NCBI GenBank assembly: GCA_022496185.1
Contig: WTXG01000020.1
Coordinates: 248,001-312,000, forward strand
Reading direction: 5' to 3'
Source: Multifurca ochricompacta
Lineage: Eukaryota > Basidiomycota > Agaricomycetes > Russulales > Russulaceae
DNA length: 64,000 nt
The notes under the pieces were generated by a model. It did not search any database. It had not been told where the DNA came from and saw nothing but the letters and a program-made list of their open reading frames with translations. Positions 1-64,000 of this stretch are shown one piece after another. Within the stretch, counting starts at the first letter, position 1, and each line of letters begins with the position of its first letter. Position numbers and translations under genes: made by a program.

Positions 1-907
1 TCACTCGCCGATCACACGGAGGTACCTTGGATGAGTCGTGGGAGGGGGGGGGGGGTCAAAAGCCAAGCCCAAAGTGTGAAGAAAGAAATCCCTGGGGCTG
101 GGCCGATTGAAGAAGGCGAACCCAGTAGAACGGGGGTTCCACTCGACTTTAGTCGGTCGCTATGAATGGCTAGGGGTGTGCACACATTCGCGCGCGGCCG
201 TGACATGAATGGAGGAGTCGTTGAGTTTGGAGAGTTCGGGGACACAACTCTCGATGGAGATACCCGTATATACACATTCTCAGTCTCCCTGAACCACAGC
301 TGTACATCTGCTTAATTTCATGATTTTCTCAAACTCGAATTACTTTGTAACCCACGGGGCGCGTTGTGTTTTAGTTGGGGGGGGGGGGGGGGGACCTTTC
401 AAGTCACTCCCCTCCCTGCTTGCCCCCCCCCAAAACGCCTTGTCCGCTGTGTCCTGGTGACTTGCCTGTCCCTGTTTGCGGCATGTACTCGCCATTGCCA
501 CAAAGTGAGTAGCTTTTTTTTTTTTTTCGAAATAAGTTGAATGATATAAAATGACACAACTAGGATTCTTCAAAAGAAGCGGACTTCTTGATCGGTCCTC
601 GAGAGCGGAGCGCATTATAAGAACCAGCTTTTTTTTGAATTGTGATCGCTCTCAAGAGAAATGAATTGTGACTGACAGAACCAACGGATGGATAACTGAA
701 TTCCAGCAACTCGACAACCGGGTTCTCAGATTTGTGGCATTGTACGTTATGCTATAGCAATAAAAGGGTTTCCCTTCTCTTCTCGTGTGCTATCGCATTC
801 ACCCCGTTTTATTTTCTTATTTTTTTCTTTATTTTTTTTATTTTTTTTTCTTATTTGCTTTGCTTGTTGTGCCCGACGACCAAGTGTATCCCTCTCAGCC
901 CAGAATC
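1..907. other. Intergenic, no supported gene
   Basis: No reading frame here shows a recognisable domain or a convincing exon pattern. It holds long homopolymers: G runs near 46-56 and 377-394 and a T run near 512-526. A pyrimidine-rich T tract lies at about 805-850, just upstream of the small gene that follows and possibly part of its promoter. Confidence 0.5.
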
Positions 908-1335
908 ATGTCTGCCTTACCTCCTCTCGTATTACCCCCATGGATCGTGGAGAAAGACCGAAGATTGAAAGTAAAGCTCCCTCACATCGATTCACTGTTA
1001 TCTATCGCGGACAAAGGGCGGCGAGGCCGCCGCCGCGTCAACTTTCCCATCGGACCAGCACCAAACGGCCTGTACAAGACAGCGCAGGACACGACCACCT
1101 GGGACGTCCCAAAGCTCGTGGTACCCACTCCGTACGATTGTGACCAAACTCTCTCCCCCTCTTCTCCGCCACGTTTCTTTTTCATTTTCATTTTCAAGGC
1201 TCATGTTTTTCTCTTTGATTTGCGTTATAGTCGATTAACAACACACCTGCGGCCGGCGGAGCTTCCTCAGTTCTGATCACTCAGTCGCCATCCTATTCTT
1301 TCAAGGAAGGAAGGAAGGAAGGAGATACAGAGTAG
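908..1335 (+). CDS. Small hypothetical protein, two exons
   Basis: This is a proposed gene of about 105 residues. Exon 1 is 908-1120 and starts with the residues MSALPPLVLPPWIVEKD. A GT-AG intron at 1121-1230, T-rich near its acceptor, joins it in frame to exon 2 (1231-1335), which ends at a TAG. The protein is basic in its middle part (a GRRGRRR stretch at about residues 37-43) and ends in a polar, lysine-rich tail. I do not recognise a family. A pyrimidine-rich tract precedes the ATG, as is common in basidiomycete promoters. The call rests on the intron preserving the frame, so it is weak; part of the reading frame could be chance. Confidence 0.35.
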
Positions 1336-1725
1336 ACCATTTGTCCGAGAATGGAGAAGGATATGCGCGCGCGCTGGCTATCACGCGTGGTTGTGGTAGT
1401 GGCGGTGGCGGTTGTTCCTTCAATCAATCAATGATAAGCACGAATGGGGGGGCCACAGGAAACTTGAAAATATATTCGATTCAGGCGGTAACTCTACAGG
1501 AGATGCCAACTCTAGTTTCATCAGTTTTTCAGTTGTTTCAGCAGTTTCAAAAGGCCACCAGACGATGTGAAGAAAAGTCGGACTAGTCTAGTTTAGTAAG
1601 TTAGATTAGATAATAACCAAGTGATATCCGTGTGTTCGTGGGAATTTTGATTGGATTGTTGTGATATCAAAGCGCATGCGAAATATCAAAAATTAATTTT
1701 TACAAAAAAATCTAAAACTAAAACC

Positions 1726-2607
1726 ATGTCTTCAACCCTCGCCAGCCTCGCTACAGGTGCAGCCCAGACTGCTCACGCACATGCTACCGCTCTACTTGCC
1801 TCTAATCAAGCCAACCGGGAGATAAGCTCCCGCTCAATAAGACTGTCAAGGAGCTTAACCCAGGCCCACCGATTAACCTTGCGCCCGTCGGCAAGACCAT
1901 CTTTGTATGCAGTCCCTTTCACTTTCATTCATATATTGCGCGCCCAGCAGCGCTAACGTAGTCACAAAAAACAAAAAGGTCGGTGTTCCCGGGGCGTTCA
2001 CGCCCTCATGCAGCTCGCAAGTACCAGGATACATTGAGAAGTACAACGAGTTCAAGGAGAAGGGTATCAACGAGATATACGTCGTCACAGTGAACGATGC
2101 CTTCGTGACAAAGTAAACGCTTGAAACCTTTTTCCCCTTTTCCCCCCCGCCTTGTTTCGCGCGCGCTCATGCCATTCTCTATCTATTTCTCGTAAACACT
2201 AGGGCGTGGAAGGAGAAACTTGCTCCCAACGGCACCCGTGAGTGCATATACTCCTCCACCTTTTCTCTGAATATGACTGATCTGATGGGTTTTAATCGCT
2301 GTCCCCCTTTTTTTTTTTTTTCCCTTGCGCGACCGGTAAGTCGTCCGTTTTATCTCTGACGATCAGGCGCTCTTTGTCTCGGCGCTTGGCCTTATCCTCG
2401 ATGCCACTGTCAATCTTGGCGCACCACGTGCCAAGGTACGCACACCCTATCAATTAAATCATATTATGTTCCTCTTGCTCACTCACCCAATTGAACAGCG
2501 CTTCGTTATTGTCTCGAACGACGATGTCATCGAGAGGATTATTGTCGAGGAAGACTCGTCTCAGGTCACTACTACCGCGGCCGATTCGGTGCTCGCATCG
2601 CTCTGAG
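1726..2607 (+). CDS. Peroxiredoxin, Prx5/AHP1 type (thioredoxin peroxidase)
   Basis: Atypical 2-Cys or 1-Cys peroxiredoxin that reduces hydrogen peroxide and alkyl hydroperoxides with thioredoxin or glutathione as donor; cytosolic or peroxisomal in fungi. Six exons fit the family without gaps: 1726-1756, 1822-1904, 1979-2112, 2203-2237, 2341-2435 and 2499-2607. The peroxidatic cysteine lies in VPGAFTPSCSSQVPGY (exon 3), followed by EIYVVTVNDAFV and, in exons 4-6, AWKEKLAPNGT, VRFISDDQALFVSALGL and the C-terminal RFVIVSNDDVIERI. The predicted length of about 165-170 residues matches the family. The first exon is only 31 nt; its join gives the sequence TDKLPLNKTVKELNPGPP, typical of the family start. 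The 5' flank has A/T-rich stretches but no clear TATA box. Family assignment is firm; subcellular location is not decided by the sequence. Confidence 0.92.
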
Positions 2608-3115
2608 CGTAAGTGTATGTAAGTTGATTGTTAATCAAAGCCAAAAGAGAAGATCCGTCTTGTAGCTGTTGAATCCATTGGGCGTGAGTTTACACGTCAG
2701 AGTCAAATGAATTGTACGCCATTGTGTATTAGCGAGTCGATGTAAGGACACATCCGATGGCGAAATTTGAAAAAGCGCTGTATGTTATGTGATGTGATGT
2801 GATGTGTTGTGAGCAAGGACGACGCCCTTGAAGATGAGCCAGAGTGCTCATTGAAGTTCAAATTTGAGGTTTGAGGTTGCCGCGACAGCTCGAAGCCATC
2901 ACGGCTATTCGCACGCGTATTAAAGAGCGAGAGCGTGCGGAACCTAACAAATCGTTCGTTACGAGAGTGCCGAGACCGCGGGGCTTCACACGCAGGAGAT
3001 TCTTTGATTATCTGTTAAATCAATCCAGCTACCAGTTGAGATTTCCCTTTCCTTCTTTTCCGAAAGTCTTACTTAGACAAATGGATGGTATGCGGGCGGC
3101 GAAGCGTGTCCTTGG
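2608..3115. other. Intergenic between convergent genes
   Basis: Spacer between the 3' ends of the peroxiredoxin and the LW-domain gene. A short TGTGATG tandem stretch lies near 2783-2805. No gene seen. Confidence 0.5.
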
Positions 3116-4320
3116 CTACGATGCTGGTGGTAACAAAATCGCTCGTTGTAAATCTACTACACCATCCCCAAACACCGCCCTCCACCGTTCCGCCAACGTC
3201 CGTGCGCGCCTGCGCAAACCATAAGCATCCCCCAGTGGAACATCCTCTAGTTCACCGAGCCTCCGTACAGTGTCTGCCAGAGCGCTCTCCTGCCAAATTG
3301 CCATCAGTGTTCCTTGCACCCGGGAAGGAGGGGGGGGGGAGGGGAATTCAAGTCGCGCTCGGCGGCTTCAGCGCCCGACTCACCTTGAGCACCCCTGGAA
3401 GGATACTGCGCCTCTGATTCGCACGCTCGACTGCGCCAAGCGTATCATTGGTGTGCGCTATCTTCGCCTCGTCCATCTTCGTCTTACCTTTTACGAGTGG
3501 AAGTAACGCAGCTGTCCACGCGGCCGCCTCCGTCTCACTCACATTCGCGTCCTCGATCATTTTGGTGTCCACGTCCACTATGTCTGGGTCTTTGGGTGAC
3601 TTGCGCTGCTGAGATGGTGGCTTGTGCTGGTTTACGACAACCATAGGAACTGGTGGCGTGGTGGTCGTTGCTATTGCTATTGCTCCTGCTCCTACTCCTG
3701 CTCCTGCTCCTGCTCCTACTCCTACTCCTGCTCCTACTGCTACCCTTTTTGAATTCCAATTCTCACTCCCCTCTCGTCTTGCTACCCCAGCAGGTCGCTA
3801 CCAGAACCAAGAGAGGGGGGGGGGGGCAATATAATGTAATTAGTGGGACTCCTCTGTGCAAGGCGAGAATTCCCAGCAAGCAAGAAGATTTTTAACTCAC
3901 CGCCACCCGCCGTGGTTTACGACCCAGCCCACGGTCGAGCGGGCCAGGTCCAAATGCATCCTCCAGCCGCTCGGCCCACATCCGCGCCCTGGCCTGCCGC
4001 GGGCGTACTTCAGCCCTCCAGCGACCCATAACCTCCCCAACTGGTGATGGCGGATCTTGCGCAGGATCGGCGGGAAGTAATTGGCGCAAAGTGCGTCGGA
4101 TATCCGCCTTGGCTCGCGCCTCGAATATTGGGTGGTACCACCACAGGGTGCTGTCTTTACTTCCCCTGTAGCCCTCACTGTCGCCACGGTTTGTTTTAGA
4201 AACAGTTTGGAAGAGACCGTGCGACGCGTCCTGTTGGCCGGATGCGCCGCTGTCGCGATGCATCTTGGGGTCGTAAAGATTGGTGACAACCTCTGGTGAA
4301 GGTGTGGGTGGGAACATCAA
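3116..4320 (-). CDS. Protein with TFIIS N-terminal (LW)-like helical domain
   Basis: Three exons in transcript order: 4320-3901, 3797-3384 and 3289-3116, with GTGAGT donors. The C-terminal exon reads ESALADTVRRLGELEDV and then GLRRRARTLAERWRAVFG. The leucine/arginine spacing and the tryptophan of the last helix resemble the TFIIS N-terminal (LW) domain found in elongation factors and chromatin proteins. The N-terminal part has a second helical stretch (EARAKADIRRTLRQLLP) and an arginine-rich WRAEVRPRQARARMWAERLE segment. The middle exon encodes a Val-Gly-Ala-Gly repeat produced by a hexamer microsatellite, then an acidic linker. The likely role is a nuclear elongation or chromatin factor. The exon joins keep frame, but the start is uncertain and an upstream exon is possible. 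Confidence 0.5.
3671..3743. repeat. Imperfect GCTCCT/ACTCCT hexamer microsatellite in coding sequence
   Basis: Roughly twelve hexamers alternating gctcct and actcct on the plus strand. On the minus strand they lie inside the second exon of the LW-domain gene and encode an alternating Val-Gly and Ala-Gly run, so length changes in steps of six would keep the frame. Confidence 0.85.
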
Positions 4321-4414
4321 CGATGCTTAACACTTACATATTAAATTTATTATTTAATATTAAATATTCACTGTGGGAATGTTTCGTTTTCGTCAACGAT
4401 CATGTGATGTCATG

Positions 4415-5779
4415 TCATAAACAAAAGTATGTTTGAAGAGTAGATATCTCCCCTACAATATCTCTTGCATTCTCCTCAAGTGCGCGTAGTCGATCCAAGA
4501 AACGAGCGCCATCTTCAGCGGACAAGGTATTGGGGTAGTTCTCCGCTCCCGCTTCCGCCTCCGCCTCCTTTTCCCGGCTGCTGATTGTCATTGACGCACG
4601 CGCAGCCTTCATGAACTCCTCCTCATCGCTGGAAAACGGGTCCCCCTCTCTATCTTCATTTCGAACAACCCGCGCCCTTTTGCCGCCCGGAGCAGACAAA
4701 CTACGGGCGCCGGCGCCGTGGCTCACCTTGACCTTACCCTTCAAAATTCTCACACCTGTTTGCGCGGACGGGCCAGCGCTGTTGGATGAGACCCCAGGTT
4801 GAGAGTCGGTGGCGGGAGGAGAACGCAGCCGCTTTGTCAATATGTGCGAGGCGCGTGTGTCTGGTAATTGGGTGTCGGACTCGACGTGGTTACCAGCAGT
4901 CACTTCCTTGGGCGGTTTGACAACGTGTGAGCATGCTACGCGGCGCTCTTTGCAAGGCAAGCAGGCCCGTCCTCCTTTGTCAACGCAGATTCGACCTCGT
5001 CGGGAACATAGATCACAAGGAATGGGTCGTTTCCTGACGCCTTTAGCGAGCTCTTCCTCCTAAAAAGCATTGGCTTATGAGCATTGCGACGGAAAAAAAA
5101 CACCGACAAGAACACTGACCTGAAGTTCATCGTTCTCGTTCTCCTTCATGCCAAATTCTCAAGTTCGAATCACGATGATCAGAGGGGGCAGCAATAACAA
5201 CACTCACCTCTGGAGCCGGACTTGCCCTCATTTGGCTCTCGCTCTTCACCTCCTTTTCTTGAAATTGGACCTTATCGCCGTTGATTTTTTCAGTGCCGAT
5301 CATGAGCGCAGGTGCCATCGTGTCGGGTTCACCCTCAGCTTCTGAGCTCGTATGGTCGTTAACCATAACTAGGTGGTCCACGTCTCCAGTACTCCCCACA
5401 GTTGAACCTAGCTGGTCAGGGGCTTTCGAAACTTGTCCAGGCTCGTCTCCGCTCCCTCTTTGCGACTGTGACTCAAGACCTCCTACTCCCTTCCAAGGAG
5501 ATCGCTTCTTGAAAACTGACATTATTGAGGATGCCACGGTATTCGCTCTGTAGAAGGTGGATGTGGATGACGAGAAGGTTAGAAACAGGGGGAGGAGGGG
5601 TGGCTGGACTGGAGAATGGAGAATGAATACTCACCCATTTGTTTACCCATGTCACGCGCACGCAACCAAAAGAACCAGGCACGGAGGTCCTTTTGGGCTG
5701 GAGTGCCAAGCCAAGGCATCCTCGAGGGAATTTTGGTCACATTTCTTTCGACATCATGATTCACAACATAAGCCATCAC
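4415..5779 (-). CDS. Cysteine-rich protein with tandem CxxC modules (fungal Zn-cluster-like)
   Basis: A multi-exon minus-strand gene. An intron ending at the acceptor near 5061 joins ...DELQ to EEELAKGVRKRPIP, followed by two cysteine modules: CDLCSRRGRIC and, about eight residues later, CLPCKERRVACSH. The spacing is C-X2-C-X6-C twice, similar to the C-X2-C-X6-C half of Zn2Cys6 clusters and common in agaricomycete DNA-binding-like proteins. Downstream are a basic segment, an acidic patch (DPFSSDEEEF) and a helical C-terminus (FLDRLRALEENARDIVGE). The upstream exon (5127-5537) is polar and low complexity; the most upstream coding exon contains the stretch MPWLGTPAQKDLRAWFFWL. Exact start and two joins are unresolved. 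A nuclear role is an inference. Confidence 0.5.
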
Positions 5780-8700
5780 AAAATCAGGTGGAAATAAGAC
5801 GAGGTATGTTACTCAGACAGCCGGTTTGTGCACTAGCGTAATTTTTTCCGTTGTCATTTTTTGGGGAGCGCGCCTAATTAATTTTGTTGGGACGAATACG
5901 TCAGTTTGACCATAAGAACTATTGGTGTTCATCTGTTCAGAACGAGTCAATCCAAGGCATAATAAGTACAAGTGCTGCAGCAGGGGCCGTGAGCGATGAT
6001 GATGGGAAAGGTAGGTGAGACACTCTAGGTATGGGTGTGATACCGATCACCTTTCTAGTGAGCACCATCCGTGGTTTGTGCGGTGATAAGGTCAATGGTG
6101 GTGAGAGGGGAAGAAAGGGAGTCTGGTCATACATACATAAGGCGCCGCGGGGATAGCGCCTGCCGTACCAACTGAATTTCAAAAAGCACCACCTTTCACA
6201 GTCGATGGGGGCTTCTCGCTTTTCGTTCCCCAGAAAGATTGCATCAGGTGGCAAACACATCAAAGCAAGATACATCGAAATATTAGGCTTAGGGGATTGG
6301 AGGACAGAGGGTTCAACCGGGCAGCGGGAACAGGTCCGATCTGCATTGCACTGAGTATAAAGAATCGTGGGTGGTATTTCTTTGCACGCATGGCAGGAGT
6401 TCTGAAGATTAATGTGGCCCTCGAGCTTTCGGCTCAGGTGATAGCAGCTCCACATCGTTTCATGAGAGATCGGCACTGCAATAATACAATGTATCCCCTC
6501 AGCTAAAACAAAAAAGACCAGCAAGCCGCGGCTGGAGGGGATCAGCTTATGCAGAGGCCTTCGGTGTGTCCAGGGAACACGCGAAGGGCCTGAGAAACGC
6601 CGCTCCAGAAGCATCGCCATTGTTGGTGGCTAGGCCCACACAGCAAGTACTCCAAGCGCAAGGGGATGAGGTTGAAAAAAAGGTACCGGGATTTACCAAA
6701 CGTCACAACCTGGTGATGCAAAGGTGACATGAAAATGATAGTATCTACATCACGCGTTTCAGGAGGCACCGTAGAGGCAAGCTAAGTGCGAAAGGAACGT
6801 ACCATTTTCACGGTCATGAACTGTAATCGCCTGCTTGGTAGTCTTCACTAATTGGAGTGGGATCGCCAACTCCACAGCAAGCAATAGCGCACACTCATCA
6901 AAAATGGACCCTTGAGTAAGGAATAAATCCAAATCTATTTCTTAATGGTTGGCAAAGTTAGCATGACGCCTGCGGTCGTCGAGGTTTCTGTTTATGTCAC
7001 AATGTTTAGAGCGTCACATAGCGGTTGGAAGCAGAGCTGATGACCTTGCCACGGTAGTCACATGTGGTGGAAAAAACGAGGTTATCAACATGGGTCACAG
7101 ACTTCATCGTCAACGTTGTTGTCATAATGCTCTCCGGCTCTAGCGATATGGATTACGTGGCTCACAATAGTCGCGGGTAGTAGTTTTAAAAAACTACGTG
7201 GACAACTCCATTCGACCAGCCTGAGAGAAGCCAGATGATGGATCCTCCGTGATAATCCTGACAACATACTCGCTCACGAACATTGGCTTGCATGAGAGAC
7301 CAAAAAGGCGGTGCCGATCATCCCCGTGCTCATTTGGTAGGAGTTTACCGGCAAGCATCTCGACGACCGAAACTACTCAGCTAACTTGATAGTCGCGCTT
7401 TCAATGATATATTCAGGCACCGCGGAAGCATTTTTGCGGGACAGTAAGAGTAAGTTGCATTGGCCAGAGGGTGGATAGAAAGGTTGTTCGAGGTGTGTGG
7501 ACACCGTCTCTGCAAGCATGGTGAGGGAAGGTAGTGATGTGGAGTGATGGAAGCGTGATTGGAAAGGGCGAGGCGAGGAGAAAGCGAGGGTGGGCAAAAG
7601 GGTGTGTAACGACTGCGCGATCGGGGCTAGAGAGTGCATGTCCACGGAACTGAGTGTTTGTGGAGAGCACGCATGCAAAACGCGACTGGCCCACCTACAT
7701 ACGTCAGCGTGGGGCTGTGGTTTATGGTCTTATGGGGCCTCGATTGGTGTGAACTGGGTTGGGAGCACCAAGGTCGCAGATTGGTCTTGAGACTCGGAAG
7801 CCTGGATGTAAATCAACCTCAGGTCCGTGGACGAAAGACGGGAGCCGTTCCAGGAGCCGGGACGTACAAGCACTGCACCAAAAATGATGTGCAACTTCGA
7901 TGGGGTGTGTGTGTGTGTGGGAACGACGACTACCCCATTCGCGCCTGCCTTGGGGAGCACAAGTGTTGTGACTGCACCTGACATGAGGGGGCACGAGACA
8001 GACTGTTGTTTCGGGGTGGCTGGCACCAAACCAAGCCGAGCGGAAAAAGTGCAACTAGATGGTGCAAGAGCACATTTAGGGTAGTCAGGCTGGTGCCAAG
8101 TGTCAACTTGATAATACCTGAGTTGGGGGACTGCAGCGAGAATGGACGTATATGCGCATGGCCCGGAGGGATGGATTGTTGGCCAAAGCTCATGGAAATG
8201 ACATTTAGGGTACCCTGGAGATAAATTTATCTCGTTGACAAATACAACACAGTGACATTAAGGTGCGCAGCGAGGATGATGTCAAATTAAGATCTTATTT
8301 TGGTTGGCCCATGACACACCGTGACAGAGTCACCGCAGAGAATCAGACGGGAAAGTGGCATGATAAGGATCCTATCCTCACGGAAGACACAGGGATAGGG
8401 TGCGTTTAGCCGTCGTGGGTTCTGTGTTGGAAGAGGGCATTAGGGTGCCACCAGGTTCATGGTTTCTAGGGTGCCTGGCCTCAACTTGAGGCTCCCAGAC
8501 ACAGATGATGTGAGCGGAGTAATAACCATGGCAGTAGCTGTGAGGTGCGAAAGTGCTACATCAAGACGGTACAAAGCCAAGAAAACCTTGTTAATCGTAG
8601 GCAGCATTCCATATAGAGAGAGAGGTGGGGAGGATGAGGAGAAGGAGAAGGAGAAGGAGAAAGCCAGGGACAGCGCGTGGTAGGGGGGATGGCTGGTGAC

Positions 8701-9434
8701 CGGGGGAATGCGTAGGTGTAGGTATCAAAGGGTCAGGTCAAGTTAAAGTTTGGCCTTGGCCTCATTGATAACACGTGTCTTTTGTGATCTACGTCATTCC
8801 CACACCACACCACACACACACAAAACTAGACTGGACCATAAATATGTTGGCTATTGGCTACTTCTAGTGGTTCTGTGCACTGATTTCACTGTATGCAGCC
8901 TTGAGGCGGATTTACACGCTTTGCGTTGCGCGAGTTACCATGGAACATAGGATTGTCAAGGTGACTCGAGGAGAACATGCTATGCTCGGATGGATCGGAA
9001 GCGAATAACACGTTTCTTTTTTTTTTGCGGGGTTGAGCGAGTCTGATTCGGAAGGAGTGATGGTTCGAAGCGAAGGTTATGCGAATAAAGCGTGAAATGA
9101 ATACATGAGGTTCGCACCTGCTAATTTAAACAAACGACCCGAGCAGAGCAGAGAAGAGAGAAAACAGAAAGCGGCAAAACAGCAATAAACGATCACGAGA
9201 CCGCGATCTGATGACATAATCATATTTTGTGTTCTGTTCTGTTCTTCTCTTCTCGACAAGACAGTTGATCCACACCCCTCCCCCCCTCATAGTTGTTTAA
9301 ATATAATAGAAGCCAAAGCCCCGCGACCGCTGTATGGTTTTAATCCCCTCCCCTATCATCAATCAAATCAACAAAGCAGAAACAACAACAACAACAACAA
9401 CAGCAGCAGCAGCAGCAGCAGCAGTATAATACAA
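5780..9434. other. 3.6-kb stretch with no recognisable gene
   Basis: Many short open frames occur on both strands, the longest on the minus strand at 5937-6620 (227 codons), but none shows a family motif. Possible spliced coding pieces on the minus strand near 6735-6935 can be joined across GT-AG introns (for example a piece reading LAVELAIPLQLVKTTKQAI) but do not lead to a known domain. GA-rich repeats lie near 8616-8665 and a CA run near 8800-8822. This may be an unrecognised multi-exon gene, a decayed gene or non-coding DNA. Confidence 0.35.
9381..9424 (+). repeat. (ACA)n(GCA)n trinucleotide tract in kinase leader
   Basis: About seven CAA units followed by eight CAG units just upstream of the casein-kinase-like gene, in the presumed 5' untranslated exon (the leader intron starts at about 9435). 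Confidence 0.85.
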
Positions 9435-9486
9435 CGTGAGTCAGTCACTTCTTTGCTCCTTTGACCCCTTCCCAACTTTCTACAGT

Positions 9487-10752
9487 ATGGACTTTACCTT
9501 TGGTGGCAAGTATCGTCTCGAGGAAGAGCTCGCCATTGGCGGTTGTGGTTTGTTCAACTAAAAAAAATCTAATAAATTATGTTCTTATTTGTTATAGGTT
9601 CCGTTTTCTACGGAGTTCATACAGTGGCGGGTAAGGAAGTGGCAATCAAGTTAGAACCAGCCGTCGAGAAGCAACACAGTCCATTGAAACATGAATCAAA
9701 GATTTACAAGACGTTGATGGGCGGTCCTGGTGTACCCTGGATAATCTGGTCTGGCAAGCAAGGTGACTATAATGTCATGGTCATCGATCTCCTCGGTCCT
9801 TCCCTCGAAGACCTCTTCAAAATGTGTAATCGTCATTTTTCTCTAAAGACTGTATTACTTCTCGCTGACCAGCTGGTACGTTTCCTCTTTTTCACTCCCC
9901 TCCCACCTACTCCCGTCCCTTCCCCTCCCTCCCTCTCTCCCTCCCCTGAAAGCCCGTCGTATGTCCCTGTCCCTGTGCAATGTTCATGTCACTTTTCGGC
10001 GTTATAATCTAGCGCGCGCTAAATTTTGATGCCCCTAGTTATCCCGTATCGAGTTCATTCACTCTCATGACCTTGTCCACCGCGACATCAAGCCCGCCAA
10101 CTTTGTCATGGGCACTGGCCATGGCTCCCATCTTGTCAATGTCATCGATTTTGGCCTTGCTAAGAAGTTTCGTGATCGTGATGGCGTGCACATCCCCTAT
10201 AACCAAGAGGCGCATCACGGCGTTGGCACATCACATTTTGCATCTATCAATACCCATCTTGGTATCGGTCTGTTTACGTTCATTCCTTCCAAATTCGCCT
10301 TACTCACGCTTCACGTTGCAGAGGCCTCTCCACGTGATGACCTCGAGTCACTATCCTATATGCTCGTCTACTTTTTACGCGGTACTCTTCCCTGGCGGAA
10401 GTTAAAGGCAACTACTGTCGCTGCCACTTGGGATCTCATCCGCGACGCAAAACTATCTATTGGTTCGGTATTGCACGCTGGTCTCCCCCGCGAGTTTGCC
10501 ATGCTGCACGAATATGCTCGTGCCCTCGAATTTGGCGACTCCCCCGATTATATGGGCCTCCGTGCGATGTTGCGAGAACTCGGGGCCCGTGTCGGTGCCA
10601 AGTATCCTGCATCCGTTGACGACGTTGGTGCCGCAGACGAATGGGGTCCGTTTGATTGGAATATTGGCCGTACGCGTAACGAGCGCCGTGGGCGTGTATG
10701 CGAGGCGTGCAAGCGCCGTGAGGAGGCGTCTTGGGCGGCGACGCGCGAATAA
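9487..10752 (+). CDS. Casein kinase I-family protein kinase (divergent)
   Basis: Four exons (9487-9547, 9598-9875, 10039-10267, 10322-10752) give about 332 residues, and a leader intron seems to end one base before the ATG (acceptor at 9485). CK1 features run in order: VAIKLEP with the ATP-binding lysine, the hinge region [15 protein letters not shown], the catalytic loop [10 protein letters not shown], the metal-binding DFGLAKKF, the CK1-specific [11 protein letters not shown], and then [20 protein letters not shown]. The Gly-rich loop reads LAIGGCGSVFYG, with alanine where most CK1 proteins have the first glycine, and the activation segment is [10 protein letters not shown] rather than GTARYASINT. 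The C-terminus is short and has a CEACKRREE motif instead of a long regulatory tail. It is probably an active but diverged CK1 paralogue, with substrates unknown; basidiomycetes often carry expanded CK1-like families. Confidence 0.9.
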
Positions 10753-11641
10753 TTGTCCCCACTCAGCGGCAAAGTTCCAGGCCATGTGGTATGGAATGTA
10801 CGCATCCTTCCCCCCTTTCCCCCTTGCCTCCTTCCTTCCCCTTCACACAACCTTTCACATCATGTGAGTCTTCTGACTGTGTTGGTACTCCTAGTCAGGA
10901 ATAGGCGCCTGTGCCCCCTCCTGTCAAGGCGGCTTGTACATTATCTCCTCAAATTCTGACTGACCATGGTGTCCAGCGCGCGCACGCTTATCCCGATACC
11001 AACCCCATGCACACCATGATATATGTCTCCGAACCATCGTACGTCTTAACGGGCGCACACGGGACGCCAACTCTTTGCCGAGGACCCTTTGCCCTGCATC
11101 TCAGGCCAAGCCGCTTTATCCAGCACTTTGATGCGCCGGCGATAACTTTCCTCTGCGATGGTGGGTTGTACCCTCTGTGGCTTTTCCTAGAAGCATCCTT
11201 GTTCATGCTTCTTTAGGGTGCGGCGAACACCATCGCGGCTTTTTAACGAATGCATGCTTCGACGATGAGGTCGGGTAATTTATATGGTTCTCAATGGCGG
11301 TGACAACGTGGTTTTTAACTAGGTATTGTGTACATATCCTTTACGTGTGCTGTTGCTCTATGTTACCCTGTATGCTTTTTTTTTTGACTATGGACTGCTT
11401 CATTCTAGCACCATGCACCCCTATGGTTCTACTTTTTCCATGATTTCTTTTGCTACTTGTTACTGGTTGTCAGACTTGTCTCTCTGTCCTTGTTCTTCCA
11501 ATTTATGCCTCTCTTGTTATTTTTTGCAAGCAGTAATTAACTCACCTCGCGGTTTGGGGGTTAGGCCGAGTTATGATTATGTCATCAGCCCCAGGAAGGA
11601 TATTGACGACGACGACGACGTCGGGCACATCGCGTCCACTA
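10753..11641. other. Intergenic
   Basis: No domain or exon series was found between the kinase and the mid1 gene. The stretch is T-rich on the plus strand from about 11320 to 11530, which would suit the mid1 promoter and leader. Confidence 0.5.
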
Positions 11642-13377
11642 ATGCTGCTTCCACAATCTCTTTGGGCTCTCGTAACTCTACTCTGGCTTTCTGTGCCTTC
11701 AGTACGAGCACAGACCACGCCTGTTTCGCTCTCCTTCAACACGCCCGTCACCCTCACAGGGAGGAACTTTTCCACGACTTCTACCCCTCTTCTTTTCTCC
11801 CTTCCATCACCCTCTTCTCCGGAGGTTACAGTGTCTTTAGCGTTGTGTGCGGCCGCATCGAGTAACTCCCCTAGGGTATTTGTGAGCAATAGCAGTAGTG
11901 CCCAGGTCGTACCGGGACCCACTGGCGGGGCGGATGTATATGAGGTCATTTTAAGTGGTCTTGGCTTGGGGAATTTTACGTTCGAGTTGCAGACGGGAAT
12001 TACGGGTGTACTGGCTGTGTACGGCGGCAGCGCGGCTGACAGCCTCGAGATTGGTGTATCACAAGGCAGTAAGCAAAGCGTCGTCCCATTTCGCTTTTCC
12101 TTACGTCCCCCCCTCGCAAAACTCACACATATATGCGCCTTTGGTGTGCGATGTGCGAATAGCAACACCACTCCATGCGCCCCTCGCAGATGTGCCCTTC
12201 TTCGGTGACTCGACCGCAAATGAAGCCCTCCTCTTCTCTCCTCCCTTCCTTCCGCCTACGCCAGCTCCACAGCCGACATACCCAAACTACACACTCCCGC
12301 TTGCGAACACCTCGCTCCCGTCGCCACCAGCCACGCAGAACACTCCAAATTTTACACTCTTTCTCGCCCCGCTCTCTGCCCGGCTCACCGCGCTCCCGCA
12401 GACCGCGTGTGCAGTGCGCGCTGGCGTCACGAATGACCCACGCGCGGCACGGAGCGCGCAGGTGCTCGCGGAGCAGCTCTGGTTACGCGACTCCCAAGGC
12501 TGGCGTAGGGAATGGCTTGTCGGACAGCTCACGCCGCTGACGAATTATAGCGTCTATGCGATTCAGGACGGTACACGGCTCAGTGGGCCTTTATATTTCA
12601 CTACTAAATCTGGTGAGTCTTTCTCTCTTCACTTGGTCCTTCCTGCTCCCCCCCCCTCTCCCCCTCTCTCCCCCACTTCACCTTTTCTTTCACTCGCGTT
12701 TCGATCAACAAGTGTGCTGATATGTCGTGTTTCGGCGGGTGATCTATAACGATCAGCGTCGTTCTCGTGCCAACTCGTACACGCGTTGCCCTTCTGCCCG
12801 ACCACGGCTACGCCGTGCCCCTCCCTGTACCACCTGCCCGCGCGCTCGTGTACGACGCGACAAATTTGCCTGACAGTTTGGCCACGCCGCTTCTTGGATA
12901 CCTCACCAACTTTACCACGAGCCTACTCACGACCGCTTGCGGTCGCGACATCTACTCGCCTTTACAGACTGCGCAGGTTGCCAGACAGCCTATCGTCACT
13001 GGCTCTGCTCCATCTCATTCCCGCGGTGCGGCGAATTCCCCCAGACAGAGAGCACCTCAAAGCAAGGAGAACAGGAGCAACCCCTCACAGTTCCCCTTCC
13101 CGCACTAGTTTCACAGCCGTCGGGTATGACACCGCGTAATGCAGCGCTGGGAAATGTTAGTGACTACACCGCGCTGCTACCTTGCCTCGAGACCTGCCAA
13201 GCGGTAGACCGCGCGTGTCCTATTTTCCTGGGCTTCCGCTGCCCACTGCCTGATTTCACAGCTAGTGCTTCCTATGGGGTCGGGTACATCGATAGTGCAG
13301 ATGGGGACGTACAGGGGGGTGGCATCCCTGGTGTCGCGCAAGATCAATGGGGGAACGTGCTCTGCAATGCGAGCTGA
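11642..13377 (+). CDS. mid1: Mid1-type stretch-activated Ca2+ channel subunit, apparently frameshifted
   Basis: Homologue of fungal Mid1, the regulatory subunit of the Cch1-Mid1 plasma-membrane calcium channel. The chosen start gives a signal peptide (LWALVTLLWLSVPSVRA, then AQTTP); an in-frame ATG at 11573 would add 23 residues. Introns lie at 12069-12189 and 12613-12756. The ectodomain has many N-glycosylation sites, and the family block DSTANEALLFSPPF is present. The C-terminal cysteine-rich region has CQLVHALPFCP, YSPLQT, CAGCQTAYRHWLC, CLETCQAVDRACP and FLGFRCP followed by SASYGVGYID. These blocks lie in three frames: one base seems missing near 12809 (between FCPTTA and YAVPLP) and one near 12969 (between YSPLQT and CAGCQ). 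Everything else looks intact, so sequencing or assembly error is at least as likely as a true pseudogene. Confidence 0.88.
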
Positions 13378-13796
13378 AGAACGGCGCACGTATGTTCGTG
13401 GATCTCAGGATGGCCCTTTAAAAGGTATCACAGATCCCTGATGACCACATTGAGGGGGGAGGATGGATGGCCCTTACGGTAGAAACTGGGCTTGGGAACT
13501 CGCTCGTTGGAACCGAGCGCTCAATGCTGATGTGGTGGCACCGCGAGTCAAGAATATTTTCCCTGCTCGTTTTGGCTCGCTTGGGTTGGATTGGATTGGA
13601 TTGGATTGTACGGTACGGTACAGTACTGAGTATCATATCTCATGGGTACATCTCAGGGCTCGGAGAGAGCGAATGCACTCTAGCATTTCTCTACGTGCCG
13701 AGGCCCAGATGTGCCACGGGGGTCAGAGAATTTCTTTTATACAACGAGTAGTACGGTGGGGAATGGCAAAGAGATGATAGTTATCGTAACATTCAT
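13378..13796. other. Spacer between convergent mid1 and mago genes
   Basis: About 420 bp holding both 3' ends. A (GGATT)n tract lies near 13585-13607 with GGTAC repeats after it. No gene seen. Confidence 0.6.
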
Positions 13797-14733
13797 CTAT
13801 ATAGGTTTTATTTTGAAGTGCAACGAGATCAAGGAGAAGATAAGGCACTGTAGGATTTGATAAAGGTCCATCACAACATCGCCTTCAGAAGTTCAGACTT
13901 TAGGAACGCACCTTTAGGTCCTGCACCAAGTAGTAAAACACCCGCAAGCCCTCAGGGTCCTCGCTATCCTGAATATCGACAAGCGAGCCAATTTTCGCTG
14001 TCTAGTTGAAGTTATTGAGAAAAAATGAGTATCCGCGCTGCGGATGGAATGGGTATTTTGCGCACGTACTTCGAATGCGATGTGATCGTTTCCGACACGG
14101 ATTTCCAACTCTTGCTTCCCGACAATATTCTTCTTTGGCCAATTCGTGTCGTCTTCTCTAAAACGGGGCAAGACGAGTTGGGACGAATCAGTGGCATGGA
14201 TCATGGGAGCGAGAGAAGGTAGAAGGGGTGGAAGGGGGTGGTGAAAAATGAAATGAGATGATGTTCCATACTTGATAATTTCACTTTGCTCTACGATATG
14301 CTTCAACTCTTTTATGACGAGTGGGCCGACCCACACTATAGACAGATGATAAGCACTTGGGAGCAGACGAGGAAGGAAAAGAAGGCTAAAGGAGAGAAGG
14401 AGAGGGAGGGGCTCTGTGGGGTTTTTTTACGCACTCTCTTTGCGGATGAGCGAGTCGTTCCTGTAATTAGAGTTGTTCGCGTAACGAAGTCGTCCATGAG
14501 AGTACTCGAATTCAAGGAACTCGTGGCCGTGCTTCCCAGAATGACCGGTGCTTTTTTTGTTTTTTTTTGTAAGAGGACACACGAGTGTCAGCTGGGAGTT
14601 TGAAGCTTAATAGAGAAAAGAAATCGACAACGTACTAGTATCTGTGAACAGTGTAAGCACCCAAACACGAGGAAATTTGAAGTAAGGGAAAGTACTACCT
14701 GAGGTAGAATGGGTCTTTGTCGTGAGAGGACAT
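13797..14733 (-). CDS. mago: Mago nashi, exon junction complex core
   Basis: Partner of Y14 (RBM8A) in the exon junction complex, acting in the nucleus and on spliced mRNA. Seven exons on the minus strand reconstruct the whole protein of about 148 residues without gaps: 14733-14699, 14641-14636, 14550-14435, 14335-14272, 14157-14070, 14001-13912 and 13847-13797. Family blocks in order are [92 protein letters not shown] and the terminal [12 protein letters not shown]. The second exon is a 6-nt microexon; without it the strictly conserved RYY of the first beta strand would be lost. The gene is convergent with mid1 and tandem with mrps10. Assignment is firm. Confidence 0.96.
14636..14641 (-). 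other. mago: 6-nt microexon of mago
   Basis: On the minus strand the sequence is ttcacag, then ATACTA, then gtacgt. Exon 1 ends CTC AG and exon 3 starts C ACC GGT. Only insertion of ATACTA gives L-R-Y-Y-T-G-H, the conserved Mago N-terminal strand. Both flanking introns have canonical GT and AG ends. Confidence 0.85.
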
Positions 14734-14851
14734 GGCTGACTGTGCTCTGACTGAAGGTCGTGTGTCGTGTACAAGTCGGTTACAACGCGTCCAACACATA
14801 CACACGGTTGTATTATGTAATAATCAAAGAGGAAGCGGAGCGGCCAAGTAA

Positions 14852-16216
14852 CTACGCAGCAGGGGCAGAGGCAGAGGCAGTCTGATTTACTGCCTGGCTC
14901 TCCACTTCTACAATTTTATCACCTAGTTCCTTCACTTTCTGCTTGTTCGTTGGCCTTCCTAGACGCATACGACCCACAACAGATTGTAGATGCGAACGCC
15001 CGATGCCAATGGGCAAACGGTGCCAGCGCACAACCCTCAATCCGACGCCTGGCAGCGCATGCGCTTCAAGATAACGAACCCATCGGTCCACTACCTCGGA
15101 GTCCGCGTCGAACGCCTTGATCGCGCGCGCGTGCACGCGCCTTTCAAAATTCTCCTGCGATTTTTTGTGTGCGAAAGGGCCACGTGGGACCGTCCATAGC
15201 GTGCGCTTTGTAGGAAGGGAGACAACGCCAGAAATCGGGATTCCGAGGGATGCTGCAGCATGAGACGCAAAATGCGCAGCGAGCTGAATACGTTCGGGGT
15301 AGTGTGCACGGAACTGAATGAACGCGACCGGGATGCCATGGGTGCGCGGGTGCCGATACGGTTCGAGGATGCCACGGCCATGGACTACAGTTGCATGCCA
15401 CTCACGCTCTTCGGGTCTATCCGTACGCCACGAAGTCCCTTCACCGTTGTACCCCCGCGTTTAGGAGGAGGGAACCTTATATCCATGAGAAAGGGATAAG
15501 GGATGAATGGGATTGTTACCGAAGTCGTACTTACATAGGTGATTCTGCAGCTGCGGTAGGCTGAGGTCCAGGGGTTAAAGCTTCCGGGGTTCTAGACAGA
15601 CGTGAGAAAACAGGTATAGTAGAGAAGAGAACTCACGGTGGTGCTGCTGATCTGTCTGCTTCTGCCGCTACGGTCTGTGCTTTTGGAGTTTCCCTGGTCC
15701 TATGAAACACCTTCAATACACTGAGGAAGGAGACGCGCGTAAAAACTAACGGTGGATGAGAGTCAATCATCTCGGAAGGTGCTGTCACCTTGTCTCTGCG
15801 AGAACGAGATGCACTTAGTAGAGAAGGCATTTTCAAAAAACACGTTCAACGTACGACGTGGATGTGGCAGAAGCAGTCTTTCCTACATCTCCTACAAGTC
15901 CACTAGTTAACACCGGCGTGGCTTCTGGTGTTAAAGCCTTCCTGTAACGACAACAACATAGAGTCAGAGGGACGTAGGACGGCAAAACAATAAGAACTTA
16001 CGAAGAGGCGGCAATAGGTGTAGAACCCTGTTTCACAGGTTGAGTCTTCAGAACGTTTCCAACCTTGGATCTACGCGACTTGGTGAAGTTGTGACCATGA
16101 CGTGTTTATTGGACTTACGGGGGCGGCGCGCTACTAGAGCCATTCGAGCGAGAGAAGGTCAATGTCGCCTTGGGAGGTGCCCGAATGATTGTACGCCTTA
16201 ACGTACAGGAGAGCAT
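14852..16216 (-). CDS. mrps10: Mitochondrial small-subunit ribosomal protein S10
   Basis: uS10m/Rsm10-type protein of the mitochondrial ribosome. The start at 16216 gives a presequence rich in Arg/Ser (MLSCTLRRTIIRAPPKATL). Seven exons are proposed, with starts or ends at 16216-16119, 16070-16002, an exon ending in the donor near 15871, a SDKVTAPSEMIDSHPP exon, a TRETPKAQTVAAEADR exon, a TPEALTPGPQPTAAAE exon and the long last exon ending at 14852. The S10 core reads HGIPVAFIQFRAHYPERIQL, HFASHAAASLGIPISG, LPTKRTLWTVPRGPFAHKKS, QENFERRVHARAIKAFD and VVDRWVRYLEAHALPGVGL. At a run of five C (plus strand 15452-15456) the frame appears to slip: PPPKRG upstream and YNGEGTSWRTDRPEEREW downstream lie in different frames. 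A one-base error there or an unseen small intron could explain it. The gene shares a 162-bp promoter region with sus1. Confidence 0.9.
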
Positions 16217-16378
16217 ATTGTTTGAAGTTTGAAGGTGAAGTCTCCCCTTCGCTTCGCGGAGGATACGGCGCGTCTTGTACAAATTTGGTATGTTTTTCTC
16301 GTGAGCACGTGTTTCAACACTTAAAGCCCACAAACCATTTAGCCACAACCACCACAATATACAGCTCGAGATTTACCG
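16217..16378. promoter_or_regulatory. Bidirectional promoter region, mrps10/sus1
   Basis: Only 162 bp separate the two divergent ATGs, so both core promoters and leaders must lie here or inside the genes. No clear TATA box is visible; a CGCTTCGCGG stretch near 16250 is the GC-rich core. Confidence 0.6.
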
Positions 16379-16841
16379 ATGCCCTCAACAACACTATCCG
16401 AACTGGACACCTTGTTTCATCAGCTACAGCGTCGGATGGTCGAATCAGGTGAATGGGACAGGTGCGTCTGTGAGAGCTTTCAGTGTTGTTTAACTGTGAC
16501 ATGAACTGCGGTTGTATTAGGATCCTCTTGCAGCTGCGGTATCAACTGAATGACGCTGGCTGGCTGGATTCTATGCGTGCACAAACGTTGGGTAGGTGTC
16601 TTTTTGACTCTTAAGGGAGGCGTAATTCTTCAATATAAACCTCAGAGCACGGTAATGGTTTGGAGCAGCCCTCATTTCGTGAACTCCTGGATGGCACGAG
16701 GATGCGCGCACACGGTATATTATCGTTTTAGCCCCACTTATCTCGACACAACTAACCTTCAACTCAAAAGACGTGCCAGAGGCTGTCAAATTTCAAGTAT
16801 TAACGTCGATACGTTCGTTCCTGGACAAGCAAATTGAGTGA
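16379..16841 (+). CDS. sus1: Sus1/ENY2, SAGA deubiquitinase module and TREX-2 subunit
   Basis: Small nuclear protein linking SAGA-dependent transcription to mRNA export. Four exons (16379-16461, 16521-16591, 16646-16714, 16771-16841) give 97 residues, the usual length. Family blocks are LFHQLQRRMVESGEWDRILL, QLRYQLNDAGWLDSMRAQTL, PSFRELLDGTRMRAH and, at the C-terminus, DVPEAVKFQVLTSIRSFLDK followed by QIE. All four helices of the Sus1 fold are represented. SUS1 genes carry introns even in intron-poor yeasts, so a four-exon structure is in keeping with the family. It is divergent from mrps10. Confidence 0.93.
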
Positions 16842-19800
16842 TAAGGATCTTTCGTCATCATCACAACCTCTCTTCTCGCGGGGAGGGGAGAGCTTCCCCA
16901 CGTAATATCCCTATCTACGAGGCCGAACGGATCCAACTTTGGCTGCTCGGACCAAGCTGAAAAAGGCCAGCCCCTGAAATTCTGACAGGTTAAAGTGTTC
17001 TTCAGAAGGTGGTGATACATGCTGTTTGCACCTTGCCACGGACCATGCCTGCATCCTCGCAACCCGGGCTCCTGTGCGTTTGTCTATTTGGACACAGAAT
17101 GACCCCATTCCAAGAGCACCTTCAGGCTGAATTGGTGATGCCTACTCTCAATGACATCCACCATGCCGTTGGTTCTGCTATTTGGGGATTCTCAGCCTGC
17201 GCAAGTGTTCAACTGTAATATACCTGTGAAGCTGAAAGGCAAACCCTGACTGCGGGCGCGTAACAACCCTCGATCAAATCTGCGTGCATATCACTATCTC
17301 TCAGCAACAAGTCGGTCATTTTCATACGTCCCGCTCAAGGCCATGCTCTGTGATGGCTCGGGAGAACAGTGATCGTCGGTCGCTTCGAAATGTGCAGTCA
17401 AGCCAGCAGGGCTTCGGCATCCAGCTTGACCACTCGATCCATCCGACATGTTTTCTCTTTTTCTATCAGCATGAAGCCCCACAGCGCGGAGCACCCATGC
17501 ATTGTTCAATTGTCCTCTGTGAGACTGGGTCCCCCTCACTCCCCCTTCGGGATGTATCTGACCAGTAGAACAGCCAAATAGGAAGAGGGGAATATCCCGC
17601 AGTGACCGATGGTTATATCTTTTCATTCCTCGGGACCCCTCGGGAAGTGCTATCATGGTTGAGGCGAGTGCACCAAGGAAGAATTGAACAGGGGTTTGTC
17701 CTTGGAAGCCTGTCAAGCCAATTGATCAAGTGTTGCTTGAGTTGGGTTGGGTTAGTACGAGAGTTATGGAATATTTGAACAGTTTGATCAGCTGCTTTAC
17801 CCTCATTCATGCACTACTTCATGGGTCACAGACATATTAGTTATGGTCAGGCGGTGGCGACGAGATGGGCATATTGGGGATGCAATTAAATGAAAGACGT
17901 GCGGTCCACTGGACAGTGTGACCCAGACCATGCTGAGCCTTGAATGATTTCGCAAAGTTCGCAGAAGTTTGGAATCAGTAAGGCGAGGACAAAAGGCTGT
18001 AAGCTCTCTCCTATCCTCAACTCGCAGATCAAACAAGGGTTCATAACGAGGGCCTGAACAGTCAGACTGATACAGAGCGAGGTGAGCTATAAATGTTCCT
18101 CGAAATTGAGAAATGCATACAACACGAGGTTCGTCGCGGGAAGTCTCAGAGATCGGAGAACGCAGTATGGTGAGTGAGCACCTGTAGTCATAGCCCCTAG
18201 TTCTATGCACCAGATCTACTGGTTTTCGTCGCACGTTCATTGTCCATAAATGGATGCTCAACAATGGTCATCATCACATGAATTAGTTGCGCCAGTGATG
18301 GGGAGTAGATAAATAGACATTCACGCATATGGAGAGATCAACAACACTTGATGCAGTGGCCGTCACAGGAGACAGTGGAGTATGCTGGCACGTGTAATCT
18401 CCGGACTTCTCAATATACTAGACAATATCTGCCATGAGGTGTGAACGAAGTACAAGTAGCTTTGTGCCCAGTATCGAAGATGACGGTACCTCTCCTCAAG
18501 ATGCAAGGGTGGCCTGATTAAACCAGGCTTCGGCGGGGGGAATAACATGTATATGGGTACTAAGTGATTAGAACTCCTTTATCAGCTGTTGCGCTTGCTG
18601 ATAAGATTCTGGTACCACTTGGCATGTGGAAAACGTCATTCAAGTCGTCAGAAATACAATTGACTTGGGAGCTGTTCGAATTGTGATAAGCTGACTTACA
18701 ACATTAAGTCAGACAGCTGATGAGACAGACATTTTGGATCCTGAAGAAACACAACAACCAAAGTTTCGACGAAAGCCACGTGAAGAGAAAGGGTAAGGTG
18801 CACGCATATATAATAATGGCAGTCGTGGATCGGAGAGTAAGCAAGAGACAAGAGAAGGGCAACCAACTGAGACTCCGAATTGCGAAACGGTGATGTACGT
18901 GACGTGCGTGTTCAAGTGGGATTTGAATAAATACGAACCAGAAGGATCGGAGGTCAGTCAGGCACAAGGTCACTGGCAAGCAACATTCTCTAATCAAGAG
19001 CCGGACGAATCTATTTGGCGGGAGGGGGTAATGATGACAACGTGCTCGTCTATAGCACATACAGACGCCTGGATCCATTGAGGTAGGAGAATAGTAGGAT
19101 GCTGTACTGATCTGAGGATCATGAAAGATCAATTCTACATCCAAGATCAGGGCACTACATTCTGGGTTGTAGCAATTTAATACGTTAGCATTTCAACGCC
19201 GGCACAGAAATCGATGTCGAGGATGAATCCCGAAGTGAAGCACGCAGCATAGCTTGCCAAGCACTAGTTCGATTGCTAGTCGAGCCGAGCAAGAGAAGTT
19301 CCAGCAGTTGGGATCATCTTGTTGGCGGCGTGAATAGTCGGAAATTCTCAAGGAGAAAGCGATTCGACCGGTCATAAAAAGGTTCAAGTCCTCGTACAAT
19401 CTGAATCATAAACCCCCATTCCATCTCCTATACACTGTTAACACAGAAACCCAAGCCAAGTCCACATCCAGAGCTCGTAACCGGAGGATAAGGACTGTGC
19501 AAGGAACGAAATAGTATAGAAAACGAGCAGTGCACAACGAGGTCGAACTGATTTTATCAAAGCACACAGGAAGAGCTGATGGGCAAGGGCAGATACGATT
19601 CACCCGGTTCACGGGTGCACCAGAAACAAAATGGTGACGTTCTAAGACTGAATATCCAGGGCTGGATTCGCGGAAAGTGAGGGGTAAAAAAGTAGTAGCC
19701 AGGTACTTTCGATAACTGTGGGCTTTGAGAGTGTTCCCTCTATCGGGATTAATGCATGGCTGTGTATTCCCAACAAGAGCTGGGACAAGTAGGAGTTCCA

Positions 19801-20886
19801 AAAGATTCTGCAGCGCAATAGAACCAAAGCAAGCACAAGTCAAAGCGTAATATCCGTCCATATGCACCAAATCCATTGTTAGACCCTTCAACACGTTGAA
19901 GAGTGGACTGGAGCCAAAGGGCAGATTGGCCATCCGTCACAAACCAGTGCGGTTCAATGCAGGAGCACTGTTTCATTTCTGCGTTCTACCAGAGCCAGAT
20001 CCGCGTGTCAGTGAACATTTTATGATTCGCGATGGGCATACGTGAAAGAAGAGTCTAGGGCAATAGCTGACACTTTAAACGCAAAGCTGTGAAGACTTTG
20101 AATGGCCCTGGAAATTTGCGCTCGTGCACATTTGTCAATGATTATAATCACGCAACTCGGGATCTTTAACTGGAAAGCACTACAAAAGGCGGCGAAAAGA
20201 AATCGTGCAGCACGATAATTCCTACCATGGCAACAATCACCGCGACTTGAAGTCAGGTTCTCCCTTCTCGCTTGGAAGCTTGGGTCAGATACAGCTGAAT
20301 AAATGAACATCCTTTCAAGCTCCGAGAGCCTGAATACGTTCGACCAACGGTACCCCGGTGGAAGGGTTGATGAATTAAAATAGTGATCAAAGAGGAAGTA
20401 CCATAAATGTGCCAAGATGGTGGTGGTAGAATATTGACAGCAGTGAGAAAGAACATGGTGAGTACAGAGTGCGAGTACAACAGAAGGACGTGCGTCAGGG
20501 ATGAAAAAATGAGCAGATGAGCAGAGAGGCAGAAATACATGATGAAAAAACGACTGAATGAATGCAAGTGAAGCATAGCCCGAAATGAACACAGAAGCAC
20601 AGCCAGCGCGTAAAGATAGTAAAAAGCGGCGGACTTTCGAGGTCAAGAGTTGAAACGCGGGAGGGATGGAAATACAGGATTTGGGCCTTTCAATAAAGAA
20701 GTGTGATAATGAACCAGCGCAGAGGAACCAGCAGAGTCAATAGGTTTTGAATGTTGGATGTTATTGGTACTTTTGAGTCATGAAACCATCTTCCAGGGTT
20801 GTGTTTATGTCTGCGACAATCGACTCTGAGAAGATTTGTGAAGGACGGGTTGATAATTCAGGAAACGATTGCGGGCTTGATCGTGT
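16842..20886. other. 4-kb stretch with no recognisable gene
   Basis: Several minus-strand frames of 140-210 codons lie here (17294-17716, 17803-18264, 18704-19144, 19406-19933, 20020-20646). Some contain hydrophobic stretches, for example YALTCACFGSIALQNLLELL near 19850, and one piece near 19370 reads FLLENFRLFTPPTR. I could not join them into a family. A many-exon membrane-protein gene on the minus strand, a decayed gene, or non-coding DNA are all possible. Confidence 0.35.
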
Positions 20887-22518
20887 TTAGTCTGCAGGAT
20901 CCGAGATAAATATATTACGCTCGCCGGGAATTGTGCTCGTCCCGTGGCACGTTGCCGCGTGTTTCCACCTGGAATAGAATACAATAAACCACGGTCGCGC
21001 TCTTGCTACGCTACTAGTTGTCTGCACTCACCAAAAAAGTTCCTTCACCTTTAACCATTCCGCCATTAATTCAGCAACCCGTGGAGGAAAGAAGAGAAGA
21101 GGTGAACCTTAGCATCGGCGTCTTTAACACCCTGTGCAGGTACCCAGCGAGTGCAGCGGTGGCACCGGCCCTCAAGCATGTGCGTACGCTCGAGCTTACC
21201 AGGCCGCTGGCGCGGAGTTGTGCGGAAGGCAGTTGGCGGTGAGAACGGGCGCGCCGTAGACGCCGCGATGCCTGTTAGTAGTGTGTACACCTCGGCAAGG
21301 CCCAGGGGTTCAAAACCGGGATGACATACCATGAAAGTACTGCATATGGTAGCTGTCACACGCATGGAATAGAGAAATTAGAAAGGGTACAGGAGTGAAG
21401 ATAGGACACTGTGTAAGGTATATAAGGGCTATATGAGATACGGGCCGGGTAGGACAAATACGCACCACTTGTACGCGGAGAATTTCATGCTAAGCCAAAC
21501 TTTACCTGTGCCTGTGCAGGCGCACAGAGGGCAGAGACCAACTTTTATATGACCGGAGCCGCGAACGAGACGCGGGGTGTAGAGGTCAAAGACGTCCCGC
21601 GGAGGGTTGATTGTGCAGCCAGAAGGACTAAAAGGCAATAAGATACGAGATATGAGATTAATAGAGAACATACGCTTTGAGCACAGGAGGTATGACCGGA
21701 AAGCGAACATAAAAACCTGGAAAATCGGGGTTAATCGGGATAGAGGGTGGAAAGGTACGTTGAGAGAAGAACGACGCGGATGAAGTGGGAGCAGAAATCT
21801 TAAGTCGCTTAGTCCCTCGGCGGGCTGCAGGTGCGGAACGCTTCAAAGCAACAGCCAAAGAGGGAGTCCTAGAGGCCGATTCAATATCAGACTGTGCGCT
21901 ATCTGGGCGATGGCGAGGTGCAGGCGTGCAAGAGAGTGGTGTGTCGACAGAAGACGAAGTAGACAAGGGGGAAGAAAAAGGTGAAACGGATGGCTGCGAA
22001 GTAGCTCTTAGAGGGGTCGAGGTACAACCCAAGTGGAGTGAGGAGGGTGGCGGTGAAGATTCGTCGTCATCGTCAAAGTCGGAATCACCATCATTATCAG
22101 TATCAGAGTCGTCCTGAGAATTAAGAAGCTTTTCGAGAAAAGGCTGACGAGGTGAAGCGCGAGCCAAAGCGCGAGCCGGACGAGGAGGACGAGGAGAATG
22201 ATCTATGGGTGACAAGCCGGGGGTGAGTGCATCTCTGAAAGGAATAGGAGGAGTAAATAGGTGAGGAGTCGCAGCCAGAGCGGGAGAAAGTTTTTGATAG
22301 TACTGAGAGTGCTTGAGCGGAGACGGAGACGCATACATCTCGAGATTGGCATTGTGTGATGGCGACTTGAAAAGAGAAAAGCCAAACTCGGAAAAAAAAG
22401 GTGTCGACTCTGCTGAGGACGTATTGGATGAAGAGCACGAGGCGGAACCTAAGAAGATAAAGGAGGACCTAAGCCGCCCTCGACTGACTTGTGATGTTGT
22501 ATCCGAGTTCGAGTTCAT
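20887..22518 (-). CDS. Rua1 C-terminal (DUF4451) domain protein, zinc-binding regulator
   Basis: Putative nuclear transcription regulator. Residues 1 to about 280 (exon 22518-21674) are Ser/Pro-rich with an acidic run of Asp residues (DSDTDNDGDSDFDDDDE) and a short basic patch (RRGTKRLKI). Spliced exons then give the conserved C-terminal domain: DVFDLYTPRLVRGSGHIKVG, LCPLC, VWLSMKFSAYK, YHMQYFHG, RPFSPPTAFRTTPRQRPGKL, EGRCHRCTRWVPAQGVKDAD and WWKHAATCH. The Cys/His pairs (CPLC with the YHMQYFHG His, and CHRC with the H...CH) look like two zinc sites. The family is known from Rua1 of Ustilago, a regulator of ustilagic acid synthesis, but most members have no assigned role. The small last exons (VKELFW, then WKHAATCH) were placed by family match. 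It is divergent from the p24 gene, 114 bp away. Confidence 0.88.
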
Positions 22519-22632
22519 CGTTACAGGTGACGGGTTAAGGAGAGAGTCAATGTCTCAATAAATAATGTCAATAGGTGCAGTCAGTCAGCTCACTCTCACT
22601 TTCCCACGGGTATTTCTCCTTCCCTCATCCTC
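22519..22632. promoter_or_regulatory. Bidirectional promoter region, Rua1-C gene/p24 gene
   Basis: 114 bp between divergent start codons. It contains an AT-rich segment (caataaataatg near 22555-22566) and a pyrimidine-rich run before the p24 ATG. No classical TATA box can be assigned. Confidence 0.55.
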
Positions 22633-23518
22633 ATGGTCATGGTGGCCGTCCCGACCTTACTCGCACTTCTCGGTCTTGCCACGACAGCATCTTCGACTGC
22701 ACTTACGACCCTTCTCTCACCAAGCGAGCGTTTATGTTTTTACGCAGACGTTGACAAAGCTGGAGAGAAAATCGGGGTGCGCTCCCTTTACCTATCCGCT
22801 ATCTTCCGTTGTTGCATGTCTTATAATTACCTTTTTTCCCCTCTACAGTTCTACTTCGCCGTTCAAAGCGGGGGTTCATTCGATATTGACTTCGAAGTCA
22901 AGGACCCTAATGACAAAGTCCTCCTTGATGGCCAACGTGAGCGCCAGGGAGACTATGTCCTCACTGCCAATACCGTTGGCGAATACACCTTTTGTTTCGA
23001 GAACGACATGAGCACGCTCACCGACAAGCTTGTCGACTTTGACATTATGGTTGAGAGCGAACCTAGGCGCGAGGCACCAGCCAAACCTGGACAGTTGGCC
23101 GAACAAACCTCTGCACTCGAAGAAAACATATTCAGACTGAACAGTCTGCTGATGAGTATAAAGCGCACGCAGAAATAGTGCGTTTGCAAGCCTTTCCTCC
23201 CTACTATGTAGCTCATCGAGAACGTCCATCTAGTTTCCACACACGTGAGAACCGTGGCTTTTCAACTGTGAAGTCAACACAAAGGTGCGTCGTGCTCTTT
23301 CTTATTTCGTCTTTCCCATTTCTGGTCCTATTTCACGCTTCTCTCTTCATAGCCGACTTTTCTGGTATGCGGTGTTTGAGACGCTTGGTGTCATTACAAT
23401 GGCAATGTATGTTCACCACTTCATTTCCGGCTTTGCCTTTCATTTACGTACGGACAGGCTTCAGGTGTATGTCCTCCAGACATTCTTCACAAAAACGGCA
23501 CGGCGGTACAGAGTATAG
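22633..23518 (+). CDS. p24 family (EMP24/GP25L) cargo receptor
   Basis: Type I membrane protein cycling between ER and Golgi in COPI/COPII vesicles. Five exons: 22633-22776, 22849-23177, 23234-23284, 23353-23406 and 23458-23518. An N-terminal signal peptide (VPTLLALLGLATTASSTA) is followed by the GOLD domain with LLSPSERLCFYADVDKAGEK, FYFAVQSGGSFDIDFEVKDP and GEYTFCFENDMSTL; the two cysteines form the family disulphide. A coiled-coil stretch (LEENIFRLNSLLMSIKRTQK) precedes the transmembrane segment LFWYAVFETLGVITMAM and the cytoplasmic tail QTFFTKTARRYRV, which has the FF motif used for COPII binding. It most resembles the Erp2/Erp3 subgroup, but the subgroup is not certain. Confidence 0.93.
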
Positions 23519-24197
23519 CGGTTTTTGGGACTTATGCGCAGTATATTCTTATGCGACGCGAATACATTTTCTGCTTGTCAGCCAGCACTTCCTTACGTCT
23601 GCGTCTGCGCACAGATCAGGAGGTTATATGATAGATGCTCGGCATGGCTATGGTCTGACGTGGCCTGCAGCAAGTTTGCGATAATTGGGTAACTTTAGTG
23701 TGCGCCTTCCACCTCAGAAATGTACGCTGGGTGGTCACATCTCGCTGGACCCACCCGCTTAAGACTTATGCTTGCTTTGAAATGAGATTAATATGCTCAT
23801 TCATTGGCCATTTGCAGCACTAGGTTTTGCGAGCATCACGTGATCCAAAGAGGTCAGCAAAAGATGTCTTGCACATAACGGCGGCCCGCACTTCAGTCTT
23901 CAGCCCTCCAGCCTTCACTCACTCTCGGAGCGGAGTGTACACGGCGAGCTTCAGCCAGCCTGACTTCAGCCTCGATTCTTTGAAGACCGCTCCACCTTCG
24001 CTTATTTTTTCATAGGGGATGTGAATTTAACTCTTTGAATCTGGCTGTGATCCATCAGGAAAGGAAACCGAGACACTTGGTCCGACGCCTGGGTCGGATT
24101 GAAATGGCGTAGATGTTAGGCGGCATGTCGCCTTCTCAGCTCCTCGTTCTTACGTCGCAAAGTACTATCGCCGTACTAGCAACTCGTAAGATTTACA
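23519..24197. other. Intergenic
   Basis: Spacer between the p24 gene and the AGC-like kinase. No motif or gene recognised. It presumably contains the p24 terminator and the kinase promoter. Confidence 0.5.
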
Positions 24198-27118
24198 ATG
24201 CGTCTCTATAAACAGAAGAACATCCTCAAACAACATCTCAATACCCCGGACTGCCTACCCAGCCTATCACCGACCCCGCCTGCCACGCCGTCCCCATACC
24301 AGCTGAAGCGCGCAGCAGATGCAGTCAGCAAGCAGATCTCTATGCTTGCTCAGTTCAAAGAGCTGAAGATGCCACGTACTCCGGTGTTCAGCACGAAGCT
24401 AGTGAATCCACAGCCGACCAGCCGACCTCTTCCTCCCAACCTAAGCAAAGCCGTCAAGGCATCTGGACAGCTTCCGATTGCTCCGACGAGGGCACATGTC
24501 CCAAGGGTTCAAAACTCTGTTTTGGGTCCAAAGCAGCATGTCTTACCCGCTCGTACAAGCACGAAGCCGCAGACCCCTGCCAGAGCCCCTGGACTGAGTT
24601 CCGAGAAGGCAATCCCCGCTGTAAAGAAAGCCCCTACACCTAACGCAACCGCGAATCGGCCTCAATCGTTTTCATCTTCAAGCCGTCCCCTTCCCTCTAA
24701 GGCTGGTTCGAAATCTACGACTCCCCTTTCCCAGCGCGGCGGTTCTACTCGGGCCAAAGTTGGAAGCTCCGTCACTTGCACCCCCAAGCCCAAGACGGTC
24801 GACTTGGATCAGCCCATCCTCTCTGTGTCGTGCTTCCAATCGGTCGTGGACGATCCGGCACTAAAGGCCAAATTGACCGAGAATGTGAAGCTGACGTCTG
24901 AATTCGAGGTTCAAGTCACTCAGGCGTTCGAAGCCGGTTTGGGACCGATAACCGGGAACGAAGTAGCACGATATGGCGAGATTGCGGCCCCCTCAAACAT
25001 TCCCGGAGTAGTGACGATAGTGAGCACATTGGAGCCGATGCCAATGTCTGCGCTCGTGGAGTGGTACGAACCGGTGATCGAGACCGAGCTTGCGTTCGAG
25101 TCTCTTGCCCAAGTGGAAGTGGACGAGTTCGAAACGACCGCTCTGGCTCAGAATCATATGACTTGCGTGGCCTCAACTCGAGCAAGTGGCGCTCAGGATG
25201 TCTCACTTTTCCCATATCAGCCTCCCTCGTCAACGGATTATGAATATGTCGCTTATCTCGGCAAGGGCTCATTTGGTGCAGTCGCGTTGGGTATTCACAA
25301 GCGGGATCGGCGTCAGTGCGCGGTCAAGATCATCTGCAAGGCCATCGTGGAAGAAAAGAACCTAGTTCATGCGGTTCTTGTCGAGCAGCGCGTGATGCGC
25401 GAGGCGTCTGGGTATCCCTTCTTGTTGGGATTGCTGGCTTCATTCCATGACGTCCATAATTTCTACTTGGTTTCTGTAAGCGCCCTACATTCAGTGACAT
25501 TGGCCGGATGCCTAACCAGCGAATATTTTAGGAATATTGTCGCTCTACTTTGTTTGATGAACGCCTTTTTATGCTTGATTCAGAGAAGAAGCTCGTGTCT
25601 GCGGAATTGGTGAGTCACTCTTACTCGAAAGGTACCTGCGTCCTCATGCCAAATCTTTAGGCGTGTGCAGTCGATCACCTTCACAGTCTTGGAATTATTC
25701 ATCGTGACATAAAGTTAGAAAATGTCATGATGAAGGACGATGGCCATATCGTTTTAGGAGATTTCGGCCTGGCATGCATCCTGGAGGCCCCCAAGTCACT
25801 GGCGCTTGGTCCTGGAGAGTTGGCTCAGGTCGACAGGAGCAGCCTTCCCAAGCCTGTGACTCGCGGTGTCTGTGGCACACTTCCTTACATGGCCCCAGAA
25901 GTTCTGTGTGACATGGAGTACTCATACAGCGCCGATTTGTTTGCTTATGGGGTGTTCCTGCATGCCTTCTACTACAATAAGGTGCATTTCCTTTCTTTCG
26001 GCCGCGCCGATTTTACCCATCTGTTATAGTTTCCCTGGCTTGGCGAGCACGAGAATCCTGCTAGCTACCTGAAGGAGATGGTGTCTACAATGTCAGAAGG
26101 CCTCACCTTCCAGGACGGGCCGTTCGGAGACCTCTTAAATAAGGTAGAGTCTCTCAAACTTAATGCCTTGCTCAAGCTTATCTGTGTTCTCAGCTGTTTT
26201 GTCTCGATCAGGATGCTAGAGCAGACCTTTCGGTCGTGCGACGAGCCACATTCTTCGCTGATATGTGAGTTATTTGGCCCTGAGTTATTGCCCATCGCTA
26301 ACCAGCCGCACAAAATCACCAGTGACTGGCAGAATGTGAATACCATGGGTTTATCACGTGGGTTATATTTCCCAATCGAATCGCATAGTACTGAATGGGT
26401 ACCCAGCATCATACCTACCACACAAGCCCGGCCCTCGGGTTCGCCGCATGTTGGACTCAGATGGCGGAGCACCACCCATCATTAAGAGGTACCGCGATAC
26501 GCCATCGGCACAGATCCATGTCCGAACTTCACTTGGGTAAACCCGTCTACGATTGTCAAGAAATCTACCCCGGACGTTAGTGACACATATAAGTCATTCG
26601 ACTCTAACACAGCCGAATTATACCCTTCTTTCTATGTTGAGGCCTCTCCCAGCGATCGGTCCCCTGTATGCTGTGGAGTTCTGCAGGTCACAAATTCCTT
26701 CATGTCATCAATTTTGTCTCAGAAATCATCTTACGAGTCCGTCGCGGAAGACTACACTGATGTCCTGCGTAGCTCAGCGCGCGCACTGGATGAGGGCGAA
26801 GATCCGATTTACACCTTCCCGCCCGAGTGGGTCGCGGCATTTGGGGACTCCGGTATCTGTCTTGGTAAGGGAACGGCAACTATGCCGACCTTTGAGGACG
26901 ACGAATCCCTTGTACGCATGACCATCAGGTCACTGGACGTCGGAGAAGAGCCCGTGTTTGAGCTGCCGTCGGGGTGGAATGACTCGTTTGTTTCCTCCCC
27001 TGACGTCAAGCCACCCTCTTTATCCGAACCAGAAAGCGCTAGGAAGACTTCCGTCCTACCTCGCCTTAAATCGTTGTGGAAGCGCGCCGCGAGCAAGATT
27101 GTCTCGTGGCAGGTGTGA
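24198..27118 (+). CDS. AGC-like serine/threonine protein kinase
   Basis: About 340 residues of Pro/Ser/Thr-rich N-terminal sequence precede a kinase domain interrupted by introns. Exons: 24198-25475, 25532-25609, 25661-25981, 26030-26143, 26212-26264, one starting at 26323, and further 3' exons ending in a long one that reads to 27118. Motifs in order are the Gly-rich loop LGKGSFGAVALG, the ATP lysine in CAVKIICK, the C-helix region VLVEQRVM, the catalytic loop IIHRDIKLENVMM, DFGLA, the activation-segment end CGTLPYMAPEVL and the helix YSYSADLFAYGVFLHAF. The C-lobe ends with DLSVVRRATFFADIDW, an AGC-type pattern leading to the C-terminal tail. The tail is long and acidic with repeated DEGEDPIYTFP and DVGEEPVFELP motifs. 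The natural substrate is unknown. Exons between about 26340 and 26700 are approximate. Confidence 0.85.
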
Positions 27119-28614
27119 GACCTTTCGTCTGCACCTCGCATCCGTGTAAGTATCTGCCACTTTTTGTCAACCGCCACGTGCTGGTGGTCACAAAACAGGT
27201 CTATGTTCTATGTTCTGTTCCTACAATTTCGTCGCGATATATTTACTCTAGTTGTTCCCCTCTTCTGGCTGTCTAGCAAGTGGTATCACGTTTATCGTTT
27301 TGGTGTCCCTTTTTGCGTACCTTCATGCCTTTTTCCCCCTGTTTTCCTTACTTTTTTTTTCTTTCTGCATGTTACGTTTGTCATACCAGACTCCTACGGA
27401 TTATACCTACTATACCCATTTCTACGTTTAGTCACCCCAGTACGTATATTAGACATACCATCTACTGTATCACGCGGACCTTTTATACTATAGAAAATCC
27501 ATAAAAAAATTGGAATCCTGTATTCGTGATATAATGTCGGCAGCTTTCGATGAAATAATACCCTCTGTTTTACCTTGTGATTTTCACCTACTCACTTCGC
27601 TTGCTAAGGGCGCATCAGGAAGCACAAGACAATCTAAATAGATAGATCGGATGTCGCGTCCAAACAAGGCGGAAAGAATGCCCCTTGAAGCATAGACCAG
27701 CAACTTGAGGTTTGAAGTATAGTACGGTCCCAAATCGCTTAACGAAAGCCCAGCGCGGGCGACATGATTAATTGGATGGAATATCAATCAACAAGGCGTC
27801 AAGACGCGGAAGGAATAGGCGGCGAATGATTTGTGATCCGAGAATCACGGCACTTTCTCGCACGGGCGATCTCGTTTTCGAATTCTAGGCTAGAATGAAC
27901 TGAAAGCTGAAGGATTGAAGTGAATTGCCAACAAGCGATGGCCATAGCAAACCAAACGCAAATCGTGAAATGGTGTGTGCCCTGGTCCTGGCTGGGGGCT
28001 CAGGTGCAGGTGCAGGTGAGAACTTGAGGGAGGGTCCGTGGGAACAGCAATTATAATTACGTGAGTGTCATGTCAATGAATGGAAAAAAAATGGAAAATG
28101 GAAAGGATAAGAACATATACATTGTCACATTGTGACACAAAATTAGGTAATATAAAAATCAAAATCACATGCATGACATGAGGGGATCTTCATTTACCAT
28201 AAATGGAATCGACTTAATGAAGTTCTTTCCGCGGAGTCCGACGGGAAAGGTAAAGGTAAAGGTAAAGGTAAAGATGGTAAAGATTAAAGGTGAAGATTAA
28301 GGAAGAAAGCCGCATACACCTAGAAGTGCAAGAGAGAGACACTCAAAATCCCGTGGCTTGACTTGACTGGCCTGATGGGTATAGTATGTCTACGTACATG
28401 GCTTTCCGTCTAGTGGATGTGTGTGAGAAAGCCAAATTAATTAATTGAGTGTGGCGGACAGACTCAGAGCCTGGGCCCTTGCCACGTGTATATGATGTAT
28501 TGTATACACCACCAGATCAAAAAAAAATTGAGCTAGATGACCTGCAGCACGGTGAGTTGCTTCCATGAGCGGGAGGCGTACTTCTCTGATAGGAGTCAAA
28601 GATGCGATGCACTC
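27119..28614. other. Intergenic, 1.5 kb, AT-rich in part
   Basis: No gene recognised. It includes the kinase 3' end and a run of simple sequence; a short AAAGGT repeat at 28245-28272 is annotated separately. Confidence 0.5.
28245..28272. repeat. (AAAGGT)n microsatellite
   Basis: About four and a half perfect hexamers, followed by imperfect copies (AAGATGGT) to about 28290. Confidence 0.85.
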
Positions 28615-30058
28615 TCAATAGCGGCGTGGCGTGCAAAAAGGGTGCCATACGCCGCACAACGTGAAACAGGGTGAGATCGCAGAGCCGAGATGGGTTTGAA
28701 CGACGTAAAGGAAGGTGTTAGTTCCCCTCCTGTTGTCCCAATCATTGGCAAGGATGAAGTAGTCATACACAATATCGGAAATCCTATTACTTTGACTCAT
28801 CGTCGGATCGGAGTCGGAGTCTGGTGGCAGTGGGTGATTGGGATTCGCAACAAGAAGGTCATCGTCGCCATTGTCCTCTGATACGAGTGCTGAGCACGTC
28901 ATTTGAGGATATTTTTGCCGTTGCACGTACCTTGAACGCGACGCGCAGCAGCGTAGCTCTCTTCGAGTTCGGTGAGGATCTCTTCTTGCACTTTAGTGAC
29001 CCCTGCCGCATTCTCGCAAGTGCGGTATCGTTCAAGCAAATGTCTAAGTCGCGCATTGACTCAGCATGTTCACATTATACATTATGCTCACCCATCCATG
29101 AACTGTGAACTAAATGAACTTACCGATTCACGGAGTAGAACGAATTGCCCCATCCAAATGGTGTCAATAGTCTCTCTGCCCAGTTGTCGTGTCCAGTCAG
29201 GTAAAATGCAGCTGCAAGAGCCTCGACACAGTTCAGACGCCAGGGCTTCCCGTAATTGGTCGGATTAGTCGCGATGAGATATGGCACTATGTAGGCGAAG
29301 CCCGGTCGATTCATAGAACTTTGAATAACCAGGAGTGAGCAGACGCACATAATCGTTCGTGAGGAGACGCAATTTTGGAGAAAGGAATCTCGGACAAACG
29401 TGCCCAGGAGCATTCGACGACAGCAAGGCCACCTTTATCAATAATGTCTTTATCTGCCGGTGATAGAACTTGTGTTGCTTTTGGCCTGCATAGAAGCGTA
29501 CGTCATCGAGAACGTCAAGCGCGTAGTAAAGGAGAACGGACGAGAGGACGACACCCCGAAAACGAGAGCCGACACGCAGCTCGGTAATCAAGCGTTGACG
29601 AGCAAGCCTCTTCCCAGAACATCGCCGCGGATCGCAGTGGTCGAAATCCTGAATGTCATGTCATTTCAATTAATGCGATTTAACTATGTAAAAGGCAACA
29701 ACTGACCCACATCGCCACTGGGACAGTGATCGCGACATCTACAACAGAGGGGTATGAGAGAAGGAAATAACGCTGAAAAAAAAGAACGGTGTATACTTTG
29801 TTTAGAAGATGACCGCCCCTCATCACTGTCCTCATCGCTCCCATTCCCCTCATCATCATCAATCAATCGAGCATCTAGCTCATGTAGATGTGTGACGTCT
29901 GAAATAGCGCTCTCGGGCCGGGTAATTATGCAGGTCTCGCTGTCGCCCGGTCTTGGTAGAAGGCCACGACGGGTTTGAGAGTTTGCCGCCGCTTTTCCCT
30001 TCTTTCCGCCGCTACGCCCGCGTCCACGACTTGACCCTGACTGTTTGCTCTTAGCCAT
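28615..30058 (-). CDS. tsr3: Tsr3, 18S rRNA aminocarboxypropyltransferase
   Basis: Transfers the 3-amino-3-carboxypropyl group from SAM to the hypermodified pseudouridine of 18S rRNA; cytoplasmic late 40S maturation. Exons on the minus strand: 30058-29797, 29738-29707, 29648-29542, 29485-29349, 29286-29124, 29043-28931 and a last exon reading to 28615. The N-terminal tail is basic (KQSGSSRGRGRSGGKKGK), then comes the RLI-like motif DFDHCDPRRCSGKRLA. The core follows: LITELRVGSRFRGVVLSP, VLSPADKDIIDKGGLAVVEC, SWARLSEIPFSKIASPHERL, PYLIATNPTNYGKPWRLNCV, EALAAAFYLTGHDNWAERLL and FGWGNSFYSVN. These give the conserved SPOUT-like fold residues and the cysteine of RLNCVEA. The C-terminus beyond DNGDDDLLVANPN is poorly conserved and its end is uncertain. 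It is divergent from the Kre9-like gene. Confidence 0.93.
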
Positions 30059-30229
30059 GTTGCCGTCATTCGTGATATCCCCTCGGAGTAATTTAACCTG
30101 GCTGAGTTTCAAAAAACATAAGTAGACCAATCGCCTGCTCGTCGACCCAACCTTCCCACAATCCTTCTTAACCGTTCACTTCCACGAGCTTTTATTATTT
30201 CTCCCCCTTCTCCGCCCTCAATCATCACG
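30059..30229. promoter_or_regulatory. Bidirectional promoter region, tsr3/Kre9-like gene
   Basis: 171 bp between divergent ATGs. A tttattatttctccccc stretch at about 30190-30206 lies in the leader of the plus-strand gene. Confidence 0.55.
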
Positions 30230-31050
30230 ATGCGTGCCGCTCTCCTCGCCCTTGCTCTTCTCCCCTCCGCTGTCTTCGGTGAGCCTGGCTTGCTCAAGGA
30301 CTGGGCCGACGTGTTTCTCACGATATGCAATTGACAGCCACCATTAGCATAACCGGGCCGTCTCCTAACCAATACTGGTGGGCATACTACACGGCTAAAG
30401 TCGTGCTGCTCCATATTACTCACCCTCGTGTTGTTTGTTCAGGGTTCAGAATACGAGCAATACAATCCAGTGGACCTACAACCAAGGGGACCCTACTCCT
30501 GTGGATATTATCATCACCAACCAAGCTAATCAAACGTTGAATGGGGATTTCTCCATCGCTCGTTTCGTCCCAGTCTCCCAAGAGGTGTGGCTTGCCTTGT
30601 TATTGTTCCTTTTTTTTTTTTTCAGTCCTCACGCGTTATTGCAGTCATTCACCGTAACCCACGTGACACTTCGTGTGGGAACAGGTTATCAAGTTGTGTT
30701 TGTCAACCCTGTCGACGGGTCCCAGGTGTATGCCAACAGCTCCAACTTCGAGGTCAGGACTCCTGGCAGTGCGTTCCCTCCCATGGATTCATATCATTAT
30801 TGTCACTTAACTTTGATGTGCCTCCAATGTAGCATCACCTGCACCCACAAGTAGCTCTTCTGGTTCCTCTTCTGGTTCCTCATCGAGCAGTGGCACGCCT
30901 TTGTCAGGCAGCACCACTGGAACATCCACTTCCAGCGGTGCGTCAGCTTCCTCCTCCAAGAAAAGCAATGCGGCAGTCGGCATTGTTGTGGACATACCAA
31001 ATTTCCTATACGCGTGCGGTATCGCGGCATTTGGCACCCTCTTTTTCTGA
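30230..31050 (+). CDS. Kre9/Knh1-like Ser/Thr-rich GPI-anchored wall protein
   Basis: Extracellular protein with a Kre9/Knh1 N-terminal (PF10342-type) immunoglobulin-like domain, found in fungal cell-wall and GPI proteins. Exons: 30230-30278, 30338-30377, 30443-30584, 30645-30768 and 30833-31050. The signal peptide is MRAALLALALLPSAVF. The domain reads ISITGPSPNQYWVQ, NTIQWTY, PVDIIITNQANQTLNGDF, VTLRVGTGYQVVFVNPVDG and QVYANSSNFEV. A Ser/Thr/Gly linker of about 40 residues follows, and a hydrophobic C-terminus (IPNFLYACGIAAFGTLFF) fits a GPI-attachment signal, with KKSNAA as the possible omega region. Predicted location is the outer plasma membrane or wall. It is convergent with the FAD oxidoreductase gene. 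Confidence 0.88.
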
Positions 31051-31428
31051 ACTTTGAGCCACCATGAATTCTCAACCTTTGTAGCACGCCATTTGTTATT
31101 TTTGAGTCATCTTGTTACCAACTTTCATCACTCCTTTTGTGACATACCCATGCCTGTCATTGTTTATATCACATACTACGTGAATATTGTCCAAAACTGT
31201 TCTCGGTCTGTAAGGCTGTCTTTCGTTCTTCCCTATTTCGTTTCCCCAGACCTAGCTAGATTGTTGTCTTGTTGAAACTATACCCCCCACTGCACAGAAT
31301 AGGGATCCGATTTCAGCTCTTTGTTTTCCTCAAACCGTTCTGCAGGATGAACGGCGATTGATCTCGAATACGTGGGGTGTCAATAGTTGTCACAGCAAAA
31401 AGTACAAAAATGTACGAAACCTTGACAA
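31051..31428. other. Spacer between convergent genes
   Basis: 378 bp between two 3' ends, no gene seen. Confidence 0.6.
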
Positions 31429-33304
31429 CTACGCCGGCTTACCCCTCTGAGTGGCATACGTAAGAAAGGAAGTGAGTGAATAGAGAAGGGACGTTACCAG
31501 GCGCGTAGCATGACTAAGCCCCAAATAGAGCCGGAAAAGTCGCTCACATTCTTCATCGCCTAGGTGCGGATAATCTGCCCCAAGGCTGTATGCGGCCGCG
31601 AATCCGCTCATGATTGCGATTTCGTGCATGTTGAGCACTGCGGCTTTGTCAACTATAATCTTCGAAAAGTAAGGAGGTCCAGACCAGTCCATGCACCAGC
31701 ATAGCTATAGAGTACATGAGATGAGCAAGTCAAATGCAAAGTTGAGTTGGGGAAGGGGGCCTACTATGTGCCGCGCGTGCCGTTGATCGTCCACATCCAC
31801 GGGACCACACGCGCATAATGTTGCCATCGGTGGCTCTGCTGCTTCCACCACTTCTCACCGATGACGAAGTCCTGCCTGATTCCGTCCTTCGTCCAGAGCT
31901 TATCGGACCCATCCCTGTCTAGAAAGATGGTTTGATACACGTGGTGCTGCCCTAAAGTCGCGGACAGCTGAGGTTGGTAAAATGTGAGGTCGAAAGACAT
32001 CTCCAGTTTGTTAAGCGCGGAAGGGTATTGATAGGTGTAGTAGAGAGGGCGGAAGTCGGTCTGGCCTCGCTGACGTTCGGCGCCGGTCGCGCTCGACGCG
32101 ATGAGCTCAGGTTTAAACTCGGTTTCGTAGTGCTATTCAGTCACTCTAGTGTTAGCATATGTTGAAAAGGGGACTAGTCACATAGGAATAGAAGGACCTT
32201 GCGCATATAGTCTGCATCCGTATGTGTTACGGTCAAATCGTAAAGATACTTGACTCCGCCGAGCACGCGCCGCTCCATCCAGCTTGCTCGCTTCCCTAGG
32301 ATGGTGAGCGCGTTATCAGCATCCGTCGCAAGAATGAGTGACTCGAATTCGGCAGTGCGTAGTTCATTCGATGGAGAGCGGAATTCAAGCACGGTCCGTT
32401 TCTTCGTGCGAGAAATCAGACGAGTAACGACATGACCGAGGAGGAAGGTAACGTTCCCTGGTTGCTCGACCTTATGCTGCCAGGCCGTGTATGTGTCCGA
32501 GAGCTGCGAGTATTATATTACTAATTACTAAATGATCCGAGGGAGATGGGGATGTAAAAAAAGACCTTTTGGAATGCATACATCTCGGGAATGCTTGCCA
32601 GGAGACTGCGCTCGTCATATTTGAACAGACGCATACTGGGTCCTTGAAGACCGTTCCTGCCCCATACTGCGTTAGAAAAACACGGCTGATGGGGAGGAGG
32701 GAGGGAGGTTACGAGGATGGCAGAAGCCACGTATGGCGTCTGGTTCCCCGTCCCAAAAAACAGCGCAGTGAGAGGGTACACCATCCTTTCGCCAAAGTCC
32801 TTAGAAAGTCCAAAGAGGTGCAAAAGTGCATATACAGGAAGCAATGCGAGCACGACCTCAAGAAGCTTAACGGTCTTGAGCACGCGCCCAAATTTCCGGA
32901 TGTCAGCAGCGTGGCGCTCTGTAAGTGGGGAGGGAAAGACATTGGTCCAGAAGTTTTCGCCTTTGCCAAAACTGATTCTATAAGGAAAACGATTGAGGAG
33001 GAACATGGGGAAGAGGCACGGGGCGCGCACTGCATATCTACTCTCTCAGGTGGAAAGCCGAGCTCGCGAAAGATACGCAACGTGTTGGCGAAAGCTGGGG
33101 AGCAGCCCTGAACGCCGTCGTTGATGTACGAAGCGCCATGATGACAGGATCTATGTCAGTTGAGCTTGCCATACCACCAGCAACAGGCTCCTTCTCAAAG
33201 ACGGTTACAATGAATTTGTCTGTATGCTTGGAAAGGGCATATGCGGCTGAAAGACCGGCAGCTCCTGCACCAACGATGGCGACGCGGTGAATGGTCATAG
33301 TCAT
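31429..33304 (-). CDS. FAD-dependent amine-oxidase-like oxidoreductase
   Basis: Flavoprotein with an N-terminal Rossmann motif VAIVGAGAAGLSAAYAL (GxGxxG, first about 30 residues) and the second FAD segment VFEKEPVAGGMASS. Later exons give FPSPLTERHAADIRKFGRV, a hydrophobic stretch VVLALLPVYALLHLF, FEYRS-like beta strands, ESLILATDADNALTILG, MSFDLTFYQPQL, and the C-terminal HLGDEECERLFRLYLGL. The start at 33304 places the FAD motif close to the N-terminus. Several short introns are needed (for example near 33120, 32550-32500, 32190-32150 and 31785-31700). It belongs broadly to the NAD(P)/FAD amine oxidase-like superfamily, and the substrate is unknown. The last intron leaves a tiny C-terminal exon (RGKPA). 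Confidence 0.78.
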
Positions 33305-33561
33305 GGGCAAATGGATGAAGGAATACAAATTCGTCGATCGGGTGATGCAATCCCCGCATGAACACACAAACAAATCACAGAGCAGACACGTACAGAGAGA
33401 AAGTAAGGGCTCAGAATAAAATGATCAGTAGCCATATACAGTCCACATGTGTCCATCATCTCAACCCTCCTTTATTACTTCAGCGGTACCTCAGTGGTCG
33501 CGAGACTTCCTATCAAGAAGCGCTCAATCAAATGCAGCCAGTTAGAATAAAAATAATTAAA

Positions 33562-34796
33562 TCACCTGTAGTCGCCCTCGGCAGCAACACTTAACTCTTC
33601 AATCTCACCTTGCACTGCGCTCAAGGCCTCAGCGGCATAAGAATAAAATTGTAGCTGTGGGTGAGAGAACGATTATATAGGGCGGACGGCTGGAAAGGAT
33701 GACAAAGGGGTTACCTGAGCTTTAACGAGTTCGTTCAGGTTCTTGATGGATTCGGGCTGAAGGGCCGAAATTAGCACAAAGAGTTAAGACCTGGCACAGA
33801 AATCCATCGTGATCACATACATTGTCGAGGACGGCTTTCATGAGCGTGATAGCAACTTCCGTCTTCTGTACGAGGTCATCTTCGCCGTTCTCGACCTCCA
33901 GGCGAGCGTGCTCCTGCTTGGAAGGGCTAGCATTCTTCAACCTTAAAGGCGAAAGACCGTGTCAGGTCAAGAAGGGGGAGGAGGGGTAAGTGTGCGTCGC
34001 CCACGCCACATACGTTTGTTTGGCAGAATCCAATTCGAGTCGGGACACGCGGACAGCTTGGCGTGCCTTGACAGCGACGTTAATAGAAGTCTGCAGGGTC
34101 TGTTGCCATGGTGCAAGAAACCCGTGCGCAATCGTCTCGTCGTGTTGCACACGAGCGTGAGCAATCTTCTCCCATGCACCAGCGTACTCGGCCAGCGCTT
34201 GTCCAAGGCGGTCATCGTTACCCCCTGGTGCGCCCACCAATGTCGACGCGGCCGTACTCGCCGCACGTCCAAGGGCATGGGGCAACGTCTTGTGTTGAGC
34301 TACAGGAGCTGCAGCGGGCGAGGGGGCTGGCAAGTTGGTACCCTTGAGGTTGTTAGCAGCAAAGTTGGTCACTCCACGGGTGATATTGGCTCCAAGCTCG
34401 GCGACAGACTCTTGGATTTGGGATGGGTAGTCGTACGTTTCACTCTCAAATGCTTTCGTGACCCTGCAAGCAGCTGTTTAGGAAAGGCCCGAGGAAAATG
34501 ACAAATGGAAGCGTCGGAAAGTGCACACCTGAGTATGGTTTGATGGGCTATCCTGAGGGCTTCAACTTGAGCCTCGAGGTCCTTATACTCTGAGGATTTA
34601 CGGGTCAGAAGTAACTGGGGAGTAAAGAATGGGCATGCATGCCTTGTGGAAGTTCAGTTATCTCATCGGGGGCAACTTGGCCGAGGCGCTCCCTGGTCGC
34701 TTGCACAGACGAATTGAAACCCTTGGCTAACCTGTTGGCGGATTGGCCAAGGTTAAGATTGGCCAAGCTTGATTGTAGTTTACTCCAGCCTTCCAT
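33562..34796 (-). CDS. BAR domain protein, Gvp36-like
   Basis: Membrane-curvature protein of Golgi and vesicle trafficking by family. The start gives MEGWSKLQSSLANLNLGQSA, a typical Gvp36 N-terminus. Exon 1 (34796-34643) ends ...EITELPQ, and exon 2 (34589-34529) begins EYKDLEAQVEALRIAHQTIL. Then follow VTKAFESETYDYPSQIQESV, a Pro/Ala linker, LAEYAGAWEKIAHARVQHDE, WQQTLQTSINVAVKARQAVR, SRLELDSAKQT and the final helix ELVKAQLQFYSYAAEALSAV, ending EELSVAAEGDYR. Intron 1 (34642-34590) begins GC rather than GT. The helices match the three-helix BAR bundle. It is divergent from the proteasome gene. Confidence 0.88.
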
Positions 34797-35028
34797 TGTA
34801 TGTCGTCGATGTCGAGATATTGATATTGGGTGAAGTGAACCTGGCAGACTACGGCGAGCTTGGTTGGTTGTGTTGGTTGGTTGGTTTTGGTTGCCCTGCC
34901 CTTGAACCAACCGGGTTGATTACATAATCAAACTCGTTGCGACGACGCGTACGCCTTTTTCGTTTTTGTGATAATCGCAATCTTCCTTCGTGTTTGGTGT
35001 TCACTCAACCTCACCCCTCCAAGTATTC
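34797..35028. promoter_or_regulatory. Bidirectional promoter region, BAR gene/pup1
   Basis: 232 bp between divergent start codons. Contains a GGTTG tandem motif near 34860-34890. Confidence 0.55.
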
Positions 35029-36121
35029 ATGTCCGCTGCTATTCACACGCCTACATCTGGTTTTGACTTCTCAAACGCGAATCGGTGAGCTCTTTATAAG
35101 AATGTCGGGGGTGAGGTGTTCGCTGAAATGGTTCCGATAGCAATGCTTTTCTTGAAAGCAAAGGCGTGAAGATGCCAAAGGCGACTAGCACTGGTACCAC
35201 TATTGTCGGCTGCCTCTTTAAAGATGGCATCGTCCTGGGCGCCGATACGCGTGCCACCGCAGGTCCTATAGTCGCAGACAAAAACTGTGAAAAGGTACCA
35301 TAACATTGGGGTTATTTGCCTGTCACCTCCTCCTTCCCCATCTCGCGGCATGACTGACGGACGAGTGGCTCGGCACTTAGATCCACTATATCAGCGAGTC
35401 TATCAGGTGTTGCGGTGCCGGCACAGCAGCAGACACCGAATTCATCACCGCGCTCATCTCAAGTAACATCGAGCTACATGCTCTCTCAACGGGCCGAAAG
35501 CCCCGTGTTGTCACTGCTATGACCATGCTCAAACAGCGGCTCTTCCAGTATGTCTCTGACACGATACGAGTTTGGTGCGGATGCGCTAAGAAAGTGCCGG
35601 TGGGACTGTCATAGGCACCAGGGTCAGATTGGCGCCGCTCTTGTTTTGGGAGGTGTTGATGCTACCGGCGCACATCTCTTCACAATCCACCCACATGGTT
35701 CGACTGACAAGTTACCATACGTTACCATGGGCTCTGGTTCGCTCGCCGCCATGGCTGTGTTTGAGTCGGGGTGGAGGCCAAATCTAGAGGTGTGTGGTCT
35801 TCTTGCTACTGACTCAATTGATACTCACCCTACTGCCAGCGCGAGGAGGCACTACAATTGGTGGTCGCTGCCATTTCTGCTGGTATTTTCAACGACCTTG
35901 GCTCAGGCTCGAATGTAGATGCGTGTGTCATCACTGCAACACATGCTGAGATGCTTCGCAACTATGTTATGCCCAACGTCCGCGTCGAGAAGGAGCGCAA
36001 GTATGGCTTCCGCCAAGGTACGACGGCATGGACGCGTGAGAAAGTGCGCGAAATGATTGTAAGCGAGGAGATCAGGCCGAGAGCTGTGGCCCCTGGTGGC
36101 GAGGCGATGGACACGAGCTGA
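35029..36121 (+). CDS. pup1: 20S proteasome subunit beta-2 (trypsin-like), Pup1
   Basis: N-terminal nucleophile hydrolase forming the trypsin-like active site of the proteasome core. Exons: 35029-35084, 35141-35294, 35381-35547, 35615-35789 and 35840-36121. A short propeptide precedes the processing site: [20 protein letters not shown], where cleavage before the Thr of TTIVG exposes the catalytic threonine. [20 protein letters not shown] carries the catalytic Asp and the lysine of the active site. Further blocks are [94 protein letters not shown] and [12 protein letters not shown]. Length and C-terminus fit beta-2. It is convergent with the PP2C gene. Confidence 0.96.
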
Positions 36122-36498
36122 ACCAGCCAGTGAGTTACAGACAAACGAAATGTGTAAGATGTACTTGAAGTAAAAGTGGTCATTTTTTACGTTTCGTCTT
36201 CAATTTCTAGCCTGTACATACATGAGTTGGGGATGCAAAGAAACGATTTCTCGAGATAAGGAAAGATACGTTTGCGTGGAAATGACAAAGGGGGGGGGGA
36301 TGCAAAAGGGGATAGATAATAACATATATACCGTAAGTGTCAGGGAGCATGGGGGCCAAAAAAAAGCGGTTCTTGGGAATGTGTCGCGACGTCGGAGTAG
36401 TGTGCATAGGGTCAGGGGAGGTAACCTAACTGAGAACTAGAGTGGGAAAGATAGGCCCGAAATCTGTATCCGTCGTGGTGGAGAGGGAGAAGTCCGCT
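36122..36498. other. Spacer between convergent pup1 and PP2C genes
   Basis: 377 bp; no gene. Includes a run of nine G near 36290. Confidence 0.6.
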
Positions 36499-38394
36499 CT
36501 ATTGTCGCGTGCTGATGTTGGATTCGGCGGGGGAGATAACTGCGACCAGGACTGAGATGTCTGCGAGCGGAAAATAGGTTATCAATGCCCAAGCCACCGA
36601 CAGAAGGTCATGGACTCTGCTGGCCCAGACAAAGAGGGGGACTCACCATCTGACTTTCCACCGCTAAAGGCACGCCCTTCCTCGCGTGCCCTCCGCGCGA
36701 ACGGTATCTCGTTGTCCACGTCCGGGGGTGCTGATGTTTCTTCTACAGACGGCGCTATCTTAGAGCGACGCTGCGACACAGTACGTGCGCGTGAACAAAG
36801 CGCCTCCGAGAGCATGCCCGCCAACGTGCGTCGCGGAAGCTGGGAGTCACTTGTGGCGGTTGGGGTGAGGAATGTACGCTGGAAGCGCATGACTTCGTCA
36901 AGCACCTCTTCGTCCCATAAGTTATCGCTTAGGCCGTCTGAAGCGAGTATGAGGATGTCATCGGAGCGCACGGGAAGTGTGAAGACTTGAGCTGCTTTTG
37001 GCGACGTGCTCGATGCGGGGCCAAGCTGCAGTGGCGTATTAAACTGGGGGTGTGATTATAAGTAAGAGAACCAAGGAGAGGGTATGAGAAAGGAACGTAC
37101 GCCCCACCACATCTCTTCGCTGCGCCAGACAATGTCATCTCCACGGACAAGCATACCCATGCAGTCGCCAAGGTGCGCGATCCGGATGACCGCGTCATGG
37201 GCACGCGTATCTGGGACCACGCTCACTTCGGGTGCAGGAACATGAGAGCCAGCGCTGTCAAGCACGGCAAGGAGGGCGGTGGAGGAACCAGTTAGGAGGG
37301 GTTCCGGCTTGGAAGGCACAGGTAGGGAAGGAGTTGACGCTTGTGCGGACGGTGTTATAACGTGGGCCTTGAGTGCTCGCTCGTAAGCACGCTCAAGAAT
37401 AAGAAGTACGTCGAGACCATCTGCCAGGTCGTCGGCAGTCTCGTCGGTGACGTCTTCTTGCATCGTTGAGTGAGGTGGCGACGATGAGGGTGGGTAGGGG
37501 AAAAAAGTTGTTTTTGATGACGGTGGCACGTCATGGAAGGAAAGTGCCGGAGAGGAAGCCTGTGTAGCTACCTCGGCGGAACAGAAGTGCATGAGGCGTC
37601 GGGCGAAGAGCGCTGATGGAGATGCTGCGCCTTTCGGTGAATCTGAAAACGGTGTGAACAGGGCCACAATGAGGGTACGAAGCAGATGGCGTACGAGCAC
37701 GAGACCATCCGCCAACGCCATCGGCAATGCCCATCGCATTGTCACGAACAAAATAAGCATCTTCGCCCACTTGTACAGCGAGGTCAAGTCCGTCCGTCAG
37801 TTTCGAGCCATGTTGCCATAGCTCCGCACCTCCGGCGCCATCGCGGCCAGAAACGACTGATGATGGATGACGTTTTGGAATTCCGTAGGCACCCACATCG
37901 AAAAGAAAACGGTGTTTGGAAGTGGAAGCGTGAGGGGTACGGGGGCATGAGTCAAGTGCGGCAGGGGGTGGTAAAGAAGACGGCGGCGTGAAAGGTTGGT
38001 AGAGAAAAAAGGGAGGTACGTGAAAGTGGGAAAAAGGGATACCATTGAGAGAGGAAGATGAGGTGTTGGAGGAAGGGGGTGCGGTAAGGGCAAGGGAAGA
38101 TGGAGGAGCGGGGCCAGCGTGTGCGTGTTGAGAATGACCAGAATTTGGTGCCTCTGGCTCTGTCCTGGCTTCAATAGAAAGGCGAGTGGTAGAAAGTAAA
38201 TGTGGGTTGCTCGGGCGAGAGGAGGGTGGCGGGGTAGATGGATCAAAGTAGGGTAACGAGGGGGAATAATTATGAAGGGCACGAGGAGAAGCACTTGCGC
38301 TATTCGAGCGTACGCGGGTAACGGCAACACCTCTTGGAAGAACGGTATAGAGGCGTTTTTGAAAAGTTTTAATAGTTGGACCAGAAGCGGTCAT
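36499..38394 (-). CDS. PP2C-type protein phosphatase, Ptc7-like
   Basis: Mn/Mg-dependent Ser/Thr phosphatase; the Ptc7 group is mitochondrial and acts on coenzyme Q biosynthesis. The N-terminus (about residues 1-170) is Ser/Pro-rich with an Arg/Ser-rich start that could be a mitochondrial presequence. Catalytic motifs in order are GEDAYFVRDNAMGIADGVGG (metal-binding Asp residues), AHLGDCMGMLVRGDDIVW, SDDILILASDGLSDNLWDEE and the final DDISVLVAVISPAES, reached through a small last exon (ACATCTCAG...TAG, stop at 36499). An intron of about 50 nt follows VGGWSRA and joins SPKGAASPSALFARRLMHFC. The Ptc7 ELMxxA-type region fits FARRLMHFC. A long insertion (about residues 230-290) is specific to this gene. 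Confidence 0.88.
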
Positions 38395-39117
38395 GATGAA
38401 CCAGGGTAGAGAGAGAGGTCGATATGAGCGTCGCGTATTGTTGTTGTGTGAGTGTGAGTGAGTTTGATATGTGGACTTGTTAATACTCAAGCCCCGCTCA
38501 ATTCTCCGTAATTCTCCGTCAGTTGACTCCGGCATTTCCCGTTCCCGTCGTCATCCCCCTGGGACCCTCGGGAACAATGCTAATGCTGACACAGCATTGA
38601 ATCAAAAGCATAAAATTCCCAGAGCCCCCCTTAAGGAAAGTGTCCAGGCCTCTGAGTGATTCTCCTCTGTGTCTTTGTGCACTCTTGCTCTTCCTTCCAT
38701 CCCCTGTTCCAGCTATATGAACCCACTGTCTAGGCAGTTGACAGTGAGTTTGTAACATCTGGATAATGAACACAGCCTGGGGTTGGATGAGTGGAACAAC
38801 CTAGAATGGTAGTTATAATTCAGTTATATTGGTCTTTTTTTTTTGAAGTTGACTTTATTTACACTTCAGTGATGGAGCACAAATTGTGTGGCTACTACAA
38901 GGAACATAGTAGCTATTACAATAGGATGGACAGAAGGTTGGGCATAAAGAGAGCCAAAAGAAAAACCCACACAGGGAAAAATGGGTGGTAGCAAAGGAGT
39001 GTTAGTCAAACTAACAACAATCACTTCCTCTCTCACATACCACCACCATCTCTGCTAGAGCTAGTTGGACTCAATCCTTTGTCTCACACCAACAGTGTTG
39101 GATCTTCTTTTAAAGTA
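38395..39117. other. Transition from gene region to transposon island
   Basis: About 720 bp. Up to about 38700 the sequence is GC-rich like the genes to the left. From about 38760 it becomes poor in CpG and rich in A/T and homopolymers. I see no intact gene; it may be decayed transposon sequence. The island to the right has none of the conserved genes. Confidence 0.5.
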
Positions 39118-39154
39118 GATACAGTGGGTCAAAAAACTGTCCCAATGTTTGCAC
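39118..39154. repeat. Possible Tc1/mariner-type terminal fragment
   Basis: A stretch starting TACAGTGGGTCAAAAAACTG resembles in layout the terminus of the palindromic Tc1 element (TACAGTGCCTCACAAACTGA) and also has TGCAC further in. It could be a leftover end of a related element. Similarity is by eye only. Confidence 0.35.
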
Positions 39155-39279
39155 TGTGAAACAGGCATGGTGCACAGCATACTGACTGTAAGCATTAGCA
39201 TGTTAGTGCTAGACAAAGTAAAGTTACTTCAGATGTTAGAAGAACTCTGAAGTGTAGAAGATGAAACAGACACCCTTAT
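39155..39279 (-). repeat. Copia-type LTR fragment, R/U5 side, minus orientation
   Basis: Reverse complement of the LTR family seen intact at 48910-49413 and 52324-59608: it keeps the CTTCAGAGTTCTTCTAAC and ACAGTCAGTAT motifs and ends TTTCACA. The 5' half of the same LTR lies at 46757-46930, separated by insertion of the chromovirus. Confidence 0.75.
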
Positions 39280-39871
39280 TGTTACAACCTCTGCCATCTA
39301 ACCTGGTTTTCTTCACTCTTCCCAATGACAACCCCTCTTTACTGCCCACTCTACATTTTCTGATCATGTCTCCATCCTGGGACCCATCCGTGCTCTACTT
39401 CCATCTCTGTGACCCCCTTTGTACTTGTTGACTCGCTGTTTGCTCATGTTTGACCCTTATCTTGTTATCCTTTATCTCTTTATCTTTACGACTGGACACT
39501 TACTTAATACCCTATCAGAAGCCAGGCTTTACGCCCTCTGCTTTTGCATATTTGGGCCCACTTGACTCCGCATCCTTATCTCATAGACACCCACTGAGTT
39601 ACATATATAAGTCCGCTGTAGCTACCCTGTAGACCTCAGACTTGACTTATTGAATACATCGGTGCCTGTCTTCTGGACATCCCCTTTGGATCTCTGACTC
39701 AGTTGTCTCAAGTGCTTTTGGCACTTTTCCACTCAACATTGTCTTAGGGAGCGCCCCTTTGACTTTGACTCATCCTACTCAAACTCCAAGAAGCCTTATT
39801 GGTTTCTTACCTGAACCCACGAATTGTGCTGTCACACAAGTCGTGTGGAACATCCTGTACCAGGCGTAACA
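39280..39871 (+). repeat. Chromovirus 5' LTR
   Basis: 592 bp, direct repeat of 46168-46756. Several CpG sites of the 3' copy appear as TpG or CpA here, for example near 39305 and 39470. Confidence 0.92.
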
Positions 39872-40412
39872 TCAAGTCAAGTCTCTCATCGTGGCTTCTA
39901 GCTGCAGTCAGATCCTCTTTCATGAAGAACTCATCAAACAAAGAGAAGAGAATAATCTTTCACAACAGATACTTGGCTCTGCCACCTGGAAAGATTTTGA
40001 GTCTGAGTTTGGATACTACTCTATCACAACAGAGGATACCAACCAGTAGAATACACAATGAAAAGAGAGTTTGGTATCAGTATCCGATATTCGGAAAGCT
40101 GACACTCTTGGGTCACTACAGGGCCCACCCCACCTGAATTTGGATTAGGACCGTGGAGAGAAAATCCCCTGGCCATTGTCACGGACTCCAACCAGAGGAG
40201 TACATAGAAGAACATAGTGAAGAAGCACTGGTATTAGTGTCGACTACAACCCCAGTTGCACTGGCAGTTGTCACGATCAGAGCCCCTGCTTTGACAACTC
40301 CTCAGATATCCACACAGTCCACCAGCACTGTTACCCTGTCTAAACAAAAGATGTCCACTATTGCCGCCCAGCTCCCAGACCCAGCCCCTCCACCCCGCTG
40401 CCCCTGCCAGTC

Positions 40413-41237
40413 ATGATGCCGCCAAACATACCCCCACCCTCTGGACGACTGTCAGGTGTATTACCCCAGACATTCACCGGGGACCACTCCCAGAGCAAGA
40501 AGTTTATGTTGGAGTTTACGATGTTCAAAAACTTCAACCATGATGTTCCCCAGATCATTAACCCCTTCCAACGCACCAACCTGTTCTTGTCTCTGATACA
40601 AGGGGACACAGTAGATGACTGGACAATGGAACAGCTGGAGTGGCTGAACAAACAAATCGAGAATGGTTGTCACACCACTAGTGAAATTCTCTGGGAAACC
40701 GTTGCCCAGAAATTCAAAGATGCATTTATGGACAGACAGGCCAAACAGAAGGCTGCCCAAGAGTTGAAGTCCCTTAAGATGGAGAAAGGGGAATTGGATG
40801 CCTATGTGGCAAAATTCAGAAGCCTGGCTAATAGGGCTGGGTATGACATGGATGAAGAGGCAACACTAGACCTCTTCTCACAAGGGTTGCCCAACCCGCT
40901 GGTCAAGAACATTATCCAGTTCCACCACCCCCAGGACTGGGATGGATGGGTCAATGCTGCTCGATGGCAGCAACAGGACTACCTTGACTTCCAGACCTGT
41001 TTCGGAGTCGATACTAAGAAGGGAAAGACCCATGACCAGTGGAAGGCGGCCTTTGGGGTCAAGCCCACTCACACCTCCCAGAGGGATCCAAATGCAATGG
41101 ACACCTTGGCTGACAGAACCAGGGCGCAGGTTGCGCTTACGGAAGACAAAAGGCAAATGCTGATGAAGGAAGGAAGATGTTTTTGCTGCAAAGCGCTGGG
41201 CCATATGTCGAGGGAATGCCCAAAGAAAGGAGCATGA
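40413..41237 (+). CDS. gag: Gag of the chromovirus
   Basis: 275-codon frame with a capsid-like region (YVAKFRSLANRAGYDMDEEA, DLFSQGLPNPLVKNIIQF, WDGWVNAARWQQQDYLDF) and a C-terminal CCHC zinc knuckle CFCCKALGHMSREC (C-X2-C-X4-H-X4-C). The frame ends at a TGA at 41235 whose context allows a CGA origin, so the natural Gag-Pro frame may extend further. The upstream start is uncertain: an overlapping frame at 40153-40416 contains a short Pro-rich leader in a different phase. Confidence 0.8.
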   Translation: MMPPNIPPPSGRLSGVLPQTFTGDHSQSKKFMLEFTMFKNFNHDVPQIINPFQRTNLFLSLIQGDTVDDWTMEQLEWLNKQIENGCHTTSEILWETVAQKFKDAFMDRQAKQKAAQELKSLKMEKGELDAYVAKFRSLANRAGYDMDEEATLDLFSQGLPNPLVKNIIQFHHPQDWDGWVNAARWQQQDYLDFQTCFGVDTKKGKTHDQWKAAFGVKPTHTSQRDPNAMDTLADRTRAQVALTEDKRQMLMKEGRCFCCKALGHMSRECPKKGA

Positions 41238-41349
41238 GTGGTGGAAGCAATGGTTACACCTGTCCATAACAATCCACCTACTGTCGACAAGAAAACACCA
41301 ATGAAAGAAGAAAAGGCGCAGGAAATATGGGCGAATATGATGAAGGAAA

Positions 41350-41871
41350 GTGAGGAAGTACGGCCATTTTGGTAGAAAAGGCATTCACCAAAAAGGATTT
41401 TTGATTGGCTCTTCCCCTTCAGCCTGGGTGAGAGCACTACATGTAACCTCTGTGTATACTAGTTGCTTCAAATCACTGAAAATACCAGTACATTTCGAGA
41501 CTACACAGAGGATGGCTGACTGTGACATCCTGATAGATTCAGGAGCCACTGACAACTTCATCAGCCCGCAAATGGCAAGAACCATGGGCTTGGGGATGCT
41601 GGAACTCCCCCAGGAAAAGAACATTTGGAATATAGATGGAACAGCCAATAGAGCCAGAAGGATTACCCACTACAGTGACCTTATTGTCCAAGTAGGAGAA
41701 AGGACAAAAGTGATTCGATTCCCCGTCACCAATCTAGGAAATGAAGATCTAATCCTAGGGTATCCATGGTTGGCTGCATTTGAACCAAAAATCAATTGGA
41801 GTGATGCAACCATGGATAAGGAATTCTACCCTGTTCTCATTACATTGTTAGGGTACAATTATGCCATCTGA
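41350..41871 (+). CDS. pol: Retropepsin-like aspartic protease region
   Basis: The frame contains CDILIDSGATDNFI, the DSG active-site motif of LTR retrotransposon proteases, followed by EDLILGYPWLAAFEPKINW (the ILG flap-strand motif). It processes the Gag-Pol polyprotein. It lies directly before the reverse transcriptase, with a stop or frame change between. Confidence 0.85.
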   Translation: MRKYGHFGRKGIHQKGFLIGSSPSAWVRALHVTSVYTSCFKSLKIPVHFETTQRMADCDILIDSGATDNFISPQMARTMGLGMLELPQEKNIWNIDGTANRARRITHYSDLIVQVGERTKVIRFPVTNLGNEDLILGYPWLAAFEPKINWSDATMDKEFYPVLITLLGYNYAI

Positions 41872-42054
41872 CATACAAAGGTACAGAAAGCAGAGGAAGA
41901 GGACCTGGGTCACTGTTATGCCACAAAAGCATCAGAACTTGCCCAAAAGGCGGTGGAAGGACATACAGAGAAGACCTTTGAGGAGGTGGTGCCAGAAGTC
42001 TATCACTGACACTGGAGGGTATTCTCGGAAGAGGAGTCGCAATGCTTCCCACCT

Positions 42055-44850
42055 GTGCAACCTTGGGACCACACCATTGAATTCGCACCTGATACCCCAT
42101 CCGCCATCGACTGCAAAATTTACCCATTGTCCCAGAAAGAACAAACAGCACTCACAGTGTTTCTCAAAGAGCACCTTGCAAATGGGTACATTTGTCCATC
42201 GAAATCACCATATGCATCGCCATTCTTCTTCATCAAAAAGAAAGACAGTAAACTTTGACCTGTGCAGGATTACCGACGGATAAATGCCCACACCATAAAA
42301 AACACTTACCCTCTTCCCCTCATCTCCAGCTCATTGATACTATGAGGGACAAGTCCCTCTTTTCCAAAATGGATTCTGGTGGGGATACAACAACATCAGG
42401 ATTAAGGAAGGAGATCAATGTAAAGCAGCATTTAAAACCAACCAGGGACTCTTCAGCCAAATGTTATGTTCTTCAGCCTTACCAACTCCCCCACTACCTT
42501 TCAATCTATGATAAACCACATCTTCTGCACCTCATTCTCACAGGCGAAGTGGTGGTATACATGGACAATATCCTTGTGGCTACAACAGACAATTTGGCCC
42601 ATCACCGAGAGCAGGTTCACCAAGTATTGGATATTTTACACAAACATGATCTATATCTCAAACCAGCCAAATGTTCGTTTGAGCAATGAAGCATAGAATA
42701 CCTGGGAGTTATCCTGGAAGAAGGATGTGTGCAGATGGACCCAGTAAAAGTGCAAGGAATCCGGGAGTGGCCCATACCCACATGTGTCAAAGATGTGCGA
42801 TCCTTCATTGGATTCTGCAATTTCTACCGATGATTTGTATGAGGATTCTCAGGGATCGCCCAACCGTTGAATGGGCTGTTGAAAAAGGATATACCTTGGC
42901 ACTGGGGAGACGAACAGCAATGAGCCTTTGAACAGATCCGAGACATTGTGGGCTCAGAACCGGTCCTTCTGCAACCAGACCTAGAAAAACCCTTTGAACT
43001 CGAAGTTGATGCATCGCACTTTGCGAATGGGGCAGTACTAAACCAACGGGATGCGACAGGATTGCTTCATCTGGTCGCCTTCTATTCGGAGACATTCTCA
43101 CTGGTGGAACAAAATTATGACATTTGGGACAGAGAACTGCTCGCCATTGTAAAAGCACTACGACATTGGCGACCATACCTAGCAGGGACTCCCCATAAAA
43201 CCATTATCCACACTGACCACTCCAACCTATTATATTGGAAGGAACCCCACAAGATTAGTTGATGGGTCACTCATGAAGTCCTAGAAATGGAGGAATATAA
43301 CTTCGTGTTGAAACACATCGCAGGAAGCCACAACACGCATGCAGATGCCTTATCACAACAGCCCGACTTGAACAATGGTGGAGAGGATAACAATGATGTC
43401 ACAGTCCTGCCTGAAGAAGTCTTCACAAAAGCAGCCATCGTGAGCCTCCATGATATGGATTTGTGGGCCCAAGTGTCACAAAATATGAATCAACACCTAT
43501 GTCAATCATGGGCAGATACACATAATCTGAAGAAGCTTGATGGCCTTTGGTGGAAAGATGGAGATTGGCTCGTTGTCACCAGTGGCGACAACATTAAGAG
43601 GGGGGTGATCCATTTTCACCACGATCTTCCCTCTGTGGGCCACCCTGGCATTGCTAACATGTACGCTTTGGCGAAATGAGATTACTGGTGGCCAAACATG
43701 AAGAAGGATGTGGAGAACTACATAAAAGGATGTGTGGACTGCCAAGCCAATAAAGTAAACATGCACCCACACCCACCAGCACTGTTCCCGATCACACCTA
43801 TGGCCTCACTACCATTCCAGACCATCGCGATGGACTTCATCATCAAGCTCCCCATCTCCAGAGGTTTCGATTCTATCTTGACCATCACCGACCATGACTG
43901 TTCTAAAGTGGCACTGTTCATACCCTGCAATGAGTCTGTCACAGCGGAAGGAGTAGCCAAACTCTACCTGGATCATGTCTACAGACACTACGGCCTCCCA
44001 GAAAAGATCATCTCTGATCGCGACCCACATTTCACCTCCGCATTTGCTAAGGCGCTCTGTAAGACCTTGGACATCACCCAAAATATTTCGACCGCCTACC
44101 ACCCACAAACTGACAGACAATCAGAAAGAATGAACCAATGGCTGGAACAGTACCTTTGGTTCTGGTGCAATGGACGGCAGGATGACTGGGCTGATTGGTT
44201 GGCAATGGCAGAGTTTGCACACAACTCATGGCCCAACGGGGCTACTAAGACCCCTCCATTCTCACTTATCATGGGATGGACACCACGGATCAACTGGACC
44301 AAGAAACCCACAAACGTCCCTTTGACTGCGCAGCATATCAGCCAATGGGAGGAGATCAGGAAATCGGCCAATGAGAACCTGCTAAAGGCGCAAAGGACCC
44401 TGTCTGAAAGGCCGTCGAAGTTCACACCTTATCAAACCAATGACCTCGTCTGGTTGGAAGGGAAGAACATCCACACATCACACCCCACTGCCAAACTAGC
44501 TCCCCGACACCATGGACCTTTCATGATAACAAGGAAGCTGTCGGATGTGTCATATGAACTCAAGCTTCCACCCACATGGAGAATTCATCCAGTCTTCCAT
44601 GCTAGACTTCTGACACCTTACAAAGAGACATCCCTGCACAGGGAAAACTTCCCAAGACCTCCCCCTGAATTAATCAATGGAGAAGCGGAATGGGAAGTGG
44701 AGCAAATTCTAGACTCCTCACACAAAGGCTGAGGGTGCAAACTGCATTACCTAGTCAAGTGGAAAGGATTCCCAGACTCTGACAACTCGTGGGAGCCAGC
44801 CGGGAATATCTTTGCCCGGTCCTTATCTTGGAGTTCCATGTCCAACATCC
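42055..44850 (+). pseudogene. pol: Reverse transcriptase, RNase H, integrase and chromodomain, stop-interrupted
   Basis: Readable blocks: RT LANGYICPSKSPYASPFFFI; the RT active-site region VVVYMDNILVAT, where the second catalytic Asp of the YxDD box is Asn; RNase H FELEVDASHFANGAVLNQRD and HADALSQQPD; the integrase HHCC zinc region VGHPGIANM...CVDCQ; the DDE core (MDFIIKLP, ISDRDPHF, QSERMNQWLEQYL); and a C-terminal chromodomain LHYLVKWKGFPDSDNSWEP. From about 42255 onward one frame is kept, interrupted at 42687, 42831, 42840, 42921, 43260, 43677 and 44730, all TGA. The region between 42256 and 42500 has at least one frameshift. Confidence 0.92.
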
Positions 44851-44947
44851 AGAAGTGCCCAAGGATAGCTAAAAGGACGACCCAGACCCCAAGCAAATTC
44901 CCCAGTACATGCTCCCACAGCAACATCCTACCACCATACAGTCTATT

Positions 44948-46166
44948 ATGTCTTTTATCACCGCCAACGCCACCGTCAATGCCTTCACCACCACCACTGT
45001 AGTTGTCAAGAACTTCCCTTCTGCTCACCCTTCCACACATCCTTCCTCACCCATTGATTATGAGGCTGCCGAAGCTCGGGTCAAGAACCAGTCCCCCAAC
45101 CCCAACGACGACTTCGAGCACTGTGAAGAACTGCACCCAAATGACCTGATAGGTATGGAGTCAGACAACGAGGTCCCAGAATTCCCTTTCTTTACCAACA
45201 ACCCTAACTCCTCCATGTACTACCCACTGGAGATCACTATGGGTGATGGGACAGTTGCAATTGCCAAGTACATCTTTTACACCAATGGGGGAATGGATGT
45301 AGCCGGGTGCATGAAAAAGGACGGCCCCATCTATGGAGCCCAGTTTATCTGGAAGAGAGGTATACAGGTCATTTGCATCACACAATGACCACAAACAGCT
45401 GGGACATTTGGCTGCCAAGGACTCCTGGGCCTTTGCCATTGACGAAGTGCTGAAGTGACATGCGACTTCTGCGTCTCAAAGCTGAGGTAATGAGACTGTG
45501 GAAGAACTTAACCCTGTGCAATACACTCAACAGCCAATACAAAGAACATGCAAAGATGATGGCCTGGTTGACCAATGGGATGTTCCAAGTTGAGCAGGAG
45601 CTGGTAGAGATTCGAAAGAGATTGGAGAAGGGGGACACATACCAGACCATTGCTGAGAGGTATGCTGACACATACACCGACCTCTACCCCCACATCATTG
45701 GGGGCTGCCCCGGTTTACTGCCGAATCAATTTGAGATGCCACGTATGCATGAAAACCCCCATGGAGAGACATGCTGGCGCTGTGACAGTAAGTACCACAT
45801 CAGTTGGAACTGTCCTCTCAATCACAAGTGGTGCTGGCACTGTCAAGCAACCTGCACTGGAGTAGGTTCTGCATCTTCCGCGAGTGGGAGTCACCCCAAT
45901 GATCCCAATCCATCTGGATGGTGTGGCAAGTGCTTGCACCACAATTCAGGGCACGCAAGCTGGACTGTCCTATCCATGACTTGTGCCGTTTGTGCAGTCA
46001 GCATGGGCCTTATGGATTCCTTCGTACCCACTGGTGTCCCCAAGACTTGGACAAGGAAAACTACACCATGGATGAGTGTAATGTAGCTGATGATTATTTG
46101 GAGTTGGTACAAGATGATGACAGTACAGTTTTTCTAGCAGGTCTGCTAGAACCAGAAGAGGGGGTG
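44948..46166 (+). pseudogene. Accessory 3' ORF with Cys/His clusters, disrupted
   Basis: Located between the chromodomain and the 3' LTR, the position of env in retroviruses. It starts MSFITANATVNAFTTTTVVV and shows a polar acidic part (DDFEHCEELHPNDLIGMESD), then a helical part (RKRLEKGDTYQTIAERYADT) and clustered cysteines: CWRCDSKYHISWNCPLNH, KWCWHC, CGKCLHHNSGHA, LCRLCSQHG and THWC in overlapping frames. No transmembrane envelope signature is seen. Several frameshifts separate the pieces. Function unknown; a zinc-binding nucleic-acid protein is a guess. Confidence 0.6.
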
Positions 46167-46167
46167 A

Positions 46168-46756
46168 TGTTACAACCTCTGCCATCTAACCCGTTTTCTT
46201 CACTCTTCCCAATGACAACCCCTCTTTACGCCCACTCTACATTTTCTGATCATGTCTCCGTCCTGGGACCCATCCCATGCTCTACTTCCATCCCTGTGAC
46301 CCCCTTTGTACTTGCTGACTCGCTGTTTGCTCATGTTTGACCCTTATCTCGTTATCCTTTATCTCTTTATCTTTACGACCGGACACTTACTTAATACCCT
46401 ATCAGAAGCCAGGCTTTACACCCTCCACTTTCGCATATTCGGGCCCACTTGACTCCGCATCCTTATCTCATAGACACCCACTGAGTTACGTATATAAGTC
46501 CCTGTAGCTACCCTGTAGACCTCAGACTTGACTTATTGAATACATTGGTGCCAGTCTTCTGGACATCCCCTTTGGATCTCTGACTCAGTTGTCTCAAGTG
46601 CTTTCAGCACTTTTCTGCTCAACATTGTCTTAGGGAGGCCCCTTTGACTTTGACTTGTCCCACTCGAACTCCAAGAAGCCTTATTGGTTTCTTACCTGAA
46701 CCCACGAATCACGCTGTCACACAAGTCGTGTGGAATGTCCCGCACCGGGCATAACA
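46168..46756 (+). repeat. Chromovirus 3' LTR
   Basis: 589 bp, begins right after the purine-rich tract and is followed by the TSD CTTAT. Confidence 0.92.
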
Positions 46757-46930
46757 CTTATATACCTCAAGGGATGGTCTGTGTGCACTGGGAATAAGTC
46801 CACAAGTGCCAGACAATAAAGTAGAGGGATAAAGGCCATTGGCCAATTGGTAATCACATGCTTGTACATCATTACTAAGGTACATCAGTCAGCTACTGTG
46901 GAATGTGAGAAAGAAAGTAATAATGATATA
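46757..46930 (-). repeat. Copia-type LTR fragment, U3 side, minus orientation
   Basis: Reverse complement keeps GGACTTATTCCCAGTGCACA, CACAGACCATCCCTTG and the TATATAAG region of the copia LTR family. It is the other half of the LTR split by the chromovirus at its TATA box. The sequence stops at the TA that borders the Tc1 palindrome. Confidence 0.75.
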
Positions 46931-47294
46931 CAGTGCCTCACAAACTGAGTCAATGTTTTGCACTTTTGCACTGTTTGTTGAATATCACATCAGCCAAAAC
47001 AAATATAAACAAAGTCTTGGTAGACCATAAAAGGTACAAGATAAGGGTTATGTAATGCAACAATAATTATGTAATTCTGATCAAAACCTGTGGAGCTATG
47101 GCCATTTCAAATTGGGGACTCATTGACTCAGTTTTGTGAGGGGGTATCAGAAATACCAGAATCTGATGCTCCATCAAATGTACAGCAACCAATCCTTAAT
47201 ATATGGTTACCATAGCTATCTTAATATTGATGGGACCTGGAATAGAGCTATTTGACCATGGTTTACATTCCCAGAATATTATAATTTCCCAATG

Positions 47295-47760
47295 CACCCC
47301 ACCTCCTCTGCTCAGAAAGAAAACATGCTCTCTCTGGCCTCTGAAGGTCATTCCACTGACACTATTGCCTCCAGACTCAGCCTCAGCCAGTCCACAGTCT
47401 CTAGGACACTCAGAACCCTCCTTCCCAACCATCAGTCACCTCATTTTGGTCATCCTTCCAAGCTCTCTGCTACCTCTGAACATGCTATCATGACACAAAT
47501 CACCACAGGAAAGGTTGCCAATGCTGTCCAGGCCACAAAGCACATCAATTCCATCATCCCCAATCATGTCTCTTCACAAACTGTGCACTGGGTTCTTAAA
47601 CAACATTCATTCAAGGCCATAATAAAGAAGACAAGGCCACTACTCTCTGCAGTACATTGCAAGAAGCACTTAGCCTTTGCTTTGAAGTACCAAAACTGGA
47701 CTATGGAGGACTGGAAGAGGGTGATTTGGTCAGATGAGACCAAATCAACGGTTGGGTCAG
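47295..47760 (+). pseudogene. Tc1-like transposase N-terminal part, left arm
   Basis: Frame with a helix-turn-helix (NMLSLASEGHSTDTIASRLS, LSQSTVSRTLRTLL), a second DNA-binding region and the start of the DDE domain, RVIWSDETK with the first catalytic Asp. The sequence breaks off just after this motif, where the inverted copy begins. About 150 of the usual 340 or so residues are present. Confidence 0.88.
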
Positions 47761-47761
47761 T

Positions 47762-48184
47762 CCAGTCCTCCATAGTCCAGTTTTGGTACTTCAAAGCAAA
47801 GGCTAAGTGCTTCTTGCAATGTACTGCAGAGAGTAGTGGCCTTGTCTTCTTTATTATGGCCTTGAATGAATGTTGTTTAAGAACCCAGTGCACAGTTTGT
47901 GAAGAGACATGATTGGGGATGATGGAATTGATGTGCTTTGTGGCCTGGACAGCATTGGCAACCTTTCCTGTGGTGATTTGTGTCATGATAGCATGTTCAA
48001 AGGTAGCAGAGAGCTTGGAAGGATGACCAAAATGAGGTGACTGATGGTTGGGAAGGAGGGTTCTGAGTGTCCTAGAGACTGTGGACTGGCTGAGGCTGAG
48101 TCTGGAGGCAATAGTGTCAGTGGAATGACCTTCAGAGGCCAGAGAGAGCATGTTTTCTTTCTGAGCAGAGGAGGTGGGGTGCAT
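47762..48184 (-). pseudogene. Tc1-like transposase N-terminal part, right arm
   Basis: Inverted copy of the left-arm frame, identical except for at least one residue (Phe for Ser in SATxEHAIM) and truncated at MEDW, just before the first catalytic Asp. Overlapping reading frames that continue into the other arm are artefacts of the palindrome. Confidence 0.88.
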
Positions 48185-48548
48185 TGGGAAATTATAATAT
48201 TCTGGGAATGTAAACCATGGTCAAATAGCTCTATTCCAGGTCCCATCAATATTAAGATAGCTATGGTAACCATATATTAAGGATTGGTTGCTGTACATTT
48301 GATGGAGCATCAGATTCTGGTATTTCTGATACCCCCTCACAAAACTGAGTCAATGAGTCCCCAATTTGAAATGGCCATAGCTCCACAGGTTTTGATCAGA
48401 ATTACATAATTATTGTTGCATTACATAACCCTTATCTTGTACCTTTTATGGTCTACCAAGACTTTGTTTATATTTGTTTTGGCTGATGTGATATTCAACA
48501 AACAGTGCAAAAGTGCAAAACATTGACTCAGTTTTGTGAGGCACTGTA

Positions 48549-48757
48549 GCTCCATTAGCATTACTAGTACCATCCATGTTCTTGACTTGGAAAGGTTTGG
48601 CAAGGGTGCTCAAGGTTAGGTGATGTACTTTGGCATAGTCTTGGTGGATTATTAATCCTTCTGCCCCACTGTCTATTAGGGCACATGCACTGATTTTCTT
48701 CCCAGTGTTTTCATCTGATGAGTTCTGCTTTGAGCACAATAGAAGGTGATCTAGCAT
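48549..48757 (-). pseudogene. pol: Protease fragment of gypsy element 2
   Basis: Minus-strand frame with SACALIDSGAEGLIIHQDYA (DSG active-site motif) and PFQVKNMDGTSNANGA. It is cut at the palindrome border. This is the most 3' part of the element that survives. Confidence 0.75.
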
Positions 48758-48909
48758 TTCTAGTCACTAACAAGGATACATGCTCAAAACCAAGGTTATC
48801 TAGGGCTGCAGAGTGGCTCATACAGGGAACACTGGGGGTACAAGAAGTCCTCACAGACAGTGCAGCTGTAGGACACATTAAAAATCCAAAGGTCCATCCT
48901 TGTCCATCA

Positions 48910-49413
48910 TGTTGACACAGGATGTGTCTGGAGGTGCTTCAGGCATCTAAGGTTTGCTTCAGCTGTAGATAAGATTAGATTAGGTTCCAGAGTTTTGGAC
49001 TTTTTACGATATCTTTATTACATTTCTTTCTCACCTTACTCAGCTGATTAGTGATGGACTTGGTAATGCACAGTAAGCATGTGACTCTTTGTTGGCCAAT
49101 GGCCTTACTCCCTCATTGTTCATTGTCTGGCACTAGTGGACTTATTCCCAGTGCACACAGACCATCCCTTGGGGTATATAAGGGTGTCTGTTTTATCCCT
49201 TACACTTCAGAGTTCTTCTAACCTCTGAAGCATAAGTTCCTTTTACTATACTTTCTTTTCTACCTTTGACTAACCGTCTTCTGTAGACTACTTGTCTTTT
49301 AGGTCAGTAGTATAGTTGTATAGAGTTCTTCTAACCTCTGAAGCACTACTTGTCTTTTAGCCTAACCCACTACTAACCACAGTCAGTATAACCAGCAGCA
49401 TGATTGTTTGACA
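48910..49413 (+). repeat. Copia-family solo LTR
   Basis: 504 bp, starts TGTTGACACAGG and ends GATTGTTTGACA, like the copia LTRs at 59094-59608. The 5-bp target duplication CATCA lies at 48905-48909 and 49414-49418. It interrupts gypsy element 2 between Gag and protease. Confidence 0.92.
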
Positions 49414-50190
49414 CATCATATATGGTACTGGATCTTCATAACTCCTGGCTGTAGATACTGAAAGGTAATCAGGGGGAGGTCAAGGTTTCTGGGGAGGTGC
49501 TTCTTCTGATGCCAGGGCCCTTACTGGAGTGGTGCAAGGAGGTCCTTGACCTTGGATAGCCCTGGTCTTGCTGTGACACTGGTTAGCAATGTGGTTAGGT
49601 TTTCCACAGTAGAAGCAGAGCTTGTTTTCTCATTGGTATTTCTTTTCTTCTGGGGTTAGCTTGGTAGTGCATGGGGGGGTGTTTGGATTTCTGGGTTGGG
49701 AGGGAGTAACAAAGTTGACTTGGGCCTCTTGGTTGTCAGTGGTAACTTCTCCAACATGCAGGTGGGGAGGCCAAGGCTTGGTAGTCTTGCCATAGAGCTG
49801 CCATGCTGCATCAAATTCTCTAGCCTTAGTGACAAGATCATGGAGTGTGGTGGGCTGTGGGGATAGTCCAAGAAGTTTTTGTCCCAGGCCCTGATTGATC
49901 ATGCTTCAGAAGGCATAGATTTTGGTGTTTTCATCCACTGTAGCATGGGTAGCATGGGTGGACCACTCTTGGTACCAGTCATTGAAGGGGTGAGTGCCTT
50001 GACAAATTTCATACATGGCTTTGGTAGATAGGAGGCGACTCTCTACTGGAATAAACTGTTTCTCAAAGTCAATTCTGAAGTGGTCCCATGTCCCAAAGGA
50101 AGGGGGGTTGGCTTGGAGTGCAGTGTTGGTGCGGTCTCTGGCCCATTCTCCTGCTGGTGTGTCAAGTTTAAAGTGGGTGAGGGCTGCAGA

Positions 50191-50412
50191 TGTTGACACA
50201 GTCAGGTGTCGCACGATGCAACTCTGCATGACCTCATATAGGAGGTTGTGTACCACTATGAACCTGAGGCCGTGTAGCTCAGTGGTTTAGAGCACTGGAC
50301 CCGGCTTGTCCAGAGGTCTTGGGTTCAATCCCCAACGTGGCCATTTCTTTTCTGGTGTGTGAGCCAGGGTCCTGTTTAAGGTCCCTTGATCGGGGTGCGT
50401 GTTTAGCCAACA
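50191..50412. repeat. TRIM LTR, left copy
   Basis: 222 bp; contains the tRNA-like stretch at 50268-50342. Confidence 0.88.
50268..50342 (+). other. tRNA-like sequence with Pol III A and B boxes, in left LTR
   Basis: A cloverleaf can be drawn: a 7-bp acceptor stem (GGCCGTG with CGTGGCC, two G-U pairs), a D stem GCTC/GAGC, a T arm TTGGG-TTCAATC-CCCAA, and an anticodon arm CTGGAC-CCGGCTT-GTCCAG with six pairs instead of five and C in place of U33. Box A is TAGCTCAGTGG and box B is GGTTCAATCCC. The aberrant anticodon arm makes a functional tRNA unlikely. Confidence 0.75.
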
Positions 50413-50503
50413 TGGTAGCAGCACGTCGTCCACTCCGGGTCATTGGCTCCCTAGAGGGAAATTGGATAGAGTTTGCATGCACGGTTACATGTGCGTAGGG
50501 GCG

Positions 50504-50725
50504 TGTTGACACAGTCAGGTGTCGCACGATGCAACTCTGCATGACCTCATATAGGAGGTTGTGTACCACTATGAACCTGAGGCCGTGTAGCTCAGTGGTT
50601 TAGAGCACCGGACCCGGCTTGTCCAGAGGTCTTGGGTTCAATCCCCAACGTGGCCATTTCTTTTCTGGTGTGTGAGCCAGGGTCCTGTTTAAGGTCCCTT
50701 GATCGGGGTGCGTGTTTAGCCAACA
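50504..50725. repeat. TRIM LTR, right copy
   Basis: 222 bp; same as the left copy except one visible T/C difference in the anticodon arm (CACTGG versus CACCGG). Confidence 0.88.
50581..50655 (+). other. tRNA-like sequence in right LTR
   Basis: Second copy of the tRNA-like module. Boxes A and B are unchanged; the T/C change disrupts one anticodon-stem pair. Confidence 0.72.
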
Positions 50726-50905
50726 GCAGAGACTCGTCTACTTTCATCAGTGAAGGCCCCTTCATTTAGGTAATAATAGTTGGCTAGCTGAGACCAGAAG
50801 TGTTCTGCTTTTTAGAGGCTTGGCCATCAAAAGATTCTGGGGGTGACCCCAAGATCTTTCCATTGGAGGCAGCAGCAGTACTCATGGTATGTAGGGGTGT
50901 TGTTG

Positions 50906-52323
50906 TCTTGGGGGGGTGTGAAGCTATAGCAGTGGCAGTGGAGGCAAGGGATAATGATGGGAGAGTAGGAGGGGTTCTAAGAGTGATAGTGTGAAGGGAT
51001 TGCTCTACAGCTTCAAGGGATTGGGATACTTCTTCTTTGTCAGAGGTGATAGAGGCAATAGGGAATTGGACATGGTGGTTATTAAGATAAACCCAAGCTG
51101 TATGGGTGTCAGACCAATGGACTTCCTTCCTGTTGTATGTTCTGTAGAATGTGTGAGAGCCAAGGTTGCTGATGAGGTTGATGTTAGGGAAATTACTGAG
51201 GTATTCTTTTGCAGGGAGGGTGCAACTGTCTCAAAGGTGTTTCCAGTCAGTTCCAAGAGTCTGAGTATAGTAGTTGTCTCCCTTCCAGGTAGCAACAAAA
51301 GCACTGTCATTGTAGTCAAAGATGGAGTGGGTAAAGCCAAAGGGGATCTGAGCTAGTTCTTCAGCAGTAAGAGGTCGTTCTGAGGTCATTCAGAGCGGGT
51401 GTTAAGGCAGTATGTAGTCCACCCTTGGGTGTTCCAGGTGTAGAAGACTTGATAGGCTGGGCAAAGGACAGCACAGTCTAGATGATAGTTGCGGATATTT
51501 CTGTGGATCCAGTAATACTCTTCAACTATTCCTGGGGCAGAGATAATAATGTGAAGTTGCCAAAGGAGGTTTTCAAAGTACAAGGGGTCTGTGGTGATGC
51601 AATTGGCTTTGCTCAAAGGATGGTAGATGTCAAGATGATTGGCTCTTTGAGTTGCAAGCTGGGCAGAGCAGTGGAGGTGGAATTCTTGTAGTTCACTAGG
51701 GTTTTGAGTGGGCAATGTCCCAGAGATGTAGATATCTGTAACAGGATAGATGTGGTTGACCAAGTGAACAATGGAAGGGGATTGAGACTGGGATTGATCA
51801 GATTCTACTACTGGAAGGTTCAAGAAGGGTGTTGATGTCGAGGCAAGCTGAGTGGATGTTGGTGGGATGGGGGAGTAGTTTAGATGGGCAAGGAAGGGCT
51901 CTGGGATGGGAGGGAGGGGTTGTTCTGGTGGGGGTGCGGTGGGACTGGGATGGGTTTGTGCCCTTTGTCTTCTGGCAGTATGGTGGGGGGCAGGTGTGGC
52001 AGGTGTGTCGTTGTTGCTACATCTTCTAGGGTTTTGTCTTCTGTCTTGGGGGGAGTTGGACTGACTTCTTCTGTCTTGGGACGCCAGGTTGATAGCCCAA
52101 TCAGTAATGCTGGCCACAATGCAAAGGAATCTTTATTTCTTTCCCTACTTAGATTGAGTAATGAGAAGGTAAGTATGTATCAAAGGCTGAAGGCCTCCAC
52201 AAAACTATGCCTGGGGGGGGGGGTCTCTGGACAAAAGTTACAGGTGCAAAGATCAATATCACAAAGACAATGATGACTAGGTACAGGGGAGTCTCCTTCT
52301 GGGGTCTCTTCTGGGGAGGTTTC
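50906..52323 (-). pseudogene. Accessory ORF upstream of Gag, gypsy element 2
   Basis: Minus-strand reading from 52117 (MASITDWAINLASQDRRSQS) through a Pro-rich linker and HIYPVTDIYISGTLP, QEFHLHCSAQLATQRANHLD, LYFENLLWQLHIIISAPGIV and YYWIHRNIRNYHLDCAVLCP, then in another frame EELAQIPFGFTHSIFDYNDS, FVATWKGDNYYTQTLGTDW and VQFPIASITSDKEEVSQSLE, running up to Gag. One in-frame TGA follows DWKHL. It is a folded-looking protein of unknown family; the position, between LTR and Gag, is unusual. Confidence 0.6.
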
Positions 52324-53593
52324 TGTTGACACAGGACGTGTCTGGAGATGCTTCAGGCATCTAAGGATCGCTTTAGCTGTAGATAAGATTAGAGTAGGTT
52401 CCGGAGTTTTGGACTTTTTATGTTATCTTTATTACATTTCTTTCTCACCTTACTCAGCTGATTAGTGATGTGACACTTTTTGTCGATGTAATGGTTTGTG
52501 ACGCGCTTGTTACGCGCGTGTGACGTTTTGTGACGGTTTTTCGACCCGCGCGCATTTGACTTTTGTTTCAACGTTTCGACTTCTTACTCCGAGTCATGTG
52601 ACTGGAGTTGATGATCTTTCTTATCTGATCTGATTTTCGGACTTAGACTGACTTGGACTGACACTCATTTGCTTTTGGAGTGGGTGCAACACCACTTGCA
52701 TTCCCTGACTCAATCTCCACTGGAGATTCACATGGACATTTACTTTACTATATTGAATCTTCTACTTTACTTACAAAGACACTAGAGTACTTGTATTTAA
52801 GCAGTACATACTGGAGAGACAGACTTTAAGTCTGTTCTCTTGTATCTAATACAGGTTTACTGTTCCTCCTCAGAATCCCTCTTGAACTTCCTAAGCTGCA
52901 ACTTAGGAAGCCTTCACCCCAGATCTTCAGCAGGGCCTATTGCCACTGCCTCGACTCGCTTCTTGCACGCGCCCCTCCTATTTTGTGTGGGCCTTGAACC
53001 TTGAACGCGGCCCTTGTGGTTTGCCTTGATACCTTGAAACTGGCACGCGCCCCCTTGTACTTTGTGGGCCTTTGAATCTTGACCGTGGCTTGCTGTAGTC
53101 TGCCCTGAAACCTTGAATTAGCTTGACCTTGACACCTTGACTTTGAAGCTTGCACGTCCTGCATCTTGAGGACCTCAGGCCAGAACGACCTTTGACACAG
53201 CAGAGACCTGGCTGTGACAAGTGATGGACTTAGTAATGTGCAGTAAGCATGTGATATCTCTTTGGCCAATGGCCTTTATCCCTCTCTGTTTATTGTCCAG
53301 CACTTGTGGACTTATTCCCAGTGCGCACAGACCATTTCCCCTGGCCCCCATGGGTATATAAGGGTGTCTGTTTCGTCTCTTTCACTTCAGAGTTCTTCTA
53401 ACCTCTGAAGTGTAAGTTCCTTCTTTACTATACTGTCCTTTACCTTTAACTAACCGTCTTATGTAGACTACCTGTTTTCTAGGTCAGTAGTATAGTTAAT
53501 ATAGAGTTCTTCTAACCTCTGAAGTACTACCTGTTTTCTAGCCTAACTGCTACTAACCACAGTCAGTATAACCAGCAGCATGATTGTTTGACA
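52324..53593 (+). repeat. Copia 5' LTR, interrupted by a 751-bp solo LTR
   Basis: About 514 bp of copia LTR in two pieces (52324-52468 and 53225-53593) around the insert. Contains the TATATAAGGG motif near 53353 and repeated TTCTTCTAACCTCTGAAG segments. Confidence 0.9.
52469..53219. mobile_element. Solo LTR nested in the copia LTR
   Basis: 751 bp beginning TGTGACAC and ending GCTGTGACA, flanked by the 5-bp duplication AGTGA (52464-52468, 53220-53224). CpG-rich repeats (GTGACGCGC) lie near its left end, in contrast with the copia LTR around it. Not related by eye to the other LTRs; probably a gypsy-type family. An ORF of 110 codons inside it is not meaningful. Confidence 0.88.
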
Positions 53594-53605
53594 GGTTATG
53601 GGCCC
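53594..53605 (+). promoter_or_regulatory. Copia primer binding site, half-tRNA type
   Basis: GGTTATGGGCCC immediately follows the LTR. It is complementary, with one mismatch, to the anticodon stem-loop region of eukaryotic initiator tRNA-Met (GGGCTCATAACC), as in copia-type half-tRNA priming. Confidence 0.6.
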
Positions 53606-54531
53606 TGCCGCTCATACTGATCTGTAAAACTCCCTTTTTGTTCATTACAGCCCGACTCGCTTTTTTGCACACAAACTCACAAAAGCTTCAAAGTTTTTCC
53701 CACCGCTTTCTTCCTGTGAGCTTTCCTATTTACTGTTTGTGCACCTTAACACCCCACAGGATGACGCAGTTTACTGCTCATCCTGAACTGTTTGGCTAGC
53801 CCTTTGGGGTTCTTGCAAAAGGTGATGAGGGACCCTAAGCGGGTGAAACACCTTGAGCTCCTTGAGTGCGCACTAGGTATTAGTAATTTCTTAGTTGTAG
53901 CTGGGTTTTCGTCCCATAGATAGTTTTAGTAGGCCTATAGCCAGAAGCTTGTGGCTTTAAGTCCAGTCAATGCTTGGCTCTGTCTGTAAGCCGGGTTTAG
54001 CGACCCGCATGTGGAGTTTAGGGTCTAGAACAAGGCATGGGTAGTCACTCCCATGACGCTTGGGCTCGATACAAGTAGGCTGCACTACTATAGTCTATAC
54101 ATAGTAGATATAGTCTTCATCTCTGGGCATAAGTATCCGTTGCCTTGTAGGGTAACCACGCCCTACCAGAGACAGACTAGACATCTACTCAGTCATGGCC
54201 CCAATCATCTAGGGCTTAATCATGGACTCCACCACCAGCATTAGAGGAAGGGCTATATACCTTTGTCTCTAATGGAACTTGTGGTTGGCTCCTCCATGAC
54301 ATGACTCCCAGTCTGTTTACACTAGACACTCTGGCTAGTCTACCAGAGCTTATGTCTAGTTGCAGGATTGCGCTAGACAGCTTTTACTATACCTAGAAAG
54401 TCGCACAACAGAGGCAGGACCTTCTTAGGTTCTGAAGCATAGCGCCACAGTGTGGGGTGGCACTCTTAAGCGAGACCTGGGCACTGGTTCTAATTGCTCC
54501 TTGGAACCAGGAACTTTTATTACATCTCAAA

Positions 54532-55268
54532 ATGCCATCTTCAATTGTCTTCCCTCCCTCCTCCAAGATGGAACGCCTCGATGGGTCCAACTGGCAGGTC
54601 TGGTCTGCCAACTTCAATGCCCTTTTGAGGATGAATGGGCTCAGGAGGCACATTATCACGTCTTATCCTGATATGCCCCTCCTCCCAGAGGACAAGGAGG
54701 AAAAGGAGAAAATGCAGAAGGAAGTAATTGACCCCATCCTTAGGGATTGGATGGGAGAAGAGGAAATGTTAATTGGGCTCCTCTTTCTTAACGTCACCCA
54801 AGAGGTCTACTCCCAAGTAGCCTCTGATGCCAATTATCCTTCTCTCAGTGAGAAGTATAATAAGTTGTAACGGCTATATGGCTCTGTAGGTAGCATGGCC
54901 ACATATAATTTGTGGCTTGCCCTGGTGTCCTTCCGTCTTGATGAAGGACAGACATTTAGAACCCAATTACAAAAGGTTCTAGATGCCAGGAGTACCCTTA
55001 GGGAGAATGGGATGGAGGTCAATGACCTCCAGATGAGCTTCATTTGTTGAAGGCTCTCCCAGACTCCTACAGTGCCATCGCTGGCTCCATACTGGCCTCT
55101 GGCGATCCAGAGCGTCTTTCTCCTCAGGACCTTGTGCAGAGGTTCCTGAATGAGGAGAGTCGCCTGGCAGGTCCCTCGGGAAGTGGTAGTGCAGTCCTGT
55201 CTAAGGCTGCACCATCAAATCTAAACCAAAAATACAAATTTATCACCACTTCCCGCTGCTGCCCCTAG
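54532..55268 (+). pseudogene. gag: Gag of the copia element, frameshifted
   Basis: Starts MPSSIVFPPSSKMERLDGSN with the copia-type WQVWSANFNALLRMNGLRRH. A TAA at 54868 splits it; the next block is in the same frame (RLYGSVGSMATYNLWLALVS, FRTQLQKVLDARSTLR), then a frameshift leads to LKALPDSYSAIAGSILASGD and RLSPQDLVQRFLNEESRL. The CCHC knuckle follows at 55285, in another frame. Confidence 0.82.
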
Positions 55269-55284
55269 TTCACAAGGGGTGGTC

Positions 55285-58200
55285 TGCTTCTATTGCCAAA
55301 AGCCTGGACACAAGTCCAATGCTTGCGCAAAGAAGAAGAAGGACCTGGAGAATGCCAAAAGGGCAAGGCAGGGAACAAGAAGAGGGCTGAGGCCCAAAAT
55401 GTACATACTATAGCCACCGTAGTTAATGGTAGTGGCAAAATAGAGGAGGTGCAGAAGCACCTCGCATTCGCCTTTACGTTCACACCTATAATCTGGATAT
55501 CAACTCAGATTATTGGATGCTTGATAGTGGAGCAACGGCCATTTCAGTCCAACCTTGAAGACTTTGATACATATAAAGTCGACACCACCCATGAAGTATC
55601 ACTAGGTGACAACTCCATAGTCAAAACAAGTGGAGTTGGGACCGTAGTCATCAGGACTGATCAAGGTTTTGACTTGGAATTAAGCAATGTGCTCCACATG
55701 CCTGGAGGACATAAAATACTCTCCACCAGTGCCCTAGTAGAAAAAGGGGCAACTGTGTTCTTTGATAACAAGAAGGCAACAATAAAATATGGCGACAACA
55801 TTATAGCGGAAGCATGGAAGTTTGGCAAATTGTATTGGGTACTAGGCAAACACGTCCTAAGTAGTATCCATGCATCTGCATCTGCCTCACTAGAAATCTG
55901 GCATCAAAGGATGGGCCATATGTCAAAAGAGGCCCTGAAAAGATATGCTCCTGAGGCGGTAAAAGGCCTCAAAATTAATAATAGCCAAGTGGAAGACAAG
56001 CCATGTTATGGCTGTGAAATGGGGAAGTCCCATCGTCTTCCATTTCCCCCATCTTCAAAGCGTGCATCAGCTCCCCTTGAGATCCTTCATAGTGATCTTG
56101 TAGGTCCCTTGCAGTGCAGTTCGATACAAGGGAATCTATACTTTGCCACCTTCTTGGACGACTTTAGCAGATACGCTTTAATCGTTCCAATGAAGTCTAA
56201 AGATCTGTTCACACCAGTTTTTAATAAACTGAAGACACTACTTGAAAATAAATTTAATCATAAAATCAAGTGTCTTCATACAGATCGTGGTGGCGAGTAT
56301 GTGAACAAGGTGCTGAAGGCAATGCTTGAAGATTATGGCATAGAGCATAAACTTACAATGCCGTATAGCCCACAACAGAATGGAAGGGCCAAGAGATTCA
56401 ATAGAACCATTATGGAAAAAGGCACTAGCATGCTGCACAATGCTGGCCTGTCTCTTGGTTTCTGGGAGTGTGCTGTTGAAACAGCATGTCATATTTATAA
56501 TAGAACTCCCATCCGTTCTAATAAGTGGAAAACTCCGCTTGAGCTTCTGGTTGGGAACAAACCAGATGTCTCATACTTTAAGGTCTTTGGTTGCAAAGCC
56601 TTTTATCATGTTCCAGAGGGCAAGCGGCATAAATTAGATCCCAAAGCCAGGGAAGCCGTCTTTGTCAGGTATGAGCCCACTTCTAAGGGCTATACACTTT
56701 GGGATAGTCATACCCGGTCTCTCATCTCTTCACGAGATGTTACATTTGATGAGAGATCCTTCCCATCCTGCTCTGTAAAGGACAACAGAGCAGATAAACC
56801 TATAGAGCAACCTACAGAAGGTGGCTCATTTTCTTTACCAGGTGGCCCAGTCCAGCCACCACCAGCAACTGCTACACAAGTTCCTGAGGCTCCTCAGCAT
56901 GAGGAAGACCTGGAAGAGGAACAGGAGGACATCGTACCTCCTCAATTAGCACCACAGCCTACCACACCCACACGTAATGTAGACACCACACATCCTCAGA
57001 CTATATATCAGACCCCTCCATCTCAAATCATGGAACCATCCTCCCCTCCCAAAAGAACCAAAGCAATCAGAAAATCACAAAGGATTGCAGACAGGATTCC
57101 TCAACCTAATTTTCAGAGGACAAGTCCATGCTCTGAACAACGAGATAGGGCAATCCAAGAAGATTTAGACTTGGATACTGCATGTCCCAATCGGAATCGT
57201 CGTCTGAATCCTCGCTTCTACAATGAGGATAATGCAGAGTTCGTGCAAGGTTCTTCCAGACTTGGTCAGATGGATCTACTCAATGCTGCAGGATCGCCTT
57301 ACAGGGATCCGCTTACATTTAAAGAAGCAATGGAGTCTGATAATGCCAATGATTGGCTTGAGGCATGTCAATATGAAATTGATGCCTTAGAAAAACTTAA
57401 AGTGTGGCGCCTTGAAGACCTTCCTGAAGGTAGAAAGGCTGTAAAGTCCAAGTGGGTCTTTAAATTGAAAGCAGATGGACGCTTTTGTGCTAGGCTTGTA
57501 GCAAAAGGGTTCACCCAAATAGAGGGGGTGGACTTCGATGAAACTTTCTCCCCAGTCGCCAGATTTGAGTCTCTTAGACTATTGTTAGCGTTGGCCGTGC
57601 TTGAGGATTGGGAAATCCACCAAATGGATGTCAAATCGGCATTCCTACATGGCGATCTGGATGAGGAGATCTATATGGAGCAACCTGTTGGTTTCTCGTT
57701 GCTGGACAAGAGTCCAAAGTTTGTAGGCTACAGAAGGCTCTGTATGGCCTCAAACAAGCTTCCCGAGCATGGAACTTGCAATTCCATGCAGTTCTCAATG
57801 AACTGAGCTTTACTTGGACTACTCTGATGCAGGAGTATATGTGTATCATCACCAAGAGGGGGATGGTTCACTTTTCGTCATTTTATATGTTGATGACATC
57901 ACTATACTTGGGTCCTCCACTAAGAAGATTCAATGGCTGAAGGACTCTCTATCTAGCTGATATGAGATGACCGATCTTGGCGAAATCCAGTCCTACCTTG
58001 GAGTTAACATCACCAGGGATCATCCTAACAAGACACTGGATATTGACCAGACAGCCTATGTATCCTCAATAGTTGAGAGGTTTGGAATGGGGGATTCCAA
58101 CCCAGTATATACTCCTCTACCCTCTGGCATGGATGTTCATTTGGTCAAGTCTGAAGACCAGGCATCTACCTCTGATATTAAGAGGTATCAGCAGTTAATG

Positions 58201-58843
58201 GGGTCTCTGCTTTGGGTGCAGATTGGAAGCAGACCTGACATTAGTTTTGCTGTTGCACGCCTTAGCAATTTGCTTCCAACCCTTCCCAGCAGCACATGCG
58301 ACTAGCAAAGTATGTCTTAGCCTATCTAAATGCTACAAAAGACTACAAGTTGCGCTATTCTGGAGGGAATGGTGAAGTTGGCCTTCATGGCTTTGCGGAT
58401 CCTCATGGGGAGATCAAGAGGACTGCCACTCCACCTCAGGCTACGTCTTTTTCCTTGCCAATGGAGCCATTAGTTGGTGTTCCAGGAACAGAAGACAGTA
58501 GCACAGTCCACCACAGAAGCCGAGTATATGAGCCTAGCAGAGGCTTCAAATCAGGCAGTGTGGTATAGGACGTTCATGCAGGAGTTGGGATATGAAGTTA
58601 TTCACCCATACAACTGCACTGTGACAATAAGGGTGCAGTAGATCTTGCATTAAACCCTGTCACAGGAGGCGATCAAAGCACATACCAATAAAGTACCATG
58701 CCATTAGGGAGTATGTAGAATCACACCAGATAGACTTGGTGCGAACTCCCACTGGAGAGATGCTAGCAGATGGCCTTACAAAGTCTCTGCCTAGATCATC
58801 TTTTGATCACATGGTAACTGGTTTTGGACTAGTGCTGGAATGA
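55285..58843 (+). pseudogene. pol: Pol of the copia element (knuckle, protease, integrase, RT, RNase H)
   Basis: The zinc knuckle CFYCQKPGHKSNAC and the protease motif YWMLDSGATAI lie in frames different from the main reading frame (55293-57806). That frame carries the integrase zinc site (IWHQRMGHMSKEALKRYA, CYGCEMGKSH), the DDE core (HSDLVGPLQ, LHTDRGGEYV, PQQNGRAKRFNRTI), the RT start WVFKLKADGRFCARLVAKGF and KSAFLHGDLDEEIYMEQPVG. A frameshift near 57715 then separates KALYGLKQASRAWNLQFH, the RT active site ILYVDDITILG, and EIQSYLGVNITRD. RNase H is readable as DSSWGDQEDCHSTSGYVFFL, TEAEYMSLAEASNQAVWYRT and a C-terminal LADGLTKSLPRSSFDHM. One in-frame TGA (57958) again replaces a likely Arg. 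Confidence 0.9.
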
Positions 58844-59093
58844 AGGAGCTGGAATCTGGAGACTTTGTACACCAGTCTCACTTTCCCACCATGCCACATG
58901 AGCACGTTCTCGACCTCGAGAGTGACGCAAGAGGTGTGTAGACTTGCATAAGCGAATCTACAACTCGTATGCAAAGCTCACAAAGAGTTAGAGAAGTTGG
59001 ATCTCTGGCTGGTGATATGTTCGTTCAATTGTGAACAGCAGTGTGCTCATTCAACTCATTTCCATTTATGATCGATGCCTTCACCATGGAGGG

Positions 59094-59608
59094 ATGTTGA
59101 CACAGGACGTGTCTGGAGATGCTTCAGGCATCTAAGGATCGCTTTAGCTGTAGATAAGATTAGAGTAGGTTCCGGAGTTTTGGACTTTTTATGTTATCTT
59201 TATTACATTTCTTTCTCACCTTACTCAGCTGATTAGTGATGGACTTAGTAATGCGCAGTAAGCATGTGATATCTCTTTGGCCAATGGCCTTTATCCCTCT
59301 CTGTTTATTGTCCAGCACTTGTGGACTTATTCCCAGTGCGCACAGACCATTTCCCCTGGCCCCCATGGGTATATAAGGGTGTCTGTTTCGTCTCTTTCAC
59401 TTCAGAGTTCTTCTAACCTCTGAAGTGTAAGTTCCTTCTTTACTATACTGTCCTTTACCTTTAACTAACCGTCTTATGTAGACTACCTGTTTTCTAGGTC
59501 AGTAGTATAGTTAATATAGAGTTCTTCTAACCTCTGAAGTACTACCTGTTTTCTAGCCTAACTGCTACTAACCACAGTCAGTATAACCAGCAGCATGATT
59601 GTTTGACA
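59094..59608 (+). repeat. Copia 3' LTR
   Basis: 515 bp, near-identical by eye to the two pieces of the 5' LTR. Confidence 0.92.
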
Positions 59609-59613
59609 GTTTC

Positions 59614-60408
59614 AAGGTCTGACCAGGTGGTGGTGCTGCCAATTAATGCTGCCTGTACCTGTGTAAGATGTTCTTCTTCTTGGGTGATTGCTGCCAAGGA
59701 CAAAGTGGGGAATGTGAGCTCGTCTGGTTCTGGGGATGGTTCAGCAATGGTTGGGAGGTAGGGAGGGTCAATGTAGACAGGAGGGTTGACTAGGAAGGGG
59801 CAGTGATTGTGAGAGATGGTTTCCCAGTAGTCAGCAGTCCAAAGGTATTCTATCTGAGTTCCTTCTGTATTTACAAGGTGCCAGCCAGAGGGAGAAGGGG
59901 CAGAGAGGACACAGATCTTGTCAAAGGTAAGGTTGATGTTTACAGAAGAGAGGTGGAAGCTAGCAAGATAATAGAGGTGTTCTCCTCTGAGCAGGGATGC
60001 TTCTAATTCTGGGATGCAGGAGGGAATGTGTCTGACCCAAAGATCTTTGTCATTGTTACAAACCAGGAGGGTGTCAAGAGGTTCTCCTGTGGAGTTGGTG
60101 AGTTGGGCAAGGTGCCAGTAAAGGAGTTGTAGTTGAGCCTCTCGAGGAATGCTCTGACAGGGGCCAGCAAGGAAGCGGTTGAGCTGAGTTTGAGTGAAGA
60201 CCTGTCCGAAGGGGAGGAGGATCCTGAGTGGTTGGTAGATGGTGTCAATGTCACACCACCCTTCTATATGAGCATCTGCTGTGATAGAGTCAATGAGGTA
60301 GAGGGGAAATAAGATGGCAAGTTGACTCTGCCTGTGGAGTTGGAAAAGATGATGGAATTGCCTCTGGGTGTGTTGGAGATGCTCTTCTCTGTCTGTGGGG
60401 AAGGACAC
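59614..60408 (-). pseudogene. Second accessory ORF upstream of Gag, gypsy element 2
   Basis: Minus-strand frame starting MSFPTDREEHLQHTQRQFHH and containing LHRQSQLAILFPLYLIDSIT, EGWCDIDTIYQPLRILLPFG, LAQLTNSTGEPLDTLLVCNN, LASFHLSSVNINLTFDKICV and GTQIEYLWTADYWETISHNH. It runs into the copia insertion at the GTTTC duplication and continues on the other side (TSPEETPEGDSPVPSHHCLC, CTCNFCPETPPPP) in the same direction near 52200-52323. No family recognised. Confidence 0.6.
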
Positions 60409-60720
60409 TAGGTTACAGAAACAAGGAACTTTTATTTGACAAAGACTCTTTTCTAGGTAGACTACAACATACTGTCTTATCAGTTAGTACTGAAGTCTAA
60501 GTCTTCAAAGCAAGGCCAAGCAACTTCTGGTTGGATGGGGAGGAGGGGGACTGGGTTGGGGGGAAGACAAACGTAAGGGGAGAAAGATAGGAGTGCAGGG
60601 TGGGTGTAACAGGTGAAGCTCCATGTACACTTAGAAACAAAAAGGGCAAAGGGAAGTGACCTAAGTTGTTGGGCATACTGCGGAGGCAAATGTCACACGT
60701 TAAGTAATGATGGGGACCTG
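60409..60720. other. Leader between 5' LTR and first ORF of gypsy element 2
   Basis: About 310 bp on the minus strand between the LTR end and the MSFPTDREE start; no gene recognised. Confidence 0.45.
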
Positions 60721-61394
60721 TGTCGACCACTGTGGTTTATGCAACCATGATGACAGTGTCTGAAACCCGAAGAAACTGCAGCCCCACGAGGACAAGATCC
60801 AAAGGATCAAGTCACACAGGGAGGCAGTATGTTATTAGCACTATGTATTGAACTTGTGTAGACAGTTACTCACCTGCAGCCCCAAGAGGACAAGATGGGG
60901 GCTACAGGCTGTTACAGGGGGTCTTATATACATTTCTCAGTGTAGCAAGGTAAGCAGTAAGTATAAGCAAGAATCAGCAAGTATCAGTCAGCTGTATTGC
61001 TGACTGAGCCTTATCTCTGTGATTTGTAAGCTGCTTTACTCTGCTGACTGATCATACTCTCACACTATGACATCACTATGATGTCACTGTGGAGTAGATA
61101 ACTGATATGTAGTCTAGCCCTTTGGTCTGGAACATGTCTGTCTTGCTAAAATTGGCCATGGCCCAACCTGGGCCCTTATCTAGAGCTCCACTTACCTAGA
61201 ACCTTCTAGGCTGGACTCCTCTTATCTTGATAGCAGCTCCACTTGGTCTAGAATTGTCTAGACTGTGGGGCCTCTGCTTATTGTGGTAAACACAATAGAA
61301 AGTCGACTTGTTATTGTTAAGTGGCTCTTGTGCTGACTAAGCAGCATGTGACTATTACATGTGACTCGGTCACATGATCCATGTCACGGTTACA
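60721..61394 (-). repeat. Probable 5' LTR of gypsy element 2
   Basis: On the minus strand begins TGTAACCGTGACATGG and ends GGTCGACA (674 bp), with a TATATAAGACCC motif near 60930. No second copy is in the window, so the borders are inferred from TG/CA ends and from the break in the neighbouring ORF at 61395. Confidence 0.5.
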
Positions 61395-62449
61395 TTCCCA
61401 TGATCATGTGTTGAGACTGCTGGGTAATCTTCCCATGGTCATGTGATCCAAAAAGGGAAAAGAAAAGGAAAAATAAAATGGAGCCATGACAGTGGGCTCT
61501 AGTTATATCTTTTACTGCAAAGTATCTATCAGTCACCCGAACCAGAGATCTTTCTGTAGAGAAGCTCAGGCAACCAAAAAGGAGGATGGCCCATCTGTCT
61601 AGAAGGTCAAAAACTTGAAGGAGTACTCTAGCTCCGTTGAATAGGTCTTGCTGGTCTGGGGAGAGGGAGCGGGCTAAGTGAGAGATAGAAGCGTTCCAAG
61701 AATACACCAGAAGGCCTTGGGGGAAGTTGACAGGGTCTGGTTCATGATGCCCAAGCCTGGCACAGAGATTTACTGACTGGGAAGGAAGATGTTGATAGTT
61801 TGGATGAAGTACTCTGTCAATACAAGGGCAAATAGGAATGCAATGGAAGTGAGGGAAGCAGTAAGGAGTGGTAGTACCAGGAAGGAAGCTAGAGCAATGA
61901 CTGAGCAGATCTGTGTACTTGGGAAACTGTTCCAGAAGGCTTGCTCCCCTGGTGAACTGAACTGGCAACCAAGACTCTTGAGTCCTGTCAAATGAATGGT
62001 AGATATGGAACTGGTGAGGATTGGTTGGATGGTTGAGGCAAAGAGGATGATGAACATGAAGAGGCTGAAGTGTTGGAGGATGGTGGGGGCCAGGCTGGTG
62101 CTGGGGGGGGGGAGAGAGCATTCTCAGGGGTGGAGGGGGCAGGGGCAGCAAGTGGGAGACAAATGTAACAAGGAGGGGGGGTGCCAAAGGTGTTGGAAGC
62201 ATTCTGGGGTGCAGGGGCAACCACTGGAGGGTATTGGAGTGATGGGGAGGGGACAGGGAAGGGATGGAGCTCTGGAAGCTCAAGGGGGGGCAAGACCGAA
62301 GAGGGGGGAGCTGGGGATGCTGTGGAGGCTGCCTCTACCAAGGCAGTGAAATTGATAGCCTGCTGGGGGACAGGGAAGTCATAGAGGGGGGAGGCTGCTT
62401 GGTCTGGGGTGTAGGACTCTGGGGAACTGTTCTGGGACACTAGGGGCAC
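61395..62449 (-). pseudogene. Pro-rich accessory ORF of gypsy element 3, disrupted
   Basis: Starts MPLVSQNSSPESYTPDQAAS in a Pro/Ser-rich region, then in a shifted frame HIYHSFDRTQESWLPVQFTR, SLLEQFPKYTDLLSHCSSFL, CIDRVLHPNYQHLPSQSVNL, FPQGLLVYSWNASISHLARS and QVFDLLDRWAILLFGCL. Its layout (Pro-rich N-terminus then a folded part) resembles the accessory ORF at 50906-52323, although the sequences are not close by eye. Confidence 0.5.
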
Positions 62450-62487
62450 TTGTCAGTCACTATCTGCTGCAAAGGAGACTGTCCAAA

Positions 62488-63055
62488 TGTTACAACTCAC
62501 TGTTGACTGCCTGGACAGTGGGTTGTATGCAAGAGGGATGATTTTGGAAGTGGGGGAAAAGAGTGAGAGTGAGGGGGAAAGTGCAGGGAGACAAAGCAAA
62601 CAGCTCAGAGGCAAGGGATGAGAAGCCTTCCACAATGTGGGGCTAATCTCCTAGGTAACCAGGTACCAGATCACAAGTGGACAGTCTGGAGCTGTCCATT
62701 CTATTCCCAAAGGGTTTATATACATAACTACAACTGGGACTTTGGTCTGTGCACTACTTTAGGGGAGGTTAACTTTGCTTTAACTCCCCATTGATCCACC
62801 AATGAGAATAGCCCCACTCTTTGGGGTTAGGAATCTGCAGTCTGCAGTTTGTAGGCTACTGTTTGGGCAGTGTGGAGTTCTGTTAGTACTCTTCCCACAG
62901 GTCTCCAATTTGGCAGGAGTCCGGCCCTGGTCTGGACTGGCCCCTTTCTGGTCTTAATCTAGGGTTATCTTCATTTCTGAGGGTTCTGCAGGGTCTCTGG
63001 GAGTGTCCAGAGATTTCTAGGGGGTCAGGAGGTCTCTAGGGTGTCAGTTCATGAC
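62488..63055 (-). repeat. Probable 5' LTR of gypsy element 3
   Basis: 568 bp with TG/CA ends as read on the minus strand; single copy in the window, so borders are inferred. Confidence 0.45.
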
Positions 63056-64000
63056 AGGAGTCATCCTAGAAGGAGGCCATGTACGAATGGATCCAGTAAA
63101 AGTACAAGGAATTCGGGAGTGGCCCATACCCACATAGTTACGACCCTCACCCAGTGTCCCTCTTTTCTTCACAATTCCCAATATGAACCCTGCCCTCCTG
63201 CCTAAGTTACACTTCCTGATCACATCCCCTTCCTGGGACCCATCACATGCCTTGCTCCCTTCCCTGTGACTGCCTTTGCCTTTGTTGACTGCACTTTGTC
63301 TATGATTGTTTCCTTATCTTCTTATCTATACAACCAGACACTTACTTAATTCCCTATCAGAAGCCAGGCTTTACGCCCTCCGCTTTCATATATTTGGGCC
63401 CACTTGACTCCGTTTCCTTATCTCATAGACGCCCATTCAATTATGTATATAAGTCTGCTGTAACTACACTGTAGACCTCAGACTCGACTTATTGAATACA
63501 TTGGTGCTTGTCTTCTGGACTTCCCTTTGAACCCTTTGACTCATCTGTCTCAGTGCTTCTGGCACTTTCCCACTTAACATCATCTTAGGGAACAGCCCCT
63601 CTGACTTTGACTTGCCCCACTTAACTCCAAGAAGTCTTATTGGCTTCTTATCTGAATACACATATGACACTGTCACACAAGTTGTGTGGAACGTCCTGCA
63701 CCAGATGTAACACACATGCATCAAAGACATATGATCCTTCATAGGATTTTGCAACTTCTATCGATGTTTCATACAAGGGTTTTCGGGAATCGCTCAACCA
63801 CTCAATGGGCTATTGAAAAAGGATGTACCCTGGCACTGGGGGAATGAACAACAATGAGCATTCAAACAAATCAGAGATATTGTTGGCTCAGAACCTGTCC
63901 TCCTACAACCAGATTTGGGAAGACCATTTGAGCTTGAAGTCAATGCATCCCATTTTGCCAATGGGGTGGTATTAAATCAGAGGGATGTGATGGGACTGCT
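63056..64000 (+). pseudogene. pol: Chromovirus RT/RNase H fragment, interrupted by a solo LTR
   Basis: 63056-63135 matches the chromovirus stretch at 42707-42786 (GVILEEG and VKVQGIREWPIPT type sequence), and 63718-64000 continues it ([25 protein letters not shown], and RNase H FELEV-type sequence) to the window end. The gap is exactly the solo LTR. In-frame TGA codons again occur where the homologue has Arg. Confidence 0.85.
63136..63712 (+). repeat. Solo LTR of the chromovirus family inside pol
   Basis: 577 bp, related to the LTRs at 39280 and 46168 but diverged (begins AGTTACGACC instead of TGTTACAACC, ends GATGTAACA). Target duplication CACAT at 63131-63135 and 63713-63717 on either side. 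Confidence 0.9.

Follow-up and report, generated by a model that had tools for sequence, protein, structure and literature searches.

A Helenus-type TRIM with a tRNA-like sequence in each LTR in the genome of Multifurca ochricompacta

The 64-kb stretch of Multifurca ochricompacta DNA analysed here (the window) contains, at positions 50191-50725, a short repeat-bounded unit, which raises the question of what kind of element carries a tRNA-like sequence in both of its terminal repeats and how such a unit might be copied. The unit is a 535-bp gene-less TRIM of the Helenus type, each of whose LTRs contains a tRNA-like sequence of the Pol III promoter type (Table 1). The LTRs of 222 bp with TGTTG/CAACA ends, the 91-bp spacer and the GCAGA duplication given in the preliminary description of the locus were all verified in the sequence; the LTR pair has a spacing of 313 and a single mismatch, at LTR position 106. 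The TGG described there as PBS-like belongs to an uninterrupted 12-nt complement of the initiator tRNA-Met 3′ end of this genome, and the G-rich tract reported before the second LTR is present by inspection. The proposed insertion into a gypsy gag was also borne out, with the interrupted minus-strand ORF 49909-50256 matching PF03732 (E 7.1e-6; the 49909-50190 portion is flank) and the element sitting antisense within this gypsy-type gag. The longest ORF (at least 50 aa) touching the element has 116 aa, most of it host gag, and no mobilisation protein was found.

Table 1. Features of the 535-bp element and of its insertion site, in window positions.
Feature	Position	Strand	Evidence
Gypsy-type gag remnant hit by the insertion, left part	49909..50190	-	PF03732 on ORF 49909-50256
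Left target site duplication GCAGA	50186..50190	.	sequence
5′ LTR, 222 bp	50191..50412	+	repeat comparison
tRNA-like sequence, 5′ LTR	50268..50343	+	ARAGORN anticodon GGC; Rfam tRNA 57.5 bits
A box TAGCTCAGTGG	50275..50285	+	sequence; A-box pattern in 68/69 LTRs
B box GGTTCAATCC	50322..50331	+	sequence; B-box pattern in 69/69 LTRs
Four-T Pol III terminator-like run, sole T4 run of the LTR	50348..50351	+	
U5 block GGTCCCTTGATCGGGGTG	50380..50397	+	17/18 nt common with family B
Primer-binding site	50413..50424	+	12 nt complementary to initiator tRNA-Met 3′ end incl. CCA
G-rich tract GTAGGGGCG, presumed polypurine tract	50495..50503	+	position and composition, by inspection only
3′ LTR, 222 bp	50504..50725	+	repeat comparison
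tRNA-like sequence, 3′ LTR	50581..50656	+	ARAGORN; Rfam tRNA 49.8 bits
Four-T run, 3′ LTR, presumed transcript end	50661..50664	+	
Right target site duplication GCAGA	50726..50730	.	sequence

The tRNA-like nature of the stretch inside each LTR was confirmed by two programs. ARAGORN called one tRNA per LTR and none elsewhere in the window, and both Rfam scores lie above the gathering score of 29 of the tRNA model; an Rfam scan of 50100-50800 at E 0.1 returned the tRNA family only, with no 5S rRNA match. The near-tRNA of the preliminary description stands, with a length of 76 nt instead of the 75 nt claimed, and its C33 is found in the anticodon loop of family A (CCGGCTT). The clear A and B boxes reported inside each LTR are likewise present.

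When the 535-bp sequence was compared with the 53.8-Mb genome, at least 40 matches were obtained (the best 40 of 276 candidates), which indicates that the element is not a chance arrangement. These matches fall into a family A, with 97-100% identity, and a family A′, with 81-83%; the tRNA-like part led to a family B, whose U3 is different. At least three related families thus reside together in this genome, the element described here belonging to A. All 14 full copies with checked ends (six A, six A′ and two B) are flanked by exact 5-bp TSDs that differ from one another, and all carry the tRNA-like part inside both LTRs; the incomplete or rearranged loci L007, L013, L039, L042, L047 and L049 were left out of this count. 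What the preliminary description had named as speaking against it was not observed, since other full copies have the LTR-LTR structure, different TSDs and the same tRNA-like part. The LTRs of a pair differ at 1, 0, 2, 0, 0 and 11 positions in the six A copies and at 1, 3, 6, 5 and 7 positions in five A′ copies, and the identical or near-identical pairs indicate that some A copies are recent.

Solo LTRs are common. From 132 complete LTRs, partial matches having been dropped, 69 remained after duplicate removal (34 A, 23 A′ and 12 B); these are distinct sequences and not 69 independent insertions. When they were classified by script, 28 proved to be solo LTRs flanked by an exact 5-bp duplication and 16 to be 5′ LTRs, while 15 were 3′-LTR-like or without duplication and the remaining 10 were classed as other. 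As an example of the lack of independence, two A′ LTRs, L072 (G000:C335:122.1 kb) and L084 (G000:C88:46.9 kb), have the same flanking bases and are for this reason taken as one insertion copied with its surroundings. In another locus, L042 (G000:C122:35.2-35.5 kb), two opposed A′ copies were observed to be joined in their internal regions, both without a 5′ LTR.

TRIMs with tRNA-derived LTR sequences have been described under the name Helenus in fungi, animals and plants (Kojima 2024, PMC10886601), the hosts named in the available text being Pucciniales, Agaricus bisporus, Coprinopsis cinerea, Amylostereum areolatum, animals and a lycophyte. According to the same text, Helenus elements range from 311 to 1263 bp, have 5-bp TSDs in fungi, carry an A box TRGCY..YGG and a B box GGTTC, and commonly, if not universally, show disagreement between anticodon and tRNA body. 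The element studied here resembles them, as far as they are described there, in its TRIM size (535 bp), the tRNA-like part with A and B boxes in both LTRs, the PBS, the G-rich tract as presumed PPT, the 5-bp TSD, the presence of several families per genome and solo LTRs, and an anticodon that does not fit the tRNA body, here an Ile-like body with Ala or Ser anticodons. It differs in that the tRNA-like part is Ile-like and in that the PBS is directed to a tRNA 3′ end, a type reported as a minority among fungal Helenus (PMC10886601). Terminators are another point of difference, since they are not discussed for Helenus in the available text of PMC10886601, where the word occurs once, for Cassandra.

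Judged by its sequence, the 535-bp element has the structural features that define Helenus, and it represents a new family of Helenus and not a new kind of element. The idea of a hybrid between SINE-like and LTR-like mobilisation in the preliminary description was thus right as to kind, a TRIM with a tRNA-like promoter in a basidiomycete, and not as to the novelty it implied, Helenus having been named in 2024 in fungi that include Agaricomycetes (PMC10886601). The finding extends Helenus to a Russulaceae host (order Russulales), in which no fewer than three families live side by side and some copies are recent. A kinase gene of the window is 100% identical, over 90% of the query, to a protein of Multifurca ochricompacta. 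Russulaceae are absent from Table 1 of Kojima 2024, and "Russul" does not occur in its main text (PMC10886601). Amylostereum areolatum also belongs to Russulales. Literature on transposable elements of Multifurca or Russulaceae gave nothing relevant by title; that on Helenus or TRIMp3 since 2023 gave one relevant report among those listed, and a 2026 meeting report has the word twice. In the wider literature on TRIMs with tRNA parts, Kojima 2024 again ranked first.

Cassandra of plants is another TRIM, described as having a gene module for Pol III, together with a terminator, in each LTR; its module is derived from 5S rRNA, whereas the one found in this fungus is derived from a tRNA. Ajax of nemerteans shares TRIM structure, a small-RNA promoter sequence in the LTR and a 5-bp TSD, but carries a 5S rRNA fragment, as far as the available text describes it (Kojima 2024, PMC10886601). 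The tRNA-derived SINEs have the same tRNA-type internal promoter; in contrast to the LTR pair and PBS seen here, they are generally described as lacking LTRs or a PBS and as being mobilised by non-LTR elements. A related explanation of the locus, in which a SINE or an array of tRNA pseudogenes has come to look like an LTR pair by chance, would account for the tRNA-derived promoter sequence but not for the LTR pairs, TG/CA ends, PBS and constant 5-bp TSDs. It is hardly credible, and was ruled out on the basis of the TSD-flanked full copies and the solo LTRs with exact TSD (28 of the 69 LTRs).

With regard to how the element is copied, we consider it probable that this Helenus-type TRIM is transcribed by Pol III with a leaky terminator in LTR 1 and is copied in trans, most likely by a Copia-class element, with tRNA-iMet as primer. 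The LTR-LTR structure, PBS, G-rich tract, TSDs, copies, boxes and T4 run are present in the sequence; Pol III use, read-through and the partner are what we infer. Pol III would start at the tRNA-like part of LTR 1, read through the weak T4 run of this LTR and stop at the T4 run of LTR 2. The resulting RNA would carry the tRNA-like part at both ends, as the R repeat, with U5 and the PBS after the first R and U3 before the second. A host LTR retrotransposon, most likely of the Copia class, would package and copy this RNA with the tRNA-iMet primer; reverse transcription, strand transfer and integration would proceed in trans as in LTR elements, and the integrase of the partner would insert the DNA, giving the 5-bp duplication. 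Pol III transcription of Helenus is expected, and not demonstrated, in Kojima 2024 as available (PMC10886601).

The T4 run on which such read-through would depend is a constant feature. In all 69 LTRs there is a single run of at least four T, which never exceeds four and lies 25-27 nt from the B box start, and in three reference copies (whole elements of 534-543 bp) the two LTR runs are the only T4 runs. It has to be considered that the 69 LTRs are related copies, nearer three cases than 69, that the sample was partly picked by tRNA score (all of B and part of A′) or by the U5 block (part of A), so that the box counts lean upward, and that the borders of family B regions are approximate (a shift of about 2 nt) in the box counts as well as in the region comparisons given below. 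Absence of T4 runs outside the terminators is unremarkable alone, the probability of none in shuffles being 0.28, 0.25 and 0.58.

As a control, we used 16 host tRNA genes, obtained from 20 regions after removal of the Helenus-like L072, L083 and L084 and of L088 and L089 (organellar by eye) and addition of the iMet gene. A run of five or more T (5 to 12 T) lies within 40 nt downstream in 15 of the 16; the iMet gene has T4 runs only within 40 nt, with a T6 run beginning at nt 41. The first T run is a T4 in 6 of the 16 genes, and 5 of these 6 have a longer run behind it within 40 nt. Since a single T4 run is present per LTR, as compared with the longer or backed-up runs of the host genes, the Helenus terminator is short and without back-up in the LTR. 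The single T4 run per LTR is one addition to what is known of Helenus, and the element offers a clean case for testing how a Pol III transcript gains a second LTR through a leaky terminator. Automatic tRNA calls in genomes of this kind include LTRs.

The predicted transcripts of A, A′ and B (404-412 nt) were folded in silico, with 40 context shuffles each. In the predicted folds, the two tRNA-like copies exchange acceptor halves with a probability of 0.50 (A), 0.95 (A′) and 0.80 (B), the means in shuffled context being 0.44, 0.36 and 0.58, respectively. The exchange, being common also in shuffled context, follows mainly from having two copies. In A and B, none of the 40 shuffles has a fold energy as low as that predicted for the transcript, and in A′ 35 of the 40 lie above the predicted value. 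A more far-reaching reading, in which the leaky T4 run of LTR 1 and the used T4 run of LTR 2 make the tRNA-like gene the R repeat and the acceptor-half exchange would moreover hide the copies from tRNA-processing enzymes and hold the RNA ends for strand transfer, is unlikely as a whole; if true, such an arrangement would show how a Pol III transcript can serve as the genome of an LTR element.

The conservation pattern speaks partly for and partly against the proposed Pol III use. In comparisons across families, the tRNA-like part is the most conserved region: A and A′ are identical at 72 of 76 positions in this part, at 61 of 81 before it and at 54 of 69 after it, and A and B at 65 of 76, with U3 at random level. 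Inside each of the three families, A, A′ and B, its variation exceeds that of U3, which counts against the proposal, and in A only it also exceeds that of U5. An alternative in which the same Helenus-type TRIM takes its genomic RNA from a U3 TATA box through Pol II, the tRNA-like part being a passenger or boundary, is at odds with this between-family conservation. It draws on the A′ LTRs (e.g. L008), whose U3 has a 26-nt stretch, GGTATATAAGGTTATGCTCCATGTAG, in which a TATATAA precedes the tRNA-like part by about 30 nt, this stretch being identical in 37 of 38 genome matches though three mismatches were allowed. On the other hand, family A has only CATATAGG at this place and B has no clear TATA box by eye, and both nevertheless keep the A box, the B box and the T4 run. 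A TATA box at such a place also suits Pol III in some fungi, which was counted against Pol II use, and we regard a Pol II origin of the RNA as unlikely.

Another explanation, a working host tRNA gene captured by the LTR and spread for tRNA dose, would agree with the ARAGORN and Rfam scores. Among the host tRNA genes compared, a sample of only 16, the one most similar to the tRNA-like body is, however, tRNA-Ile-AAT, whereas the anticodons called by ARAGORN in most copies are Ala GGC in A, Ser GGA in A′ and Ser AGA in B, so that the sequence has the appearance of a promoter relic and not of a functional tRNA. In addition, the family A loop has C33, and the copies with Ser anticodons are 74-75 nt long without a long variable arm, while host Ser genes have at least 82 nt. 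Such a capture is thus very improbable.

To return to the proposed Pol III-transcribed TRIM copied in trans, its PBS, TGGTAGCAGCAC, is complementary over 12 contiguous nt to the initiator tRNA-Met 3′ end, CCA included. The gene for this tRNA, which has a short intron after the anticodon, lies on C24 (L120, about 1436-1520) and was located by a pattern for the 3′ half; an intron-less initiator-tRNA pattern had no match in the genome. CA plus the 12-nt PBS has 15 matches in the genome, each of them in an A or A′ copy, of which one is rearranged. The window also contains a Copia element at 52324-59612, with RT and integrase domains and with its 5′ LTR split by an insertion of about 750 bp, whose PBS, GGTTATGGGCCCTGC, corresponds to the anticodon arm of that initiator tRNA once its intron is removed. 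Eight further Copia-like places show the same PBS after an LTR-like end, making nine in all; they were recognised by the PBS pattern itself, which says nothing on other Copia elements. The TRIM and the Copia elements recognised here thus seem to rely on separate sites of one initiator tRNA, which makes this genome a clean case for how a TRIM finds its partner. Since the nine places use the spliced iMet anticodon arm and not the 3′ end, the PBS cannot name the partner.

The start of the LTR gives a link to Copia. The first 11 nt, TGTTGACACAG, are identical in family A and the window Copia, and over the first 70 nt the comparison of the A and Copia LTRs gives a score of 24, reached by none of 500 shuffles. 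The corresponding score was reached by 5/500 shuffles for A′ and by 373/500 for B, which has only TGTTGA in common with Copia, and by 151/500 when A was compared with gypsy. Whole LTRs gave weaker results against Copia, with 10/500 (A), 36/500 (A′) and 51/500 (B) shuffles reaching the score. From these comparisons, help from the Copia class is likely, if unproven, for this TRIM; Copia partners are argued for fungal Helenus in the available text of Kojima 2024 (PMC10886601). The iMet 3′-end PBS and the 11-nt LTR start common with one Copia are further additions to Helenus.

Searches for an autonomous relative gave the following results. The 91-bp spacer, extended by a few bases of the LTR, had 19 matches in the genome, all of them Helenus copies, with no autonomous relative among them. 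PBS patterns of 14, 12 and 12 nt had 15, 24 and 23 genome matches, and no autonomous element with a 3′-end PBS was found among these: the 14-nt pattern matched Helenus in 15 of 15 cases, and outside Helenus there were 8 matches to the second pattern, as compared with 5 for the reversed control, and 4 to the third, as compared with 7. None of these was seen by eye at the expected place upstream of the best 150 of 1159 Copia RT candidates.

Junctions between Copia and A′ were observed at two places. Both join Copia gag directly to the 3′ part of A′. In L047/L065 (G000:C85:58.2 kb) the joint is an 11-nt common sequence, TGGTAGCAGCA, and in L039 (G000:C12:55.4 kb) it coincides with the end of the tRNA-like part; the gag breakpoints are about 40 nt apart. 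The 3′ flanks of both junctions had no match to Copia in the loci examined. If they had arisen by a template switch within one particle, the partner would be identified, and a Helenus LTR would be expected upstream of gag; no A′ U3 was found there in either contig, and we do not claim this origin, deletion or DNA recombination being as likely. A third candidate chimera, L049, was read instead as an A′ LTR within which a Copia LTR is nested.

Two further observations concern sequences of the window. The U5 block common to A and B has 76 genome matches at up to two mismatches, as compared with none for the reversed control. When read in sense orientation, this block is similar to the T arm of the initiator tRNA, the presumed primer, over 13/14 nt in A (0/1000 shuffles reach the score), 11/12 nt in B (6/1000) and 8 nt in A′ (74/1000); the idea that it imitates this arm was set aside as an oddity, the likeness not being kept in A′. 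Outside the element, positions 46929-48548 form a large palindrome of 1.6 kb, 98% identical to its own reverse complement.
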